NCBI GenBank assembly: GCA_012519745.1
Contig: JAAYPO010000037.1
Coordinates: 1 to 64,000 of the forward strand
From: Clostridiaceae bacterium
GTDB taxonomy: Bacteria; Bacillota; Clostridia; Acetivibrionales; DTU013
DNA: 64,000 bases
Direction of reading: 5' to 3'
Shown one piece after another: positions 1 to 64,000 of this stretch (positions are counted from its first letter, which is position 1; every line of letters begins with the position of its first letter). A program made the position numbers and the translations under genes. The notes beneath the pieces were generated by a model. The model made no database searches, had not been told where the DNA came from, and was given only the letters and a program-made list of their open reading frames with translations.

Positions 1-162
1 ATGAGTAGAATGGTAAACTTATAGTAAGAAAAAATTTCTATATTTCGAAACTTACTTTTAACGAGACAGTAATTATTTGTCTTTATTTAGGCAAGATGTA
101 CGATCCCGGAGAGTTATTGAATATATTCATACAGTAAAATATACAGTCAAATATATTGTGAA

Positions 163-2352
163 ATGGGGATATGCATGTTGGACAAAAAAGCAATAGGAAA
201 GTTTCTAAAGTCCGTCAAAATTCCTAATTTTCTAAAGAATTTCAGTAAAAAGATTGCCGAAATAAAACTGGGAAAAAGCGATAATGCTTTCGGCAGGGTG
301 CTCGGCTGGTTAAGGAGCGTCGAGATCCAAAGCGTAAAGTTCAGGATCATCATCGGTCTTCTTGTACCTATTCTTTTGCTTGCTTTTTATGGTGTGCTGT
401 CCTATAAGAAAACAGAGGATGCCATAATCGGCAAATATGAGGAAAGTGCGGCTGATACCATAGATGCCGTAAGCAAGTATATGAATTTTGGGCTTGCCAT
501 GGTTGAAAAATCCACCCAGGAAATCACACTGGACGTGAATTTCAGAAAATTTTTCGAACTGAACTATGAGAAAGCGGTGGAAAGCGTAAAGACAGCTGAT
601 GATATATTCGACAGGATGACTCTCAATACGCTCACCAATATATTTATTGAAAATATGCACATAATCGGAAGGAACGGATTCGACCTCTCCACAGTTTTTG
701 ATGTTGACAACAATCTTTATGATGTTGTGGCAGAATCCGACGTTGGACGTCAAATCAAGGAAAAGAAGCTTGACTTTATATGGGTATCTAAGCATCCCGA
801 GCTGGATATGGCTCTGAAAAAAAGCAAAGAGCCGTACAATACGGACAGCTATGCAGTCTCGGCAGTAAGGAAGATGAGGGATACCAGGGGATTTATCATT
901 GTTGATATCTCAAGTGAACAAATACGTAATTTATTCTCAGGGTATGATATGGGAGAAGGCAGCATTATTGGCTTCATCACAGAGGACGGCAGGGAGACTC
1001 TGATAAATTCCGATGAGACCAGTGTATTCACATCGCTTCCATATTTTCAGAAGGCGCTGGAGTCGGAGGATGAGAGAAATTTTGAATATGTCGATTATAA
1101 AGGGACAGATCATTTGTTCATATACAGCAAATTCAGTAATGCAAAAGGCACCGTTTGCGCACTTGTGCCCAAGAGCACAATATTGGAGGAAGTAAAAGGT
1201 GTCAGGACACTGAGTATCCTGTTTGTGACAATAGCATGTGTCGTTGCAATAGTTATCGTGCTGCTGATCACTGCAGGTATCACCAATGCGATCAATTCAA
1301 TGAATAAATCCATATCACAGGTCGCAGAGGGGGATCTGACCGTCGGCTTCGATACGACGAGAAAAGATGAATTTGCAGCTCTGACCGGTGGTATTTCCAA
1401 CATGGTGGAGCATATGCGCAACCTGATTGGAGAAGTACAGGCAGTAGGCGGTGCAGTCAGCAGTTCCGCGGTCAGTCTGACAAATACTTCGGGAGAATTG
1501 CTCGATGCAAGCAAAGGCATATCAAGAACCATCGACGATATGCGCAAGGGTGCTGTTCAGCAGGCTGATGATGCAGAGCAAAGCCTGGTCCGGATGTCAA
1601 ATCTGTCCGACCAGATCAATCAGCTGTATATAAATACTAATAAAAACGAACAGATCGCCAATGATACTAAAATGGTGGTCAGCGACGGAATGCTGATAGT
1701 GGATGAGCTGAATGAAAAATCAAAGGACACATCGGAGATAACCCATGATGTAATAAAGCAGATACAGCAGCTGGGAGCTCAATCCAAGAAAATCGAGGGC
1801 TTTGTCAACCTGATCAACAGCATTGCCACACAGACCACACTTCTGTCGCTCAATGCCTCTATAGAAGCTGCAAGGGCCGGAGAGGCGGGACGCGGATTTG
1901 CAGTGGTGGCAGAAGAGATAAGGAAGCTGGCCGACAAAAGTGTGAATGCAGCCAGACAGATACAAACCACGGTAAAGGTCATAGCTGTCCAGAACAAGGA
2001 GACGGTGGAAACGGCTGAGAAAGCAGAAAGCATCGTCGCATCACAGACCGAATCCCTTGCCAGGACCGTAAGTGTTTTTGATAACATAAACAAGCATGTA
2101 AACGATCTCGTAAATAACTTCAAGGATATACTTAGCCGTCTGCAGACTATAGAAGCAGAGAAGGATGATACCTTGAATGCGATACAGAACATATCCGCAG
2201 TCACCCAGCAAACGGCGGCATCATCAGAGGAAGTCAGCGCTACGGCGATGAACCAGATCGAAGCTGTAGAGCAGATGCAAAAGGCAGCGGTCCTGCTGGA
2301 GAGCGATGCAAAAAAACTGGAGGATGCGATAAAGATATTTAAGATAAACTGA
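163..2352 (+). CDS. Methyl-accepting chemotaxis protein (membrane chemoreceptor)
   Basis: 729 aa; N-terminal TM, extracellular sensor region, second TM, HAMP-like segment, and C-terminal signalling hairpin ([44 protein letters not shown]). Confidence 0.95.
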
Positions 2353-2395
2353 CCAAAGCAATCATAGTTTTCTGTTGGAAATGCGATAAGTATGG

Positions 2396-2420
2396 GGCAT
2401 CTGTTATACAGATGCCTTAT
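2396..2420 (+). terminator. Hairpin after the chemoreceptor gene (GGCATCTG-ttata-CAGATGCC)
   Basis: Perfect 8-bp stem directly downstream of the MCP stop; T-tract weak. Confidence 0.5.
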
Positions 2421-2510
2421 ATATTTGCAGCGGTCACCGCATTGTTTGGAAGGCAGTATTTCATTTTTGCTGCTTTTATGGTAATATGCAAGGCAGGAGA
2501 TGGTTGTCCG

Positions 2511-3380
2511 TTGATAGAATTTTTGAATGGTCTGCATGAAACTGTAGATTACCGTGGAGATTTCAAAATAAGACTGTATATGAACAGGGAATGCGAGGAT
2601 TACCCGCGGCATTGGCATACTGATGCCGAGGTGATAATGCCTGTTGACAATTCCTACAGGATCGTCATTGATGACAATACATATGATCTCGATGCTGACG
2701 ATATCATATTCATACCTCCGGGTGAGCTGCATCAGATACATTCTCCTTCCAGCGGCTACAGGATCATACTTCAGTTCGACTGTACGCTTCTTTACAGCCT
2801 TAAGGGATTCAGTTCCGCCTTCGACATGTTTCACCCCTGTGTATTGATCACGCCATCTTCGATGCCCAATATACACAGTGAGCTTGTCTCCCTCGTTATG
2901 GGGATGGCATCTGAATACTATTCGAGTCAGCCCTTTAAGGAAGCGCTGGTTTATTCCATGCTGATCAGGTTTTTCTCTATCTTGGGACGAAACTGCATCA
3001 GAACCGAGGGAAAATTCTCAAACATAAAAAATCACAAGCAGTTGGAGTATATAAAGCTCTTTGTAAAGGTCTGCAATTACATAAACAGACATTGTACAGA
3101 GAACATCAAGGTCGAGGAAATCGCAAATATAGCAGGCTTCAGCAAGTATCACTTTGCCCGCCTGTTCAAGCAGGTCATGAACATGTCCTGGTATGACTAT
3201 CTTATCAACAGGAGGATCATGCAGGCCGAGAAGCTTTTAGCCGACCAGGATCTTTCAATAATGCAGGTTGCCATGAAGTCGGGTTTCAGCAGTCTGGCCA
3301 CGTTCAACCGCGTGTTCAGAAGCAGAAAGGGGTGTACCCCGTCACAGTATAAGGCTCAGCATGGAAGGCCGGCTAAATGA
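2511..3380 (+). CDS. AraC-family transcriptional regulator with N-terminal cupin-like domain
   Basis: C-terminal double HTH (VEEIANIAGFSKYHFARLFKQVMNMS...SIMQVAMKSGFSSLATFNRVFRSRKGCTPSQYK). The ORF track starts at 2412 inside the hairpin; a TTG at 2511 with upstream AGGAGA is a better start. Confidence 0.9.
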   Translation: MIEFLNGLHETVDYRGDFKIRLYMNRECEDYPRHWHTDAEVIMPVDNSYRIVIDDNTYDLDADDIIFIPPGELHQIHSPSSGYRIILQFDCTLLYSLKGFSSAFDMFHPCVLITPSSMPNIHSELVSLVMGMASEYYSSQPFKEALVYSMLIRFFSILGRNCIRTEGKFSNIKNHKQLEYIKLFVKVCNYINRHCTENIKVEEIANIAGFSKYHFARLFKQVMNMSWYDYLINRRIMQAEKLLADQDLSIMQVAMKSGFSSLATFNRVFRSRKGCTPSQYKAQHGRPAK

Positions 3381-3556
3381 TTTGTGGTCCGGGGGAGCGA
3401 TGTATTTATCAAATATTGCTATTTTTCATCCTGCATATAGCTGTAAACAGGAGAGAATCCTAGAAATAAGAGTGTGGAATGCATAAATATAAAAGCATGA
3501 CAAATTGCGTTTTATAAACAAAATCACTAAAAAATTTAGTGATTTTGAATTAAAAT

Positions 3557-3630
3557 TTAGCAAAAGCTAATAGAAATTTGCTATAAATATACATAAAACT
3601 AGCAATATTTGATGAATAGATAGCAATATA
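3557..3630 (+). promoter_or_regulatory. Cluster of TAGCAA-type repeats upstream of the sugar-binding-protein gene (candidate operators)
   Basis: TTAGCAAAAGCTAA (3557-3570), AAATTTGCTA (3574-3583), TAGCAATATTTGAT (3600-3613), TAGCAATATA (3621-3630); an exact inverted copy ATCAAATATTGCTA lies at 3408-3421. Confidence 0.45.
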
Positions 3631-3709
3631 CAAGAAGCACAGAGTGCAAATATGTTATATAATTTTCATGCAGTAGTAAGTTTATACATATATTAAAAGG
3701 AGGGAAACC

Positions 3710-5140
3710 ATGAAAAGAATTTTGGCAACTATTCTCGCATGTACACTTCTGGTTACCATGCTGCTGACAGGCTGCGGCCAGGAAAAGAATCCCCCGGCAC
3801 CGGATAAGCCGGCTCAGAACGATCCCGCTACTCCGGACAAACCGGTGGACACTGCTCCTCCGGCAACTGATGTGGCAGATGACCCGAGTGTAAAGACACT
3901 CAATCTCTGGACATTCACTGATGAAGTACCGAAGATGATGGATAAGTTTAAAGAACTCAATCCTGATTTCAGCCTTGAGATCAAGCCTACCATCATTGCA
4001 ACAACTGACGGTGCTTACCAGCCCGCTCTTGACCAGGCACTTGCCGGCGGCGGCGCAGATGCTCCGGATATGTACTGCGCAGAGAGTGCATTCGTTCTGA
4101 AGTATACTCAGGGCGACGCTTACCAGTTCGCAGCACCCTACAAGGATCTCGGAATCGATGTTGACAAGCTTCTCAAAGAAGCAGACATCGCTCAGTACAC
4201 AGTTGATATCGGAACAAACCCCGATGGTCAGCTCGTAGGTCTCGGATACCAGGCAACCGGCGGTGCTTTCATTTATCGTCGTTCACTGGCTAAGGACACT
4301 TGGGGAACTGATGATCCGGCAACCATCACCGGCAAAATAGGTCCCGGATGGGATAAGTTCTTTGCAGCAGCAGCTGAACTGAAGGCTAAGGGTTACGGTA
4401 TCGTTTCTGGCGACGGTGACCTCTGGCACGCAGTTGAAGGCGCTTCTGAAAAAGGCTGGATCGTTGATGACAAGCTCTACATCGATCCTTCACGTGAAGC
4501 ATTCCTTGATTATTCTAAGAGCCTCAAAGACAATGGCTGGCACAATGATACTCAGGACTGGACCGACGCTTGGTTTGCTGACATGAAAGATGCCAGCAAC
4601 ATGAAGGTATTCGGATTCTTTGGTCCCGCTTGGCTGATCAACTACGTTATGGCCGGCAACTCCGGCGGAGAAAAGATCGGTGAAGGCACATACGGCGACT
4701 GGGCAGTTTGTGAACCTCCGGTTGGCTTCTTCTGGGGCGGCACATGGGTAATCGGCAGCAGGAGCTCAAAGGTCAAGAAGTCTGTCGGCGATATCATCGA
4801 GTGGATCACTCTCGACAGCTCTGACACTGGTCTGCAGTATTTCTGGGCAAACGGAACTCTTAACGGACCTGGCGGCACAAAGGATACAGTTGCTTCCGGT
4901 ACAGTTATGAAGAAGTCCGACGGTAAGGTCGAATTCCTCGGCAATCAGAACATGTTCGATGTATTCGTTCCTGCTGGACAGTTTGCAACAGGTAAGAACA
5001 AGACTCAGTACGACGAAACTATCAATACTCACTGGCGTAACCAGGTACGTGAGTACGCCAATGGCAACAAGAGCCGTGATCAGGCTATAGCTGACTTCAA
5101 GCAGCTGGTAGCTGACAACCTTGATGTCATGGTCGATTAA
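3710..5140 (+). CDS. Extracellular carbohydrate-binding lipoprotein of an ABC transporter (family 1-like)
   Basis: Lipobox LLTGC, solute-binding fold signatures (LNLWTFTDEVPKMMDKFKELNP), followed by MalF/MalG-type permeases; RBS AGGAGGG. Confidence 0.93.
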   Translation: MKRILATILACTLLVTMLLTGCGQEKNPPAPDKPAQNDPATPDKPVDTAPPATDVADDPSVKTLNLWTFTDEVPKMMDKFKELNPDFSLEIKPTIIATTDGAYQPALDQALAGGGADAPDMYCAESAFVLKYTQGDAYQFAAPYKDLGIDVDKLLKEADIAQYTVDIGTNPDGQLVGLGYQATGGAFIYRRSLAKDTWGTDDPATITGKIGPGWDKFFAAAAELKAKGYGIVSGDGDLWHAVEGASEKGWIVDDKLYIDPSREAFLDYSKSLKDNGWHNDTQDWTDAWFADMKDASNMKVFGFFGPAWLINYVMAGNSGGEKIGEGTYGDWAVCEPPVGFFWGGTWVIGSRSSKVKKSVGDIIEWITLDSSDTGLQYFWANGTLNGPGGTKDTVASGTVMKKSDGKVEFLGNQNMFDVFVPAGQFATGKNKTQYDETINTHWRNQVREYANGNKSRDQAIADFKQLVADNLDVMVD

Positions 5141-5156
5141 GAATCAATGTAAGCAA

Positions 5157-5185
5157 GGGCGGGCGGATGCCTTTCCGACCCGCCC
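5157..5185 (+). terminator. Intercistronic hairpin GGGCGGG...CCCGCCC between binding protein and permeases
   Basis: Strong GC stem followed by aaatttta; a common arrangement in sugar ABC operons. Confidence 0.65.
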
Positions 5186-5232
5186 AAATTTTATGTTAAT
5201 TTGTCAAACGCTTTACCCGGAGGTGAATTCAT

Positions 5233-6183
5233 ATGCGACGCAAGAGCGTTAGCTACGCTAAATATGGGTATATTTTTTCAGCGCCATTTATACTTGCGTT
5301 CCTGATATTTTCTCTTTATCCGATCATTTTCACTGCCGTAATAGGCTTCACGGACTTAAAGGGAATGGGCAAGACAGATTTTAAGTTTTTGGAGAATCCG
5401 TTCCAGAATTTTGTTACGATCTTCAAAAACCCATCGTTCCAGGTGTCGTTGTCAAATACGGCAATTATATGGATCATAAACTTTATCCCGCAGATTTTGC
5501 TAGCACTCCTGCTCACTGCTTGGTTCACCAGCACTCGTCATAAAATAAAGGGACAGGGTTTGTTCAAAGTCCTGTTCTATATGCCGAATATCATTACTGC
5601 GGCAACGATAGCAATACTCTTCAACTCGCTTTTCGGATATCCTATGAGCCCGATGAACGATATCCTTCAAAAGCTGGGACTGATAGATGCGCCGGTAAAC
5701 TTTATGCTCCAGAAGTGGACTACAAGAAACATCATTTCATTTATCCAATTCTGGCAATGGTATGGATATACCATGATAGTGCTGATATCAGGAGTGCTGG
5801 GAATAAATCCTGAACTCTTTGAAGCCGCTGAGATAGATGGTGCATCGAGATCACAGACGTTCTTCTATATCACATTGCCGTGTTTGAGAACGATACTGCT
5901 GTTCACACTTGTAACAAGCCTGATAGGCGGACTGAATATGTTCGACATACCGAGACTGTTGAACCTCGGAGGACCTGACAATGCAACACTTACCACAAGC
6001 GTATTTATTTACAATCAGGCATTCTCAGGGAGCTATCTGTATAACCGTGCGGCAGCCGCAAGTATGATCATGTTCGTTGTGATAGCAATACTCTCAGCAC
6101 TGCTCTTCTATGCCATGAGGGACAAGTATGCTGCAAAGATCAAGAAGCTGGAGAAAAAAGCGCAAAGGAGGACGGCGGTATGA
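5233..6183 (+). CDS. Sugar ABC transporter permease, MalF-type
   Basis: Six TM segments and EAA motif (ELFEAAEIDGASRSQTFFYITLPCLR). Confidence 0.95.
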   Translation: MRRKSVSYAKYGYIFSAPFILAFLIFSLYPIIFTAVIGFTDLKGMGKTDFKFLENPFQNFVTIFKNPSFQVSLSNTAIIWIINFIPQILLALLLTAWFTSTRHKIKGQGLFKVLFYMPNIITAATIAILFNSLFGYPMSPMNDILQKLGLIDAPVNFMLQKWTTRNIISFIQFWQWYGYTMIVLISGVLGINPELFEAAEIDGASRSQTFFYITLPCLRTILLFTLVTSLIGGLNMFDIPRLLNLGGPDNATLTTSVFIYNQAFSGSYLYNRAAAASMIMFVVIAILSALLFYAMRDKYAAKIKKLEKKAQRRTAV

Positions 6184-7031
6184 GTAAACGTAAAACAGAT
6201 GTATCAAAATATACAATGAAAGTTGTCATTTACGTTGTATGTATATTTCTGTCGATATTGAGTATATTGCCGTTCTGGATAATGCTGATGAACGCGACCC
6301 GCGGTACCTTCGATATCCAGCAGAGCGCTATTTCGCTGATACCCGGCAATAAGCTGATGGACAATTTTGCTATACTTGCCGGCAAGACCTTCAACCCGAT
6401 AAAAGGCTTTTTGAACTCATTCATTATTTCTTCCGGTGCGACTATTGCTACAGTGTACTTTTCAGCACTCACTGCATATGCATTGGTAGCCTATGACTGG
6501 AGAATGCGTAAGCCGTTCTTTACATTCATAATGGCAGTTTTGATGATCCCGGCACAGGTCTCTGGTATAGGTTTCTATCAGTTCATGTATCGTCTGCAGT
6601 GGACGAACAGCTTTTTACCGTTGATACTTCCTGCGATAGCGGCTCCTGCGACTGTCTTCTTTATGAGGCAGTATCTGCTGGCAACCCTTTCGATGGATAT
6701 CGTGAATTCTGCAAGAATCGACGGAGCAGGTGAATTCTATACATTCAATGCAATAATACTGCCCATAGCAAAACCTGCTATCGCGACCCAGGCTATATTC
6801 TCGTTTGTGGGCAGCTGGAACAACCTGTTCATGCCGCTGATCTTGTTGACTGACAACAGCAAATACACAATGCCGATCATGGTCAGTCTGCTCAGGGGCG
6901 ATATTTACAAGACAGAGTACGGATCAATTTATTTAGGATTATCACTGACAGTACTGCCGTTGTTCGCTATATATTTCATGCTTTCGAAATACATAATCGC
7001 CGGTGTTGCGCTGGGAAGTATCAAGGAGTAG
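6180..7031 (+). CDS. Carbohydrate ABC transporter permease, MalG-type
   Basis: 4-bp overlap with the previous gene; EAA-like motif (DIVNSARIDGAGEFYTFNAIILPIAKPAIA). Confidence 0.94.
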   Translation: MSKRKTDVSKYTMKVVIYVVCIFLSILSILPFWIMLMNATRGTFDIQQSAISLIPGNKLMDNFAILAGKTFNPIKGFLNSFIISSGATIATVYFSALTAYALVAYDWRMRKPFFTFIMAVLMIPAQVSGIGFYQFMYRLQWTNSFLPLILPAIAAPATVFFMRQYLLATLSMDIVNSARIDGAGEFYTFNAIILPIAKPAIATQAIFSFVGSWNNLFMPLILLTDNSKYTMPIMVSLLRGDIYKTEYGSIYLGLSLTVLPLFAIYFMLSKYIIAGVALGSIKE

Positions 7032-7097
7032 CCGGCAGTACATAGAGTTTGAAGGAAATACTGAATACGTTGAAAAAATATATCGATTTACAAAACC

Positions 7098-7128
7098 AGC
7101 CTCCTGTCAGGATAATATGCAGGAGGCT
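7098..7128 (+). terminator. Hairpin AGCCTCCTG...CAGGAGGCT
   Basis: Perfect 9-bp stem downstream of the ABC operon, followed by an AT-rich run. Confidence 0.6.
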
Positions 7129-7256
7129 GATTATTATTCGACAGACAGTTTTTTGTTTAAGCTGTATCTATCAAGGGAATATATTTATCGTTGCGGGGTT
7201 TTTTCCTGCAGCAAAAAATAAATATAAATATTCAAAATATAGAAGGAGAGGTTGGC

Positions 7257-7790
7257 ATGAACTTAAAAGGAACCAAGACAGAAAAAAATTTGATGGAAGC
7301 TTTTGCAGGTGAGTCCCAGGCGCGAAATAAGTATACATATTTTGCTTCCGTAGCAAAAAAAGAAGGATATGAACAAATCGCAGCCATATTCGAAGCGACA
7401 GCAAACAACGAAAAGGAACATGCAAAGCTTTGGTTCAAAGCATTGGGAGAACTAGGAGATACCGCGGCAAATCTTCTTCATGCAGCGGAGGGTGAAAACT
7501 ACGAGTGGACCGATATGTATGACAGGTTCGCCAAGGATGCCGAAGAGGAAGGCTTCACAGCTCTTGCAGCCCAGTTCAGGATGGTAGCTGCCATCGAGAA
7601 ATCCCATGAGGAAAGATATCGTGCACTCCTTAACAATGTGGATATGAAAACTGTATTCGAGAAAGCCGAAGAAACCATGTGGGAATGCAGAAATTGCGGA
7701 CACCTTGTAATGGGTAAAAAGGCACCTGATATGTGCCCTGTCTGTGCACATCCCAAGAGCTTCTTTGAAGTGAGGAAGGAAAACTACTAG
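7257..7790 (+). CDS. Rubrerythrin
   Basis: Ferritin-like diiron motifs ([25 protein letters not shown]) and C-terminal rubredoxin-like CxxC pairs ([29 protein letters not shown]). Start at [11 protein letters not shown] with RBS GGAGAG. Confidence 0.97.
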
Positions 7791-7805
7791 GTATTAAGTA
7801 AGTTC

Positions 7806-7838
7806 GGGGTCAGGCCTGCAAGCCTGACCCCCTTTTTT
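7806..7838 (+). terminator. Rho-independent terminator GGGGTCAGGC-loop-GCCTGACCCCCTTTTTT between convergent genes
   Basis: Perfect 10-bp GC-rich stem plus T-run; may serve both strands. Confidence 0.9.
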
Positions 7839-9126
7839 ATTTCTTGTTCAGGGCTTCGGTCAGCTCCGCCAGCTTTGAAGTATCTCCGATGAGGATGACG
7901 CCGGCAAGGCGGTCATCTATGTAATAGCATTTTTCGTAGGTGTTTTTTGCCATATCTCTGACCTCTTTTGTTGTATACTCGATATCCGGATCCTTTCCGT
8001 TGTCGCCGGCCGCAAAAAGGGAAGTATCCATGGCCTCAAATGTAAGAGCAGGCACAGCGGGCTTGTATTCCAGCTGTTCCCCTGCAGCGTTGGCACCGGC
8101 GATTTTTCCCATCTCAAGAGCCTGAGACCAGAGAGCATGATTGATTCCATTGTAATATGCGCAGTCTCCGCAAGCATAGATGTCAGGGATATTCGTCTCC
8201 ATTCTTTCATTCACAGTCACCCCGCAGCCGACCGCAAGGCCGGACTCTCGTGCCAGTTCAACATTCGGACGCACTCCGCAGGATATTATCACCAGATCGG
8301 CCGGGTACTGTGTACCATCTGCCAGTTCAACACCTTCTACCGAGGTGTCGCCGATTATTGCTCTGATATCAGCTTTAAGTCTAAAATCTATACCCTTGCT
8401 TCTGATTATATCTGCAATAATGTCTCCGGCAGCATCGTCAAGCTGTCGAAACATGAGCTTTTCCGCTATTTCCAGTACTGTGACATGGCTGGATTTGCTC
8501 ATTTCCCAGGCTGCCTCAAGACCGAGCACGCCTCCTCCGATCACCACGGTGTTTTTTATACCGGGTGTAAGCTCCCTGATTTTTTTAACATCAGATATAC
8601 GTCGTATCGCGATTACTTCCGGTTGGCTGCTTCGAAGATTTGGTGGTATAAAGCACTCAGAGCCGAGAGCATATATGCATTTATCATAATCCAGGATGCG
8701 TTTGTCACTCAAGGTCACCGTTTTGGCGGCCGTGTCAATCTTCTCTGCACGAAGACCGAGGATATTAACTATATTGTTCTGTGTATACCAGTGAGCATCA
8801 TGGACAGCGATTTCATCGGCATTGACAAGGGTGCTCAGCGATTTTGTCAGCATTGGCCGGTTGTAGCTTGGTACAGCCTCATCAGATACCATGATGATGC
8901 TGCATGTGGAATTCCTTTTTATTATTTCCTCTGCTGCACTGATGCCGGCAGCACCATTGCCCAGGATAAGGAATACCTCTTGGGTGTCCTTTCTGAACGC
9001 AGGTTCCTCTTCCTCAAATGGAACAGACAGTTCCCTTCCTACACCGCATACCGGGCATGCATCAAGGGATGCATCGAATACTGCGCCGCATATGAGGCAT
9101 TTGACCTTCTTAACGTTTCCGTTCAT
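7837..9126 (-). CDS. FAD-dependent NAD(P)H oxidoreductase with N-terminal rubredoxin-like domain (NADH:rubredoxin oxidoreductase-like)
   Basis: N-terminal VKCLICGAVFDASLDACPVCG followed by two Rossmann motifs (LGNGAAGISAAEEI, VVIGGGVLGLEAAWEM) and FAD motif IYACGDCAYYN. Start 9126 chosen from GGAGG upstream. Confidence 0.9.
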   Translation of the reverse strand: MNGNVKKVKCLICGAVFDASLDACPVCGVGRELSVPFEEEEPAFRKDTQEVFLILGNGAAGISAAEEIIKRNSTCSIIMVSDEAVPSYNRPMLTKSLSTLVNADEIAVHDAHWYTQNNIVNILGLRAEKIDTAAKTVTLSDKRILDYDKCIYALGSECFIPPNLRSSQPEVIAIRRISDVKKIRELTPGIKNTVVIGGGVLGLEAAWEMSKSSHVTVLEIAEKLMFRQLDDAAGDIIADIIRSKGIDFRLKADIRAIIGDTSVEGVELADGTQYPADLVIISCGVRPNVELARESGLAVGCGVTVNERMETNIPDIYACGDCAYYNGINHALWSQALEMGKIAGANAAGEQLEYKPAVPALTFEAMDTSLFAAGDNGKDPDIEYTTKEVRDMAKNTYEKCYYIDDRLAGVILIGDTSKLAELTEALNKK

Positions 9127-9434
9127 TCTTTGCTCCTCCATATGTAGTTCCTATTTTGCAGATACTATAAACATTCTATACCAGAAAGCAACACTTTTAA
9201 ACTAGCTATATGATTATTTGATTGCATACCTGAATTTTATATATTTTGCTCTGGATACAACTCCGGCAAAGCAGTTTTTCTTACTCTGGCGTGATGAAGG
9301 GCGAGATCAGAGCAGGAATAAGTAAAGGAAATGCAGAATACAGCATATTGACAGCATAAAATAAGAGTTATTTCTTCATTATATAAGATGATTAGATAAA
9401 GATAATGGTGGTAATACCAATATGGGTGAATAAT

Positions 9435-10328
9435 ATGTGGATTATCTTCGCGTTTTGTTCAGCGATATTTGCAGGACTTACAGCTATACTGTCCAAGATC
9501 GGCATCAAGAACACGGACTCCAATGTGGCTACGGCATTAAGGACCGTCGTAGTGCTTCTTTTTTCCTGGCTTATGGTGTTTATTGTCGGATCGCAGAATA
9601 CTATTTCCGAGATCAGCGCTCATACCCTACTGTTCCTGATATTGTCGGGACTTGCCACCGGAGCGTCCTGGCTGTGCTATTTCAAGGCGCTTCAGATCGG
9701 AGATATCAACAAGGTGACTCCCATCGACAAGTCAAGTACCGTTCTGACAATGCTGCTGGCCTTCATTTTTCTGGGCGAGGAGATAACTGTACTGAAAGCT
9801 GTTGCTATAGTACTGATCGGGGTCGGAACATATCTGATGATACAAAAAAAGGACGGTCAAAATGGTGACATCAGCACAGGGAAGACCAAGAACGGACGGA
9901 CATATAAAAGCAGTCTTTGGATCGTCTATGCCGCCGGGGCCGCAATATTTGCAAGCCTGACATCCATACTCGGCAAGGTAGGCATCGAAGGGATAGAGTC
10001 GAATCTTGGCACTGCCATCAGAACAATAGTGGTTCTAATCATGGCATGGGTTGTAGTGTTTATAACGAAGAAACAGGACACGATAAAGAACATCGATGCT
10101 AAAAGCTTAGTTTATCTGGTTTTATCCGGATTTGCTACAGGCGGTTCCTGGCTCTGCTACTACAGAGCTTTACAGGATGGACCCGCCAGCGTTGTGGTAC
10201 CCATCGATAAGATGAGCATTGCTGTCACCATAGCATTTTCATATCTCTTCCTGAAGGAAAAACTGGCGCCAAAAGCTATGGTGGGCCTGCTTCTGATAAT
10301 TACCGGCACTTTATCATTGCTGAGATAA
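9435..10328 (+). CDS. EamA-family (DMT) transporter
   Basis: Two homologous EamA halves, 10 TM. Confidence 0.92.
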   Translation: MWIIFAFCSAIFAGLTAILSKIGIKNTDSNVATALRTVVVLLFSWLMVFIVGSQNTISEISAHTLLFLILSGLATGASWLCYFKALQIGDINKVTPIDKSSTVLTMLLAFIFLGEEITVLKAVAIVLIGVGTYLMIQKKDGQNGDISTGKTKNGRTYKSSLWIVYAAGAAIFASLTSILGKVGIEGIESNLGTAIRTIVVLIMAWVVVFITKKQDTIKNIDAKSLVYLVLSGFATGGSWLCYYRALQDGPASVVVPIDKMSIAVTIAFSYLFLKEKLAPKAMVGLLLIITGTLSLLR

Positions 10329-10357
10329 CTAAAAAAATGTACAAGGATGGGATATGT

Positions 10358-11260
10358 ATGAATCAAAATAACAAGCAGGAAATGAAAGCCGGAGATTCTA
10401 ACAGGATAACAAGGGAATACTTTGATTCGCTGCTGATAGAAATGAGGCATATGGATGCAGTGATACCGTCTACTGAGATCGAGCTTTATGGCGAATTGTT
10501 TTCTACACCAATTATGACCGCTGCACTTTCACATCTGGAAAACTGCCGTACTGATGGAGCAGTTGGGATGGCAAAGGGAGCACTGGCTGCCAACACATTG
10601 ATGTGGACAGGGATGGGTGAGGATGAGGAACTGGAAAAAATATCGGCAACAGGGGCAAAGGTTGTTAAAATAATTAAGCCTCATAGTGATAACAGTGTTA
10701 TTTTCAAAAAGATAGAGATAGCTGAAAAGCTTGGCGTAACAGCTCTCGGGATGGATATTGACCATGCCTTCAATAACAAAGGACAATATGATAATGTACT
10801 TGGACTGCCAATGTCTCCTAAAACATTTGATGAAATCAAAAGCTTTATTGAAGCTACGAAGCTGCCTTTCATAATAAAGGGTGTGCTTAGTGTGCAGGAT
10901 GCATTGAAATGCGTTGAAGCAGGAGCCAGGGGTATTGTTGTCTCACATCATCACGGTATTATGGATTACGCTCTTCCGCCGCTGATGATCCTGCCGGATA
11001 TTGTCAAGGCGGTGGATCAAAGGATGCCTGTCTTTGTTGATTGCGGTATTGCCAGCGGTTATGATGCATTCAAAGCACTGGCACTTGGCGCCTCAGCAGT
11101 TTGTGTCGGGCGGGCCTTGATGGGCCCTCTTGCCGAAGAGGGAGCTGAAGGGGTTCATAGAAAAATCACTGAGCTGACCCAGGAGCTTTCAGGTGTAATG
11201 GCGCGTACATGTTCAGCTGATATACACCATATAGACCCGTCTTTGATAAGAAGACTCTAA
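10358..11260 (+). CDS. FMN-dependent alpha-hydroxy-acid oxidising protein family
   Basis: TIM-barrel FMN motifs (PFIIKGVLSVQDALKCVEAGARGIVVSHHHG; PVFVDCGIASGYDAFKALALGASAVCVGRALM). Confidence 0.85.
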   Translation: MNQNNKQEMKAGDSNRITREYFDSLLIEMRHMDAVIPSTEIELYGELFSTPIMTAALSHLENCRTDGAVGMAKGALAANTLMWTGMGEDEELEKISATGAKVVKIIKPHSDNSVIFKKIEIAEKLGVTALGMDIDHAFNNKGQYDNVLGLPMSPKTFDEIKSFIEATKLPFIIKGVLSVQDALKCVEAGARGIVVSHHHGIMDYALPPLMILPDIVKAVDQRMPVFVDCGIASGYDAFKALALGASAVCVGRALMGPLAEEGAEGVHRKITELTQELSGVMARTCSADIHHIDPSLIRRL

Positions 11261-11269
11261 TACAGAAGT

Positions 11270-12289
11270 TTATTGCTCATATATCTGTTTTATGACCTCT
11301 TCGATGCTTATGCCGTTGATGTTTATGTCGCGGACAGGCAGTATTTCAAGCAGTCTGGCGATTTCTGCCTTGACATCTGTCTTAGTTGCGTCGATGACGA
11401 CCTTGGCTGTAAAGGGATCGAAAAGCGCAGCATCCAGGTCTTTTATCTCCTCTTCCCTCACTTCTTTGGAGAATTTTAGTTCGATGACCTTTCTGTCGGC
11501 GAAATATGTGTGCAGCTTTTCGATAGAGCCGTCGTATACAAGGGTGCCCTTGTTTATGATGCTCACATTCCGGCAAAGGTCTTCGATATCGCCCATGTCA
11601 TGGGTCGTTACTATAAATGTGATGCCTTTGGTCCTGTTGACATCCTTTACGAATGTCCTGATCGCCTCCTTGGATATCATATCAAGGCCGATGGTCGGCT
11701 CGTCAAGGAATACTAGAGGCGGATGGTGAAGCATGGCAGCTACGAACTCGCATTTCATCCTCTCGCCCAGCGAGAGCTGTCTGACCGGCTTTTTGATGAC
11801 ATCCTCTATCTTGAGGACCTTTGAGAAATACTCCAGGTTATCCTTATAAAGCTGATCCGGTATTTCATACATTTTTTTATTGAGGGCAAAGGCATCCACA
11901 GGGGGGAGATCCCACCAAAGCTGAGATTTCTGCCCCAGAACGACTCCGATCCTTTTTACAAGGTCCTCTCTCTGAGTCCAGGGAGTGTAGCCCAGCACAT
12001 CCACAATGCCTTCAGATGGATACAGTATGCCTGAAAGAATTTTTATGGTGGTAGATTTTCCCGCTCCGTTAGGACCTATCAATCCACGGATCTCGCCCTT
12101 TTTCACAGTCAGGTTTATATCCTTCACAGCGTCTATATATATGGTGTTAGGCGCAAAAAGCGATTTGATCGATGAGAGAAGTCCTGACTTATCCCTTTGA
12201 TGGATCTTGAAGGTTTTTTTCAGATCCTTTACCGTTATTATGTTTTCTGTTTCATTATCCCTCATATTTGTACTCGTTTCTTCATTCAT
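11270..12289 (-). CDS. ABC-2-type exporter ATP-binding protein
   Basis: Walker A GPNGAGKST, signature LSLGERMK, Walker B LVFLDEPTIGLD; two ABC-2 permeases upstream in the same operon. Confidence 0.95.
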   Translation of the reverse strand: MNEETSTNMRDNETENIITVKDLKKTFKIHQRDKSGLLSSIKSLFAPNTIYIDAVKDINLTVKKGEIRGLIGPNGAGKSTTIKILSGILYPSEGIVDVLGYTPWTQREDLVKRIGVVLGQKSQLWWDLPPVDAFALNKKMYEIPDQLYKDNLEYFSKVLKIEDVIKKPVRQLSLGERMKCEFVAAMLHHPPLVFLDEPTIGLDMISKEAIRTFVKDVNRTKGITFIVTTHDMGDIEDLCRNVSIINKGTLVYDGSIEKLHTYFADRKVIELKFSKEVREEEIKDLDAALFDPFTAKVVIDATKTDVKAEIARLLEILPVRDININGISIEEVIKQIYEQ

Positions 12290-12293
12290 AATT

Positions 12294-13088
12294 CTAGCCT
12301 CCTGCGCTTGAATACTTTTTCAGGCATATATTCCATAACTTCAGACTTCCGAGGAAAAACAGGACCGTGCATACCAGGCTGTAGATCATACTGACATCAA
12401 GTACCCCCAGCAGCACCTTCGATGGTATATAAGCCCATACTGCAAAGGGCACAAAAGTGGTGAATATAAACCTGAGAGCATTGGAATAGATATCTATCGG
12501 ATACTCTCCAAACCTGGAAAGAAAACCAAATATCTCATCCATTCTGCCCAGCCTGACAAGAACGATAACCATACATGAGAACAATACATTCAGCGACATT
12601 GAAAGTATCAGTCCGACTGCGATATATACCAGGAACAGCGCTATCTGGAAGAAACCGATGCCAAGCTGCATTTTTACCACCGAATAGACCGTAATGGCAA
12701 TTCCGGCCAATATAGACCCCGTACTGTTGAGGCTGAAGCCGCTGACAAGAATGATCCCTATTGGGGGGTAGGGCTTTAAAAGCAGTCTGTCAAGCTCGCC
12801 CCTCCAGATAAGATGGCTTATGAACCACTGGAGCTCGCCAAACAGCAAGCTTTGCAAGCCCAGAACGATCAGCAGGACCCCCTGGAACAGTATTATCTGG
12901 TCCAGATCCCATCCCGGAAAGCCCTTCGTCTGCGTGAATATCAGGTATTGGAGCAAAGGGCTGATGGAGGAGAAAACCAGTGCGATGATAGATGTCAGAA
13001 TAAAGTTGAACCTGTATTCCATCTGCTTTGCGATATTAAGCTTTGAATTCAGTATGAACAGGCCAAATAGCCTGAGTATCTTTTTCAT
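12294..13088 (-). CDS. ABC-2 family permease
   Basis: Six predicted TM, adjacent to the ATPase; resembles 62277-63071 in position and composition. Confidence 0.88.
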   Translation of the reverse strand: MKKILRLFGLFILNSKLNIAKQMEYRFNFILTSIIALVFSSISPLLQYLIFTQTKGFPGWDLDQIILFQGVLLIVLGLQSLLFGELQWFISHLIWRGELDRLLLKPYPPIGIILVSGFSLNSTGSILAGIAITVYSVVKMQLGIGFFQIALFLVYIAVGLILSMSLNVLFSCMVIVLVRLGRMDEIFGFLSRFGEYPIDIYSNALRFIFTTFVPFAVWAYIPSKVLLGVLDVSMIYSLVCTVLFFLGSLKLWNICLKKYSSAGG

Positions 13089-13091
13089 CCC

Positions 13092-13895
13092 TTAACCTCC
13101 GGCCGAGCAGAACTTCTTTGTGACCGTTTTCCACATTATTTTGTATATTATGTATAGCACGACTATCCATAATAATTCCAGCAGAACTATCCTGAGCATC
13201 ATTTCCGGCGGCCTTATTGTCTCCTTGTTCAGGAAGAACTGGATGGGCCAATAGATGATATATTTGAAGGGCAGGAAATCCAGTATCCTGTTGAGCCAGT
13301 CGGGATAAAACTCCATTGGTATGATGGCACCGCCCGCTATGTATATGAACAGATCATTCAGCCAGATAATTGAGGTGTTGTTCTTTAGAGACATAGCTGT
13401 CAGGCCCAGGATGAAGGAAAACAGGTAATTGACCATGGAGGCCAGAAGGGCGATGGGTACATATTTTATAAAGGACAATGGCGTCAAAAAGTGCGGGAAC
13501 AGTATAAGGCTGTATATGACCATGCCCGGGAGGAAATCCATAAACTGTGCGATAATCCTGGATGCCACCGATTCGGCGAGCCTGAAGCGGAAGAACGGGT
13601 AAGGCCTGAGCAGATGCATTGCGAAGTCTCCTGACACTATATCCCGGGAGATATCATGGGCCACATTGTTCCAGATAAAGGCGTTGACTATGTTGAGAGA
13701 TATGGAGTACCATGCTATTTGCTCCAGAGTGTAGCCCTTTATCTCAGTGGTGTTATTGTATGTATATATGCTTGTGAAAAGTATGAGGTTTACGATCAGT
13801 AGTATGGGCTGGGTCAAAACGGACATGGCAAAGGTCCATCTGTAAACAAACAGCTGCTTGAAGGATACCTTCATTGATTCTATGAATTTACCCAT
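13092..13895 (-). CDS. ABC-2 family permease
   Basis: Multi-TM; start MGKFIESMKVSFKQLF (ORF track extends to 13952). Confidence 0.87.
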   Translation of the reverse strand: MGKFIESMKVSFKQLFVYRWTFAMSVLTQPILLIVNLILFTSIYTYNNTTEIKGYTLEQIAWYSISLNIVNAFIWNNVAHDISRDIVSGDFAMHLLRPYPFFRFRLAESVASRIIAQFMDFLPGMVIYSLILFPHFLTPLSFIKYVPIALLASMVNYLFSFILGLTAMSLKNNTSIIWLNDLFIYIAGGAIIPMEFYPDWLNRILDFLPFKYIIYWPIQFFLNKETIRPPEMMLRIVLLELLWIVVLYIIYKIMWKTVTKKFCSAGG

Positions 13896-14282
13896 GTCGA
13901 CCTCGCAATTTACTATAATATTCCATGATTTTAACACTTTTAACCAATCCAATCAATATAAAAAATAATTATATATATATTGCAGCCTCATCCGGCGCTG
14001 CGCCTGTTCAGAATTGCAGGCATAATTTGTGAATGCACAGCAATAAGGTATTTCGCTGGCAGCCGCTTTGGGGTAGAATAGAAGACGAAAAGAAATCGAC
14101 CAGTAATGAGGGTTGAAATGAAGCTGCTTTTTAATGACGGGTGAAAATTCACAAAACAGAAGCTGGGCACAGTGCCGGAAAGCCTGGATAAGAGTGATGT
14201 TAAGTGGTCCGGTGTGGATATCCCCCCACGATTGGCTGATATATGATGCAAATTAATAGAAACAATGGAAGGAGAGTCGGAC

Positions 14283-15464
14283 ATGATTGGGAATAGCAGT
14301 GTCGAACTGGCCAGAAGAACGCTGAGAGAGGAGATCGATAATAAGGGCATAGCGGGGGGAAACCTGCTGGTTATCCATGAGGGGAAGGAGATTCTCTATC
14401 ATGAGGAAGGTTTTGCCGATATGGAGCAAAGACTCCCCATCAAAAGAGACACGATCTTCAGGCTCTACTCCATGACAAAGCCCATCACGGCAGCTGCCGT
14501 AATGATCCTTATGGAGCGCGGCAGGATAGATCTGTTTGAGCCGGTCGGAAAATTCCTAGAGGGATTCAGGGACCAGATGGTCCAAAAAAGCGATGGCAGC
14601 ATCGTGCCGGCCGAAAGGGAAGTGACCATAAAGGATCTGCTTTCCATGACCTCCGGCCTGGTATATGGAGGTGAAGACAAGGCCGGTCTGGACACGGGAG
14701 AGTTGTTAGGTGAAATAGACAACAGGCTGCTTGGTAAAAACCCAATGAGCACTCTTGAGGCCATGAACAGGCTTGGCAGGTGCACGCTTGCATATCAGCC
14801 GGGAGCCTACTGGATATATGGGACCTCGGCGGATGTTCTTGGGGCAGTGGTAGAAGTGGTCAGCGGCATGAGCTTTGGTGACTTTCTGCAAAAAGAGATA
14901 TTTGAGCCCCTTGGGATGCAGGATACCGGCTTCTGGGTGCCTGAGGATAAAAGGGCCCGCCTGGCAAAGGCATATGCAAGCGACGGCAAGGGGGGGCTGG
15001 TACATTATACAGGAAATAATCTTGGGATCATTAATGCTATGGACAGAAAGCCTGCGTTCGAATCGGGGGGAGCTGGTCTGGTTTCTACTATCGATGATTA
15101 TTCAAGGTTCGCCAAAATGCTTATGAATGAGGGGGAATTGGACGGCGCAAGGATACTGCGGCCAGGAACGGTCAAGCATATGACTTCAGCAACCTTGAGC
15201 GCGGTCCAGCAGCAAGGCTTTGATACATGGTTCTCACTGTGCGGGCACAGCTATGGCAATCTGATGCGTGTCATGACCGACTGCAGCAGGGCGGGGATAA
15301 TCGGCAGTCCCGGTGAATACGGATGGGACGGCTGGCTTGGTGCATACTTCTGCAACTGTCCAAAGGAAAAACTGACCATCCTTTTCATGATGCAAAAAAC
15401 CGACACAGGTACAACCCCGCTTGTACGGAAGCTGCGCAACATTATCCTCAGCTCATGCTGCTAA
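14283..15464 (+). CDS. Serine hydrolase, class C beta-lactamase / penicillin-binding-protein-like family
   Basis: SxxK (RLYSMTKPITAAAVM), YGTSADVLG (YxN-like), C-terminal beta-lactamase-like region. Confidence 0.92.
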   Translation: MIGNSSVELARRTLREEIDNKGIAGGNLLVIHEGKEILYHEEGFADMEQRLPIKRDTIFRLYSMTKPITAAAVMILMERGRIDLFEPVGKFLEGFRDQMVQKSDGSIVPAEREVTIKDLLSMTSGLVYGGEDKAGLDTGELLGEIDNRLLGKNPMSTLEAMNRLGRCTLAYQPGAYWIYGTSADVLGAVVEVVSGMSFGDFLQKEIFEPLGMQDTGFWVPEDKRARLAKAYASDGKGGLVHYTGNNLGIINAMDRKPAFESGGAGLVSTIDDYSRFAKMLMNEGELDGARILRPGTVKHMTSATLSAVQQQGFDTWFSLCGHSYGNLMRVMTDCSRAGIIGSPGEYGWDGWLGAYFCNCPKEKLTILFMMQKTDTGTTPLVRKLRNIILSSCC

Positions 15465-15607
15465 TAGCGAATTGTACATAGCATGTATTTATAATTAAAA
15501 TGCATCGGGCGACATTGACAAAATATTATCAATATTGTACACTTGTAATTGAAGGCCGAGTCCCGAGAATCATCTTTGGACAAAGCAGCAAAAATCAGCA
15601 TCTGACG

Positions 15608-15738
15608 CCAAATACAGGGAAATAACGGAGCCTGCTCCGTTGAAATGCAGCAGAGGTCCCGGACCAATGCATTATGAGGCGAAAGGCACGCGGTATATAT
15701 TTCGGTAACGATATTATTGCGCCTTTCGGGGCGCTTTT
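15608..15738 (+). promoter_or_regulatory. Structured 5' leader with terminator/antiterminator potential upstream of the hydrogenase maturation operon
   Basis: Hairpins AACGGAGC-ct-GCTCCGTT and AATGCA...GGTCCcGGACC...TGCATT, then terminator GCGCC-tttcg-GGGCGCTTTTTT; upstream CGAAAGGCaCGC is complementary to GCGCCTTTCG (mutually exclusive pairing). Confidence 0.6.
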
Positions 15739-15759
15739 TTATTACGGGAGGATGGGCAA

Positions 15760-16026
15760 ATGGAAACAAGAGTTGCTATTATCGGGATCATAGTTGAGGA
15801 CAGCGAATCAGTTGAAAAGCTGAACAGCGTACTGCATGACTATGGAAAATACATTATTGGGAGAATGGGTATTCCCTATCGCGAAAGGGACATCAGCATA
15901 ATCAGTATTGCAGTCGATGCGCCAAATGATGTGATAAGCGCTCTTTCAGGGAAGCTCGGAAAGCTGCCGGGTGTAAGCACGAAAGCGGCTTATTCGAAAG
16001 TATCCTTCGAGTCAGAAACAGTATGA
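15760..16026 (+). CDS. TM1266-family putative iron-only hydrogenase system regulator (ACT-like)
   Basis: 88 aa; VAIIGIIVEDSESVEKLNSVLHDYGKYIIGRMGIPYRERDISIISIAVDAPNDVISALSGKLGKLPGVSTKAAYS; directly upstream of hydE. Confidence 0.9.
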   Translation: METRVAIIGIIVEDSESVEKLNSVLHDYGKYIIGRMGIPYRERDISIISIAVDAPNDVISALSGKLGKLPGVSTKAAYSKVSFESETV

Positions 16027-16112
16027 AATGGCATACGTGAACAGGGCAAATAGCAGCAGAGATACAATAGATGTGGAAGCAGATGTAGAAGAGGTAAATA
16101 TAGAAGAGGTAA

Positions 16113-17159
16113 ATGATGAAGCAGCTAGCAGATAAACTATACACCACAGGCAGGTTGATGCCTGACGAGTATAAATCCCTGATAGAAGGCCGGAACAATG
16201 AGCTTTCAGAATATCTTTTTGAAAAGGCCAGAAGCATCAGGATCCGGAATTATGGACACGATGTCTATATAAGAGGTCTTATAGAGCTCTCAAATTACTG
16301 TAAAAACGACTGCCTATACTGCGGGATACGCAGAAGCAACAGTACTGCCCAACGGTACCGCCTCACAAAGGAGGAGATCCTGGAATGCTGCAATACCGGG
16401 TACGGTCTGGGTTTTCGGACCTTTGTGCTGCAGGGCGGCGAGGACGGACACTATACGGTTGATAAGATGACTGACCTCATCCGGTCAATAAAGGCTGCCT
16501 TCCCGGATTGTGCAGTTACCCTTTCCATAGGCGAAAGGAGCTATGATGCATACAAGGCATTCTTTGATGCCGGTGCCGACCGGTATCTGCTGCGCCATGA
16601 GACAGCAAACCCACAGCATTACAGCAGACTGCACCCGGCCTCGATGTCATTTGAAAGCAGAAAACAGTGCCTGTATGATTTGAAGAAAATCGGTTTTCAG
16701 GTTGGCTGCGGGTTCATGGTAGGCTCTCCGTTCCAGACCGTTGACCGTATTGTGGAAGATCTGATGTTTATTAAGGAATTGGAGCCCCACATGGTGGGTA
16801 TAGGACCATTCATACCGCACCATGAAACGCCGTTGGCGGGCTGTGAGCCCGGGACGCTGGAACTGACCCTGTATCTGCTTGCTATAATTAGGCTTATGCT
16901 GCCGGCTGTGCTGCTGCCGTCCACCACAGCACTGGGGACGATAGATCCCAAAGGACGGGAGCTTGGGATACTTGCAGGTGCAAATGTTGTTATGCCAAAT
17001 CTGTCACCTGTCAGCGTAAGGGAAAAGTATATGCTGTATGACAATAAAATCTGCACAGGGGATGAAGCGGCGGAATGCCGATACTGCCTTCAGAAGAGAG
17101 TGGAGAGTATCGGTTACCGTATTGCTGTATCCCGTGGAGACCATAAATCGATCCTTTAA
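16113..17159 (+). CDS. hydE: [FeFe] hydrogenase H-cluster radical SAM maturase HydE
   Basis: Radical SAM motif NYCKNDCLYCGIR; LQGGEDGHYTVDKMTDLIRSIK; operon context. Confidence 0.95.
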   Translation: MMKQLADKLYTTGRLMPDEYKSLIEGRNNELSEYLFEKARSIRIRNYGHDVYIRGLIELSNYCKNDCLYCGIRRSNSTAQRYRLTKEEILECCNTGYGLGFRTFVLQGGEDGHYTVDKMTDLIRSIKAAFPDCAVTLSIGERSYDAYKAFFDAGADRYLLRHETANPQHYSRLHPASMSFESRKQCLYDLKKIGFQVGCGFMVGSPFQTVDRIVEDLMFIKELEPHMVGIGPFIPHHETPLAGCEPGTLELTLYLLAIIRLMLPAVLLPSTTALGTIDPKGRELGILAGANVVMPNLSPVSVREKYMLYDNKICTGDEAAECRYCLQKRVESIGYRIAVSRGDHKSIL

Positions 17160-17253
17160 GAAGTTTCTTTCTATCGGGATCCCATTACTGAAGGGAAAGC
17201 CGGTCCCGTCGAAGGCGGAGCTGCCTGACCCATTTTAAGAGAGGGGTTTTATC

Positions 17254-18672
17254 ATGTATGATCCAAAGTCAACAAAGGCTGAAGAGTTTATTTCTCACGA
17301 TGAGGTTCTAGAAACGCTGCAATATGCGCAGAAGAACAAGAATAATGCTGCACTGATCGACAGTATACTGCAGAAGGCGAAGCTCAGGAAGGGACTGTCA
17401 CACAGGGAGGCGGCAGTGCTGCTGGACTGTGAGCTGGAAGATAAAAATAAAGAGTTGTATGCACTGGCAGAGCAGATAAAGAAGGACTTATACGGCAACC
17501 GAATCGTGCTGTTCGCACCGCTGTATCTGTCGAACTACTGTATCAATGGCTGTGTATACTGCCCATACCACATGAAAAACAGGCACATCGCCAGGAAGAA
17601 AATGACCCAGGATGAGATACGCAGGGAAGTGATCGCCTTGCAGGATATGGGGCATAAGCGTCTTGCAATCGAAGCGGGGGAGGACCCTGAAAACAATCCG
17701 CTGGAGTATATACTCGAAAGCATAGATACGATTTACAGCATCAAGCACAAAAACGGTGCTATCCGCCGTGTCAATGTCAATATTGCGGCAACGACTGTTG
17801 AAGATTATAAACGATTGAAGGACGCCGGCATCGGGACATATATCCTCTTTCAGGAGACCTATCACAAGGAAAGCTACGAAAAACTGCATCCTACAGGCCC
17901 CAAGCATAACTACGCCTATCATACGGAGGCTATGGACAGGGCGATGCAGGGCGGTATTGATGATGTCGGTCTGGGTGTGCTGTTTGGACTGGAGCTTTAC
18001 CGGTATGAATTTGCCGCACTGCTGATGCATGCAGAGCATCTTGAAGCAGTATACGGAGTTGGCCCGCATACTATTAGTGTTCCGAGGATCTGCCGAGCAG
18101 ACGATATCGATCCGTCCGTTTTCAGCAATGGTATCGATGATGATACATTTGCAAAAATAGTAGCATGTATACGGGTATCTGTGCCGTATACAGGGATGAT
18201 AGTATCGACCAGAGAAAGTAAGGAATGCAGGGAACGTGTACTGCATCTTGGGGTGTCACAGATAAGCGGAGCGTCAAGAACCAGTGTAGGAGGGTACTGC
18301 GAGCCTGAAGCGGAGGATGAAAACTCCGAGCAGTTTGAGGTTTCTGACAAGAGAACACTGGATGAAGTTGTCAGGTGGCTGATTGAGCTTGGCTATATAC
18401 CCAGCTTCTGTACCGCATGTTATAGAGAGGGCAGGACCGGCGACAGGTTCATGAGCCTGTGCAAGAGCGGACAGATACAGAATTGCTGCCATCCAAATGC
18501 ACTCATGACATTGAAGGAATACCTGGAGGATTATGCCTCTGCCGGGACTAAAGAGACCGGAGAAGCTCTCATTCAAAGGGAGATAGTAAACATCCCCAAT
18601 GATAAGGTAAAAGGGATCGCAATGCAAAACCTTGTCAACATTGCAAACGGAAGCCGCGATTTCAGGTTTTGA
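17254..18672 (+). CDS. hydG: [FeFe] hydrogenase H-cluster radical SAM maturase HydG
   Basis: LSNYCINGCVYCPYH radical SAM motif; C-terminal CTACYREGRTGDRFMSLCKSGQIQNCCHPNAL cluster-binding region. Confidence 0.97.
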   Translation: MYDPKSTKAEEFISHDEVLETLQYAQKNKNNAALIDSILQKAKLRKGLSHREAAVLLDCELEDKNKELYALAEQIKKDLYGNRIVLFAPLYLSNYCINGCVYCPYHMKNRHIARKKMTQDEIRREVIALQDMGHKRLAIEAGEDPENNPLEYILESIDTIYSIKHKNGAIRRVNVNIAATTVEDYKRLKDAGIGTYILFQETYHKESYEKLHPTGPKHNYAYHTEAMDRAMQGGIDDVGLGVLFGLELYRYEFAALLMHAEHLEAVYGVGPHTISVPRICRADDIDPSVFSNGIDDDTFAKIVACIRVSVPYTGMIVSTRESKECRERVLHLGVSQISGASRTSVGGYCEPEAEDENSEQFEVSDKRTLDEVVRWLIELGYIPSFCTACYREGRTGDRFMSLCKSGQIQNCCHPNALMTLKEYLEDYASAGTKETGEALIQREIVNIPNDKVKGIAMQNLVNIANGSRDFRF

Positions 18673-18680
18673 CCCGGTTT

Positions 18681-18805
18681 TGCAGGGGATAGGGAGCCGC
18701 AGTTGCTGGTTATAGTTAGGTACTGTAGGGGAAAATGATTCACGGTTGAAGGTTTCGACTGGGTCCACAGGGGAGAATGAGCCACAGTTGCAGGTTCTTA
18801 CTGGG
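18681..18805 (+). repeat. Three imperfect 42-43-bp tandem repeats between hydG and hydF
   Basis: Units TGCAGGGGATAGGGAGCCGCAGTTGC..., TGTAGGGGAAAATGATTCACGGTTGA..., CACAGGGGAGAATGAGCCACAGTTGC...; GGGG anchors at 18685, 18728, 18770. Confidence 0.75.
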
Positions 18806-18862
18806 TTGAGGGCTTCAAACCACAGGCTTGATTCTAAAATCAGTGAGGAAGGGGATCAGTAA

Positions 18863-20266
18863 ATGGGAATGAATGATACACCATCTTCGGAACGTATACA
18901 CATAGGCTTTTTTGGTAAGCGGAATGCAGGCAAATCCAGCGTTGTAAACGCGGTTACCGGCCAGGCGCTGTCCATTGTTTCAGATATAAAGGGAACGACC
19001 ACGGATCCCGTCTATAAAGCCATGGAGCTGCTGCCCATCGGACCCGTTGTCATTATTGATACACCGGGCATTGATGATGAGGGCGTTCTGGGAGATCTGC
19101 GCATCAAAAAAAGCCGTCAGGTGCTTAATAAAACAGATGTCGCCATTTTGGTCATCGATTCTGTCCAGGGAAAATCAAAAGAAGACGAAGCTATGGTTGC
19201 CCTCTTTAGAGAGAAGAATTTAAAACACCTTATTGTTTATAATAAGTCCGATATTTCGGGACATGAGGCAGAAATAGCGAAGTATACAGCGCCGGAAGCG
19301 GACAATGGCACGGAAGCGGACAATGGCACGGGAGCGAAGCATGACACGGGAGCAGACGATGGTACAAGAGCGGACGATGGTACGGGAGCGAAGCATGGCA
19401 CGGGAGCAGGAGCAGAAGTTGAACCTCGGACCATGCAGGATCCAGAGAAGATACAGAAGACGGCTTTGAATGAGATATATGTAAGCGCAAAGACCGGATA
19501 TCATATACATGAGTTGAAAGAAATGATAGCAGCTCTGGCAGTCACAGAAGGACCTAAATCCAGGATCGTCGGCGATATAATCAAGCCGTCGGACTTTGTC
19601 GTCCTTGTGGTCCCGATCGATAAGGCCGCCCCAAAAGGCCGGCTGATTCTGCCTCAGCAGCAGACGATACGTGATATTCTTGATGCCGGAGCAGTATCTA
19701 TTGTAGTAAAGGAAACAGAGCTGCGGGAAACGCTGGCCTCTTTAGGGAAAAAACCTGCTCTTGTCATCACAGACAGTCAGGTTTTCGAAAGGGTTTCGGC
19801 TGAAACGCCTGAAGATATACCGCTGACCTCATTCTCCATACTATTTGCCAGATACAAGGGCAGCCTGGAAGCTGCCGTAAAGGGAGCCAGAGCATTGGAT
19901 TCACTGAGGGACGGAGATACAGTGCTTATCTCGGAGGGGTGCACCCACCACAGGCAATGCGGCGATATCGGCACGGAGAAGCTGCCCAAGTGGATAAAAA
20001 GCCATACCGGAAAGCAGATCAACTTCAAATTCTCCTCCGGAACTGAATTTCCGGAGGATTTATCCGAATATGCCCTGATAATCCATTGCGGAGGCTGCAT
20101 GCTCAACGAAAGGGAAGTAAAATACCGCAGCAAATTTGCTGCCGACCAGCAGGTGAAGATTACCAACTACGGTATTTCCATCGCTTATATGCAGGGCATC
20201 TTGGAAAGAAGCATTGCAATGTTTCCCGAATTGCAGCAGCCATCCGGGAAGACCGACAGGTGTTGA
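18863..20266 (+). CDS. hydF: [FeFe] hydrogenase H-cluster maturation GTPase HydF
   Basis: GTPase motifs GKRNAGKSS, DTPGIDD, NKSD; C-terminal cluster ligands CTHHRQCGDIG...HCGGCM. Confidence 0.96.
   Translation: MGMNDTPSSERIHIGFFGKRNAGKSSVVNAVTGQALSIVSDIKGTTTDPVYKAMELLPIGPVVIIDTPGIDDEGVLGDLRIKKSRQVLNKTDVAILVIDSVQGKSKEDEAMVALFREKNLKHLIVYNKSDISGHEAEIAKYTAPEADNGTEADNGTGAKHDTGADDGTRADDGTGAKHGTGAGAEVEPRTMQDPEKIQKTALNEIYVSAKTGYHIHELKEMIAALAVTEGPKSRIVGDIIKPSDFVVLVVPIDKAAPKGRLILPQQQTIRDILDAGAVSIVVKETELRETLASLGKKPALVITDSQVFERVSAETPEDIPLTSFSILFARYKGSLEAAVKGARALDSLRDGDTVLISEGCTHHRQCGDIGTEKLPKWIKSHTGKQINFKFSSGTEFPEDLSEYALIIHCGGCMLNEREVKYRSKFAADQQVKITNYGISIAYMQGILERSIAMFPELQQPSGKTDRC
19293..19415 (+). repeat. 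In-frame low-complexity repeat within hydF (EADNGTEADNGTGAKHDTGADDGTRADDGTGAKHGTGAGAE)
   Basis: Reiterated GGAGCGGACAATGGCAC-type units in frame between the G4 (NKSD) and G5 (SAK) GTPase motifs. Confidence 0.85.
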
Positions 20267-20319
20267 GATTGCTCGTACAGAGATTCTTCCTGGCAGCCAT
20301 AATGCAATATGTCCTCAAA

Positions 20320-20961
20320 TCAATGATGATGGTGCTCTTCTGCGGCCATTGCTTCAGCTTTTGTTCTATGGACTGTACCATGGGGATGCTGAGGCGGTGC
20401 ATATATTGAGTACAATTTTATCGGTGTGTTTCCGGTGTTTATCAGATTGTGCCATTTGCCTGCAGGTATGATAAATACATAATCATCAGATACCATCCGC
20501 TGATAATCCAGTCTGTCGCGGCTGTCACCCATCTTGACCATTCCTTGGCCTTTTTCGATACGAATGAACTGGTCAAGTCCGGGATGGATTTCCAGACCTA
20601 TGTCCTCACCGACACCGATGCTCATCAGTGTAAGCTGCAGATGCTTACCTGTCCATAAAGCGGTACGAAAATACTCATTTTGGGTCGCAGCCTCCTCAAT
20701 GTTTACCGTAAAGGGATCAGGGCCATGATCCTTCAATTCTGCATATGTGTTTTTCTTTGATTTGCCTGGATCCTGATCATATTGATATGGGAGCTGTTGG
20801 AGCATGGATTGAGGGATCATTTGACTGTAGTAAGGATTAATTGCCGTGTTGTACACCGGTGTATTGTAGTAACAGGGATAGTTACCGCAGGTGCGGTACA
20901 TGCTCTGCGGACCATACCCTTGGGTACTGTTATAAAAGGGGCATTGATTCATGCCATACAT
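20320..20961 (-). CDS. Cupin-domain protein with Tyr/Pro/Cys-rich N-terminus and His4 C-terminus
   Basis: Cupin motifs (GEDIGLEIHPGLDQFIRIEKGQGMVKMG; VFIIPAGKWHNLINTGNTPIKLYSIYAPPQHPHGTVH). Start uncertain; M at 20961 has an upstream purine-rich stretch. Confidence 0.85.
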   Translation of the reverse strand: MYGMNQCPFYNSTQGYGPQSMYRTCGNYPCYYNTPVYNTAINPYYSQMIPQSMLQQLPYQYDQDPGKSKKNTYAELKDHGPDPFTVNIEEAATQNEYFRTALWTGKHLQLTLMSIGVGEDIGLEIHPGLDQFIRIEKGQGMVKMGDSRDRLDYQRMVSDDYVFIIPAGKWHNLINTGNTPIKLYSIYAPPQHPHGTVHRTKAEAMAAEEHHHH

Positions 20962-21138
20962 AACATTCCGACCTTTCACTGAATAATAATACATATTATG
21001 TTTTCCACCAATGGGTTGTGCTTTATTTACAGTCGGTGAATATGACATGATGCTGTCTTATTCGATGTTATATAATATAGATGATCCGTGGAAGGTATAG
21101 ACCGCTAACAATAATTATCAACGACTGATGAGGTTCAA

Positions 21139-22011
21139 ATGCACTATAAGGAAGTCAAGGGAATTCTATCGCCAGGCAATGGTATGAATCTATATCGTGG
21201 ATGTACTCATGGCTGCATTTACTGTGACAGCAGGAGCAAGTGCTATAACATGCAGCATGATTTTGAGGATATCGAAGTCAAGGTAAATGCGCTTGAACTG
21301 CTGGAGGACGCTTTGCGCAGGAAACGTAAAAAGTGCATGATCGGTACCGGTGCCATGTGTGATCCATATATGCACATAGAAAGAGACCTAAAACTGACGC
21401 AGAGATGCCTGGAGCTTATAGACCGTTATGGCTTCGGCCTTGCTATCCAGACGAAGTCCGACCTTATACTCAGAGATCTGGAACTTCTGAAAAGCATCAA
21501 CCGCAAGGCTAAATGCGTAGTGCAGGTAACGCTGACCACCTATGATGAAGACCTGTGCAGGATCATCGAACCCAATGTGTGTACCACAAAACGCAGGTTT
21601 GAGGTGCTGAAAATAATGAGAGACTGCGGCATCCCGACTATTGTATGGCTTGATCCCATACTGCCGTTTATCAATGACACAGAGGAAAACTTGAGAGGGA
21701 TCCTGGATTATTGCAAGGAAGCGAAGGTGTATGGGATCATTTGCTTTGGCATCGGTCTTACTCTCCGGGACGGCAACAGGGAGTATTTCTATGAAAAGCT
21801 CGATGAGCGTTTTCCCGGACTCAGGCAAAGATATCACAGCAAGTATGGATACAGCTATGAGGTGAAAAGCGACAATGACAAAAAGCTGATGGAAATATTT
21901 TATAAAGAGTGTGGGGACAGCGGCATTATCTGCGATAATAATGAGCTTTTCAAATATATGCATACATTTGAAGACAAACAGCAAGCAGAGCAGATAAGCA
22001 GAACTCCATGA
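21139..22011 (+). CDS. SPL-family radical SAM protein (spore photoproduct lyase-like)
   Basis: YRGCTHGCIYCDSRSKCY radical SAM motif; ~290 aa. The C-terminus runs into the 108-bp repeat. Confidence 0.88.
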   Translation: MHYKEVKGILSPGNGMNLYRGCTHGCIYCDSRSKCYNMQHDFEDIEVKVNALELLEDALRRKRKKCMIGTGAMCDPYMHIERDLKLTQRCLELIDRYGFGLAIQTKSDLILRDLELLKSINRKAKCVVQVTLTTYDEDLCRIIEPNVCTTKRRFEVLKIMRDCGIPTIVWLDPILPFINDTEENLRGILDYCKEAKVYGIICFGIGLTLRDGNREYFYEKLDERFPGLRQRYHSKYGYSYEVKSDNDKKLMEIFYKECGDSGIICDNNELFKYMHTFEDKQQAEQISRTP

Positions 22012-22220
22012 TACAGAGCATATAGTGTGCTTTATATAGATCAGAGGATTAGCAGACTGCCAGTATGTAGTGCAGATAGTATGATTTGAGTACATCAGCA
22101 GATAAGCGGAACTCCATGATACAGAGCATATAGTGTGCTTTATATAGATCAGAGGATTAGCAGACTGCCATTATGTAGTGCAGATAGTATGATTTGAGTA
22201 CATCAGCAGATAAGCGGAAC
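21991..22220 (+). repeat. 108-bp tandem direct repeat, about 2.1 copies, starting within the 3' end of the SPL gene
   Basis: CAGATAAGCrGAACTC at 21991, 22099 and 22207 (exact 108-bp spacing); first two units nearly identical. Confidence 0.95.
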
Positions 22221-22272
22221 TCTAATGATAAAGCAGATAAGTATGATTTAAACCGGATGATACAAATAATTA

Positions 22273-22294
22273 AGCCGTCACGAGTATGACGGCT
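22273..22294. terminator. Hairpin AGCCGTCA-cgagta-TGACGGCT between convergent genes
   Basis: Perfect 8-bp stem in AT-rich surroundings. Confidence 0.65.
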
Positions 22295-22326
22295 CAATTA
22301 ATATCTGGAGATTAGTTACAGGTAGT

Positions 22327-22515
22327 TCAGGGATTTTTACATTGATCCCTGTAAAGGTTTTCGATGGATCTGTCATAAGTTTTTTCACCGGCTGCAGAGA
22401 AAAAACAGCCCGGTACCTCTCCGTTCCTGCGGTGGTATGCTACGCATTCGCAGCATTTGCCATGCCTTGAACATGGATATGAGCATGTACATTTTGCTTT
22501 TGAATCACAAGCCAT
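22327..22515 (-). CDS. Small Cys-rich DUF6485-like protein (62 aa)
   Basis: [62 protein letters not shown] immediately upstream of the internal Met at 22515. Confidence 0.85.
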
Positions 22516-22640
22516 TTCCGACCTCCAAAAAAAGTTTCTATATAATTCATTATAGCAAAAAACATTATTGCAGCAAACATCGTGAATTAGGCCAAGAGAT
22601 GACCACTCTGACCTCAGCTTGGCAGTGTCGTACAATATCG

Positions 22641-22802
22641 AAAATCCTGGTGGATGAATTTGCAATTAAGGGCTGGGAAATTTGCTGTTTTATTGCGTTT
22701 AATCCATAATGAGAGTACATAATTCCAGATATCTTGCATTATGTCACCTTGATGAAACTAAATCCCTGCCCTTATCTGAAAAATCATCCACTAGGATTTT
22801 TA
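22641..22802. mobile_element. MITE-like element, family 1 copy A (about 160 bp with imperfect ~33-bp terminal inverted repeats)
   Basis: AAAATCCTGGTGGATGAATTTGCAATTAAGGGC at left; reverse complement of the right end is AAAATCCTAGTGGATGATTTTTCAGATAAGGGC. Interior is similar to the 37.9-38.2 kb locus. Confidence 0.65.
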
Positions 22803-23065
22803 AAACTTGGGAAATACTATGGGGCAATATGGGGGAGGGTGTGCAAATTTCACGTTGTCTGGGCACGATTTCATTGATTTTATTGAGAGTATTCAATAAT
22901 TAGGGGATTTTTTCGCATTTTTATCGAGGTTTGGAGACTCCAGAGCGGTCTAATGCGCCCAGATGATGCGTTTTTTGCACACTGCAGTCCAAGGTGTGGG
23001 GCGCGGACATTTTTTTGGACTAGTTTATACTGCTGAACCAATACTTCGTCCGCACCTCCGCGTCC

Positions 23066-23962
23066 TTATTTCTGTTCATTTATGATCTCATGGTTCCTTA
23101 TCAGGACTCCTTTGCCCCGCCAACTGAAGGATCTGTTTTTGTATCGTCTTTGGAACTCCTTATTGGAGAGCTTTTCAAGCTCATCCATATCCATATTGTG
23201 GATAAGCTGCGATTTGAACTCCTCCAGTATCGTAATTCGGGAAGCATTGTTGTGGGGGCAGACGTCCTGACAGACATCGCAGCCCCAAATCAACTGATGC
23301 TTTTTCATTATTTCTATATCATCTGCAGAAAGGTCTCCCTTTTTTTGTGTTATGTAGGATTTGCAGCGCTGAGGGTTTATTGTGAAGTCACCCATGATGC
23401 ACTGGCCTGGACATTTTCTGACACATTCCATGCATTGGAGACAGGTCCTGTCCTCAGGGGTGTCCGGCTCGAAGGGGTGATTGTTCAGAATGTATCCAAT
23501 AAAAACGTACGATCCGTATTGATCCGTGATCAGGTGACTGTTGATCCCCCAGAAGCCAAGGCCGGCTTTATACGCCAGGTACCTGTCGCTGAAAGGACCG
23601 TTGTCGACGAAGACCTTATACTCAAACCCATCGAGCCTGTTTTCCAGGAATTTTCCTATATCGATAAGCTTATCTTTGACGATCAGGTGATAATCGACAC
23701 TGTAGGCGGATTTCGACAGATTGGCATTGTCGCAGTTACCGGAGAAATAGGGGAAAAGGCATACTATTACCGATTTTGAGCCAGGTAACGTAAGCTCGGG
23801 ATAAACACGCCGGTCTATATCTCTCTCCTCAAAACCGCTGATATGGCCATTTTCGATCTGTTTGAGCCAGATCTGCTCAAAATCCAGATATGGTTCGGCG
23901 GGAGCTATCCCAACGTGTTCGATATTGATCGATCTGCAATACTCAAAAAGTTCTTTTTTCAT
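23066..23962 (-). CDS. queG: Epoxyqueuosine reductase QueG-like (4Fe-4S double-cluster protein)
   Basis: CLQCMECVRKCPGQC and CDVCQDVCPHN; N-terminal DUF1730-like region. Confidence 0.85.
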   Translation of the reverse strand: MKKELFEYCRSINIEHVGIAPAEPYLDFEQIWLKQIENGHISGFEERDIDRRVYPELTLPGSKSVIVCLFPYFSGNCDNANLSKSAYSVDYHLIVKDKLIDIGKFLENRLDGFEYKVFVDNGPFSDRYLAYKAGLGFWGINSHLITDQYGSYVFIGYILNNHPFEPDTPEDRTCLQCMECVRKCPGQCIMGDFTINPQRCKSYITQKKGDLSADDIEIMKKHQLIWGCDVCQDVCPHNNASRITILEEFKSQLIHNMDMDELEKLSNKEFQRRYKNRSFSWRGKGVLIRNHEIINEQK

Positions 23963-24225
23963 TCTGTTTCGCCGCCCATTACAATTATATGATTACTCTC
24001 AATCCTAATTTTTATATTCCTGGCAAGCATTATTATACCATTTGGCTTTTGTAACGGGAATATTAATATCACAAGGCAGCCTGTATCATTGATGATGGCA
24101 GAGCCGGAGAAATTTCTCCAAGTGAAATTTGTGAATCGGGTCAACGTCTAAACGATGATTTTTTGAGGGATATGTTAAAGACAGCCAGCTTCATGATACA
24201 ATGATAGATGAAACGGGGAATGGTC

Positions 24226-24993
24226 ATGAATAATTACAAAATAGTGATACAGTACGACGGCGGCCGATATAAGGGCTGGCAGCGGCTTGGCGGCACGGAG
24301 AACACGATACAGGGAAAGATAGAGAGCGTCCTTTCGGAAATGGTCGGCCAGGCCATAGAGATAATCGGCAGCAGCCGAACTGATGCCGGTGTGCATGCGT
24401 TGGCACAGACGGCTAACTTCAAGACAGACAGGGACTTTACACCGGCAGAGGTAAAAAAGTATTTAAACAGATATCTTCCTCAGGATATCAGCGTGACGGA
24501 GGTCTCATTGGCGCCCGGCAATTTCCATGCCAGGTACAATGCTCTGGAGAAGACCTACTTATATAAGATTTGGAACCATGAGTATCCCAATCCTTTTATG
24601 AGAAAGTACAGCATGCATGTTGAACAAAAGCTGGATATCGCAAAGATGGAAGCTGCTGCGGGATATCTCACAGGTGAGCATGATTTTACTGCATTTACAA
24701 ATGCAAAGTCAAAGAGTAAATCCATGGTGCGCACGGTATATTCCATTGAAATAACGGAAGATGATGGTTTCATTGATATACGCATCAGTGGCGACGGCTT
24801 CTTGCACAATATGGTAAGACGAATAGTCGGTACCATGATCGAGGTGGGGCTTGGGAAGCTCGATGCCGGCAGCATACCTGCCATACTTGAATCAAGAGAA
24901 CGGAAGGCAGCAAGGTACATAGCCGAGGCATGCGGTCTGTATCTTGAAAGGATCGAATTCCAGAAGGGCTGTGACCGGATACCTGAAAGCTGA
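24226..24993 (+). CDS. truA: tRNA pseudouridine(38-40) synthase TruA
   Basis: GSSRTDAGVHALAQTANF catalytic motif; NYKIVIQYDGGRYKGWQR N-terminus. Confidence 0.97.
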   Translation: MNNYKIVIQYDGGRYKGWQRLGGTENTIQGKIESVLSEMVGQAIEIIGSSRTDAGVHALAQTANFKTDRDFTPAEVKKYLNRYLPQDISVTEVSLAPGNFHARYNALEKTYLYKIWNHEYPNPFMRKYSMHVEQKLDIAKMEAAAGYLTGEHDFTAFTNAKSKSKSMVRTVYSIEITEDDGFIDIRISGDGFLHNMVRRIVGTMIEVGLGKLDAGSIPAILESRERKAARYIAEACGLYLERIEFQKGCDRIPES

Positions 24994-25058
24994 AGCTGCA
25001 GCAAGAGCAGGTGGAATCGTGAAGAATAGGCGCAAGTCATATATATAGGGAGTGGTGT

Positions 25059-25446
25059 TTGAATGGAACGAGTTATCTGAGAAATCCCGGCGTTGGAGCA
25101 ATAGTGCTGAACATTGAGAATACAAGGATACTGGTGGACGCATTTAATTCCCTTAATGAACCGGAAGAGATCCGGGACGGCGACATTATCCTTTTTACTC
25201 ATGATGATGCAGATCATTTCGATCCATCGAGGTTACCGGAGCTATCAGGGAAGAGGGTGACTGTGATAGGACCTCCTACTATTGTCAAGCCTATTCTGGA
25301 AGCCGATAAAGCTGCGGTCAGTCAAATCCTGCCCTCCTATTCCCAAAGCAATACCGAACCATGGACAGTCAGGCTTGGAGATGTTTGTATCAAAAGCTTC
25401 AGCACTCCTCATTTTTTGGACTGGAAGTCTGTTCACATGTTGTTAT
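25059..25446 (+). pseudogene. MBL-fold (UlaG-like) metallohydrolase, 3'-truncated
   Basis: FTHDDADHFDP metal-binding motif and preceding beta-lactamase-like region intact; ORF collapses at 25447 where an inverted-repeat element begins. Confidence 0.7.
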
Positions 25447-25584
25447 GCTCAAAAATGCAGGTTTAGGCCGCTTTTTGGGAAATAATCTTGAAATTTCACC
25501 ATAAATAATAAACATAAAAGGGTGAATACCGGAATATGTTAACCTACAATTGGGAAATACTGGCCAAAACTTGCATTTTTGAGC
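25447..25584. mobile_element. 138-bp MITE-like element with ~25-30-bp terminal inverted repeats (GCTCAAAAATGCA(G/A)GTTT(A/T)GGCC)
   Basis: Left GCTCAAAAATGCAGGTTTAGGCC; reverse complement of right end GCTCAAAAATGCAAGTTTTGGCC; AT-rich interior; no ORF. Confidence 0.7.
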
Positions 25585-25596
25585 AAGCGGAGTAAA

Positions 25597-25684
25597 GGCA
25601 ACCCTTGAGAGGGGGCGATGCACACTCGCGGATAGCTGCAGGCAACCCTTGAGAGGGGGCGATGCACACTCGCGGATAGCTGCA
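25597..25684. repeat. Perfect 44-bp tandem duplication
   Basis: ggcaacccttgagagggggcgatgcacactcgcggatagctgca repeated exactly twice (25597, 25641). Confidence 0.95.
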
Positions 25685-25690
25685 GGCAGC

Positions 25691-26998
25691 TTACTCCCAC
25701 TCGATAGTGGCGCAGGGCTTGGGGCTCAGGTCGTAGCATACGCGGTTGACGTGGGGCACCTCTGCCAGTATGCGGTCGGTGATCCTGAGCAGTACAGGCC
25801 ATTCTATCTGTTCGATAGTGGCGGTCATCGCATCGACAGTGTTGACGGCGCGGATGATCACCGGGTATTCAAAGCTTCTTGCGTTGTTTTTCACACCGAC
25901 GGATTTGAAGTCGGGAACGACGGTGAAGTACTGCCAGACCTTTTTATCAAGGCCGGCCTTTGAGAATTCCTCCCTGAGGATGGCATCGGATTCTCTGACT
26001 GCTTCCAGCCGCTCTTTGGTAATGGCGCCAAGGCACCTGACTCCCAGACCAGGTCCGGGGAAGGGCTGGCGGAACACCATCGATTCAGGAAGGCCCAGCT
26101 CAAGGCCGCATGCTCTGACCTCATCCTTGAACAGGTAGTAGAGGGGTTCGACAAGCTGGAACTTCAGATCTTCAGGCAGGCCGCCCACATTGTGATGGGA
26201 CTTGACCATCTTTGCGGTCTTTGTGCCGCTTTCCACGATATCGGGATAGATAGTTCCCTGAGCGAGAAATTCAATGCCTGAGAGCTTGTGAGCTTCTTCC
26301 TCGAACACCCGAATAAACTCACTGCCTATTATCTTCCTCTTTTTCTCCGGATCGGATACGTTTTCAAGCTTCGACAGAAATCGTTCCTGTGCATCGACAT
26401 ATATCAGATTTGCATCCAATTGGTTCTTGAATACCTCTATAACGCTTTCCGACTCGCCCTTGCGCATAAGTCCGTGGTTGACATGTACACATACCAGCTG
26501 CTTTCCTATAGCTCTGATCAGAAGCGCGGCCACGACCGAACTGTCCACGCCGCCGGACATTGCGAGCAGGACCTTTTTATCTCCTACTTGTCTTTGGACG
26601 AGCGCTATCTGGTCTTCTACAAAGTTTTTCATGTTCCAGTTGGGAACAGCCTTGCATTTATCAAAAATAAATGTTTTCAGGACATCCCCGATACTGTCCT
26701 CGGTCTCGGGCCAGCGTTCCAGTTTGTCTGTGCATTTGGCCGGACCGTGTCCGACTGCCATGACAGGACAGCCTGCATCATATATTTCAGCCGACACGTC
26801 AATGGCGGCACCATCCACTATATTGTTTTCGCCGCCGTTGATGATGATGCCCTTGAGGTTATGTAAGGCGGCCAGCTTTTCCCTGGTTATGTCATGAGGG
26901 TATATTTCGCTGTATACGCCAAGAGAGCGGACTGCTCTGGCAATGTCGGTATTGAGTGTGCTTCCGAGATCCAATATTATGATCATGTCCTGTTTCAT
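25691..26998 (-). CDS. guaA: GMP synthase, GuaA-like, with truncated/degenerate amidotransferase domain
   Basis: ATP-pyrophosphatase domain intact (AMSGGVDSSVVAALL...; PFPGPGLGVRCLG; C-terminal ATIEWE), 435 aa; glutaminase domain only ~110 aa and lacking the catalytic Cys and His. Confidence 0.9.
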   Translation of the reverse strand: MKQDMIIILDLGSTLNTDIARAVRSLGVYSEIYPHDITREKLAALHNLKGIIINGGENNIVDGAAIDVSAEIYDAGCPVMAVGHGPAKCTDKLERWPETEDSIGDVLKTFIFDKCKAVPNWNMKNFVEDQIALVQRQVGDKKVLLAMSGGVDSSVVAALLIRAIGKQLVCVHVNHGLMRKGESESVIEVFKNQLDANLIYVDAQERFLSKLENVSDPEKKRKIIGSEFIRVFEEEAHKLSGIEFLAQGTIYPDIVESGTKTAKMVKSHHNVGGLPEDLKFQLVEPLYYLFKDEVRACGLELGLPESMVFRQPFPGPGLGVRCLGAITKERLEAVRESDAILREEFSKAGLDKKVWQYFTVVPDFKSVGVKNNARSFEYPVIIRAVNTVDAMTATIEQIEWPVLLRITDRILAEVPHVNRVCYDLSPKPCATIEWE

Positions 26999-27183
26999 AT
27001 GTTCCTCCTCAATGTTTGCTTTAATAGATTATAGCATTATTGGATGAGACGTAAAAGAGAATATTTGGATGGCAAATAGTGCCCTAGTCCTATTGAATAG
27101 TACATATCGCCTATTTTTATGACAGTGCGGAAAATGGTACCATATATATGAGGGAAGAATACATCAGGACAGGAGCCATACCC

Positions 27184-27816
27184 ATGACTGACAGGCTAAT
27201 TATTGATTCCGGCAGGAGAAGGAAAAGAAGGGATCATCACAGCGATTTGGATAAAGGCCGGACCGACAGCGGCATCATGCAGGAAAATCCACAAGATGCG
27301 CTGCAAAATGGTGTGCAGAATAATGTCGATGGAGCCTACAGCGGAACTAAAGCCGGGACAGCATCACATGTCGGTACAATCGAGCCTGATGAGATGATAT
27401 GGGGAAATGACAGGATCTTCATGGACAGGATCGATGAAGTCCAGCGGGCAGACCTTAGGCTTTTCGTCAGGATAAGATATATGCAAAAGGTCACTTGCAG
27501 CACAGTTTACGAGGACATCACAAAGGAGCCGCATGAACTGGATAAGCCCCTGGAGCTGATGATAGTGGACATATCTGTCGGCGGTATCGGTGTGATTTGC
27601 GAACATGAGATAGACGTCGGAAGGGTCTTTGGAATGCCAATTACTCTGGACGGGATCGCTTATGACATCAAATGTGAGGTAGTATATTGCATCCCGATCG
27701 AGGGAAAATTCAGAGCAGGTTTTAAAATCGTCCAAAAGGAAAAGCGTTTTATGAGACATCTAAAAATATTCATTGCAAGGATATCATTGACCAGTACATA
27801 TGCCAGTGGAGAATAG
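27184..27816 (+). CDS. PilZ-domain protein (putative c-di-GMP effector)
   Basis: RADLRLFVRIRYMQKV ... IVDISVGGIGVICEHEIDVGR resembles PilZ RxxxR / DxSxxG; charged N-terminal extension. Start at MTDRLIID after AGGAG. Confidence 0.7.
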   Translation: MTDRLIIDSGRRRKRRDHHSDLDKGRTDSGIMQENPQDALQNGVQNNVDGAYSGTKAGTASHVGTIEPDEMIWGNDRIFMDRIDEVQRADLRLFVRIRYMQKVTCSTVYEDITKEPHELDKPLELMIVDISVGGIGVICEHEIDVGRVFGMPITLDGIAYDIKCEVVYCIPIEGKFRAGFKIVQKEKRFMRHLKIFIARISLTSTYASGE

Positions 27817-28113
27817 CATCTTTGTCCGGTTCAGGACGGATATTCCCATCAAGCAGCCCATTTATTGATAAATAACTACTGCAGCAGCACCCTCCTCATG
27901 AGCCTGATACATAAATTATTGTTTGTGTGTCGGCTTTTTTCTGCTATAATATCTATGCTGTTTGGCTGCGAAGCTGTGATAACGATGCGAATGATGGACC
28001 GCCGCCTCAGCGTAATTTGTGAAGCAAATTATCGCATATTCGAAAATTTTTCTTTGAACGATGCGTTATAATCGCTTCCTGCCAGGGACAAAATTATAGA
28101 CGACATATCTGAC

Positions 28114-29379
28114 ATGGAGGCAGTTTTGGATAGAGATAAGACTTTGACTAATAATGGTTTATCAGGCAATAACAGCTGGAAGAAAAAGATCATACTTTTT
28201 CTGTCCAGTCAGGCGATTTCATTTTTCGGTTCGGCTTTGGTGCAATATGCCATCACCTGGTATATCACTCTGGAAACCCAATCCGGCATAATGATGACCA
28301 TTTCCATAATATGCGGGTTCGTTCCCATGTTTCTGGTATCTCCGTTTGCCGGTGTGTGGGCTGACAGGTTCGACAGGAAAAGGCTTGTAATACTTTCAGA
28401 CTCCATGATCGCACTGTCAACACTCATCACTGCCATATTGTTTTTTACCGGCCTGGGATCGACATGGCTTCTGTTTGCCGTATCGGCAGTGCGTTCTTTT
28501 GGGTCAGGGATACAGCTGCCTGTGGTATCAGCGATCATTCCCGATATCGTGCCCGAGGATAAGCTGACAAAGGTCAATGGTACAAATGGCAGCATCCAGT
28601 CGATGGTAACACTGTTATCCCCATTTGTCAGCGGAGCATTGCTGTCACTTGCAAAAATAGAATACATATTCTTTATAGATGTGATAACAGCCTTGATCGC
28701 TGTGATGATCCTGCTGCTGTTCCTGCATGTCCCTATCCACAAGGGGGCTTCTGAAAAGCAGAAAACGGGCTACTTCACCGATATGAAGGAAGGCCTTAGG
28801 TATATAGGGAACCATGGATTTGTTAAAATCTCATTTATTTTTTGCGCTGTTTACTTTATACTGGTGGCGCCGCTGGCCTTTCTTACTCCGCTGCAGGTAG
28901 CCCGCAGCTTTGGGGATGATGTCTGGCGGCTTACTGCAACGGAAGTGGCCTTTTCGGCGGGCATGATGGCAGGAGGCCTTGTTATTGCAGCATGGGGTGG
29001 GTTTAAAAACAAGCTGCACACCATGGTGTTATCGAATTTTGTGATAGCGCTGGCTACGGTCGCTCTCGGGATAGTGCCTTATTTCAGCATATATCTTATT
29101 CTGATGGCTTTGGTCGGTATGGTACTGCCGATATTCAATACACCGTTTACAGTGCTTCTCCAGCAGAAGGTCGAACCGGAATATATGGGCAGAGTATTCG
29201 GAGTAATGAATATGATCTCAAGCTCACTTATGCCTCTTGCAATGATATTCTTCGGACCTGTGGCTGATATTGTCGATATTGAACTGTTGCTTATCGTGAC
29301 AGGTGCGCTGATGATTGTGCAAAGTGTATTTATGGCAGCAAACAGGGTGCTGCTAGAAGCAGGAAAGCCTGTGTCCTGA
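28114..29379 (+). CDS. MFS transporter (DHA3-like macrolide/multidrug efflux type)
   Basis: 12 TM; FAGVWADRFDRKRLVILSD motif. Confidence 0.9.
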   Translation: MEAVLDRDKTLTNNGLSGNNSWKKKIILFLSSQAISFFGSALVQYAITWYITLETQSGIMMTISIICGFVPMFLVSPFAGVWADRFDRKRLVILSDSMIALSTLITAILFFTGLGSTWLLFAVSAVRSFGSGIQLPVVSAIIPDIVPEDKLTKVNGTNGSIQSMVTLLSPFVSGALLSLAKIEYIFFIDVITALIAVMILLLFLHVPIHKGASEKQKTGYFTDMKEGLRYIGNHGFVKISFIFCAVYFILVAPLAFLTPLQVARSFGDDVWRLTATEVAFSAGMMAGGLVIAAWGGFKNKLHTMVLSNFVIALATVALGIVPYFSIYLILMALVGMVLPIFNTPFTVLLQQKVEPEYMGRVFGVMNMISSSLMPLAMIFFGPVADIVDIELLLIVTGALMIVQSVFMAANRVLLEAGKPVS

Positions 29380-29538
29380 TACCAGTCCTATGGCATCGCT
29401 ACAGCCATTGATGCCCTCGTATGTATTTGGGAACGACTGAACAGGTCGGACTTGATTTTTCAGCATTTCATTTTTTTATTTCACAAAAGTGAAAAATATG
29501 CTATATTTATCCATGAGATATATCAAGGCGGACTTGTT

Positions 29539-32004
29539 ATGAGAATTATACTGAAGTACATATTGAAAAGTATAGCCGAAAAAAAGCTGAGGACTTTTTT
29601 GATAATAGCTTCCGTTGCGGTCTCGTCAGCGCTTGTCTTTGCATCTGCCGCAATATCGGGCACTCTTGTGGATATGTTCGGTATAAGGATGAAGCAGTAT
29701 TTCGGTACCAGTGATTTTATCGTACATCTCAATGGAGACACTTCAGGCAGAAGCTATAGCGCAGAGAGCGCCAGCGAGTACAAGGACATGTTCGAATATA
29801 TCATAGGAGGGTTCCTCGGATATGCGGAGTACAGGGATCATGACGGAAGGACACACAATGTTTCGCTGTCCGGGCTCGATGCAGATGACCAAATGATCAT
29901 CAGTCCCGTATATATAGACCGGCAGTCACACCCTTTTGAAGGCAAGACCATCATAGCGGGAAATACAGTGGCCGAAAGGCTCGGATGGAAGCCCGGCGAC
30001 TCCATAGAGCTCCTTGTGAGAGGCTACAGATATAAATTCACTGTCGGTGCTGTCGCCCAATCCTCGGGAATGCTGTTTGATGACGGCGAAAGCATAACAG
30101 TGTTTGTTCCAAAGGATACATTGTCATCTCTGTATGGAATGAGAGGGCGGAATAACGCGCTGTATTTCAAGATGAAGGACCCGGAGCAGAGGAGATATAT
30201 AATAGACAGGATGAGGGAAGTATACAAGGGCTGCGGGTTCAGTTGGTTTTCGGTCACGACTGATATCGATGTACCTCTAAAGCTGTTGACGGTGGTAGTC
30301 TGCTTCATGAGTATCTTCATAATATATTCCACATTCAGGGTAATAGCCCTTGAAAGGCTTCCGGCTATAGGCACCTTCAGAAGTATAGGTGCGACTAAGA
30401 GGACAACGGGCTTCATACTGCTTACAGAAAGCACAGTTTATGGTGTTTTTGGAGGGATCACAGGCTGCGCCCTCGGCGTCGGGGTACTGTATGTGATGGC
30501 CGGTTCTATGAAAAACAGCTACACCAGGAACATCGATACAGTTATTTCTTTCACTCCGGGGCAGATGCTTTTTGCTTTTGGAATTGCTGTGGTGCTGTGC
30601 TTTGTCAGCTCTCTGATACCTATAATAAAAATATCCGGGACCCCCTTGAAGGATATAATATCAAACGCCATTGACAGGCAGTATACAAGGCATATATGGA
30701 AGGCGGCATGTGGAGCCGTCATGGTGATAATATCTGTGATAATACCTGAAATAGTACCTGACAGCCTGGCGCTGCCTGTTGATATGGCCTGCCTGATAAT
30801 GATAGCGATCAGTGCGGTCCTGCTTGTACCATATATAACTCTCTTTGCTGTCTTGGTGCTGGAGAGGGTATATATGGTGTTTTTCGGCAATGTAGGTGTG
30901 CTGGCGGTCAAAAACCTGAAGGAAAACAAGAGCATCCTCAACAGCATATCACTCTTATCTATAGGCATAGCGACATTGCTTCTTGTATCAAATGCTGCTT
31001 ACAGTATGAACAAGGATACCATCAACACATATTCATGCTACGATTTTGACATAAGGTTTTATTACTATGATGCTGATAAGGTCATGGCGCAAAGGATAGC
31101 TGCCGTAGACGGAGTTGACAGTGTCCTGGGACAATACATCAAGGGAAACATATTCATACAGAACTTCAATGAGAACATCAATCGGTTGGACGGTGTACAG
31201 AGCGCTAAGTATTTTGATTTCTGGAAACTGGATGCGGGTATGGAGCCGGAGGAAATATTCCGGGAGCTTGACAGCGGAAGGAAGCTGATGATGGCAAACA
31301 ATCTTCGGCACCTCCTAGGCGTAAGAAAAGGCGACAATGTCATTTTGCAAATGGATAAGGGGGACAGGACCTATGAGGTCATAGGTTTTTATGATACCTC
31401 GCTGAACTCAGGCAACCATGCTATCGTGTCAGACAGGTTCCTGAAGTATGACAGCGGCAACGCAAGGTATTCATACATTATTATCAAGAGCTCTGATGAT
31501 CCCTCTGTCGTTGCTGAAAGAATAAGGAGCAGGTTTAAAAGGGAGGAGCCTGAGGTGGCTACCGTTGAAGAACTTGAGCAAAGAAGCATGGAAGGCAGCA
31601 AACAGCTTACGGACATATTGTACGGCTTTGCAGCCCTCACGCTGCTCATAGGTATCATCGGTGTTTTCAACAATCTGCTGATCAGCTATATTGAACGAAA
31701 GCATACCCTTTCTGTGCTAAAATCCATTGGTATGAGCAGGAAACAGACCATATTGATGGTGTTTGCGGAAGCTCTGACCGGGGGAGCGGTCGGAGGCATT
31801 ACCGGTTCTGTGACAGGCAGCCTCCAACTGCTTTTGGTACCGGCCATCATGCGGGCAACTGGACAATACTTCAACGTCTATAACAACTATGGTGCGATCA
31901 TCATTTTTGTCGCTGCCGGCATGCTCATTACTCTTGTTGCTTCCATAAGTCCTGCTGTCAAATCATCAAAGCTGGATATAGTGTCGTCCCTCAAGTACGA
32001 GTGA
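29539..32004 (+). CDS. ABC transporter permease, FtsX/MacB-type
   Basis: Two FtsX modules; N-terminal RIILKYILKSIAEKKLRTFLIIASVAVSSALVF. Start at MRIILKY rather than 29452. No ATPase gene adjacent. Confidence 0.9.
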   Translation: MRIILKYILKSIAEKKLRTFLIIASVAVSSALVFASAAISGTLVDMFGIRMKQYFGTSDFIVHLNGDTSGRSYSAESASEYKDMFEYIIGGFLGYAEYRDHDGRTHNVSLSGLDADDQMIISPVYIDRQSHPFEGKTIIAGNTVAERLGWKPGDSIELLVRGYRYKFTVGAVAQSSGMLFDDGESITVFVPKDTLSSLYGMRGRNNALYFKMKDPEQRRYIIDRMREVYKGCGFSWFSVTTDIDVPLKLLTVVVCFMSIFIIYSTFRVIALERLPAIGTFRSIGATKRTTGFILLTESTVYGVFGGITGCALGVGVLYVMAGSMKNSYTRNIDTVISFTPGQMLFAFGIAVVLCFVSSLIPIIKISGTPLKDIISNAIDRQYTRHIWKAACGAVMVIISVIIPEIVPDSLALPVDMACLIMIAISAVLLVPYITLFAVLVLERVYMVFFGNVGVLAVKNLKENKSILNSISLLSIGIATLLLVSNAAYSMNKDTINTYSCYDFDIRFYYYDADKVMAQRIAAVDGVDSVLGQYIKGNIFIQNFNENINRLDGVQSAKYFDFWKLDAGMEPEEIFRELDSGRKLMMANNLRHLLGVRKGDNVILQMDKGDRTYEVIGFYDTSLNSGNHAIVSDRFLKYDSGNARYSYIIIKSSDDPSVVAERIRSRFKREEPEVATVEELEQRSMEGSKQLTDILYGFAALTLLIGIIGVFNNLLISYIERKHTLSVLKSIGMSRKQTILMVFAEALTGGAVGGITGSVTGSLQLLLVPAIMRATGQYFNVYNNYGAIIIFVAAGMLITLVASISPAVKSSKLDIVSSLKYE

Positions 32005-32049
32005 TATGGGGGAAGCTCCCCTTGTCACACCGGGGCGCACATAGCGGGG

Positions 32050-32322
32050 TCAGACGGCCTGAGACGCTGATGCGGCCCCATTGAGGAAGCGAGGGATTAT
32101 TTCTTTATTAAAAAAGTCTTCGACTGTGCCGGCGGAAAGAGAGTACAGCCTGCCGTCAACAGTCACGCTTACGCCGTTTGTGCAGTTGCCCGTGCAGAAG
32201 GTGCCGTCCAGATCGACAGTATCCTTGAGCCCATTTTTTGCCACCAGGTCCTGGAGCTTCTCTACTATCTGCCCTGAACCCTTCATATGGCATGAGCTCC
32301 CAATGCATATAGTGATTTTCAT
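32050..32322 (-). CDS. (2Fe-2S) thioredoxin-like ferredoxin domain protein
   Basis: 90 aa; ITICIGSSCHMKGSGQIVEKLQDLV...VDLDGTFCTGNCTNGVSVTVDGRLYS (four-Cys NuoE/ferredoxin-like pattern). Confidence 0.85.
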   Translation of the reverse strand: MKITICIGSSCHMKGSGQIVEKLQDLVAKNGLKDTVDLDGTFCTGNCTNGVSVTVDGRLYSLSAGTVEDFFNKEIIPRFLNGAASASQAV

Positions 32323-32356
32323 AATAGGAGGGCCTCCGCTTTCTATATACTTCTGC

Positions 32357-33106
32357 TTATTCGTAATCTATTACATCGACCCAGCGCAGCAACAGGCTGC
32401 GTTCATCCGGATTGCCCTTGATGGACTGGCAGGCGGCCACAAGGGGTATCCATTTCTGTACATACTGCTTGGCTGTGTCACTTTTTTTACAGAACAGCTT
32501 CAGGTACTTTGCTGCCGCTTCCGTATTTCCGGAAAGCCAGAACAACAGATATGTCCTTGCCGCATCAGCCGATGCGTTTCCCTGTGTGGCATGGGACCAG
32601 TCCAGGATGTAGGGTGTGCCGTCATTGGCGATGATTATGTTGCTTGGGTTGAAATCGCCGTGGCAGACCTTGTGATGATAAGGCATGGACTCCAGCCGGG
32701 TGTGGAGATCGTAGCGCGTGGTTGCGTCCAGATCGGTCATTGAGATCTGCCTGTTCATTTTGTCCTTCAGTTTATTGAGCAGTGGTGATTTCTGACGATG
32801 TACCTCCAGGTGAAGATCAACAAACTGTTCGAGGTAAGCGTCGAATTTGTCCGGGTTTTCATTCATCAGCGTTTCCAGGGTGCGTCCCTCTATAAACCTG
32901 GTTATTATGGCCCATTTGCCTTCTGTTTTAGTCACTTCGACTATTTCGGGTATATGGAGCCCGGTCCCCTCGATCCTGGCCTGATTCAGAGCTTCATTGA
33001 GTACGTCGGCCTTTGAATAGCCCTCGTCAAATACTTTTATTGCAAGGTCTCCGTCGCGGTAAACGGTTTTTGATGCGCGGACCGCTATTACGTTATTGAG
33101 ATTCAT
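32357..33106 (-). CDS. Aminoglycoside phosphotransferase-like (APH) kinase family protein
   Basis: CHGDFNPSNIIIANDGTPYILDWSHAT Brenner-type kinase motif; start MNLNNVIAVR with GGAGG RBS. Confidence 0.9.
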   Translation of the reverse strand: MNLNNVIAVRASKTVYRDGDLAIKVFDEGYSKADVLNEALNQARIEGTGLHIPEIVEVTKTEGKWAIITRFIEGRTLETLMNENPDKFDAYLEQFVDLHLEVHRQKSPLLNKLKDKMNRQISMTDLDATTRYDLHTRLESMPYHHKVCHGDFNPSNIIIANDGTPYILDWSHATQGNASADAARTYLLFWLSGNTEAAAKYLKLFCKKSDTAKQYVQKWIPLVAACQSIKGNPDERSLLLRWVDVIDYE

Positions 33107-33224
33107 TGTTTCGACCTCCTTTATTTGCATTTCATAATCTATCGGTTCTGTATCCGAGCCGGCTGTTTGCCAAAATCGTTAGCGAGCCTGTCTTCCGAGC
33201 CTGCCCATCCTTCGAACCTGCCCC

Positions 33225-35846
33225 TTAAATATTCTGCTTTCTTCCGTAATAAGCGTTCAGGTACATCTCTTTGATCTCGCTCATCAGCGGATATCTTGGG
33301 TTGGCACCGGTGCACTGGTCGTCGAAGGCCTGCTCGGTCATTTCGTCCAGATTGTCCAGGAAGTATTTTTCATCGATACCGTAATCCTTTATAGTTTTTT
33401 TGATGCCGACCTTTTCCTTCAGTTCACCTATGGCTTTAATGAGGTTTTTCAGCTTATCCTCATCGGTTTTGCCCCCAAGCCCCAGGAAGTCAGCTATTTC
33501 AGCATATCTTTCCATAGTCCGGGGATGGTCGTACTGAGGGAAGGTACCCATTTTGACCGGAGTATCGACTGCGTTGAAGCGCAGCACCTCTTCGATCATC
33601 AGAGCGTTTGCCGTACCATGAGGCAGATGGTGGAATGCGCCCAGCTTGTGTGCCATTGAATGACAGACGCCGAGGAATGCATTTGCAAATGCCATACCTG
33701 CCATTGTAGAGGCATCGGCCATCTTTTGTCTTGACTTCGGATCTGACGCTCCGTTTTCATATGCGGAGGGCAGGTACTCAAATATCATTTTGATGGCTTT
33801 GAGGGCAAGGCCGTCAGTATAGTCGGTGGCCAGCATCGAAGCGTATGCTTCCAGCGCGTGGGTGAGGGCATCGATGCCCGATGCGCTTGTGAGGCCCTTG
33901 GGCTGATCCATCATCAGTCCGGCATCCACTATTGCCATATGGGGCAGCAGCTCATAGTCTGCCAGCGGGTATTTAACGCCTGTGGTTTCATCGGTGATAA
34001 CGGCAAAGGGAGTCACCTCGCTGCCTGTTCCGGAAGTGGTGGGCACAGCTATGAAGTATGCTTTCTGACCCATCTTCGGGAAGGTGTACACACGTTTTCT
34101 TATGTCCATGAAACGCATTGCCATATCCATGAAGTCGGCTTCGGGATGCTCGTAAAGGACCCACATGATCTTCGCTGCATCCATTGCCGAGCCGCCGCCT
34201 AATGCTATTATACAATCCGGAGCAAAAGCTGTCATTGCCGCTGCACCTTCTTTGGCACATGCCAGTGTCGGATCCGGCGCTACATTGAAAAATGTGGTGT
34301 GCACTATGCCCAGCTCATCGAGCTTATCGGTGACGGGCTTTGTATAGCCGTTATTGTAAAGGAAGCTGTCAGTGACGATAAATACCTTTTTCTTGCCCAG
34401 TACATCCTTCAGCTCGTCGAGAGCAACTGGCAGACAGCCATTTTTCATATAGATCTTCTGGGGTGTCCTGAACCAAAGCATGTTCTCTCTCCTCTCCGCA
34501 ACTGTTTTTATATTAAGAAGATGTTTTACTCCGACATTATCGGAAACAGAGTTGCCGCCCCATGAACCACAGCCCAGAGTCAGTGACGGAGCCAGCTTGA
34601 AGTTGTACAGGTCGCCTATGCCGCCGTGTGAGGATGGTGTGTTTACGAGGATACGGCAGGTTTTCATCCTGTTGGCGAACTCGTCGATCTTTTCTTTTTC
34701 AGTAGTGGCATCAAGATATACAGATGCTGTGTGACCGAAGCCGCCATCCTCGATCAGCCTTTCAGCCTTGTCCAGCGCCTGCGTAAAGCTGTGTGCCCTG
34801 TACATTGCCAAAACGGGGGAGAGCTTCTCATGGGCAAATTCCTCAGAGAGATCAACGCTTTCCACTTCTCCAATCAATATTTTTGTTTTTTCCGGGACCT
34901 CGAAGCCTGCAAGAGCAGCTATCTTTGCTGCGGGCTGACCTACTATTTTTGCATTGAGGGCGCCGTTGATTATTATTGTATTGCGGATCTTTTCGGTCTC
35001 TTCTTCACTGAGAATATAGCAGCCGCGCTTTACGAATTCATCCTTGACTTTGTCATATATGCTGTCAAGCACGATCACAGATTGCTCTGATGCGCATATC
35101 ATGCCGTGGTCAAAGGTCTTTGAGTGTACTATGGAATTGACAGCCAGCAGTATGTCGGCTGATGCATCTATAACTGCGGGAGTATTACCCGGGCCTACGC
35201 CAATAGCGGGTTTGCCTGAGGAGTATGCGGCTGTGACCATTCCCGGACCTCCGGTGGCCAGTATCAAGTCGGACTGCTTCATAATATAGTTTGTCATCTC
35301 AAGTGACGGTATGTCTATCCAGCTAATGATGTCTTCGGGAGCTCCTGCCTTTACAGCAGCCTGCAGAACTATCCTTGCAGCTTCGGCGGTACAGTTCTTT
35401 GCCCTGGGGTGGGGGGTGATAACGATGCCGTTTCTTGTCTTAAGTGCAAGGAGTGTCTTGAATATTGCAGTGGATGTGGGATTTGTAGTCGGTATAACAG
35501 CTGCAATGATCCCCACGGGCTCAGCTATTTTCTTTATGCCGTATGCTTTGTCCTCTTCAATGACTCCGCATGTCCTTGCGTTTTTGTATGCGTTGTAGAT
35601 GTATTCCGAGGCATAGTGATTTTTTATCACCTTGTCCTCTGCTATCCCCATGCCCGTCTCAGCCGCTGCCATTTTTGCCAGACGAATACGTTCTCTGTTA
35701 GCTGCCATTGCAGCCTCTAAAAAGATCCTGTCGACCTGCTCCTGAGTGTAGCCGGCAAATATTTTCTGCGCTTGCTTTACTTTTGCCAGAGCCGCTTCAA
35801 GCTTTTGCACATTGTCGATGATTTCACGTCTTGTATTGGTTGTCAT
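33225..35846 (-). CDS. adhE: Bifunctional acetaldehyde-CoA / alcohol dehydrogenase AdhE
   Basis: 873 aa; aldehyde DH domain with HGMICASEQSV, iron-ADH domain with GGGSAMDAAKIMW and HSMAHKLGAFHHLPHG. Confidence 0.98.
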   Translation of the reverse strand: MTTNTRREIIDNVQKLEAALAKVKQAQKIFAGYTQEQVDRIFLEAAMAANRERIRLAKMAAAETGMGIAEDKVIKNHYASEYIYNAYKNARTCGVIEEDKAYGIKKIAEPVGIIAAVIPTTNPTSTAIFKTLLALKTRNGIVITPHPRAKNCTAEAARIVLQAAVKAGAPEDIISWIDIPSLEMTNYIMKQSDLILATGGPGMVTAAYSSGKPAIGVGPGNTPAVIDASADILLAVNSIVHSKTFDHGMICASEQSVIVLDSIYDKVKDEFVKRGCYILSEEETEKIRNTIIINGALNAKIVGQPAAKIAALAGFEVPEKTKILIGEVESVDLSEEFAHEKLSPVLAMYRAHSFTQALDKAERLIEDGGFGHTASVYLDATTEKEKIDEFANRMKTCRILVNTPSSHGGIGDLYNFKLAPSLTLGCGSWGGNSVSDNVGVKHLLNIKTVAERRENMLWFRTPQKIYMKNGCLPVALDELKDVLGKKKVFIVTDSFLYNNGYTKPVTDKLDELGIVHTTFFNVAPDPTLACAKEGAAAMTAFAPDCIIALGGGSAMDAAKIMWVLYEHPEADFMDMAMRFMDIRKRVYTFPKMGQKAYFIAVPTTSGTGSEVTPFAVITDETTGVKYPLADYELLPHMAIVDAGLMMDQPKGLTSASGIDALTHALEAYASMLATDYTDGLALKAIKMIFEYLPSAYENGASDPKSRQKMADASTMAGMAFANAFLGVCHSMAHKLGAFHHLPHGTANALMIEEVLRFNAVDTPVKMGTFPQYDHPRTMERYAEIADFLGLGGKTDEDKLKNLIKAIGELKEKVGIKKTIKDYGIDEKYFLDNLDEMTEQAFDDQCTGANPRYPLMSEIKEMYLNAYYGRKQNI

Positions 35847-35917
35847 ACATATTCCTCCTTTACATGCTGCTGTCTATTTTTGATAATTGCTTTCAAACAT
35901 TTGTCTGCGCTTTCAGA

Positions 35918-35935
35918 TTGTGAATCCAATAACAA
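35918..35935. promoter_or_regulatory. Rex-like operator upstream of adhE
   Basis: TTGTGAA-TCCA-ATAACAA, 12 of 14 half-site positions fitting TTGTKAAnnnnTTMACAA; 72 bp upstream of the adhE start. Confidence 0.6.
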
Positions 35936-36099
35936 AGATTGATAAATTATTAACTATCTTTGATAAAATTTTAACATACATTCGAATAAGTTGGAAGTGT
36001 AAAAATTCGCATACCATTATATCAATATTGATATATCATCCATACTATGCAATGGGGGCATCGATGCGGCAGCGGGAAAGATGCCGAAGCTTGAGGGGT

Positions 36100-37032
36100 T
36101 CACACGTCAGACCTCAGCAAATCGGCTTTCAGAGCGTGCAATTCTTCAATAAATCTCTTATCAAGGTCGTTGAACTTGTAATTTTTCCGATGGATAAGAT
36201 AATCAGCGTACCTGATCTTAAAGTCATCGCAGCCTCGCTGGAGCAGGGGGAACTGCTCTAATGCTGCGGAAGGTACCGGCGGAGCCCACATGTAGGCTGA
36301 GGGGATCGCACTTAGCAGGTATAGCTGGCTGGCATGACCTGCCGTAATGATCTGTCTGCCATCTTGCAGATGCATCTGGGCTTTTGTCTCCTGTGCCTGC
36401 AATGCGCTCTTATGCGGATCTCTCCCGGATAATTCAATGTAATCGGAAAGGTCCCGGTAGGTTATATTTTCTTTGCCGGACAAAGGGTGGCTCTCAGACA
36501 TGAGCACAATATACTCAAATTCCAGGAGCTTCTCAGCCATCAGACCCTTCTCCTTCAGCAGCCTGGTGAAATACTTCTCCTGTAACGAATTGAACCTGAT
36601 TATCCCAAGATTATGGTCATTTTGGCCGACATTTTCCATCACACTAAGGTTATCTGTTACAGTATAGTTGAAGAATATATTGCCGGAGGGCTGCAGGCCG
36701 GAGATCATCGATGCCAGGGCCTGGCCGATATATATCGCCTCAGGAGCGGATATGCTGAATAGAAGCTTGCTGTGGGGCGTTTTTTTATGTATCGACTCTA
36801 TTTTTTCAACATGGGAGAGTATATTCCGGGCATGGTCAAGGAATTCCTCGCCCTGCTCCGTTGGGATCACACCTTTGGAGGTGCGCTTGAATATCTTGAT
36901 CCCCAGTGATTTCTCCAGCTCTCTGATGGACCTGCTGAGATTGGGCTGTCCCATGAACAGGTTTTCAGCCGCCCTTGTTATTGATTTTGTTTTATCTACT
37001 TCAATAGCATATTTTATATGAGTCAGATCCAT
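36100..37032 (-). CDS. LysR-family transcriptional regulator
   Basis: N-terminal HTH MDLTHIKYAIEVDKTKSITRAAENLFMGQPNLSRSIRELEKSLGIKIFKRTSKGVIPTEQG. Confidence 0.95.
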   Translation of the reverse strand: MDLTHIKYAIEVDKTKSITRAAENLFMGQPNLSRSIRELEKSLGIKIFKRTSKGVIPTEQGEEFLDHARNILSHVEKIESIHKKTPHSKLLFSISAPEAIYIGQALASMISGLQPSGNIFFNYTVTDNLSVMENVGQNDHNLGIIRFNSLQEKYFTRLLKEKGLMAEKLLEFEYIVLMSESHPLSGKENITYRDLSDYIELSGRDPHKSALQAQETKAQMHLQDGRQIITAGHASQLYLLSAIPSAYMWAPPVPSAALEQFPLLQRGCDDFKIRYADYLIHRKNYKFNDLDKRFIEELHALKADLLRSDV

Positions 37033-37181
37033 TTTCAGCACCCTTGTTTCTTTATTATATCTCTCGTTACATTATACCAATAATATGGGTGGTTCAGGCA
37101 AGTATAAGCTTGACAAAAAAATCGTAAAGACATAAAGTCTATTTGAGAATATTGTTGTAAATACAGACGGAGGAATAGAGT

Positions 37182-37856
37182 ATGGGATTTACAGGATTCA
37201 CGAGTGAAGCGCTCAGATTTCTGTTTGAGAATAAAATGAATGACAGCAAGGAATGGTACGAGGCACATAAGAGTGAATATAGAAAGTTGGTGTACGAACC
37301 TTTTACAGAGCTTGTTAAGGAATTGGCACCGACAATGACACAAATAGACGGGAGCATAATAACGACGCCTTCAAAGCTGATATCGAGAGTGCGCAGGGAT
37401 ACCAGGTTCACCAGGGACAAAAGCCTCTACAGGGATAATGTCTGGATCGTGTTCCTCAGGGATAAATCACAGATGTCGACGTCGCCATGCTTCTGGTTTG
37501 AGTTGGGCCAGAGCGGTTCAAGCTACGGTGTCGGTTATTACGGTGCGCAAACCGGGTCGATGGCTGTGATGAGGGAGATGATAGTGGAAAGGCACCCCGT
37601 ATTTATGAAAGCGCTAAAGGCATACGAAAGCCAAAACGAGTTTGTCATCGGCGGCGACATGTACAAAAGGAGCAAGTTCCCGGATCAGCCTGAAAACCTG
37701 CAGCAGTGGCTGGAAAGGAAAAATATATTTTTCCAGAGTGTGCAGAATGATTTTGATCTGGCGTTTTCGAAGGAGCTGCCTGAGATATTGAAGAAAGGCT
37801 TTACAAAGCTTAAGCCAATATATGATTTCCTTCTATTTGTTGAAAGCAGGGTGTAG
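37182..37856 (+). CDS. DUF2461-family protein
   Basis: GFTSEALRFLFENKMNDSKEWYEAHKSEYR...; RDTRFTRDKSLYRDNVWIVF. Confidence 0.85.
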   Translation: MGFTGFTSEALRFLFENKMNDSKEWYEAHKSEYRKLVYEPFTELVKELAPTMTQIDGSIITTPSKLISRVRRDTRFTRDKSLYRDNVWIVFLRDKSQMSTSPCFWFELGQSGSSYGVGYYGAQTGSMAVMREMIVERHPVFMKALKAYESQNEFVIGGDMYKRSKFPDQPENLQQWLERKNIFFQSVQNDFDLAFSKELPEILKKGFTKLKPIYDFLLFVESRV

Positions 37857-37923
37857 ATTTTTAAAGGCCTGCGGTGGCGGAACAAAATGCGGCGAATCAA
37901 AATGCAGCGGGATGTTAAAGTGG

Positions 37924-38236
37924 CTCTGGATGAATTTTCAAGTAGGGGCAGTACACCTCTGCCGAACTGGATGAATTTTCAAGTAGGGGCATCGGCTAGA
38001 CTTTCTCAAGTGAACATAATGCCAGATGCCTAGAATTATGTATCCCTTTTATTGAATAAGTTCAATGAAATCAGAAAAATTGTTACCCTTATTTGAAAAT
38101 TCCTCCACTAGGATTTTTGCTGCTGCCCTTACTTGAAAATCCATCCACTAGGATTCTTTGCTGCTGCCCTTACTTGTAAATTCATCCATTTGTACTAATG
38201 GCTGTTATCCTTACTTGAAAATTCATCCATTTGCGG
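37924..38236. mobile_element. MITE-like element, family 1 copy B, with about 41-bp iterated subterminal repeats (two inverted copies, then four direct copies)
   Basis: CTGGATGAATTTTCAAGTAGGGGCA at 37926 and 37967 (41-bp spacing); ACTTGAAAATTCATCCA-type units at 38091, 38131, 38172, 38213 in the opposite orientation; core resembles the 22.7-kb element. Confidence 0.65.
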
Positions 38237-38389
38237 ACTGCTTAATTGGCCGGAAATACATTTATATCGGCGAAATCTCCCTTAACGCCGCTCCCAGCGG
38301 CAGAGAGACCTCTGTAAGCCGGTGTGCGATAGAGATTTGCGTAAAGCTGTAGAATGTTGTTTGAAGCAATGAGAGGAGAGGCCGGAGAA

Positions 38390-38452
38390 ATGAGTACGAC
38401 CATAGCGCTGTGTGGTGTACCAGTGAAAAAATATGAAAGGATAAAGGAGTAA
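38390..38452 (+). CDS. Possible 20-aa small peptide MSTTIALCGVPVKKYERIKE
   Basis: ATG preceded by GGAGAGGCCGGAGAA; no homology assessed. Confidence 0.25.
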   Translation: MSTTIALCGVPVKKYERIKE

Positions 38453-38456
38453 AGCG

Positions 38457-38507
38457 ATGAAGAAACGAGTATTAAGTATAAAGATCTGTGCTGCTGGATA
38501 TGAGTGA
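38457..38507 (+). CDS. Possible 16-aa small peptide MKKRVLSIKICAAGYE
   Basis: ATG preceded by AAGGAGTAAAGCG; followed by a terminator at 38525. Confidence 0.25.
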   Translation: MKKRVLSIKICAAGYE

Positions 38508-38524
38508 CAGTCATACATGAAGAT

Positions 38525-38562
38525 AAAAAAGGTGGTTGTCTGAAATATGACAGCCGCCTTTT
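38525..38562 (+). terminator. Rho-independent-type terminator (AAAAGGTGGTTGTC...GACAGCCGCCTTTT)
   Basis: Long stem followed by T-run. Confidence 0.8.
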
Positions 38563-38686
38563 CTGCGCCAGAAGGGAATTAATACTATTACTCGACATTT
38601 ACGTTGATGCTTCATAAGATAATTGCCGATTAAACCATATCATGGTAGAATGATTAGTAGATAAATTTTTTGGTGGAGGAATAAAA

Positions 38687-39331
38687 ATGAAGAGATAATT
38701 AGCGGTCCTGATGGTTTGCTGCATTATACTTACGATGCTTACCGGATGTGTCGGAGTGAAGAAAAAGGATGGTGATCCGGTAAAGGACAATAAAAGCGCG
38801 TCAAAGGACGATATCGATAAAGCGCTTGACACTTTGGAGGATGCAGGGGTGACTCTTGATCCCGATCTCGAGGATATGCTTGAGGACATAGATCAGGCAG
38901 ATATCGATGCAGCAGCTGCTGCAAATGCGGCTGTAAAGGTCACAGCTGATCTGCCTGAGGGATGGGAGCTGGACGAGGGCTCTCCTTTGTCGTTCAGTGC
39001 TAAAAACGGCCTTAACATGGTGATGGTAACAACGGCCTCTATGCCAGGTACCAATAATGCCGAAGAGGCTGCAGAAGCCGCCATAGAACAGATCAAGGAG
39101 TATTTCAAGGATGCGGAATATTCTGCGGTGGAAAATACAAAGATGGCTGGTTATGACGGAGCAGGCTACTATGTTGATATCAGTATCACAAAAAGCATGG
39201 TACAGAGGCAGGAATATTTCTACTTCATGAAAGGAAAGCAGCTTTTCATGATACAGGGAGCATATATGGCAGATGACGAGGCAGCTGCAGCAGAGGTCCA
39301 GAAGGTAATGGATTCTATAAAGGTAGAATAG
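38687..39331 (+). pseudogene. Lipoprotein of unknown function; in-frame TAA at codon 4 of the apparent signal peptide (ORF resumes at 38711)
   Basis: GGAGGAATAAAA-ATG-AAG-AGA-TAA-TTA-GCG-GTC-CTG-ATG...: reads MKR*LAVLMVCCIILTMLTGC. The rest (206 aa from 38711) is intact. Confidence 0.7.
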
Positions 39332-39357
39332 GCACATATTCAGACATTAACACCAAT

Positions 39358-39394
39358 AAGGGGAAGAGATGATCATGGATCTCTTCCCTTTTAA
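39358..39394 (+). terminator. Terminator AAGGGGAAGAGAT...ATCTCTTCCCTTTT
   Basis: Strong stem plus T-rich tail after the lipoprotein gene. Confidence 0.85.
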
Positions 39395-39548
39395 TTTTGT
39401 ACCGATACTCAAATGAAGTAAACTGTTGATAAAATATCTATATTGTCTTATAATCTATTTTAGTATTTTGTTGACTCGAAGTATGGCAGATGGATATCAT
39501 GGAGTACAGCGCCTGTGCTGTGCAGCAGAACGGGAGGATAGTGGAGTT

Positions 39549-41186
39549 ATGCCTATTACAGAATTTTTATCGAGAAATGCCGCTTTATACGGCAATGAGA
39601 CATGTCTCACGGAGATCAATCTGGATCTTCAGGATAGCCACAATGTTATCTGGCGTGAATACGAACTGATAGAGAACAACCCGGCGGGAGAATACCGCAG
39701 AGATATGACCTGGCGTGTATTTGACGAGAAGGCTAACCGCGTGGCCAATCTTTTGCTCAAGCGTGGTATAAAAAAGGGCGAGAAGGTAGCAATACTGATG
39801 ATGAACTGCCTTGAGTGGCTGCCCATCTACTTTGGTATACTGAAGGCGGGGGCTGTTGCCGTGCCGCTGAATTTCCGATACACCGCAGAAGAAATAAAGT
39901 ACTGCCTGAATCTGTCCGATACAATAGCATTGATATTCGGACCTGAATTCATCGGCCGTATGGAGACGATTTTCGATCAGATCCCAAAGGTCCGGACGCT
40001 GTTCTTTGCAGGAGAGAACCGTCCCTCATTTGCAGAAAATTACGACCGCCTTACAGCAAATTGCTCTTCTGAGGCTCCTGATGTAAAGCTGAATGACGAG
40101 GACGATGCAGCTGTTTATTTTTCCTCCGGGACAACAGGGTTCCCAAAGGCCATCCTGCATAGCCACAGCAGTCTGGTATCTGCCTGTGTGACAGAGCAAA
40201 AGCATCATGGGCAGACCAGGGAGGACAATTTCCTATGCATACCTCCATTGTATCACACCGGCGCAAAAATGCACTGGTTCGGAAGTCTGATCTCAGGCAG
40301 CAAGGCTGTTCTGCTGCGGGGAATAAAGCCCGAATGGATACTCAGGACGGTTTCGGAGGAAAGAATCACGAATGTATGGCTCTTGGTGCCATGGGCCCAG
40401 GATATTCTGGATGCCATAGACAGAGGTGATGTCAGACTTGAGGATTATGAGCTTTCTCAGTGGCGTATCATGCATATAGGAGCTCAGCCTGTACCTCCCA
40501 GCCTGATCCAGCGCTGGAAAAGGTATTTTCCGAACCATCTGTACGACACTAACTACGGACTCAGTGAGTCAATAGGCCCCGGCTGTGTGCACCTTGGTGT
40601 AGAAAACATACACAAGGTGGGTGCCGTCGGTATCCCCGGCTATGGCTGGGAGGTCATGATCGTGGACGAACACAAGAAGCCCGTTGAAAAGGGCCAGGTG
40701 GGAGAGCTGGCGGTAAAGGGCCCGGGTGTCATGAAGTGTTATTATAAGGATCCGGCGGCAACTTCAGCTGTCTTGAAGGATGGCTGGCTCTTTACAGGCG
40801 ACATGGCCATAATGGACGAAGACGGCTTCATATTCCTGGTCGACCGCAAAAAAGACGTTATCATCAGCGGCGGTGAAAACATCTATCCTGTGCAGATAGA
40901 GGATTTCCTGCGGGCACATGAGGCGATCAAGGATGCCGCTGTCATAGGGCTGCCCGACAAGCGCCAGGGCGAGCTGGCTGCAGCTATTATTGAGCTGAAG
41001 CCCGGATGCACCTGTACTGAAAATGATATCAATGAGTTCTGCCTGACGCTGCCGCGATATAAGAGGCCAAAGAAGATAATATTCGATAAGGTGCCCCGAA
41101 ATCCCACAGGCAAGATAGAAAAGCCCAGGCTGAGGGAAAAATACGGGGCGGCAGGGCTTGTGGCAATACAGAATGAAATACTATAG
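39549..41186 (+). CDS. AMP-dependent acyl-CoA synthetase/ligase (class I adenylate-forming)
   Basis: VYFSSGTTGFPKAILHSH, YGLSESIG, GWLFTGDMAIMDEDGF, NPTGKIEKP motifs; start MPITEFLSRNAALYG after GGAGGATAGTGGAGTT. Confidence 0.94.
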   Translation: MPITEFLSRNAALYGNETCLTEINLDLQDSHNVIWREYELIENNPAGEYRRDMTWRVFDEKANRVANLLLKRGIKKGEKVAILMMNCLEWLPIYFGILKAGAVAVPLNFRYTAEEIKYCLNLSDTIALIFGPEFIGRMETIFDQIPKVRTLFFAGENRPSFAENYDRLTANCSSEAPDVKLNDEDDAAVYFSSGTTGFPKAILHSHSSLVSACVTEQKHHGQTREDNFLCIPPLYHTGAKMHWFGSLISGSKAVLLRGIKPEWILRTVSEERITNVWLLVPWAQDILDAIDRGDVRLEDYELSQWRIMHIGAQPVPPSLIQRWKRYFPNHLYDTNYGLSESIGPGCVHLGVENIHKVGAVGIPGYGWEVMIVDEHKKPVEKGQVGELAVKGPGVMKCYYKDPAATSAVLKDGWLFTGDMAIMDEDGFIFLVDRKKDVIISGGENIYPVQIEDFLRAHEAIKDAAVIGLPDKRQGELAAAIIELKPGCTCTENDINEFCLTLPRYKRPKKIIFDKVPRNPTGKIEKPRLREKYGAAGLVAIQNEIL

Positions 41187-41225
41187 TGATGTTTCATCGA
41201 GCAATAGATCATTGAGGGGAATCAT

Positions 41226-41256
41226 GGCGATGGTATATGTGTACCATCGCCTTTTT
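41226..41256 (+). terminator. Terminator GGCGATGGTA-tatgtg-TACCATCGCCTTTTT
   Basis: Perfect 10-bp stem and T5. Confidence 0.92.
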
Positions 41257-41359
41257 GTCCAATGCGGGAACAAATATGTCAGACCGTATTCTCATTAATT
41301 TCATTATGTGGTAAAATAAGAATTGTTTAACATAATTCTATGTGTTTGCAGGAGGGGTT

Positions 41360-41707
41360 ATGTGTGAGCCGATTTCTGTAGATGTCAAGAGATTCAAGAC
41401 AGAGACAGGGCTGGAAGACAGTGATGTCAAGGAACTGTACAAGGGCTTCGTGGTGGAGCTGCTGGAGGAACTGGAGAAACTTCAGGTACAGCTGAGCAAA
41501 GATGATTTCGAAAAAATGGCAAGAACCGTTCACAATATAAAAGGAATATCCAGCAGCTATATGGCGGATCAGGTTTTTACCTGTTCTGTAGAATTAGGCA
41601 GGGCATTATCAAACAACAACAGGTCCGATATCATTTCACCCATGAACCGTCTGATCGAAGCGATACAGGAGGCGGCAGATGATATCTCAAGACTGATCAG
41701 ATCTTAG
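41360..41707 (+). CDS. Hpt-domain phosphotransfer protein
   Basis: FEKMARTVHNIKGISSSYMADQVFTCSVELGRAL (HxxKG); RBS GGAGGGG. Confidence 0.88.
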   Translation: MCEPISVDVKRFKTETGLEDSDVKELYKGFVVELLEELEKLQVQLSKDDFEKMARTVHNIKGISSSYMADQVFTCSVELGRALSNNNRSDIISPMNRLIEAIQEAADDISRLIRS

Positions 41708-41718
41708 GAGAGAGGACT

Positions 41719-42117
41719 ATGCCGGGATTTTTAGGGAAAGTGGTGCTTGTAGTTGATGATTCTTCTTCCATAAGAAGAGCGGTAAGAGCTATCCTAGAGA
41801 AAGAAGGCTTCACTGTGAGGGAAGCCGGATCTGAATTCGGCCTTTTCGGCTGTATGGTGGAATATGGTATTATGGCGGACATTATTCTGATGGATCTGAC
41901 TATTAATGAGACAAATGGTCTCGAACTGGTCAAAAAAGTCCGTAATACAGAAAAGTTCAGGCATATACCTATTATTATGCTGACACAGCACTCTGACAGG
42001 GCCAATGTTTTAAAAGCGAAAAATCTGGATGTGCAGGACTATATTGTCAAACCGATCAATGCACGGCTGCTTGTTGAAAGAATGGAGAAAGCGCTTAATG
42101 ATTCAGTTGACCGGTAG
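41719..42117 (+). CDS. Stand-alone response regulator receiver protein
   Basis: VLVVDDSSSIRRAVRAIL...ADIILMDLTI...YIVKPIN. Confidence 0.95.
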   Translation: MPGFLGKVVLVVDDSSSIRRAVRAILEKEGFTVREAGSEFGLFGCMVEYGIMADIILMDLTINETNGLELVKKVRNTEKFRHIPIIMLTQHSDRANVLKAKNLDVQDYIVKPINARLLVERMEKALNDSVDR

Positions 42118-42128
42118 ATGGAGGAGAA

Positions 42129-44351
42129 ATGGGATTCAGTTTTAATGTACCATCTGTTGTTATGCTCATCTCAGGGGTAGTGCTGCTTTCCTTTGTTATA
42201 TTTACTGTCAGACAGATAAATGACAAATGCGCCTATTACTTAAAATTGATGATGGCAGCGGCAGCTTTATGGGCCATCACAAACAGCTTTGAGCTGGCCC
42301 TGAGCGACATCGGGCTCAAGGTGATCCTTTCAAAGCTGAGCTATATTGGGACCTGTTCTGTAGTTCCGTTATGGCTGATGTTTGTATTGAACTATGTGAA
42401 GCACCAATGGCTCCACAAGAGAGGTCTTGGTCTGATAATATCCATCATACCCGTGATTGTACTCTGCTTTGTCTTTACCAACGAATTTCACGGGCTTGTC
42501 TGGCCTTCTCTTGAACCCATCGAGATAGCCGGCGGGATAAGGCTCATATATGGTCATGGTATCATAGTGTTCATATTTGCCGTGTATTCTGCCATAGTCA
42601 TGCTTTTTGGAACAGTTGTGCTGATCGGTTTTCTTAACAGCTCGCCGGCCCTGATCAAGCAGCAGGTGTTGCTTATGCTTGCTGCATCTATTTCACCCTG
42701 GATATCCAATGCAATATACCTGCTGGGCTATAGTCCGATAGAAGGAGTAGATCTGACACCGATAGGCTTCATTGTTCCGGGGGTGATATTCCACTTTGCA
42801 GTATTGCGGTTTAAAATGCTTGACATAATGCCTGTTGCAAGGCATATGCTTTTCAATGAGATATCAGATGGCGTACTTGTTATCGACAACAAGCACCGTA
42901 TTGTTGACATAAATCCGGCATCCTCCGAGATACTGGGAATAAATGAGGAGCAGATAGTCGGAAAGCATGTAGGTGATGTGATGCCTGTGTTTGCCGAATT
43001 ATTTGACAAGACCGGAAATGATGACAGGATCAGAAATGCCTGCTTCAAGCAGAATGAGAAGTATATCGATGTAAGGATATCCCGGCTGACGGATAAAAAT
43101 CAGGGTTTCGGATTCATGGCTTTGTTCAGGGATATTTCAAACATCAGAAAGACCCAGGAGGAGCTGATGAGGGCAATGGAGGAGGCCGAGGCTGCAAACA
43201 ATGCCAAGGGCAGATTCCTGGCCAATGTGTCCCATGAGATAAGGACGCCTATGAATGGTATAATGGGTTTTCTGGAGCTTCTGTCAGAGACTGCACTGGA
43301 TCCGGTACAGGCTGAATATGTGAATGATACAAAGTCAGCCGCAGATGCGCTGCTCTGCCTGCTGAACGATATCCTTGACTATTCCAAGGCGGAATCAGGC
43401 ATGCTGCAGATGGAGCATATCCCGGTGGATCTTCATAAATTGATCAATGAGACGATATCACTGTTTGAGCCGGCTGCTAAAAAGAACGGAACCAAGCTGC
43501 AGTGTTTCATATCAGAGTCCGTTCCTGTCAGCATCTATGGTGATCCTATAAGACTCAGACAGGTTTTGAACAACCTGGTAGGAAATGCAGTCAAATTTAC
43601 TGAGAATGGATGCGTCACGGTTCGGGCAGACACGCTGCAAGATGCTGATAATAATGAATTGCTGAGGCTTGAAGTGAAGGATACGGGCATTGGGATGAGC
43701 CGTGAGACTCTGGACAGGCTATTTAAGGCCTTTGCCCAGGCAGATACCTCGACGACCAGAAAATATGGAGGCACCGGTCTTGGGCTCTCCATAACGAAGA
43801 AAATCGTCGATCTATATGGCGGAGCAATAGACGTGCAGAGTGAACCGGGCAAGGGCTCCTGTTTCACAATAACTATCGGATTTGAACCAGCGGAGCATAC
43901 GGGGGCAGAAGCTGCCGCAGGAAAGGAAGACGGTTATGAAGGCGCAGAGTGGTCTGCAGGCGGAGGTAAAGCATTGATCCTGCTTGCTGACGATATAGAG
44001 GCCAACCGGAAGCTGGTGACCATACTGCTCAAAAAGCAGGGATACGAAGTGGTTTGTGCCGAAAATGGAAAGGCAGCAGTGGAAATGTGTGATGCAAAGG
44101 TCTACGATCTGGTGCTGATGGATTGCCAGATGCCTGTAATGGATGGATATCAGGCTTCGCAAGAAATCAGATCAGGCCAGGGCCTGAACAAAGGAACGCC
44201 CATTGTGGCTATGACTGCATATGACAGTGATTCGGACCGAAGAAAGTGCAAGGCTGCGGGAATGGATGACTATATTTCAAAGCCTGTTAGGGTCAATATA
44301 TTAAAGGAAGTCATATCAAGAAATCTGGAGCGTGGGACAAAGGGCCAATGA
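42129..44351 (+). CDS. Hybrid sensor histidine kinase (7TM-type N-terminus, PAS, HisKA, HATPase, receiver)
   Basis: FLANVSHEIRTPMNGIMGFLELL H-box; GTGLGLSITKKIVDLYGG; C-terminal receiver YDLVLMDCQMPVMDGYQAS. Confidence 0.95.
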   Translation: MGFSFNVPSVVMLISGVVLLSFVIFTVRQINDKCAYYLKLMMAAAALWAITNSFELALSDIGLKVILSKLSYIGTCSVVPLWLMFVLNYVKHQWLHKRGLGLIISIIPVIVLCFVFTNEFHGLVWPSLEPIEIAGGIRLIYGHGIIVFIFAVYSAIVMLFGTVVLIGFLNSSPALIKQQVLLMLAASISPWISNAIYLLGYSPIEGVDLTPIGFIVPGVIFHFAVLRFKMLDIMPVARHMLFNEISDGVLVIDNKHRIVDINPASSEILGINEEQIVGKHVGDVMPVFAELFDKTGNDDRIRNACFKQNEKYIDVRISRLTDKNQGFGFMALFRDISNIRKTQEELMRAMEEAEAANNAKGRFLANVSHEIRTPMNGIMGFLELLSETALDPVQAEYVNDTKSAADALLCLLNDILDYSKAESGMLQMEHIPVDLHKLINETISLFEPAAKKNGTKLQCFISESVPVSIYGDPIRLRQVLNNLVGNAVKFTENGCVTVRADTLQDADNNELLRLEVKDTGIGMSRETLDRLFKAFAQADTSTTRKYGGTGLGLSITKKIVDLYGGAIDVQSEPGKGSCFTITIGFEPAEHTGAEAAAGKEDGYEGAEWSAGGGKALILLADDIEANRKLVTILLKKQGYEVVCAENGKAAVEMCDAKVYDLVLMDCQMPVMDGYQASQEIRSGQGLNKGTPIVAMTAYDSDSDRRKCKAAGMDDYISKPVRVNILKEVISRNLERGTKGQ

Positions 44352-44459
44352 GTTATCCGGATGCATCAGGAGCCACGGATCTGCAATACCTTATCAGCAT
44401 TAAGTCCTGTGAACAAGGGTATAGTATCGTGGGCGGGGTTGACAGGAAGGAGAATTGTT

Positions 44460-45743
44460 ATGGAACAAATAATTATGGATAAAAAGGAAAGAGCGTTGCT
44501 GGTGGGAGTTAATCTGAACAATGACCCGGATTTCCACAAATCTATGGAGGAACTGAAAAACCTTGCGGAAGCCTGTGAACTGGAAGTGGCGGGCCGGACG
44601 GAGCAAAACCTGAAGTCGGTGAACAACGCTTATTATATCGGCACAGGGAAGGTGAAGGAGCTTGCTGCGCTCATTGATGCCATGGAGGCAGATGTGGCTG
44701 TATTTGACAATGAGCTGACACCAATACAGCTCAGGAACCTGGAGAGAGCCCTGGAATGCAGAATACTCGACAGGACCTCTCTCATTCTTGATATATTTGC
44801 CCAGAGGGCAAAAACAAAGGAAGCCGCACTCCAGGTCGAGACTGCCAGGCTGCAGTACATGCTGCCAAGACTCGTTGGTATGAATACGGCAATGGACAGG
44901 CAGGTGGGAGGCGGAGGCATTGGGACCCTAAACAGAGGTCTTGGTGAAAAGAAGCTGGTGCTGGACCGCAGAAGGATAGAGAAGAGGATCACCGATCTGA
45001 AACGTGAGCTTGACCTGATAGAAAAGGACCGTCAGACTCAGCGGAAGTTGAGGAAAGAGTCAGGACTGCCAAGGGTAGCCCTGGTCGGCTATACTAATGC
45101 CGGGAAATCAACGCTGATGAATGCGATGGTGGAGCTTTCAGGAAAGCCCGATCTCAAAAAGGTGCTGGAGAAGGATATGCTGTTTGCCACCCTCGAGACC
45201 TCGGTGCGAAGCATCGTGCTGCCTGATAACAAGGAGTTCCTTTTATCGGACACAGTTGGCTTTGTCGGCAGGCTGCCCCACAATCTGGTAAAGGCATTCC
45301 GGACCACCCTCCAGGAAGTAAGGGAGGCGGATCTGCTGCTGCATGTGGTGGACATTTCGGACACTGAGTATGAGCGCCAGATCGAGGTTACGAATGACAC
45401 CCTCAGGCAGATCGGAGCTGCAGGGATACCCGCCATATATGTATATAATAAAGCAGATATGGCAGGCATTGACATACCCTTTGTCAGAAATGATGATAAA
45501 AGCATCTGTATTTCAGCAAAGGAAAGGACAGGCCTTAAGGAACTCATAGAGTTGATAAGCAGGCACGTGTTCAAAGACTACGTGGATTGTGTGATGCTGA
45601 TACCTTATGAGCTTGGAGGAGTGGTGTCGTATTTCAGACAGAATGCGACTGTCAAGGAAATACTCTATGAAAGCAGCGGCACCAGACTGTCATTAGAATG
45701 TACCGAGGCTGACTACAAGCGTTATAGGCAGTATGTGGTGTAA
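44460..45743 (+). CDS. hflX: GTPase HflX
   Basis: VETARLQYMLPRLVGM...GGGGIGTLNRGLGEKKLVLDRR; VALVGYTNAGKSTLMNAM. Start at MEQIIMDKKER. Confidence 0.96.
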   Translation: MEQIIMDKKERALLVGVNLNNDPDFHKSMEELKNLAEACELEVAGRTEQNLKSVNNAYYIGTGKVKELAALIDAMEADVAVFDNELTPIQLRNLERALECRILDRTSLILDIFAQRAKTKEAALQVETARLQYMLPRLVGMNTAMDRQVGGGGIGTLNRGLGEKKLVLDRRRIEKRITDLKRELDLIEKDRQTQRKLRKESGLPRVALVGYTNAGKSTLMNAMVELSGKPDLKKVLEKDMLFATLETSVRSIVLPDNKEFLLSDTVGFVGRLPHNLVKAFRTTLQEVREADLLLHVVDISDTEYERQIEVTNDTLRQIGAAGIPAIYVYNKADMAGIDIPFVRNDDKSICISAKERTGLKELIELISRHVFKDYVDCVMLIPYELGGVVSYFRQNATVKEILYESSGTRLSLECTEADYKRYRQYVV

Positions 45744-45758
45744 TAGCCCGGAGATGTT

Positions 45759-45794
45759 AAAAAGCTGTCCCAGAAGGTATGGGGCAGCTTTTTT
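45759..45794 (+). terminator. Terminator AAAAAGCTGTCCC...GGGGCAGCTTTTTT
   Basis: Stem-loop plus T6 after hflX. Confidence 0.9.
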
Positions 45795-45809
45795 GCCGTG
45801 GGCACAGGA

Positions 45810-46712
45810 TCAAATGAGAGAGGTGCTGAAATACCTTTCGACCCTGTCAGGAAGAACGGTAACGATCCTCTTCTCCAGACCGTATTTTTGAGCAGCCTTT
45901 ATTGAGGCCCACACGTTTGCACCGGAAGATGTGCCCACCAGGATACCCTGTACCCTTGCAAGGTCTCTTGCTGTGTTTACGGCATCATCATCGGTGACCT
46001 CTATGACCTCATCCACCAGGCTCACATCAAGCACTGCCGGTACAAATCCGTCGCCGATCCCTTGTATTTTATGCAGTCCGGGTTCATGGCCAAGAAGGGC
46101 TGAGACATTCTTGGGTTCAACTGCGATGACCTTTGCATCCGGGTTATTTTCCTTGAGGCATTTGCCTACACCGCCCAGAGTACCGCCGCTTCCCAGACCA
46201 GACACGAATATGTCCACATTGCGGTCCATCTGCTCCCATATTTCTGCGGCTGTAGTAAGGTAATGGATCTTCGGATTGTTGGGGTTTTCGAATTGCTGTG
46301 GTATGAAGATATCGGGATCTTTCGCCTTCCTTCGCTCCACCTCTGCCACTGAGCCGCCGATGCTCTCTTGTTCCTTTGTCAGCACAAGCTCGGCGCCAAG
46401 GGCTCTTATTATCTTTTTTCTCTCCTCGCTCATGTTTTCAGGCATTACTATCACTACCCTATAGCCCTTTTGCACGCCTACCAGCGCGATACCTATGCCC
46501 GTATTGCCGGAGGTCGGTTCCATGATGGTCATGCCTGGCTTTAGCAGACCCTGGGCCTCAGCCTGCTCCAGCATGTATTTTGCCACCCTGTCCTTGATAC
46601 TGCCGCCGGGGTTCAGGTACTCGGCTTTGGCAAAAATATTAAGACCGGTAAGTTTTTTCAGGCTCAGCATAGGCGTATTGCCGATCAAATCGAGAATATT
46701 GTCAGTTGTCAT
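45810..46712 (-). CDS. cysK: Cysteine synthase A (O-acetylserine sulfhydrylase)
   Basis: NPGGSIKDRVAKYMLEQAE PLP motif, PTSGNTGIGIALV, GSGGTLGGVGKCLKE. Confidence 0.95.
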   Translation of the reverse strand: MTTDNILDLIGNTPMLSLKKLTGLNIFAKAEYLNPGGSIKDRVAKYMLEQAEAQGLLKPGMTIMEPTSGNTGIGIALVGVQKGYRVVIVMPENMSEERKKIIRALGAELVLTKEQESIGGSVAEVERRKAKDPDIFIPQQFENPNNPKIHYLTTAAEIWEQMDRNVDIFVSGLGSGGTLGGVGKCLKENNPDAKVIAVEPKNVSALLGHEPGLHKIQGIGDGFVPAVLDVSLVDEVIEVTDDDAVNTARDLARVQGILVGTSSGANVWASIKAAQKYGLEKRIVTVLPDRVERYFSTSLI

Positions 46713-46908
46713 CTCATTGCCCCTTATTCGATATAAGTATTTTTCTATAAATATAGTATCCTATTTCATCATATTTTCAAATAGAAATCTTGCTGGTGAA
46801 AAAATAATCACCATAAAAAAACCATGAAATTTGTTGAACTTTTGTGCCCCTGTGTAATTGACGCTTTTAGTCCAATATGTTATTGTGGGTAAGGAAATAA
46901 TAAACGAG

Positions 46909-46944
46909 TTGCGGGCATATACCTGCCACGACTATTTCCTGGCT
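46909..46944. repeat. Direct repeat, upstream copy flanking the DUF1846 gene (GTTGCGGGCATATACCTGCCACGACTATTTCCTG)
   Basis: Close match to 48560-48594. Confidence 0.6.
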
Positions 46945-46967
46945 ACTTTAGTGATTTATGGGAGTGT

Positions 46968-48455
46968 ATGATGAACAGGATAGGATTTGATAATGATCAG
47001 TACCTTCGTCTGCAGTCACAGAAAATTCTTGACCGTATAGCATATTTCGGCGGCAAGCTGTATCTGGAATTCGGCGGCAAGCTCTTTGACGATTATCATG
47101 CGTCAAGGGTGCTGCCCGGCTTCAAACCGGACAGCAAGGTAAAGATGCTGATGAAGCTCAGGGATCAGGCTGAGATCGTAATTACAATAAGCGCCGATGA
47201 TATAGAGAAAAACAAGCGGAGAGGGGATCTGGGGATCACATACGACCTGGATGTCCTTCGTCTGATAGATGCCTTCCGTGAGATAGGGCTCTATGTGGGA
47301 AGTGTTGTAATAACACATTACAGATCCCAGTTTGCTGCGGACCAGTTCCAAAAAAGGCTCATGAACCTTGGTATCAAAGTGTACAGGCATTACCCCATAC
47401 CCGACTATCCGGCCAATATCCCGTTGATAGTAAGTGATGACGGATATGGCAAAAATGATTACATAGAAACATCAAGATCACTTATAATCATAACTGCTCC
47501 GGGACCCGGAAGCGGAAAGATGGCAACATGCCTATCGCAGATATATCATGATCATAAACGCGGCATACGGGCGGGATACGCAAAATTTGAGACCTTCCCC
47601 GTATGGAACCTTCCGCTGAAGCATCCGGTGAATCTGGCATATGAAGCTGCCACCACCGATCTCAACGATGTCAATATGATCGATCCGTTCCACCTGGAAG
47701 CATATGGGATAACATCAGTGAACTACAACAGGGATATTGAGATTTTCCCTGTCCTAAATGCGATTTTCGAGAGAATAGAAGGAAAATCGCCCTACAAAAG
47801 TCCAACAGATATGGGAGTCAACATGGCCGGATTATGTATTACAGATGATGATGAAGTATGCAAAGCCTCCGAGCAGGAGGTCATCCGCAGATATTACAAT
47901 ACAAGGTGCGCACAGCGCCAGGGTATGGCCGACAAGGCTGAAGTATACAGACTGGAGCTGCTGATGAAGCAGCTTGGCATATCTCCCGCGGACCGACCTG
48001 TGGTCGAGGCGGCAATCAACCGTGCAGAATCGACAGGCGGACCTGCTGTCGCGCTGCAGTTGAGCGACGGCCGTATTGTGACAGGAAAGACCACACCTTT
48101 GCTTGGTGCATCAGCTGCACTGCTGCTGAATTCATTAAAGGAGCTTGGAGGCATCCATCATGATATGCACTTGATATCTCCGATCATAATAGAGCCAATA
48201 CAGGCTCTGAAGGTCAATCATATGGGCAACCACAACCCACGTCTCCATACGGATGAAATACTTATAGCCCTATCCATATGCGCGGCGACAAATCCGACAG
48301 CAGCCCTTGCGATGGAGCAGCTGCCAAAGCTTCGGGGGTGTGAAGCCCATTCGTCTGTGATATTGTCCCGGGTCGACGAAAATGTGTTCCACAAGCTGGG
48401 AGTCAATGTGACCTGCGAACCTCAATACCAGACTAAAAAGCTTTACCATAAGTGA
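46968..48455 (+). CDS. DUF1846-family protein
   Basis: ~495 aa; RIGFDNDQYLRLQSQKILDRIAYFGGKLYLEFGGKLFDDYHASRVLPGF... N-terminus is characteristic. Confidence 0.92.
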   Translation: MMNRIGFDNDQYLRLQSQKILDRIAYFGGKLYLEFGGKLFDDYHASRVLPGFKPDSKVKMLMKLRDQAEIVITISADDIEKNKRRGDLGITYDLDVLRLIDAFREIGLYVGSVVITHYRSQFAADQFQKRLMNLGIKVYRHYPIPDYPANIPLIVSDDGYGKNDYIETSRSLIIITAPGPGSGKMATCLSQIYHDHKRGIRAGYAKFETFPVWNLPLKHPVNLAYEAATTDLNDVNMIDPFHLEAYGITSVNYNRDIEIFPVLNAIFERIEGKSPYKSPTDMGVNMAGLCITDDDEVCKASEQEVIRRYYNTRCAQRQGMADKAEVYRLELLMKQLGISPADRPVVEAAINRAESTGGPAVALQLSDGRIVTGKTTPLLGASAALLLNSLKELGGIHHDMHLISPIIIEPIQALKVNHMGNHNPRLHTDEILIALSICAATNPTAALAMEQLPKLRGCEAHSSVILSRVDENVFHKLGVNVTCEPQYQTKKLYHK

Positions 48456-48559
48456 TTCTATAATGTGGGGATGATGGGCCCCCGCCACGCTGCTTTATGT
48501 ATTTTCAGCCGTCAGGCTTAAAAACGCTTGGCGGCGGGTAATGATTCGTCAAAAGTAAC

Positions 48560-48594
48560 GTTGCGGGCATATCTCCTGCACGATTATCATCTGA
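48560..48594. repeat. Direct repeat, downstream copy flanking the DUF1846 gene (GTTGCGGGCATATCTCCTGCACGATTATCATCTG)
   Basis: Close match to 46909-46944. Confidence 0.6.
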
Positions 48595-48950
48595 TTAAAA
48601 AAAGCTGGATGGACAAAAAAACAATTGTTGTGGCAGAAATTTGAACGAAACTGAATTACAAGGTACTTTTTGGCTACATAAAATCTCAATCAAATGCATT
48701 ATCCGGCTCGATACAGATAAAGTGAGACAAGTTAGCCTGCAAGAGTTGATTTTTTGTACACCTAGGTCTCTATTTCTCTGGGAAATATGAGAACAGGAGT
48801 CTGTTGGGCACCAACCCAATTTATACCGAAGCCCTGTGCTATAAAGCAGCAGATAGCGGATGTGCAGTTTTGCTATGCCTTGTTGATGTTTTTTTGGAAA
48901 TCCGATAGTATAATATATAGGTAATGTAGAATGAGAAGGCTGGTTTTCAT

Positions 48951-49541
48951 ATGTCGTTAGATAAATACAAAATCAAGATTAAAAAAGGTTCTGAGAAGAT
49001 ATGCGGCGACGCTCCACAGTATTCGATCACATATAAAAGCAACCTGAAAAATGCCAGCAGCATAAGTCATGAAATACTATCGGCTTTTATTGGCAGCAAT
49101 GATGTGATAATTGAAATCAATTCTGACATGAACGGACCAGAGCAAAACCAAAATGACCCGGTGGCTGCATTTTTGGATAAAACCGGTACATTTGATCTGG
49201 CTTACAGGAAGAAAAAAGTTTTGTCTGAAAAGGGCAAAACTGTGCTGGGTTTTGCTATAGGCTCAAAAAAACAGGCGTGCGAAGCATTGATATATGTACC
49301 CAACAGTGTATGGCACCACCCTGATATGAAGAAATGCCTTCCCCTATACGGTGCCAAATATTACCTGACTGATGAGATCACTGATGCTCCGGCGAAGCTG
49401 AATGAGATCGCAGGGATGAGTGAAGAAGACAGGGTAGAAGCTTTCGGGATAATGATCTTTGATCTGGCGATATACGGTCAGATGGGTGTATTGACAAAAG
49501 CTCTGTCCATGGATGAAATAAAAGAAATGCTGGGATCATAG
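48951..49541 (+). CDS. Hypothetical protein, 196 aa
   Basis: Isolated ORF with upstream AGAAGG; no family recognised. Confidence 0.65.
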   Translation: MSLDKYKIKIKKGSEKICGDAPQYSITYKSNLKNASSISHEILSAFIGSNDVIIEINSDMNGPEQNQNDPVAAFLDKTGTFDLAYRKKKVLSEKGKTVLGFAIGSKKQACEALIYVPNSVWHHPDMKKCLPLYGAKYYLTDEITDAPAKLNEIAGMSEEDRVEAFGIMIFDLAIYGQMGVLTKALSMDEIKEMLGS

Positions 49542-49602
49542 GCGGTCACGATCCACAGCATTCCAGTGATGTTAATTTCAAGTCCGATTTCTTCTATAAA
49601 AT

Positions 49603-51345
49603 CTATCTGCCGAATAATTTTTCTGATATACGGCGCAGCAAGCCTTTCTTTTCAGAGGTCTTTTGCTGATCAGCTCCGGCAGGTCTTTGTGTTATGTCGG
49701 GACTGCTGGTCTTTTTATTGTCTGCCGCAGAATACGGTTTTTTGTTATCTGCCGCTGAGTAAGGCCTGTTTGAGCGGCCTGGCTGTCTTTGTGCATTGTT
49801 GTCCCTCTGACGGGCAGGGGCATTGGCAGCTCTGTTTTGGCCCGACGGCCTTCCTCCGGTCTTCGCACTTTGCTGCTGACGGTTTCTGGTATCTTTCTGC
49901 ATGTTCCCTTGTTTTCTGACGGGATCAGTCGATACTTTTCGCACCTGATCATCTGTACGCTCAGACCTGGCGGGACGAGTATCCTTTGTTTCTGCCGGTC
50001 TATTCCTGTATGGCGGCCTGCTGTCGCGTTCGGCGCCCCTGCGGTCACTTCCGCTGCCCTGGCCCCGGGGGCCGCTGCGGTTACGATCACGGCTGCGGCT
50101 ATTGCTGCTGCCTTTCGGCCGCCTAGGTGCCCGTGATTCATCAGTTGTCTTGGCCGCATTTTTCTTCTTCCATTCATCTATTTCTGCTTTGTGTTCTGCC
50201 AGGGACTCGTCTGTGGGCAGCTCGGATTCTTCTATCATTACTCCGATGTGCTCTTCTATGTCATAAAGACTCATTATATCATCAACGCTGACGATGGATA
50301 TCGCACGGCCTTCATGGCCTGCTCTGCCGGTCCGGCCTATCCTGTGCACGTAACTGTCTCTCTCTACCGGCACATCATAGTTGATGACCAGCGATAATTC
50401 CTCGATATGGATACCGCGTGCTGCTACATCAGTTGCCACCAGCAGACGGAATTCACCCTGCTTGAACTGCTGTATGGTCTTGATCCGTTTTGCCTGCGGT
50501 ATATCGCCGTGCAGAGCCTGACATGCGTAGCCCTTCCTGTTCAAAAAGCTGCGCACCTGGTCCACTGCTATCCTGGTGTTGCAGAATATCATACAGCTTT
50601 CCGGCCTTTCAGCCATAAGCACACGATTGAGCTGGGTGCGCTTCTCGTTTCTCTCGACACGATAATACAACTGGCGGATCGTATCGACGGTTTTTGTTTC
50701 CGACTCTATTTCAATGGTTTCAGGCTCTTTCATGTATCGGGTGCAGATCCTTTTGATCTCATCGGGTATAGTGGCCGAGAAAAGAAGCGTGATCCTGTCC
50801 CGAGGCACCGTGCGGATGATTTTCTCCACCTGATCGATAAAGCCCATGTCAAGCATCCTGTCCGCCTCATCAAGGACCAGGAAGCGTATATGCTTTGTCT
50901 TGAGGTTTCCGTGCTGTATATGATCATATACTCTGCCGGGGGTCCCCGTAACGATGGTCACGCCCCTGTTTAGCGCCTGTATCTCTGCATTCATGCTATG
51001 CTGGCCGTATACAGCGGTTGTCTTGTGGGAGAGATGCTTTGCCATCTGGCGGATATCGCTGTCCACCTGGACGGCAAGCTCACGGGTGGGCGTCAGGATG
51101 AGGCCCTGGGGCCCCTCAGTCTCCGGATCGGTGAGCTGGAGCATGGAAACGCCGAATACTGCCGTTTTGCCGCTGCCGGTCTTGGACATCACTATCATAT
51201 CTTTTTTATCCAGAATATGAGGGATCGCTTTGCTTTGGACTTCTGTGGGTATTTCAAAACCCATATCGCCAAGGGCCTTCAATATGGGAGGTGCTATCCC
51301 GAGTTCATTAAATGTACTGCTTTTGTCAAATGTGTTTTCCATCAA
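49603..51345 (-). CDS. DEAD-box ATP-dependent RNA helicase with basic disordered C-terminal tail
   Basis: MSKTGSGKTAVF, VLDEADRMLD, SATIP, HRIGRTGRAGHEGRA; Arg/Ser/Gly-rich tail with PYSAADNKKPYSAADNKK duplication. Confidence 0.96.
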   Translation of the reverse strand: MMENTFDKSSTFNELGIAPPILKALGDMGFEIPTEVQSKAIPHILDKKDMIVMSKTGSGKTAVFGVSMLQLTDPETEGPQGLILTPTRELAVQVDSDIRQMAKHLSHKTTAVYGQHSMNAEIQALNRGVTIVTGTPGRVYDHIQHGNLKTKHIRFLVLDEADRMLDMGFIDQVEKIIRTVPRDRITLLFSATIPDEIKRICTRYMKEPETIEIESETKTVDTIRQLYYRVERNEKRTQLNRVLMAERPESCMIFCNTRIAVDQVRSFLNRKGYACQALHGDIPQAKRIKTIQQFKQGEFRLLVATDVAARGIHIEELSLVINYDVPVERDSYVHRIGRTGRAGHEGRAISIVSVDDIMSLYDIEEHIGVMIEESELPTDESLAEHKAEIDEWKKKNAAKTTDESRAPRRPKGSSNSRSRDRNRSGPRGQGSGSDRRGAERDSRPPYRNRPAETKDTRPARSERTDDQVRKVSTDPVRKQGNMQKDTRNRQQQSAKTGGRPSGQNRAANAPARQRDNNAQRQPGRSNRPYSAADNKKPYSAADNKKTSSPDITQRPAGADQQKTSEKKGLLRRISEKLFGR

Positions 51346-51408
51346 TATCTTCTTTCATTATCGAATTTTTTTCATTATAGCACTATTTCATAATTTTTTC
51401 TACTTGAC

Positions 51409-52371
51409 TTATATGGGGAACAACAGCCGTGCCGCATAGATGGCTCCAGAGAGCGTGATGGTGCATAGCAGTGTGGAGAGCAATACGACCTGTGAAGCAA
51501 AATCTGCATGGTTGTCGAACTCGACTGCAATAAGCGCTGTGTTGACGGCGGTAGGGACCCCTGAGGAAATCAGGACGACCTGGGCGACGAGCCCCTCCAG
51601 CGACAGGAGTTTTATCAGTGCCAGAGCTGCTAAAGGACCGCCGACAAGCCGGAACAGCACTGACAGCAAAACGCCGTGCTTGAGCGAGTTGAATCTGGTC
51701 CGTGAGATCTGTACTCCCAGGGTCAGCAGCGCCACTGCCACCAGTGCGTTTCTAAGGTATTCCAGCGCCGGCCAGAAGGGAAGTGTTGTCAAATCAAAGG
51801 GGACAAGCTTCAGCAAAAAGGCTGAGGGAACAGTATAGATTGTGGGCACCTGGAGTATTTTGCCAATGGTTTCCTTGACACTCAATTTGGCCCGCCCTGC
51901 ATTGAAAAATCCAAGGGAGTTGATGGATATGTTCTGCACCACCAGCATCATTATTTGTGCAGTCAATGCCAGGTCAAGGTAGGGCGTCCTGCCGTCAACT
52001 ATGAAGGGTGGGCTGCTGAACACCAGCGTTATCAAAGGGATGCCGATATTTCCGCTGTTATAGAATGAGACCGAATTGATGAATGCGTATTTTTTTGCCC
52101 TGTCATATTTAAGGATCCTTGAGAGAATGCTTGAAATCGTGAAATTGATCACAAGAAGAATGACGCCAAGCAAAAGGACCTTAAACAGCTCCAGTGGTAT
52201 TGTGGAGGTATACAGATATACAAAAGTGAATATTGGCACCATTGTGTATAGATTGATCTTTGTCAGTGTGTTTATGTCAATGGGGAATTTCCTTGCAATG
52301 ACGAAGCCGACACCGACCAGAATGAATATTGGCAGAATATTATAGGTAAAAATATAGAGCATTATTGGCAT
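51409..52371 (-). CDS. AEC (auxin efflux carrier) family transporter
   Basis: 10 TM, membrane transport protein signature (INSVSFYNSGNIGIPLI). Confidence 0.9.
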   Translation of the reverse strand: MPIMLYIFTYNILPIFILVGVGFVIARKFPIDINTLTKINLYTMVPIFTFVYLYTSTIPLELFKVLLLGVILLVINFTISSILSRILKYDRAKKYAFINSVSFYNSGNIGIPLITLVFSSPPFIVDGRTPYLDLALTAQIMMLVVQNISINSLGFFNAGRAKLSVKETIGKILQVPTIYTVPSAFLLKLVPFDLTTLPFWPALEYLRNALVAVALLTLGVQISRTRFNSLKHGVLLSVLFRLVGGPLAALALIKLLSLEGLVAQVVLISSGVPTAVNTALIAVEFDNHADFASQVVLLSTLLCTITLSGAIYAARLLFPI

Positions 52372-52587
52372 AAAAGTATATTATCCTTTACCGGTCCAGT
52401 TATTCAGGTATATTATTTTTATACTATAGCATATCGACGGCGCATTACAAGTCTTCAACCGTATAATCGACACAAGAAAATCATTTGCAGCTTATTTCTG
52501 ATTTATTCTACCCAAGGGATGGTAAAAATGATATAGAAAATACTAAAATACTCATCTGACAGATGATTATTTTTATGAGGTGATCGT

Positions 52588-52815
52588 ATGGCCAGGAGCA
52601 TAGATATGTCGAAAACCGTATATGAGCTGAGCAGGGACAATGAGGAAATAGTAGAAATCATGAAAGAGCTTGGGTTTGAAAGCATTGCAACGCCGGGGAT
52701 GCTCAATACGGCAGGAAGATTCATGACTATTCCAAAGGGTGCAGCTATGAAAAAGATACCCATGGATAAGATAAAGGAGAAATTCATCAGCAAGGGCTAC
52801 GAGATCATAGAATAG
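52588..52815 (+). CDS. DUF1858-like small protein
   Basis: 75 aa; IDMSKTVYELSRDNEEIVEIMKELGFESIATPGMLNTAGRFMTIPKGAAMKKI. Confidence 0.75.
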   Translation: MARSIDMSKTVYELSRDNEEIVEIMKELGFESIATPGMLNTAGRFMTIPKGAAMKKIPMDKIKEKFISKGYEIIE

Positions 52816-53018
52816 CTTGTGAACGCAAAGTAGTCTGTAGATAATGACCAAATCGACTTGATGATGAGGAGCACAGGAGCATAAGAGAATGCTCGCTCAC
52901 AGGAGCTTTGAGACAATGGAGGTTTACGGATCTGCTGTGCCCAAAGCAATATTATTGCATATGGACTGATTTCTATAGTACAATTGTATCAACCAATACA
53001 ATAGACGAAAGGTACCCC

Positions 53019-55124
53019 ATGGAAAAAAGAGATATTCCGATCAAAACACTTGGCGAAGACCAATTCAAGCTGTCTCCTTATGTATCCGGACTATGCGAAT
53101 TTATCAGACAAAGTGACAAGCCTGTCACCATATCGATCCAGGGTGAATGGGGCAGCGGCAAAACATCCTTCATGAATATGATGGAGGATGAGCTGTGCGA
53201 CGGTGCCGGCGAATACAGCAGCATATGGATAGACACATGGGATTTTTTTCTTGAGGACAGCCATGATGTTGTGGTAAGCAAGCTGGTTGCCATGATCATA
53301 AGCGAGATCGAAGCCAAATTCGATAACATCAGATGCAGCAAGACAAGAGAAGAATTGATCAGCGACTTCAAAAATTTCACAAGGAAGTTTTCAAAGGCTG
53401 TCCTCAGCATCACGGGGCTGGGTTCCCAATCAGGTGAGGAGCTTATAGACGACTTGTTTGGCGATGATATTTCGTTGAATATCAGAGACATAAGAGGCAA
53501 GTTTGAAAGATTCATAAGCAGGATCGCAGAAGAGTCGGGCAGTGCCGGCACAGCCTTTATCATTTTTGTTGACGACCTGGACAGGATACACCCCAGACTG
53601 GCGGTAACCATACTCGAAGCACTGAAAGTGTTATTTGACATAAAGCATTGCATTTTTGTGATAGCAATCGATTACGAGGTCGTTGCCAGCGGTGTCGAAC
53701 AAAAATACGGTACTGTGAGGGGCACAAGCAGGGATATATGCCGGGCTTACTTTGACAAGCTCATCCAGCTTCCGTTTGTCATGCCGACTACCAAGTTTGA
53801 CATAACAGATATGGTCATGCAGAGGCTGAGGGAAATGCGGTTCATGACCACCGAGCATGATTACCGCGTACATAGCAGAGATATACTCAACATAATAAGG
53901 CTGACCACGAATAATAATCCACGAGTCATAAAAAGGCTTCTGAATATGCTGCATTTGACAGTAATCATGGACAGGGAACGCATCGACAACAGCTCTGCAT
54001 ATTACCAGCTGCTGGAGCTGCTGCTTGTAGCGATGCAGCTTGCGTATCCCACTGTCTACCAGTTGATGCAGTCCAATGAGGATTTTACCTCATGGAAAAA
54101 GAATATACTTGTCAATGTGGATGACAAAAATATAAGCCAGTACATTTTGGAAGGTTTGGATATCGACTGTGAGTGGAAGGAGGTCGTTTACCTGCTGACA
54201 GTCAACGATCCCCTCTTAAAAATGAATTATAACAAAATACAGCAGCTCCTTGAGATTTTCCAAAAGCTGATGAAGAACTGTGAAGGATCTATAGCGTATC
54301 TGAGCAGTATTTTTGGTGTCATAAGCATGACTGATGTCAGCTCAGGAAGCATGCTGCCGTTCCTGTACAACGGTCAGGATTATGACAGGTCATCGCAAAC
54401 ACAGTTCAGGCAGGGGAACAGACTCATTGAGGGGATAGAGCCGGGCAGATATGCCACGGTCCTTGATGTAGGCTGTGGTAATGGAAAGACCACTTTTGAA
54501 CTGCTTAAAAGGGATCCGTCAATGCAGATAGAGGCCTTTGATATTTCCGGGACGCAGATAGAGGTGGCCCGCAGGAGCTGTGAAGAAAAAGGATTATCAG
54601 GAAAAATAAGATTTTATGTTATGGATGCACTGGAGCTGAAGGATACGGAAAAATACGACCTTGTATTCAGCAATGCCACACTCCATTGGATAACCAACAG
54701 CAGAAAAATGTATACTCTTTTGTACAATGCATTGAAATATGGAGGCAGACTGGCAGTGCACCAGGGAGGAAACGGATCTTACAGCGGATTGCATGCGGTG
54801 GTCCGGCAGGCATATACCAATCTGGGATATGAAAAGTATTTCAGGGACTGGACATTCCCCGTTTTCTATCCTACAAGAGGAGAAATGGAAGATCTCCTCA
54901 AAGATATCGGTTACAAAAACATAAGCGTTACCAGTGTCAGAACAGATGGCAGAGAGCTTGATCATCTGATAGAGAATTTTGAAAAGGCTAGTCTGATATT
55001 CTACAGGCCCATGCTTAAATGCGATGAGGAATATAAATCACTTGTAGATGAATACTACAGGCTTTGTTCAGCACAGCCGCCTGATACTTCTTCCCACAGG
55101 CTTTACATATTTGCTGATAAATGA
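53019..55124 (+). CDS. KAP-family P-loop NTPase fused to a C-terminal class I SAM-dependent methyltransferase
   Basis: Walker A ISIQGEWGSGKTSF (~53142), Walker B FIIFVDDLDR, KAP-like NNPRVIKRLLN; then ATVLDVGCGNGKTTFELL (MTase motif I, ~54460), DLVFSNATLHWI (motif IV region). ATG at 53019 preferred over the TTG at 52908. Confidence 0.85.
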   Translation: MEKRDIPIKTLGEDQFKLSPYVSGLCEFIRQSDKPVTISIQGEWGSGKTSFMNMMEDELCDGAGEYSSIWIDTWDFFLEDSHDVVVSKLVAMIISEIEAKFDNIRCSKTREELISDFKNFTRKFSKAVLSITGLGSQSGEELIDDLFGDDISLNIRDIRGKFERFISRIAEESGSAGTAFIIFVDDLDRIHPRLAVTILEALKVLFDIKHCIFVIAIDYEVVASGVEQKYGTVRGTSRDICRAYFDKLIQLPFVMPTTKFDITDMVMQRLREMRFMTTEHDYRVHSRDILNIIRLTTNNNPRVIKRLLNMLHLTVIMDRERIDNSSAYYQLLELLLVAMQLAYPTVYQLMQSNEDFTSWKKNILVNVDDKNISQYILEGLDIDCEWKEVVYLLTVNDPLLKMNYNKIQQLLEIFQKLMKNCEGSIAYLSSIFGVISMTDVSSGSMLPFLYNGQDYDRSSQTQFRQGNRLIEGIEPGRYATVLDVGCGNGKTTFELLKRDPSMQIEAFDISGTQIEVARRSCEEKGLSGKIRFYVMDALELKDTEKYDLVFSNATLHWITNSRKMYTLLYNALKYGGRLAVHQGGNGSYSGLHAVVRQAYTNLGYEKYFRDWTFPVFYPTRGEMEDLLKDIGYKNISVTSVRTDGRELDHLIENFEKASLIFYRPMLKCDEEYKSLVDEYYRLCSAQPPDTSSHRLYIFADK

Positions 55125-55164
55125 TGGCAGTACAAAAATATGTGTGAACATGAGAGGAATGGCA

Positions 55165-55728
55165 ATGATAGATATCCTAGAAATAAAATATGCGGCAGAA
55201 GGCTTAACCAAAGGTGAATTAGATGATATATGGGATATTATGTGCGACTGCAATAGAGAGTTTGTACCGCCTTTATCCAGCAGAAACAGTCCGACCCAGT
55301 CAAATTTGCTCACAGGCCGGGACGATACACAAACCGATGTGGACGACAAACCCTATGTGTACTTTGAGGAAATCAGAAAGCAGCATTTCATCCTTGCAGA
55401 GATAGAGGGGAAGGTCATAGGATTCCTTACCTTTAAGACGGATCACATGTGTGATGCTTTACAGGATTTTGGGGTATCGAATTACATCACTACCGTTTGT
55501 ATTGACAAGAAGTACAGAAAGCAGGGCATCCTATCGCGTTTGTATGAGCATATGGAAAATAAATTGCCCGACAGTATTCACTGCAGCAAGGTTTCAACGA
55601 GAACCTGGTCACAGAATGATGCACATGCAGGCTTCTTATTAAAAAGAGGATACACTCTGCTCAAAACACTTCCTGATGACAGAGGCCCGGGTATCGATAC
55701 CCTTTATTTTGGAGCAAAACTGAAGTGA
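55165..55728 (+). CDS. GNAT-family N-acetyltransferase
   Basis: ITTVCIDKKYRKQGILSRLYEHMENKL (acetyl-CoA binding motif A). The ORF track extends to 55048, overlapping the upstream gene; exact start uncertain. Confidence 0.85.
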   Translation: MIDILEIKYAAEGLTKGELDDIWDIMCDCNREFVPPLSSRNSPTQSNLLTGRDDTQTDVDDKPYVYFEEIRKQHFILAEIEGKVIGFLTFKTDHMCDALQDFGVSNYITTVCIDKKYRKQGILSRLYEHMENKLPDSIHCSKVSTRTWSQNDAHAGFLLKRGYTLLKTLPDDRGPGIDTLYFGAKLK

Positions 55729-55767
55729 CAGTACCTTTTGTTCTGCTTTGGGCAAATAACCTCCCGT

Positions 55768-57147
55768 TTATTTTTCCAGCCTGATGTCGCCTCGTTCTTC
55801 GAGGTCTGCGAGTATCCGGGCATACATTTTGCTGTCTATCTTGTATTTATATCTGTATATGAGGTAGCCGGCAAGGATGCAGAGCAGTGGGAGTAAGAGC
55901 ATTGCGGCTTTGAGTATGACAAGGCCCTCCTCAGTCATGTCGGAGGCTGAGGCCGCTCTGCTGATACCGGATATAATGACCGTAGCGCCTACGACCCCGC
56001 TGGCAATCGCATTGCCGATCTTGTTAATGAAAGGCTGCAGCGAAAGCGTTACACTGTCGTTGCGTTTGCCTAGCTTCCATTGGCCGTACTCTATAGTATC
56101 TGAGAGGAACATCAGCATAAGAAGCTGTATGAAAGCCTGCCCGAGGAATATCAGCACTCCTGCGGTACCGATGTACAGCATGTTCATCGGGGAATAGAAG
56201 AAGATCGCATAGCCGAGGACTACAAGTACTGTCGATCCTGCATATAACGTCTTTCTGCTGAATCTCTTGCTGAACAGTGGAAAGACTACAAGGGCAAGGA
56301 TCTGAGAAACACCCAGCACCAGTGCGAAAATCGAGTACATGTTTTCATCGCCATAGGCGTATTTGAAAAAATACAACCCGAAGCTGGTGGTTATAGAGTA
56401 GCCTATCATGAATAATGCCATTGAAATAGCTGTGAAAAGCAGCTGGTCATTTTTGAAAATAGCCTGGACCATCCCTTTAAGAGTCGTCTGCTCTTCCTTT
56501 TTAAAGACCCCTTTGAATTCCTTAACGCCAAAAATCGTGATGCATTGGCCGCCGATCATTATCAGCGATATGATGACCGCAAATACAAAGTAGGCCTCTT
56601 TCATACTTCCCAGATAGCTGCCCAGTGCGTTTGTGATGGGCACGATCCCCACGACTACTGCAAAAAGACCGATATTTGCGCATATTCGTGCAAAGGCTCC
56701 GATCTTCTCCCGCTCCTTCTGATCCATACTCAAAGAGGGAAGCATTGACCAGTACGCTATGTCATTTGCGGTGAAGCTTATGTCAAAAAGCAGATAGAGC
56801 ACTGCAAACATTACAAGATAAGCTGTGCCATCAAGTCCGAGATCGGTATACAGCAATACTGTGAAAACTCCTGTGAAAAGCGCTCCTACTGCTATCCAGG
56901 GCTTGAATTTGCCATATTTGCTGTTGGTGTTGTCAACAAACACGCCCATTATCGGATCGTTGACAGCGTCGAAAATACGGGCGGCCAGCAGTATGCCTGT
57001 AAGCCACCACAGCATATTGTCGGGCAATTGGAGTATATCCGTGAGGTAGAACATCAGGTACATGCTTACCAGAGAAAAGAGCATATCCCTTCCGATGGTG
57101 CCGAGTCCAAAGGTGTAGCGGTTGTTGTGGGATGCTGTTGTTTTCAT
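55768..57147 (-). CDS. GPH-family (MelB-like) sugar:cation symporter, MFS
   Basis: FGLGTIGRDMLFSLVSMYLMFYLTDIL; ARIFDAVNDPIMGVFVDNTNSKYGKFKPWI. Confidence 0.93.
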   Translation of the reverse strand: MKTTASHNNRYTFGLGTIGRDMLFSLVSMYLMFYLTDILQLPDNMLWWLTGILLAARIFDAVNDPIMGVFVDNTNSKYGKFKPWIAVGALFTGVFTVLLYTDLGLDGTAYLVMFAVLYLLFDISFTANDIAYWSMLPSLSMDQKEREKIGAFARICANIGLFAVVVGIVPITNALGSYLGSMKEAYFVFAVIISLIMIGGQCITIFGVKEFKGVFKKEEQTTLKGMVQAIFKNDQLLFTAISMALFMIGYSITTSFGLYFFKYAYGDENMYSIFALVLGVSQILALVVFPLFSKRFSRKTLYAGSTVLVVLGYAIFFYSPMNMLYIGTAGVLIFLGQAFIQLLMLMFLSDTIEYGQWKLGKRNDSVTLSLQPFINKIGNAIASGVVGATVIISGISRAASASDMTEEGLVILKAAMLLLPLLCILAGYLIYRYKYKIDSKMYARILADLEERGDIRLEK

Positions 57148-57221
57148 AGGACGGCCTCCGTTTCATTTTGTCGTGATAAGTCTTGCTGCTTTGCGGTCAC
57201 AATTTTATTATATCGCATTAC

Positions 57222-59600
57222 TCATGTGATTTCTGCTCTTTCGATGATATACAGATTGGAGCCGAAATCACCCAGCAAACGCGTTTTGTTGTTGTACCAC
57301 GAGCCCATGAACTGGTTATTGAGCCGAATACCGCTCATGAGCATATCACCGTAGGCTTCATATTTCTCAACACAGTCTGTGAGGCAATAATATTTGCCAA
57401 CGGTCCTGAGTATCAGGCCATCAGGGTCCAGACGAAATGGCAGCAGGTGGTTGACAAGCCCGCCGAAACGCTTGAGGAAAAGGCTCTGGGGCCTTGTGGC
57501 AAGCACATAACGCTTGGCAGCATCAAGTCCGGTCAGCGGCAGTAAGTCGTATCCTTCGCTGGCGTTGGCCTGAGTCTGGAAAAAGCTTGCGGCAGCTTTA
57601 TCTCCACTCGGATCGGTGCATTGCCAGTGGACCTTGTTTCCTTTTATCGGTGTCAGGCGATAGAACCTGCCGTATTGGAATGTCCTGCGGTGCTGCTTGT
57701 AAAAAGCTATCTGGCTCCTGATCTCGCGTCTTTCGACCGGGGACAGGTATTTCAGGTCCAGCTCATAGCCCAGGCATCCGAAACAGGCGACATTGAAACG
57801 GGTCGTAAGCGGAGTGTCCCGCAGGGTCTGCTGATGCGGGGCGGATGATACATGGGCGCCCATGGTGGAAAGAGGATAGAGGTATGACAGGCCTCCCTGT
57901 ATTTTCAGCCTCTCTGCAGGGTCTGTATTGTCAGATGACCATATCTGGGGGGAATAGCAAAGCATCCCGGGGTCGAACCGGTTCCCGCCGCTGGAGCAGC
58001 TTTCCAGAAGTATATGGGGGCGGGGCCTGAAGATCCTTCCGAGGATATCATAAAGACCCAGTATATATCTGTGGAAGAATTCTCCCTGGTTTTGCAGAAG
58101 CGGGGAGAAGGCATCGCTGATATGGCGGTTCATATCCCACTTTACATATGAAATGCCCGCTTCATCCAGGATGCTCCCTACTGAATTTACTATGTGATCT
58201 CTCACGGCCGGGTTACAGAGATCCAACACCAGCTGGCTGCGGCCCATTGTCGGTTTCTTTCCGGGAGTTGCAACGGCATATTCCGGGTGATTCCTGTAGA
58301 GGTCGCTGTCGGGATTGACCATTTCGGGCTCGAACCAGAGCCCGAAGTCCATACCGAGCCTGCGTATCTTATCGGCAAAGTGTGCCATGCCCCGGGGCAG
58401 CTTTTTTCGGTTTACGGTATAGTCGCCAAGACCGGCATTATCATTGTCGCGTTTTCCGAACCAGCCGTCGTCAAGGACAAAAAGCTCGACACCCAGGCGC
58501 CTGGCTCTTCGCGCCAGTCTCAGCAGCCTGCCCTGGGTGAACTTAAAAAAATAGGCTTCCCAGTTGTTTATCAATACGGGTCGCTCTTTGTTTTTCCAAT
58601 CGCCCCTTATGATATGATTGTTTATGAAATCATGAAAGTTGTGGCTCAGACCGTTATAACCATCCTTGCTGAAGGTCATGATTGCTTCGGGTGTATGGAA
58701 CTGCTCACCCATTTTAAGTGTCCATTCAAAGCAGTGGGGATTTATACCCTGCATTACCCTGACTACGTCATGGTTGCTCAGTTCTGCAGCGCCATAATGG
58801 TTTCCGCTATATACCAGGTTGAATCCATATACATTCCCGTGCTCTTCAGTCGTTCCCTGTTCTGCCAGCAGGAAGCCGGGGTTGTGACGGTTGCTGCTGG
58901 CGCCGGTTGTGGAGGAGTTGATGTACAGGCCATACGCCAGCGGCCTTTCATGCCGGTGGGCCTCCTTTATCCAGCCTCCGTCAAAGGTTACAAGCCGGAA
59001 GCCGCGGTTTGGAAGGTCTGTCATCATGCTCATCAGCCGTCGTATGACCAGAGGCTTGTTGCTATTGTTTTGCAAAACGGCTCTGCGAGTTATTACATTG
59101 GTTTTTTCGTAGACCGTGTAATAAAGCAGCAGCCTGCAGCTGTTGGATTCATCCTCCAGTGTCAGCTCCAGGGTTTGACATTCATTATCCTGGCCGTATG
59201 CCGTTGGCAATATATCCATCGGCACGTATCCAGGCAATATATTGTGGGATTTGTACAGGAAATCACAGGTGAAGGTGCCATCCGGCATTTTTATCTCCGC
59301 AGGAGAGTGGCGGTAGTCGCCCCGGCCGATCCCGGACCACTCAAGGCACATGTTGTCCAGACAGTAATTCGGGTCGGATTCATCGTAGGAAACGCTGCTG
59401 CCTGTCATTGCAGTACGTTTCAGTACAAGCCCCTCCACCGGCTGATCGCTGAGCCTTGCACCGTAGTGGATGTGCTCAAGGTGCCTGAAGGATGTTACAC
59501 GGAACCAATAGGAAGTGTCCTGGGTTGTCAGTCTGAAAACACCGTCAGAATATCCGATCATATCCATATCCTTTCTATACTGTGGTATCGTACCATCCAT
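57222..59600 (-). CDS. Alpha-galactosidase, GH36
   Basis: LFVLDDGWFGKRDNDNAGLGDY, YVKWDMNRHISD, LESCSSGGNRFDPGMLCYSPQIWSSDNTD catalytic motifs. Confidence 0.97.
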   Translation of the reverse strand: MDGTIPQYRKDMDMIGYSDGVFRLTTQDTSYWFRVTSFRHLEHIHYGARLSDQPVEGLVLKRTAMTGSSVSYDESDPNYCLDNMCLEWSGIGRGDYRHSPAEIKMPDGTFTCDFLYKSHNILPGYVPMDILPTAYGQDNECQTLELTLEDESNSCRLLLYYTVYEKTNVITRRAVLQNNSNKPLVIRRLMSMMTDLPNRGFRLVTFDGGWIKEAHRHERPLAYGLYINSSTTGASSNRHNPGFLLAEQGTTEEHGNVYGFNLVYSGNHYGAAELSNHDVVRVMQGINPHCFEWTLKMGEQFHTPEAIMTFSKDGYNGLSHNFHDFINNHIIRGDWKNKERPVLINNWEAYFFKFTQGRLLRLARRARRLGVELFVLDDGWFGKRDNDNAGLGDYTVNRKKLPRGMAHFADKIRRLGMDFGLWFEPEMVNPDSDLYRNHPEYAVATPGKKPTMGRSQLVLDLCNPAVRDHIVNSVGSILDEAGISYVKWDMNRHISDAFSPLLQNQGEFFHRYILGLYDILGRIFRPRPHILLESCSSGGNRFDPGMLCYSPQIWSSDNTDPAERLKIQGGLSYLYPLSTMGAHVSSAPHQQTLRDTPLTTRFNVACFGCLGYELDLKYLSPVERREIRSQIAFYKQHRRTFQYGRFYRLTPIKGNKVHWQCTDPSGDKAAASFFQTQANASEGYDLLPLTGLDAAKRYVLATRPQSLFLKRFGGLVNHLLPFRLDPDGLILRTVGKYYCLTDCVEKYEAYGDMLMSGIRLNNQFMGSWYNNKTRLLGDFGSNLYIIERAEIT

Positions 59601-59632
59601 GCAGGACGATCCATAAGCAAGGCCTTATGTGT

Positions 59633-61240
59633 CTAACCAAGTATTATAGCTTCATAAGGACTCAAGCTGCCATCAAAGGCTTCTCTGTCATAATTCGACA
59701 AGAAAACAGTGCCGTTGTATCCGGTCACCTGCCGCCGGTTTGAAAAATTCAGCAGTATGGTCATTGACCGGCCGTCAAGCTCACGCTTGTATATGAACAG
59801 CTCTTTGCTTATTTTCAACGGAATGAAGGAGCCGTATATCAGCAGCCTTTCATTTTTCCTCAGAGCAATAGCCTTTCTATAGTAGCTTCGAATAGAGTCG
59901 GGATCATTTATCTGGGAGGCCATATTTATTCTGTCGCAGTTGCCGTTGATCCCAAGCCAGGGCTTTCCTTTCGTAAAGCCGGCATTTGGACTGCTGTCCC
60001 ATTGTACCGGCGTTCTGGCGTTGTCCCTGGAGGTTGCTTTTATCATCCTCCAGCGCAGCGGGGCGGGGAAGTGAAGGCGCTTTGCCAGACGGTAAATATT
60101 ATGGGACTCCACATCCCGGATCTGGTCCATCCCTGTGAAATCGAAGTTCGTCATTCCTATTTCCTGCCCCTGATATATGAACGGAGTTCCCCGGAGAGTA
60201 AGCAGCAAAGTGCAAAGCAGCTTTGCAGACTGTACATGATATTGTCCATCGCTGCCAAAACGGGAAACGCATCGGGGCTGGTCATGATTTTCAAGATAAT
60301 TGGCATTCCAGTCAAGGGCGTTCTGCCACTTTGATATGACTTTTGCAAAGCGGCCTGCATGGAACCTTCGCTTGAACCATTTGACAATGTACTGGTCGGT
60401 TTCCATATGCTCGAAGGAGAATATCATATCCAGCTCCCGCCGGCCTTCGCCGCACAACATATTACCGGTTTCAGGGGTGACAAATACTGTTTCGCCCACA
60501 GTGAAGCAGTCGTATTTATCGAGGACATCACGCCGGAGCTCCTGCAGTATCTTGTGCGTACCCTCCTGTGATATGTAATGCTCGCTGCCGGTCAATACCA
60601 GCTTCTTTTTTCCGTTATCAAGACTTGATTTGTAAAGGACATTTATGACATCGCAGCGGAAACCGGCAATGCCCTTATCCAGCCAGAAGCGCATGATGCC
60701 TTTTATCTCTTCCATTACCCTGGGATTGCGCCAGTTCAGGTCCGGCTGCTGTTTGGCGAACAGGTGCAGATAATATTCTCCGCTTTTTTCATCGTACTCC
60801 CAGCAATCCTCACCGAAAAAGCTGGTCCAGTTGTTCGGAGGCCTGCCGTTCACACCGGGACGCCAGATGTAATAGTCACGATACGGGCTTTCTTTGTCGC
60901 GGCTTTTGACGAACCATTGGTGTTTGTCAGAGGTGTGATTTATGACAAGATCCATTATGATCCTGATGTCTCTTTTTCCCGCTTCGGCTATGAGCTGCTC
61001 CATGTCTGCCATTGTGCCGAATTCAGGGTGTATATCACAATAATCGCTGATATCATAACCATTGTCCACATTGGGGGAGGGGTAAACAGGGCTGAGCCAT
61101 AATATGCCGACTCCGAGGTCCTCAAGAGTGTCGAGGCGTGAAATGATGCCTGGTATGTCGCCGATCCCGTCGCCGTTGCTGTCCTGAAAGCTGCGGGGAT
61201 ATATCTGATATACTACGCGTTCCTGCCACCATTTTGCCAT
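59633..61240 (-). CDS. Alpha-glucosidase, GH13 (oligo-1,6-glucosidase-like)
   Basis: YQIYPRSFQDSNGDGIGDIPGII, DLVINHTSDKH, GFRCDVINVL, FTVGETVFV, NHDQPR; start MAKWWQERVVYQ. Confidence 0.96.
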   Translation of the reverse strand: MAKWWQERVVYQIYPRSFQDSNGDGIGDIPGIISRLDTLEDLGVGILWLSPVYPSPNVDNGYDISDYCDIHPEFGTMADMEQLIAEAGKRDIRIIMDLVINHTSDKHQWFVKSRDKESPYRDYYIWRPGVNGRPPNNWTSFFGEDCWEYDEKSGEYYLHLFAKQQPDLNWRNPRVMEEIKGIMRFWLDKGIAGFRCDVINVLYKSSLDNGKKKLVLTGSEHYISQEGTHKILQELRRDVLDKYDCFTVGETVFVTPETGNMLCGEGRRELDMIFSFEHMETDQYIVKWFKRRFHAGRFAKVISKWQNALDWNANYLENHDQPRCVSRFGSDGQYHVQSAKLLCTLLLTLRGTPFIYQGQEIGMTNFDFTGMDQIRDVESHNIYRLAKRLHFPAPLRWRMIKATSRDNARTPVQWDSSPNAGFTKGKPWLGINGNCDRINMASQINDPDSIRSYYRKAIALRKNERLLIYGSFIPLKISKELFIYKRELDGRSMTILLNFSNRRQVTGYNGTVFLSNYDREAFDGSLSPYEAIILG

Positions 61241-61429
61241 ACAGCACCATCCTTTTCCCATATGATGAGGAGATTCTGTAAAACACTGCGCCCAAATCCA
61301 TTATAACGTATTTACTCAAAAAGAAAAAATGGTTTTTGTCAATACGCCCATTCTCTTTTCAATAATGACAGACTGAGTTGATCGTCAAATTTTCCGCCGC
61401 AACATAATGAGCTGTTATTTGCTTAGCAG

Positions 61430-62227
61430 TCAGCTGCCGGTGCTCTTGTAATTTTTCAGCCCGAACTTCCAAAAAGCTATAGTAAAGACTGTAAATACCA
61501 CGACGACTGCTACCGAGTAAATAAAGCCCGCAGGGGACAGGATCCCCGAAAAGAACTGTGTCGGGATTGTAGCCATGATGCCATAGGGGAGAACCAGGTA
61601 GAACAGCACTTTAAATGCTCCCTTGAACAGGATGCCCGGTATCCTCATGCACAGCGACAGCAGTCCTTCTTCAAACCGCTCGATGGAGGCCGACTGTATC
61701 ACAAAAAACGGGAAGGTACGCAGTATCACTTCCATGTCATAATACAGCACCAGCATTATCAGTATAAGAAATATATAGCCGATGACCGTCAGGACAGTAA
61801 CCCTGGTATCCATTCCTGCGGCCGCATATATTACAATACCTATGCTTGCAAAGACCAGAGGTACGGAACCGATGTCAATATTCTCGAAGGATAGGTGGAA
61901 CAGTGTATTTACAGGCTTTGTTACGTACAGATCCAGTTCTCCTGACTTTATTTTATGTGGTATCGATATGACACCGAAGAAATACAGCGCCATATTAAGT
62001 GCGTTCAACAGCGAAAAGGTACCTATAAAAAACAGCATCTGATGCTTGTTCCAGCCCCCTATACTCCCGACCTGTGAATAGATCGCCGAGAACATGAGGA
62101 TCTGCATAAGGAAAAGGGAGCCGTCGGCAAAGCACACGCCAAAGAAGGACAAGCGGTATGCCATGTTTCTTTGCAGCTTCATTTTCATCAGCATATACAT
62201 TATTTTCAGATTTCTCTTTATACTCAT
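61430..62227 (-). CDS. ABC-2 family permease
   Basis: Multi-TM; part of a second ABC-2 triad. Confidence 0.87.
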   Translation of the reverse strand: MSIKRNLKIMYMLMKMKLQRNMAYRLSFFGVCFADGSLFLMQILMFSAIYSQVGSIGGWNKHQMLFFIGTFSLLNALNMALYFFGVISIPHKIKSGELDLYVTKPVNTLFHLSFENIDIGSVPLVFASIGIVIYAAAGMDTRVTVLTVIGYIFLILIMLVLYYDMEVILRTFPFFVIQSASIERFEEGLLSLCMRIPGILFKGAFKVLFYLVLPYGIMATIPTQFFSGILSPAGFIYSVAVVVVFTVFTIAFWKFGLKNYKSTGS

Positions 62228-62276
62228 ATCATCACTCCGTCATTTCTATTCCATTCTGCTTCAAAAACAGTCAAAA

Positions 62277-63071
62277 TCATATTCCCACCCCGTCATATCT
62301 GTGGCGCAGTCTCTTGAATGTAAACGAGTTGATGAACCTGAACAACACGATCCACAGTACGAGTATAACGATCCCCTGCAGTGCCTCATCTCCGTTCCTG
62401 CCCAGCAAAAGCATTGTGGGCAGATAGGTGACATAATAGAATGGGAAGAGCTTCATTACGCCGATTATGGCCGGTGACAGCAGGGTCAGCGGGATAAGGG
62501 AGCCCTTCACGAATTCCGCTATATTGTCCTTTACCAGCATAAAGACCGTGACATCAAGGACTTTGAAGGCCAGTATCCCTATGAAATAGCTGAGCTGTAC
62601 CATAAAGAGCAGACCGAGCAGGATCAGGACAACAGTCTGGAGGATCATCAGGACATCATTTGTCATGATTAATTCCACCCCGAAAATCAGTACCCATAAA
62701 ATTGCCGCCAACAAGTTAAAGATGAGCAGGAATAATGAAACCCCTGCGGTATGTGCAGTGAAGTACCCGAAGATATCCATCGGCTTGATTATATACTTGG
62801 AAAATCTGCCGTTCCTGATATCCTCAGCAATGCGCCATCCGGTACCGGTTGCCTGATCCAGCTGTGCGATAAAGCTGCTGATGATGTAATAGGACATCAT
62901 GGAATTGAGTGTAAAGCCGGCAACAATATCCTGTGTTTCAAAAACAGCGCTCCACAGCACATATGCCAACAGCATTTTTGATACCGTAAGGACGATGTTC
63001 ATAATGATATCGAACCTGTATGCCAGCTGGCTTTTGAACAGGATTTTTACCGTTTCGATATACTTTCTCAT
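62277..63071 (-). CDS. ABC-2 family permease
   Basis: Multi-TM; overlaps the ATPase gene by 4 bp. Confidence 0.87.
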   Translation of the reverse strand: MRKYIETVKILFKSQLAYRFDIIMNIVLTVSKMLLAYVLWSAVFETQDIVAGFTLNSMMSYYIISSFIAQLDQATGTGWRIAEDIRNGRFSKYIIKPMDIFGYFTAHTAGVSLFLLIFNLLAAILWVLIFGVELIMTNDVLMILQTVVLILLGLLFMVQLSYFIGILAFKVLDVTVFMLVKDNIAEFVKGSLIPLTLLSPAIIGVMKLFPFYYVTYLPTMLLLGRNGDEALQGIVILVLWIVLFRFINSFTFKRLRHRYDGVGI

Positions 63072-64000
63072 CCCTTATCCTCCTTGCCGGCCGTATCACC
63101 GTTCCCATTCCCGTTTGTCCCGTTTCCGGACTTGTAGATACGTTCCACTACGATGCCTATGTCCTCGGCCTCGATTGAAATATCATTTATATCGCATTTG
63201 CTCATGATGTCGCCAAGTATGCTTCGAACATCGCTGCGGTGAGCCAGGAATGAAAGCCTGAAAGGATTTTCTTCAGTCGTTTTGATATCAAAGGGAGGTC
63301 TGTAGTCTGTCGCATCTGAAAAGGACACTGTTATCGCCTTGTGGGTCTGGAAGCGGTCAAAGAGATGATCCAGGCTGCCGTCGTAGATCTTCAGCCCCTC
63401 GTTGATGACTATGCACCTTTTACACAGGCTTTTGATATCATCCATGTAGTGGCTGGTCAGCAATATGGTCGTCCCTATATCCTTGTTGACCTCCCTGAGA
63501 AAGCCGCGGATCTGCTTTTGTGCCACCGCGTCAAGGCCTATCGTCGGCTCATCCAGGAACAGGATCTTTGGTGCATGGAGCAGGGCTGCTATTAGCTCCA
63601 TTTTCATCCTTTCGCCAAGTGAAAGCGTACGGACCGGTACATTCAGGTAATCCTTCACTTCAAACAGTTCTGTGAAATATGTGAGCCTGCTGCGGTACTC
63701 ACTTTCAGCTATCTCATATATCTCCCTCAGAAGCAGGAAGGTGTCGGCTGCCGAAATGTCCTGGAACAGCTGGCTTTTTTGTCCCATTACGATGGCGAAC
63801 TGCTTCTTGTAGGAGTTTTTGAGTTCGTTGGGAACGTATCCCAATACATCGATGGTTCCGCCGGTAGGGGAAATGATACCTGCCAGCATCTTCATCAGGG
63901 TCGTTTTGCCCGCTCCGTTGGGACCTATCAGCCCTACAAATTCTCCGGCATGTATTTCAAGGTCAAAATCCATTACAGCCGTCTTAATGATCTTCTCACG
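63068..64000 (-). CDS. ABC-2-type exporter ATP-binding protein (5' end beyond window)
   Basis: GPNGAGKTTLMKML, LSLGERMKMEL, ILFLDEPTIGLD; the reading frame stays open upstream of the ORF-track ATG to the window edge (REKIIKTAVMDFDLEI). Confidence 0.93.
   Translation of the reverse strand, partial: REKIIKTAVMDFDLEIHAGEFVGLIGPNGAGKTTLMKMLAGIISPTGGTIDVLGYVPNELKNSYKKQFAIVMGQKSQLFQDISAADTFLLLREIYEIAESEYRSRLTYFTELFEVKDYLNVPVRTLSLGERMKMELIAALLHAPKILFLDEPTIGLDAVAQKQIRGFLREVNKDIGTTILLTSHYMDDIKSLCKRCIVINEGLKIYDGSLDHLFDRFQTHKAITVSFSDATDYRPPFDIKTTEENPFRLSFLAHRSDVRSILGDIMSKCDINDISIEAEDIGIVVERIYKSGNGTNGNGNGDTAGKEDKG

Follow-up and report, generated by a model that had tools for sequence, protein, structure and literature searches.

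RdrA of the RADAR system is an AAA+ ATPase whose heptamer sits like a funnel on the deaminase RdrB and boosts the conversion of ATP to ITP by that enzyme (PMC9994260). QatA of the QatABCD system, a KAP NTPase whose C-terminal domain is unassigned, is reported to form a heptamer or octamer and to bind DNA (PMC13279940), and Tmn is a KAP-family NTPase with transmembrane domains (PMC11846954). The window, which is the stretch of 64,000 nucleotides analyzed here, contains at positions 53019 to 55124 of the forward strand a gene for a protein of 701 aa, KAP-MT, in which a KAP NTPase is fused to a class I S-adenosylmethionine (SAM) methyltransferase. KAP-MT was compared with these three systems, with PifA and PDC-S20, and with methyltransferases of the BioC, trans-aconitate methyltransferase (Tam), and juvenile hormone acid methyltransferase (JHAMT) families.

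KAP NTPase and methyltransferase in one open reading frame

The open reading frame of KAP-MT starts with an ATG at 53019, ends at 55124 with the stop codon counted in, and is uninterrupted across all 701 aa. The original prediction that one frame encodes a KAP-type NTPase followed by a class I methyltransferase was confirmed by Pfam: KAP_NTPase (PF07693) matched residues 20 to 314 with an E value of 1.8e-39 and 136 bits against a gathering cutoff of 20, and Methyltransf_31, Methyltransf_25, and Methyltransf_11 matched residues 480 to 582 with E values from 4e-20 to 1e-15. A search of the genome from which the window is taken revealed this locus, situated on a 69-kb contig, as the sole match to PF07693.

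Pfam and the alignments of relatives delimit the KAP part to residues 1 to 437 (53019 to 54329, forward strand), composed of an AAA+/STAND-like NTPase (residues 20 to 314) and a weakly conserved helical region (residues 330 to 437). An alignment of 20 relatives indicated as near-invariant the Walker A motif GEWGSGKTS (residues 42 to 50, 53142 to 53168, forward strand) with W44-G45 and G47-K48-T49-S50 invariant, as invariant the DDLDR portion (D185-D186-L187-D188-R189) of the Walker B motif FIIFVDDLDR (residues 180 to 189, 53556 to 53585, forward strand), and likewise N300-P301-R302, K305-R306-L307, and N309 of the C-terminal KAP motif NPRxxKRLxN (residues 300 to 309, 53916 to 53945, forward strand). 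Many KAP proteins, not all of them, possess transmembrane segments inserted into the NTPase domain. KAP-MT does not, as had been read from the letters before: the 19-residue stretch with the highest hydropathy averages 1.66 and is located in the core of the NTPase at residues 199 to 217. The absence of a transmembrane segment distinguishes KAP-MT from Tmn.

The AF2 model of the full-length protein was poor, with a mean pLDDT of 53 and about 70 in the KAP part, and its methyltransferase half was wrongly built because the alignment contained nonhomologous C termini, so that a separate model of this half was used instead. Profile A2, built from the KAP part, retrieved from the PDB just two distinct sequences with E < 0.01, 8hr7 and 8fnt, both named “Archaeal ATPase” and both with an E value of 3e-4, and the entries with the same sequence as 8hr7 are RdrA rings. 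RdrA rings were also the best Foldseek matches of the low-confidence full-length model (E value of 8e-6, low TM-scores of 0.20 to 0.27), and this match rests on the KAP part. Among solved structures, RdrA (PDB entries 8hr7, 8hr8, 8fnt, and 8fnu) thus ranks first for the KAP part by profile and, with the caveat of the poor model, by fold, although both matches are weak. The likeness to RADAR would be that of an ATPase ring coupled to a modifying enzyme, which is a separate protein in RADAR, with the ring of KAP-MT itself predicted from homology. RdrA has about 900 aa with a C-terminal lobe of its own, and its partner, the RdrB deaminase, is encoded next door, whereas the enzyme in KAP-MT is a methyltransferase and fused to the ATPase; no gene for an RdrB-like deaminase was seen near KAP-MT.

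Three defense models of PADLOC matched the KAP half in part, PDC-S20 with an E value of 2.6e-32 (positions 18 to 371 of 464 in the model), PifA with 1.9e-31 (positions 7 to 317 of 720), and QatA with 3.8e-26, and the methyltransferase half was outside the matches to PDC-S20 and PifA. The NCBIfam model of QatA gave 101 bits, which is far under its equivalog cutoff of 600 bits, and no open reading frames for QatB, QatC, or QatD were recognized around KAP-MT. By these scores and alignments, none of the RADAR, PifA, PDC-S20, or QatA families claims KAP-MT as a full member.

The C-terminal slot of the protein (54330 to 55121, forward strand) is occupied by the methyltransferase, with the methyltransferase proper beginning at about residue 450, as indicated by Pfam, NCBIfam, AF2, and Foldseek. 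Motif I (DxGCGNG) is present. Modeled alone with 19 relatives, this half formed a complete seven-strand Rossmann fold of class I (pLDDT of 81, pTM of 0.80), which matched over 1,700 PDB chains at an E value of ≤0.001 in Foldseek, so that the complete methyltransferase fold expected for the C-terminal half is indeed present in the model. The best of these matches were the small-molecule methyltransferases TleD, AtmM, and RebM, with CmoM and JHAMT lower down, and JHAMT was together with the putative methyltransferase 3ccf among the best PDB matches by sequence. None of the methyltransferase models of NCBIfam reached its own cutoff, with BioC at 80.5 against 185 and Tam at 66.4 against 320, and the half resembles standalone clostridial Tam- or BioC-like enzymes along its entire length. 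Judged from these comparisons, BioC, Tam, and JHAMT are the nearest named families, from which KAP-MT differs by scoring under every equivalog cutoff and by being fused to an ATPase. Enzymes of these three families methylate carboxylates. This affinity is the basis for proposing a carboxylate as the target, and a carboxylate-bearing metabolite, an acyl carrier protein, or a tRNA wobble base would be a reasonable guess for the substrate. A link to the MADS system was considered and rejected: mad2 of PADLOC matched the methyltransferase half with an E value of 2e-25, but standalone clostridial methyltransferases score equally, and no other mad genes were recognized with KAP-MT.

Relatives of the KAP part and their C-terminal domains

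Relatives of the same KAP subtype, found with profile A2 and with the protein as query, occur sporadically in Bacillota, in Bacteroidota (L003 to L005), on a Butyrivibrio plasmid, and on two IMG/VR contigs (L054 and L055). They share residues 1 to 330 with KAP-MT at 28 to 35% identity and diverge past residue 437 or so of the window protein, with region 330 to 437 and the linker being weakly conserved between subfamilies. The C termini of 20 sequences were sorted into module II with about 165 aa (12 sequences), module III (3 sequences), module IV (2 sequences), module V (1 sequence), and the methyltransferase, which was present in 2 sequences, the two congeners only. A profile of module II recovered its own 12 members with E < 1e-50 and no other C terminus above the inclusion threshold, and Pfam assigned nothing above the gathering score to the C-terminal modules of L003, L004, L036, L037, L040, L055, and L062. 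In the tree of the KAP cores, the window protein and its congeneric counterpart, L002, belong to one starred group with the Bacteroidota sequences, which bear module III. This indicates that the methyltransferase occupies the place of other domains in the relatives. The slot after about residue 437 looks exchangeable, with at least four mutually unrelated domains in other members, and the methyltransferase looks swapped in.

Several of the relatives have defense genes as neighbors. A gene for an Mrr-type nuclease is located directly 5' of the KAP gene in L054, L061, L125, and L126, the last three of which belong to one genus; L125 additionally contains HsdR, and L126 additionally contains RhuM and a BrxC/D-like (BREX-type) ATPase. 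On the Butyrivibrio plasmid pCY186, genes for an AAA ATPase, McrC, and a WYL protein come after the KAP relative. On both IMG/VR contigs, the region 5' of the KAP gene encodes a WYL regulator and an FtsH-like protein of the AAA+/M41 type (L054:488-2775 and L055:496-4931), and an ADP-ribosylglycohydrolase is encoded 3' of it in L055. Relatives L058, L127, L128, and L130 are found among housekeeping genes. These defense-gene neighbors constitute guilt by association for the KAP chassis and not for the version with the methyltransferase, which is itself in housekeeping surroundings.

Two arrangements were observed beside these. The unit of an Mrr-type restriction endonuclease and a KAP ATPase with module II recurs (L054:2753-6746, L061:7560-10459, L125:5044-7905, and L126:4696-7623) and looks like an uncharacterized Mrr-KAP defense operon. 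Similar proteins containing the motif MIKAAV are encoded directly 5' of the KAP gene at L129:4895-5647 and L128:6444-7367, the L129 copy without a Pfam match.

Fusion and acetyltransferase gene within the genus

Searching for homologs with the same fusion yielded a Hungateiclostridiaceae metagenome-assembled genome of the same genus (genome G035, locus L002), which encodes a KAP-MT fusion, also of 701 aa, that aligns without gaps at 80% identity and contains no stop or frameshift over 701 aa; the fusion is not unique to the assembly of the window. According to the Nei-Gojobori method, the comparison of the two genes gave a dN of 0.119 and a dS of 1.68 for the whole gene, with dN/dS below 0.1, a dN of 0.110 and a dS of 1.21 for the KAP core, a dN of 0.084 and a dS of 0.88 for junction residues 440 to 480, and a dN of 0.132 and a dS of 3.12, which is near saturation, for the methyltransferase part. 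These values, with a dN/dS far under 1 for either half, indicate purifying selection on KAP-MT through the junction, and together with the gapless second copy they rule out a read-level artefact. Identity to the second species is higher for KAP-MT (80%) than for the neighboring Mem_trans carrier (67%) and the GNAT acetyltransferase (57 to 60%).

The gene for the GNAT acetyltransferase (PF00583, E value of 1.9e-11) occupies positions 55165 to 55728 on the forward strand, with an alternative ATG at 55159, and starts 34 to 40 nt past the stop codon of KAP-MT, with which it is probably cotranscribed. It also adjoins KAP-MT in the second species, where part of the copy reads N. A promoter-like element of 31 nt, TTGCATATGGACTGATTTCTATAGTACAATT, is located at 52955 to 52985 on the forward strand directly 5' of KAP-MT and is present as a single copy in the genome of the window; a diverged version is found directly 5' of KAP-MT in the second species. 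A longer reading frame beginning with a TTG at 52908 is unlikely since this codon is upstream of the conserved element.

A third species of the genus (genome G038, locus L080) contains neither KAP-MT nor the GNAT gene intact. Its single copy of the 31-nt element is followed 13 nt later by a stretch of 23 residues of a GNAT tail at 78% identity (L080:9850-9962), flanked by a GH13 gene with a counterpart in the window (73% identity) and by a gene for a UraA permease (84% identity). At this orthologous site, the direct succession of the promoter-like element and the remnant of the GNAT gene marks a deletion scar, and retention of the element argues for the ATG at 53019 instead of the TTG at 52908 as the start of KAP-MT. 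From this comparison, the ancestor possessed the unit of KAP-MT and GNAT at this site, and the third species lost it. The acetyltransferase gene seen next to the fusion at the outset is thus conserved there in two species, and leaves a scar in a third; by this arrangement it is part of the KAP-MT unit, an operon-like pair kept in two species. A GNAT homolog with 44% identity was observed in genome G042 (contig 33:17037-17462), and the sole match of this genome to the fusion protein was weak and in the methyltransferase half, indicating that the GNAT family also occurs apart from the fusion. Genome G037 was discarded as an empty-site control since the permease at the end of its contig is a different one (36% identity to the UraA gene) and the contig does not cover the site, and an insertion element was rejected because the locus is not flanked by direct or inverted repeats.

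The Mem_trans carrier (PF03547, 51409 to 52371, reverse strand) neighbors the module in each of the two species that possess the fusion and had no match at an E value of 1e-20 in the other three genomes of the genus. A DUF1858 gene (PF08984, E value of 4.9e-19, 52588 to 52815, forward strand) is 73% identical to its copy in the second species (L002:10195-10461) and is common to the slot in both, but the side of the KAP-MT/GNAT pair on which it is located differs between the two species, which indicates that the slot was rearranged. Because it changes sides, the DUF1858 gene was not counted as part of the system, and neither was the MFS gene, which is absent from that slot in the second species. 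A further open reading frame, of 196 aa (48951 to 49541), between the gene at 46968 to 48455 and the DEAD-box helicase, has no Pfam match and is not listed at that place in the second species. The neighbors of KAP-MT in the window are GNAT, DUF1858, Mem_trans, MFS, and the helicase; no defense island is present at the locus, and no defense genes were recognized around the loci of the window and the second species, where transporters, glycosidases, and the helicase are the neighbors.

Possible functions of the fusion protein

KAP-MT may be an accessory conflict ATPase of the RdrA/PifA/QatA kind with a small-molecule-type SAM methyltransferase of the BioC/Tam/JHAMT kind as its output domain, a tentative assignment that is slightly more apt to be wrong than right. 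The role in defense is derived from the neighbors of the relatives and from RdrA as the nearest solved structure. The conflict or defense role suggested originally has indirect support in the association of same-subtype relatives with Mrr, McrBC, HsdR, BREX-type genes, and mobile elements and in the proximity to RdrA; recognizable defense genes at the locus itself did not turn up. The KAP part would bind ATP and form a ring, the arrangement known from RdrA and probable for QatA, and a phage- or stress-derived trigger would turn this ring on. The attached methyltransferases may then methylate a cellular metabolite, a nucleotide, or a tRNA, probably at a carboxylate, and this methylation would halt growth or replication in a manner likened to RdrA boosting the RdrB deaminase in RADAR. 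The presumably cotranscribed GNAT could, speculatively, be an accessory protein that regulates or reverses the effect, and the NTPase-gated modification system suggested originally is plausible. The further-reaching version, a single-chain counterpart of RADAR with a KAP/RdrA-type immune chassis and a swappable output slot in which methylation of a nucleotide, metabolite, or tRNA takes the place of ATP deamination in stopping infection, is doubtful, if conceivable.

The steady 80% identity of KAP-MT would suit an enzyme that is being maintained better than an immune sensor, which evolves fast, and counts against the conflict ATPase. Strong purifying selection would also agree with a metabolic or regulatory enzyme, in which a small-molecule methyltransferase of ordinary metabolism has KAP as its ATP-driven activase, scaffold, or localizer and GNAT and Mem_trans belong to the same pathway. 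The housekeeping surroundings, the company of Mem_trans, GNAT, and DUF1858 in both species, and the full-length similarity to standalone clostridial Tam- or BioC-like enzymes point in this direction; the sporadic occurrence of the KAP relatives, several of them beside restriction genes, the deletion of the module in a congener, and a locus with no recognizable biosynthetic operon make it rather unlikely nevertheless. The variable slot may alternatively be read as a sensor, with the methyltransferase fold binding SAM, the product of a phage SAM lyase, or another ligand and switching the KAP ring, and with the effector being encoded elsewhere or being the ring itself. A slot that varies among relatives is expected for sensors in STAND/NLR-like proteins, and the Mrr-associated relatives already have a nuclease next door, so that the effector may be other than their variable domain; retention of the SAM-binding motif and of the active-site motif SNATLHW under purifying selection, and a locus with no evident separate effector gene besides GNAT, render a sensor unlikely. 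A neutral or recent accidental fusion of two enzymes, cotranslated without functional coupling, would fit the occurrence in just two species of one genus and the weak conservation of region 330 to 437 and the linker between subfamilies. It is very improbable because the junction at residues 440 to 480 is under no weaker constraint between the species than the two halves, both proteins have 701 aa, and the methyltransferase replaces the usual C-terminal module instead of following it.

The original prediction of an undescribed system held for the fusion and not for the ATPase, which is of a known kind. No KAP-methyltransferase fusion covering 80% of the query was present in the plasmid or phage collections, and none was found outside this genus in the whole-genome collections searched, one scan of which relied on six exact peptide patterns, by which distant fusions would be missed; open-licence papers yielded no description of such a fusion. 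New are the combination of KAP with a methyltransferase and the pattern of a chassis with a swapped output, for which no description was found.

If the assignment of KAP-MT as a conflict ATPase with an exchangeable output domain is true, KAP ATPases would be an NLR-like modular class of bacterial proteins in which a single conserved switch is combined with many exchangeable outputs, and a small-molecule-type methyltransferase would serve as an immune effector. The other modules scanned are without a named family, and the methyltransferase output has an assayable chemistry, by which the question of what KAP ATPases switch on would become testable.
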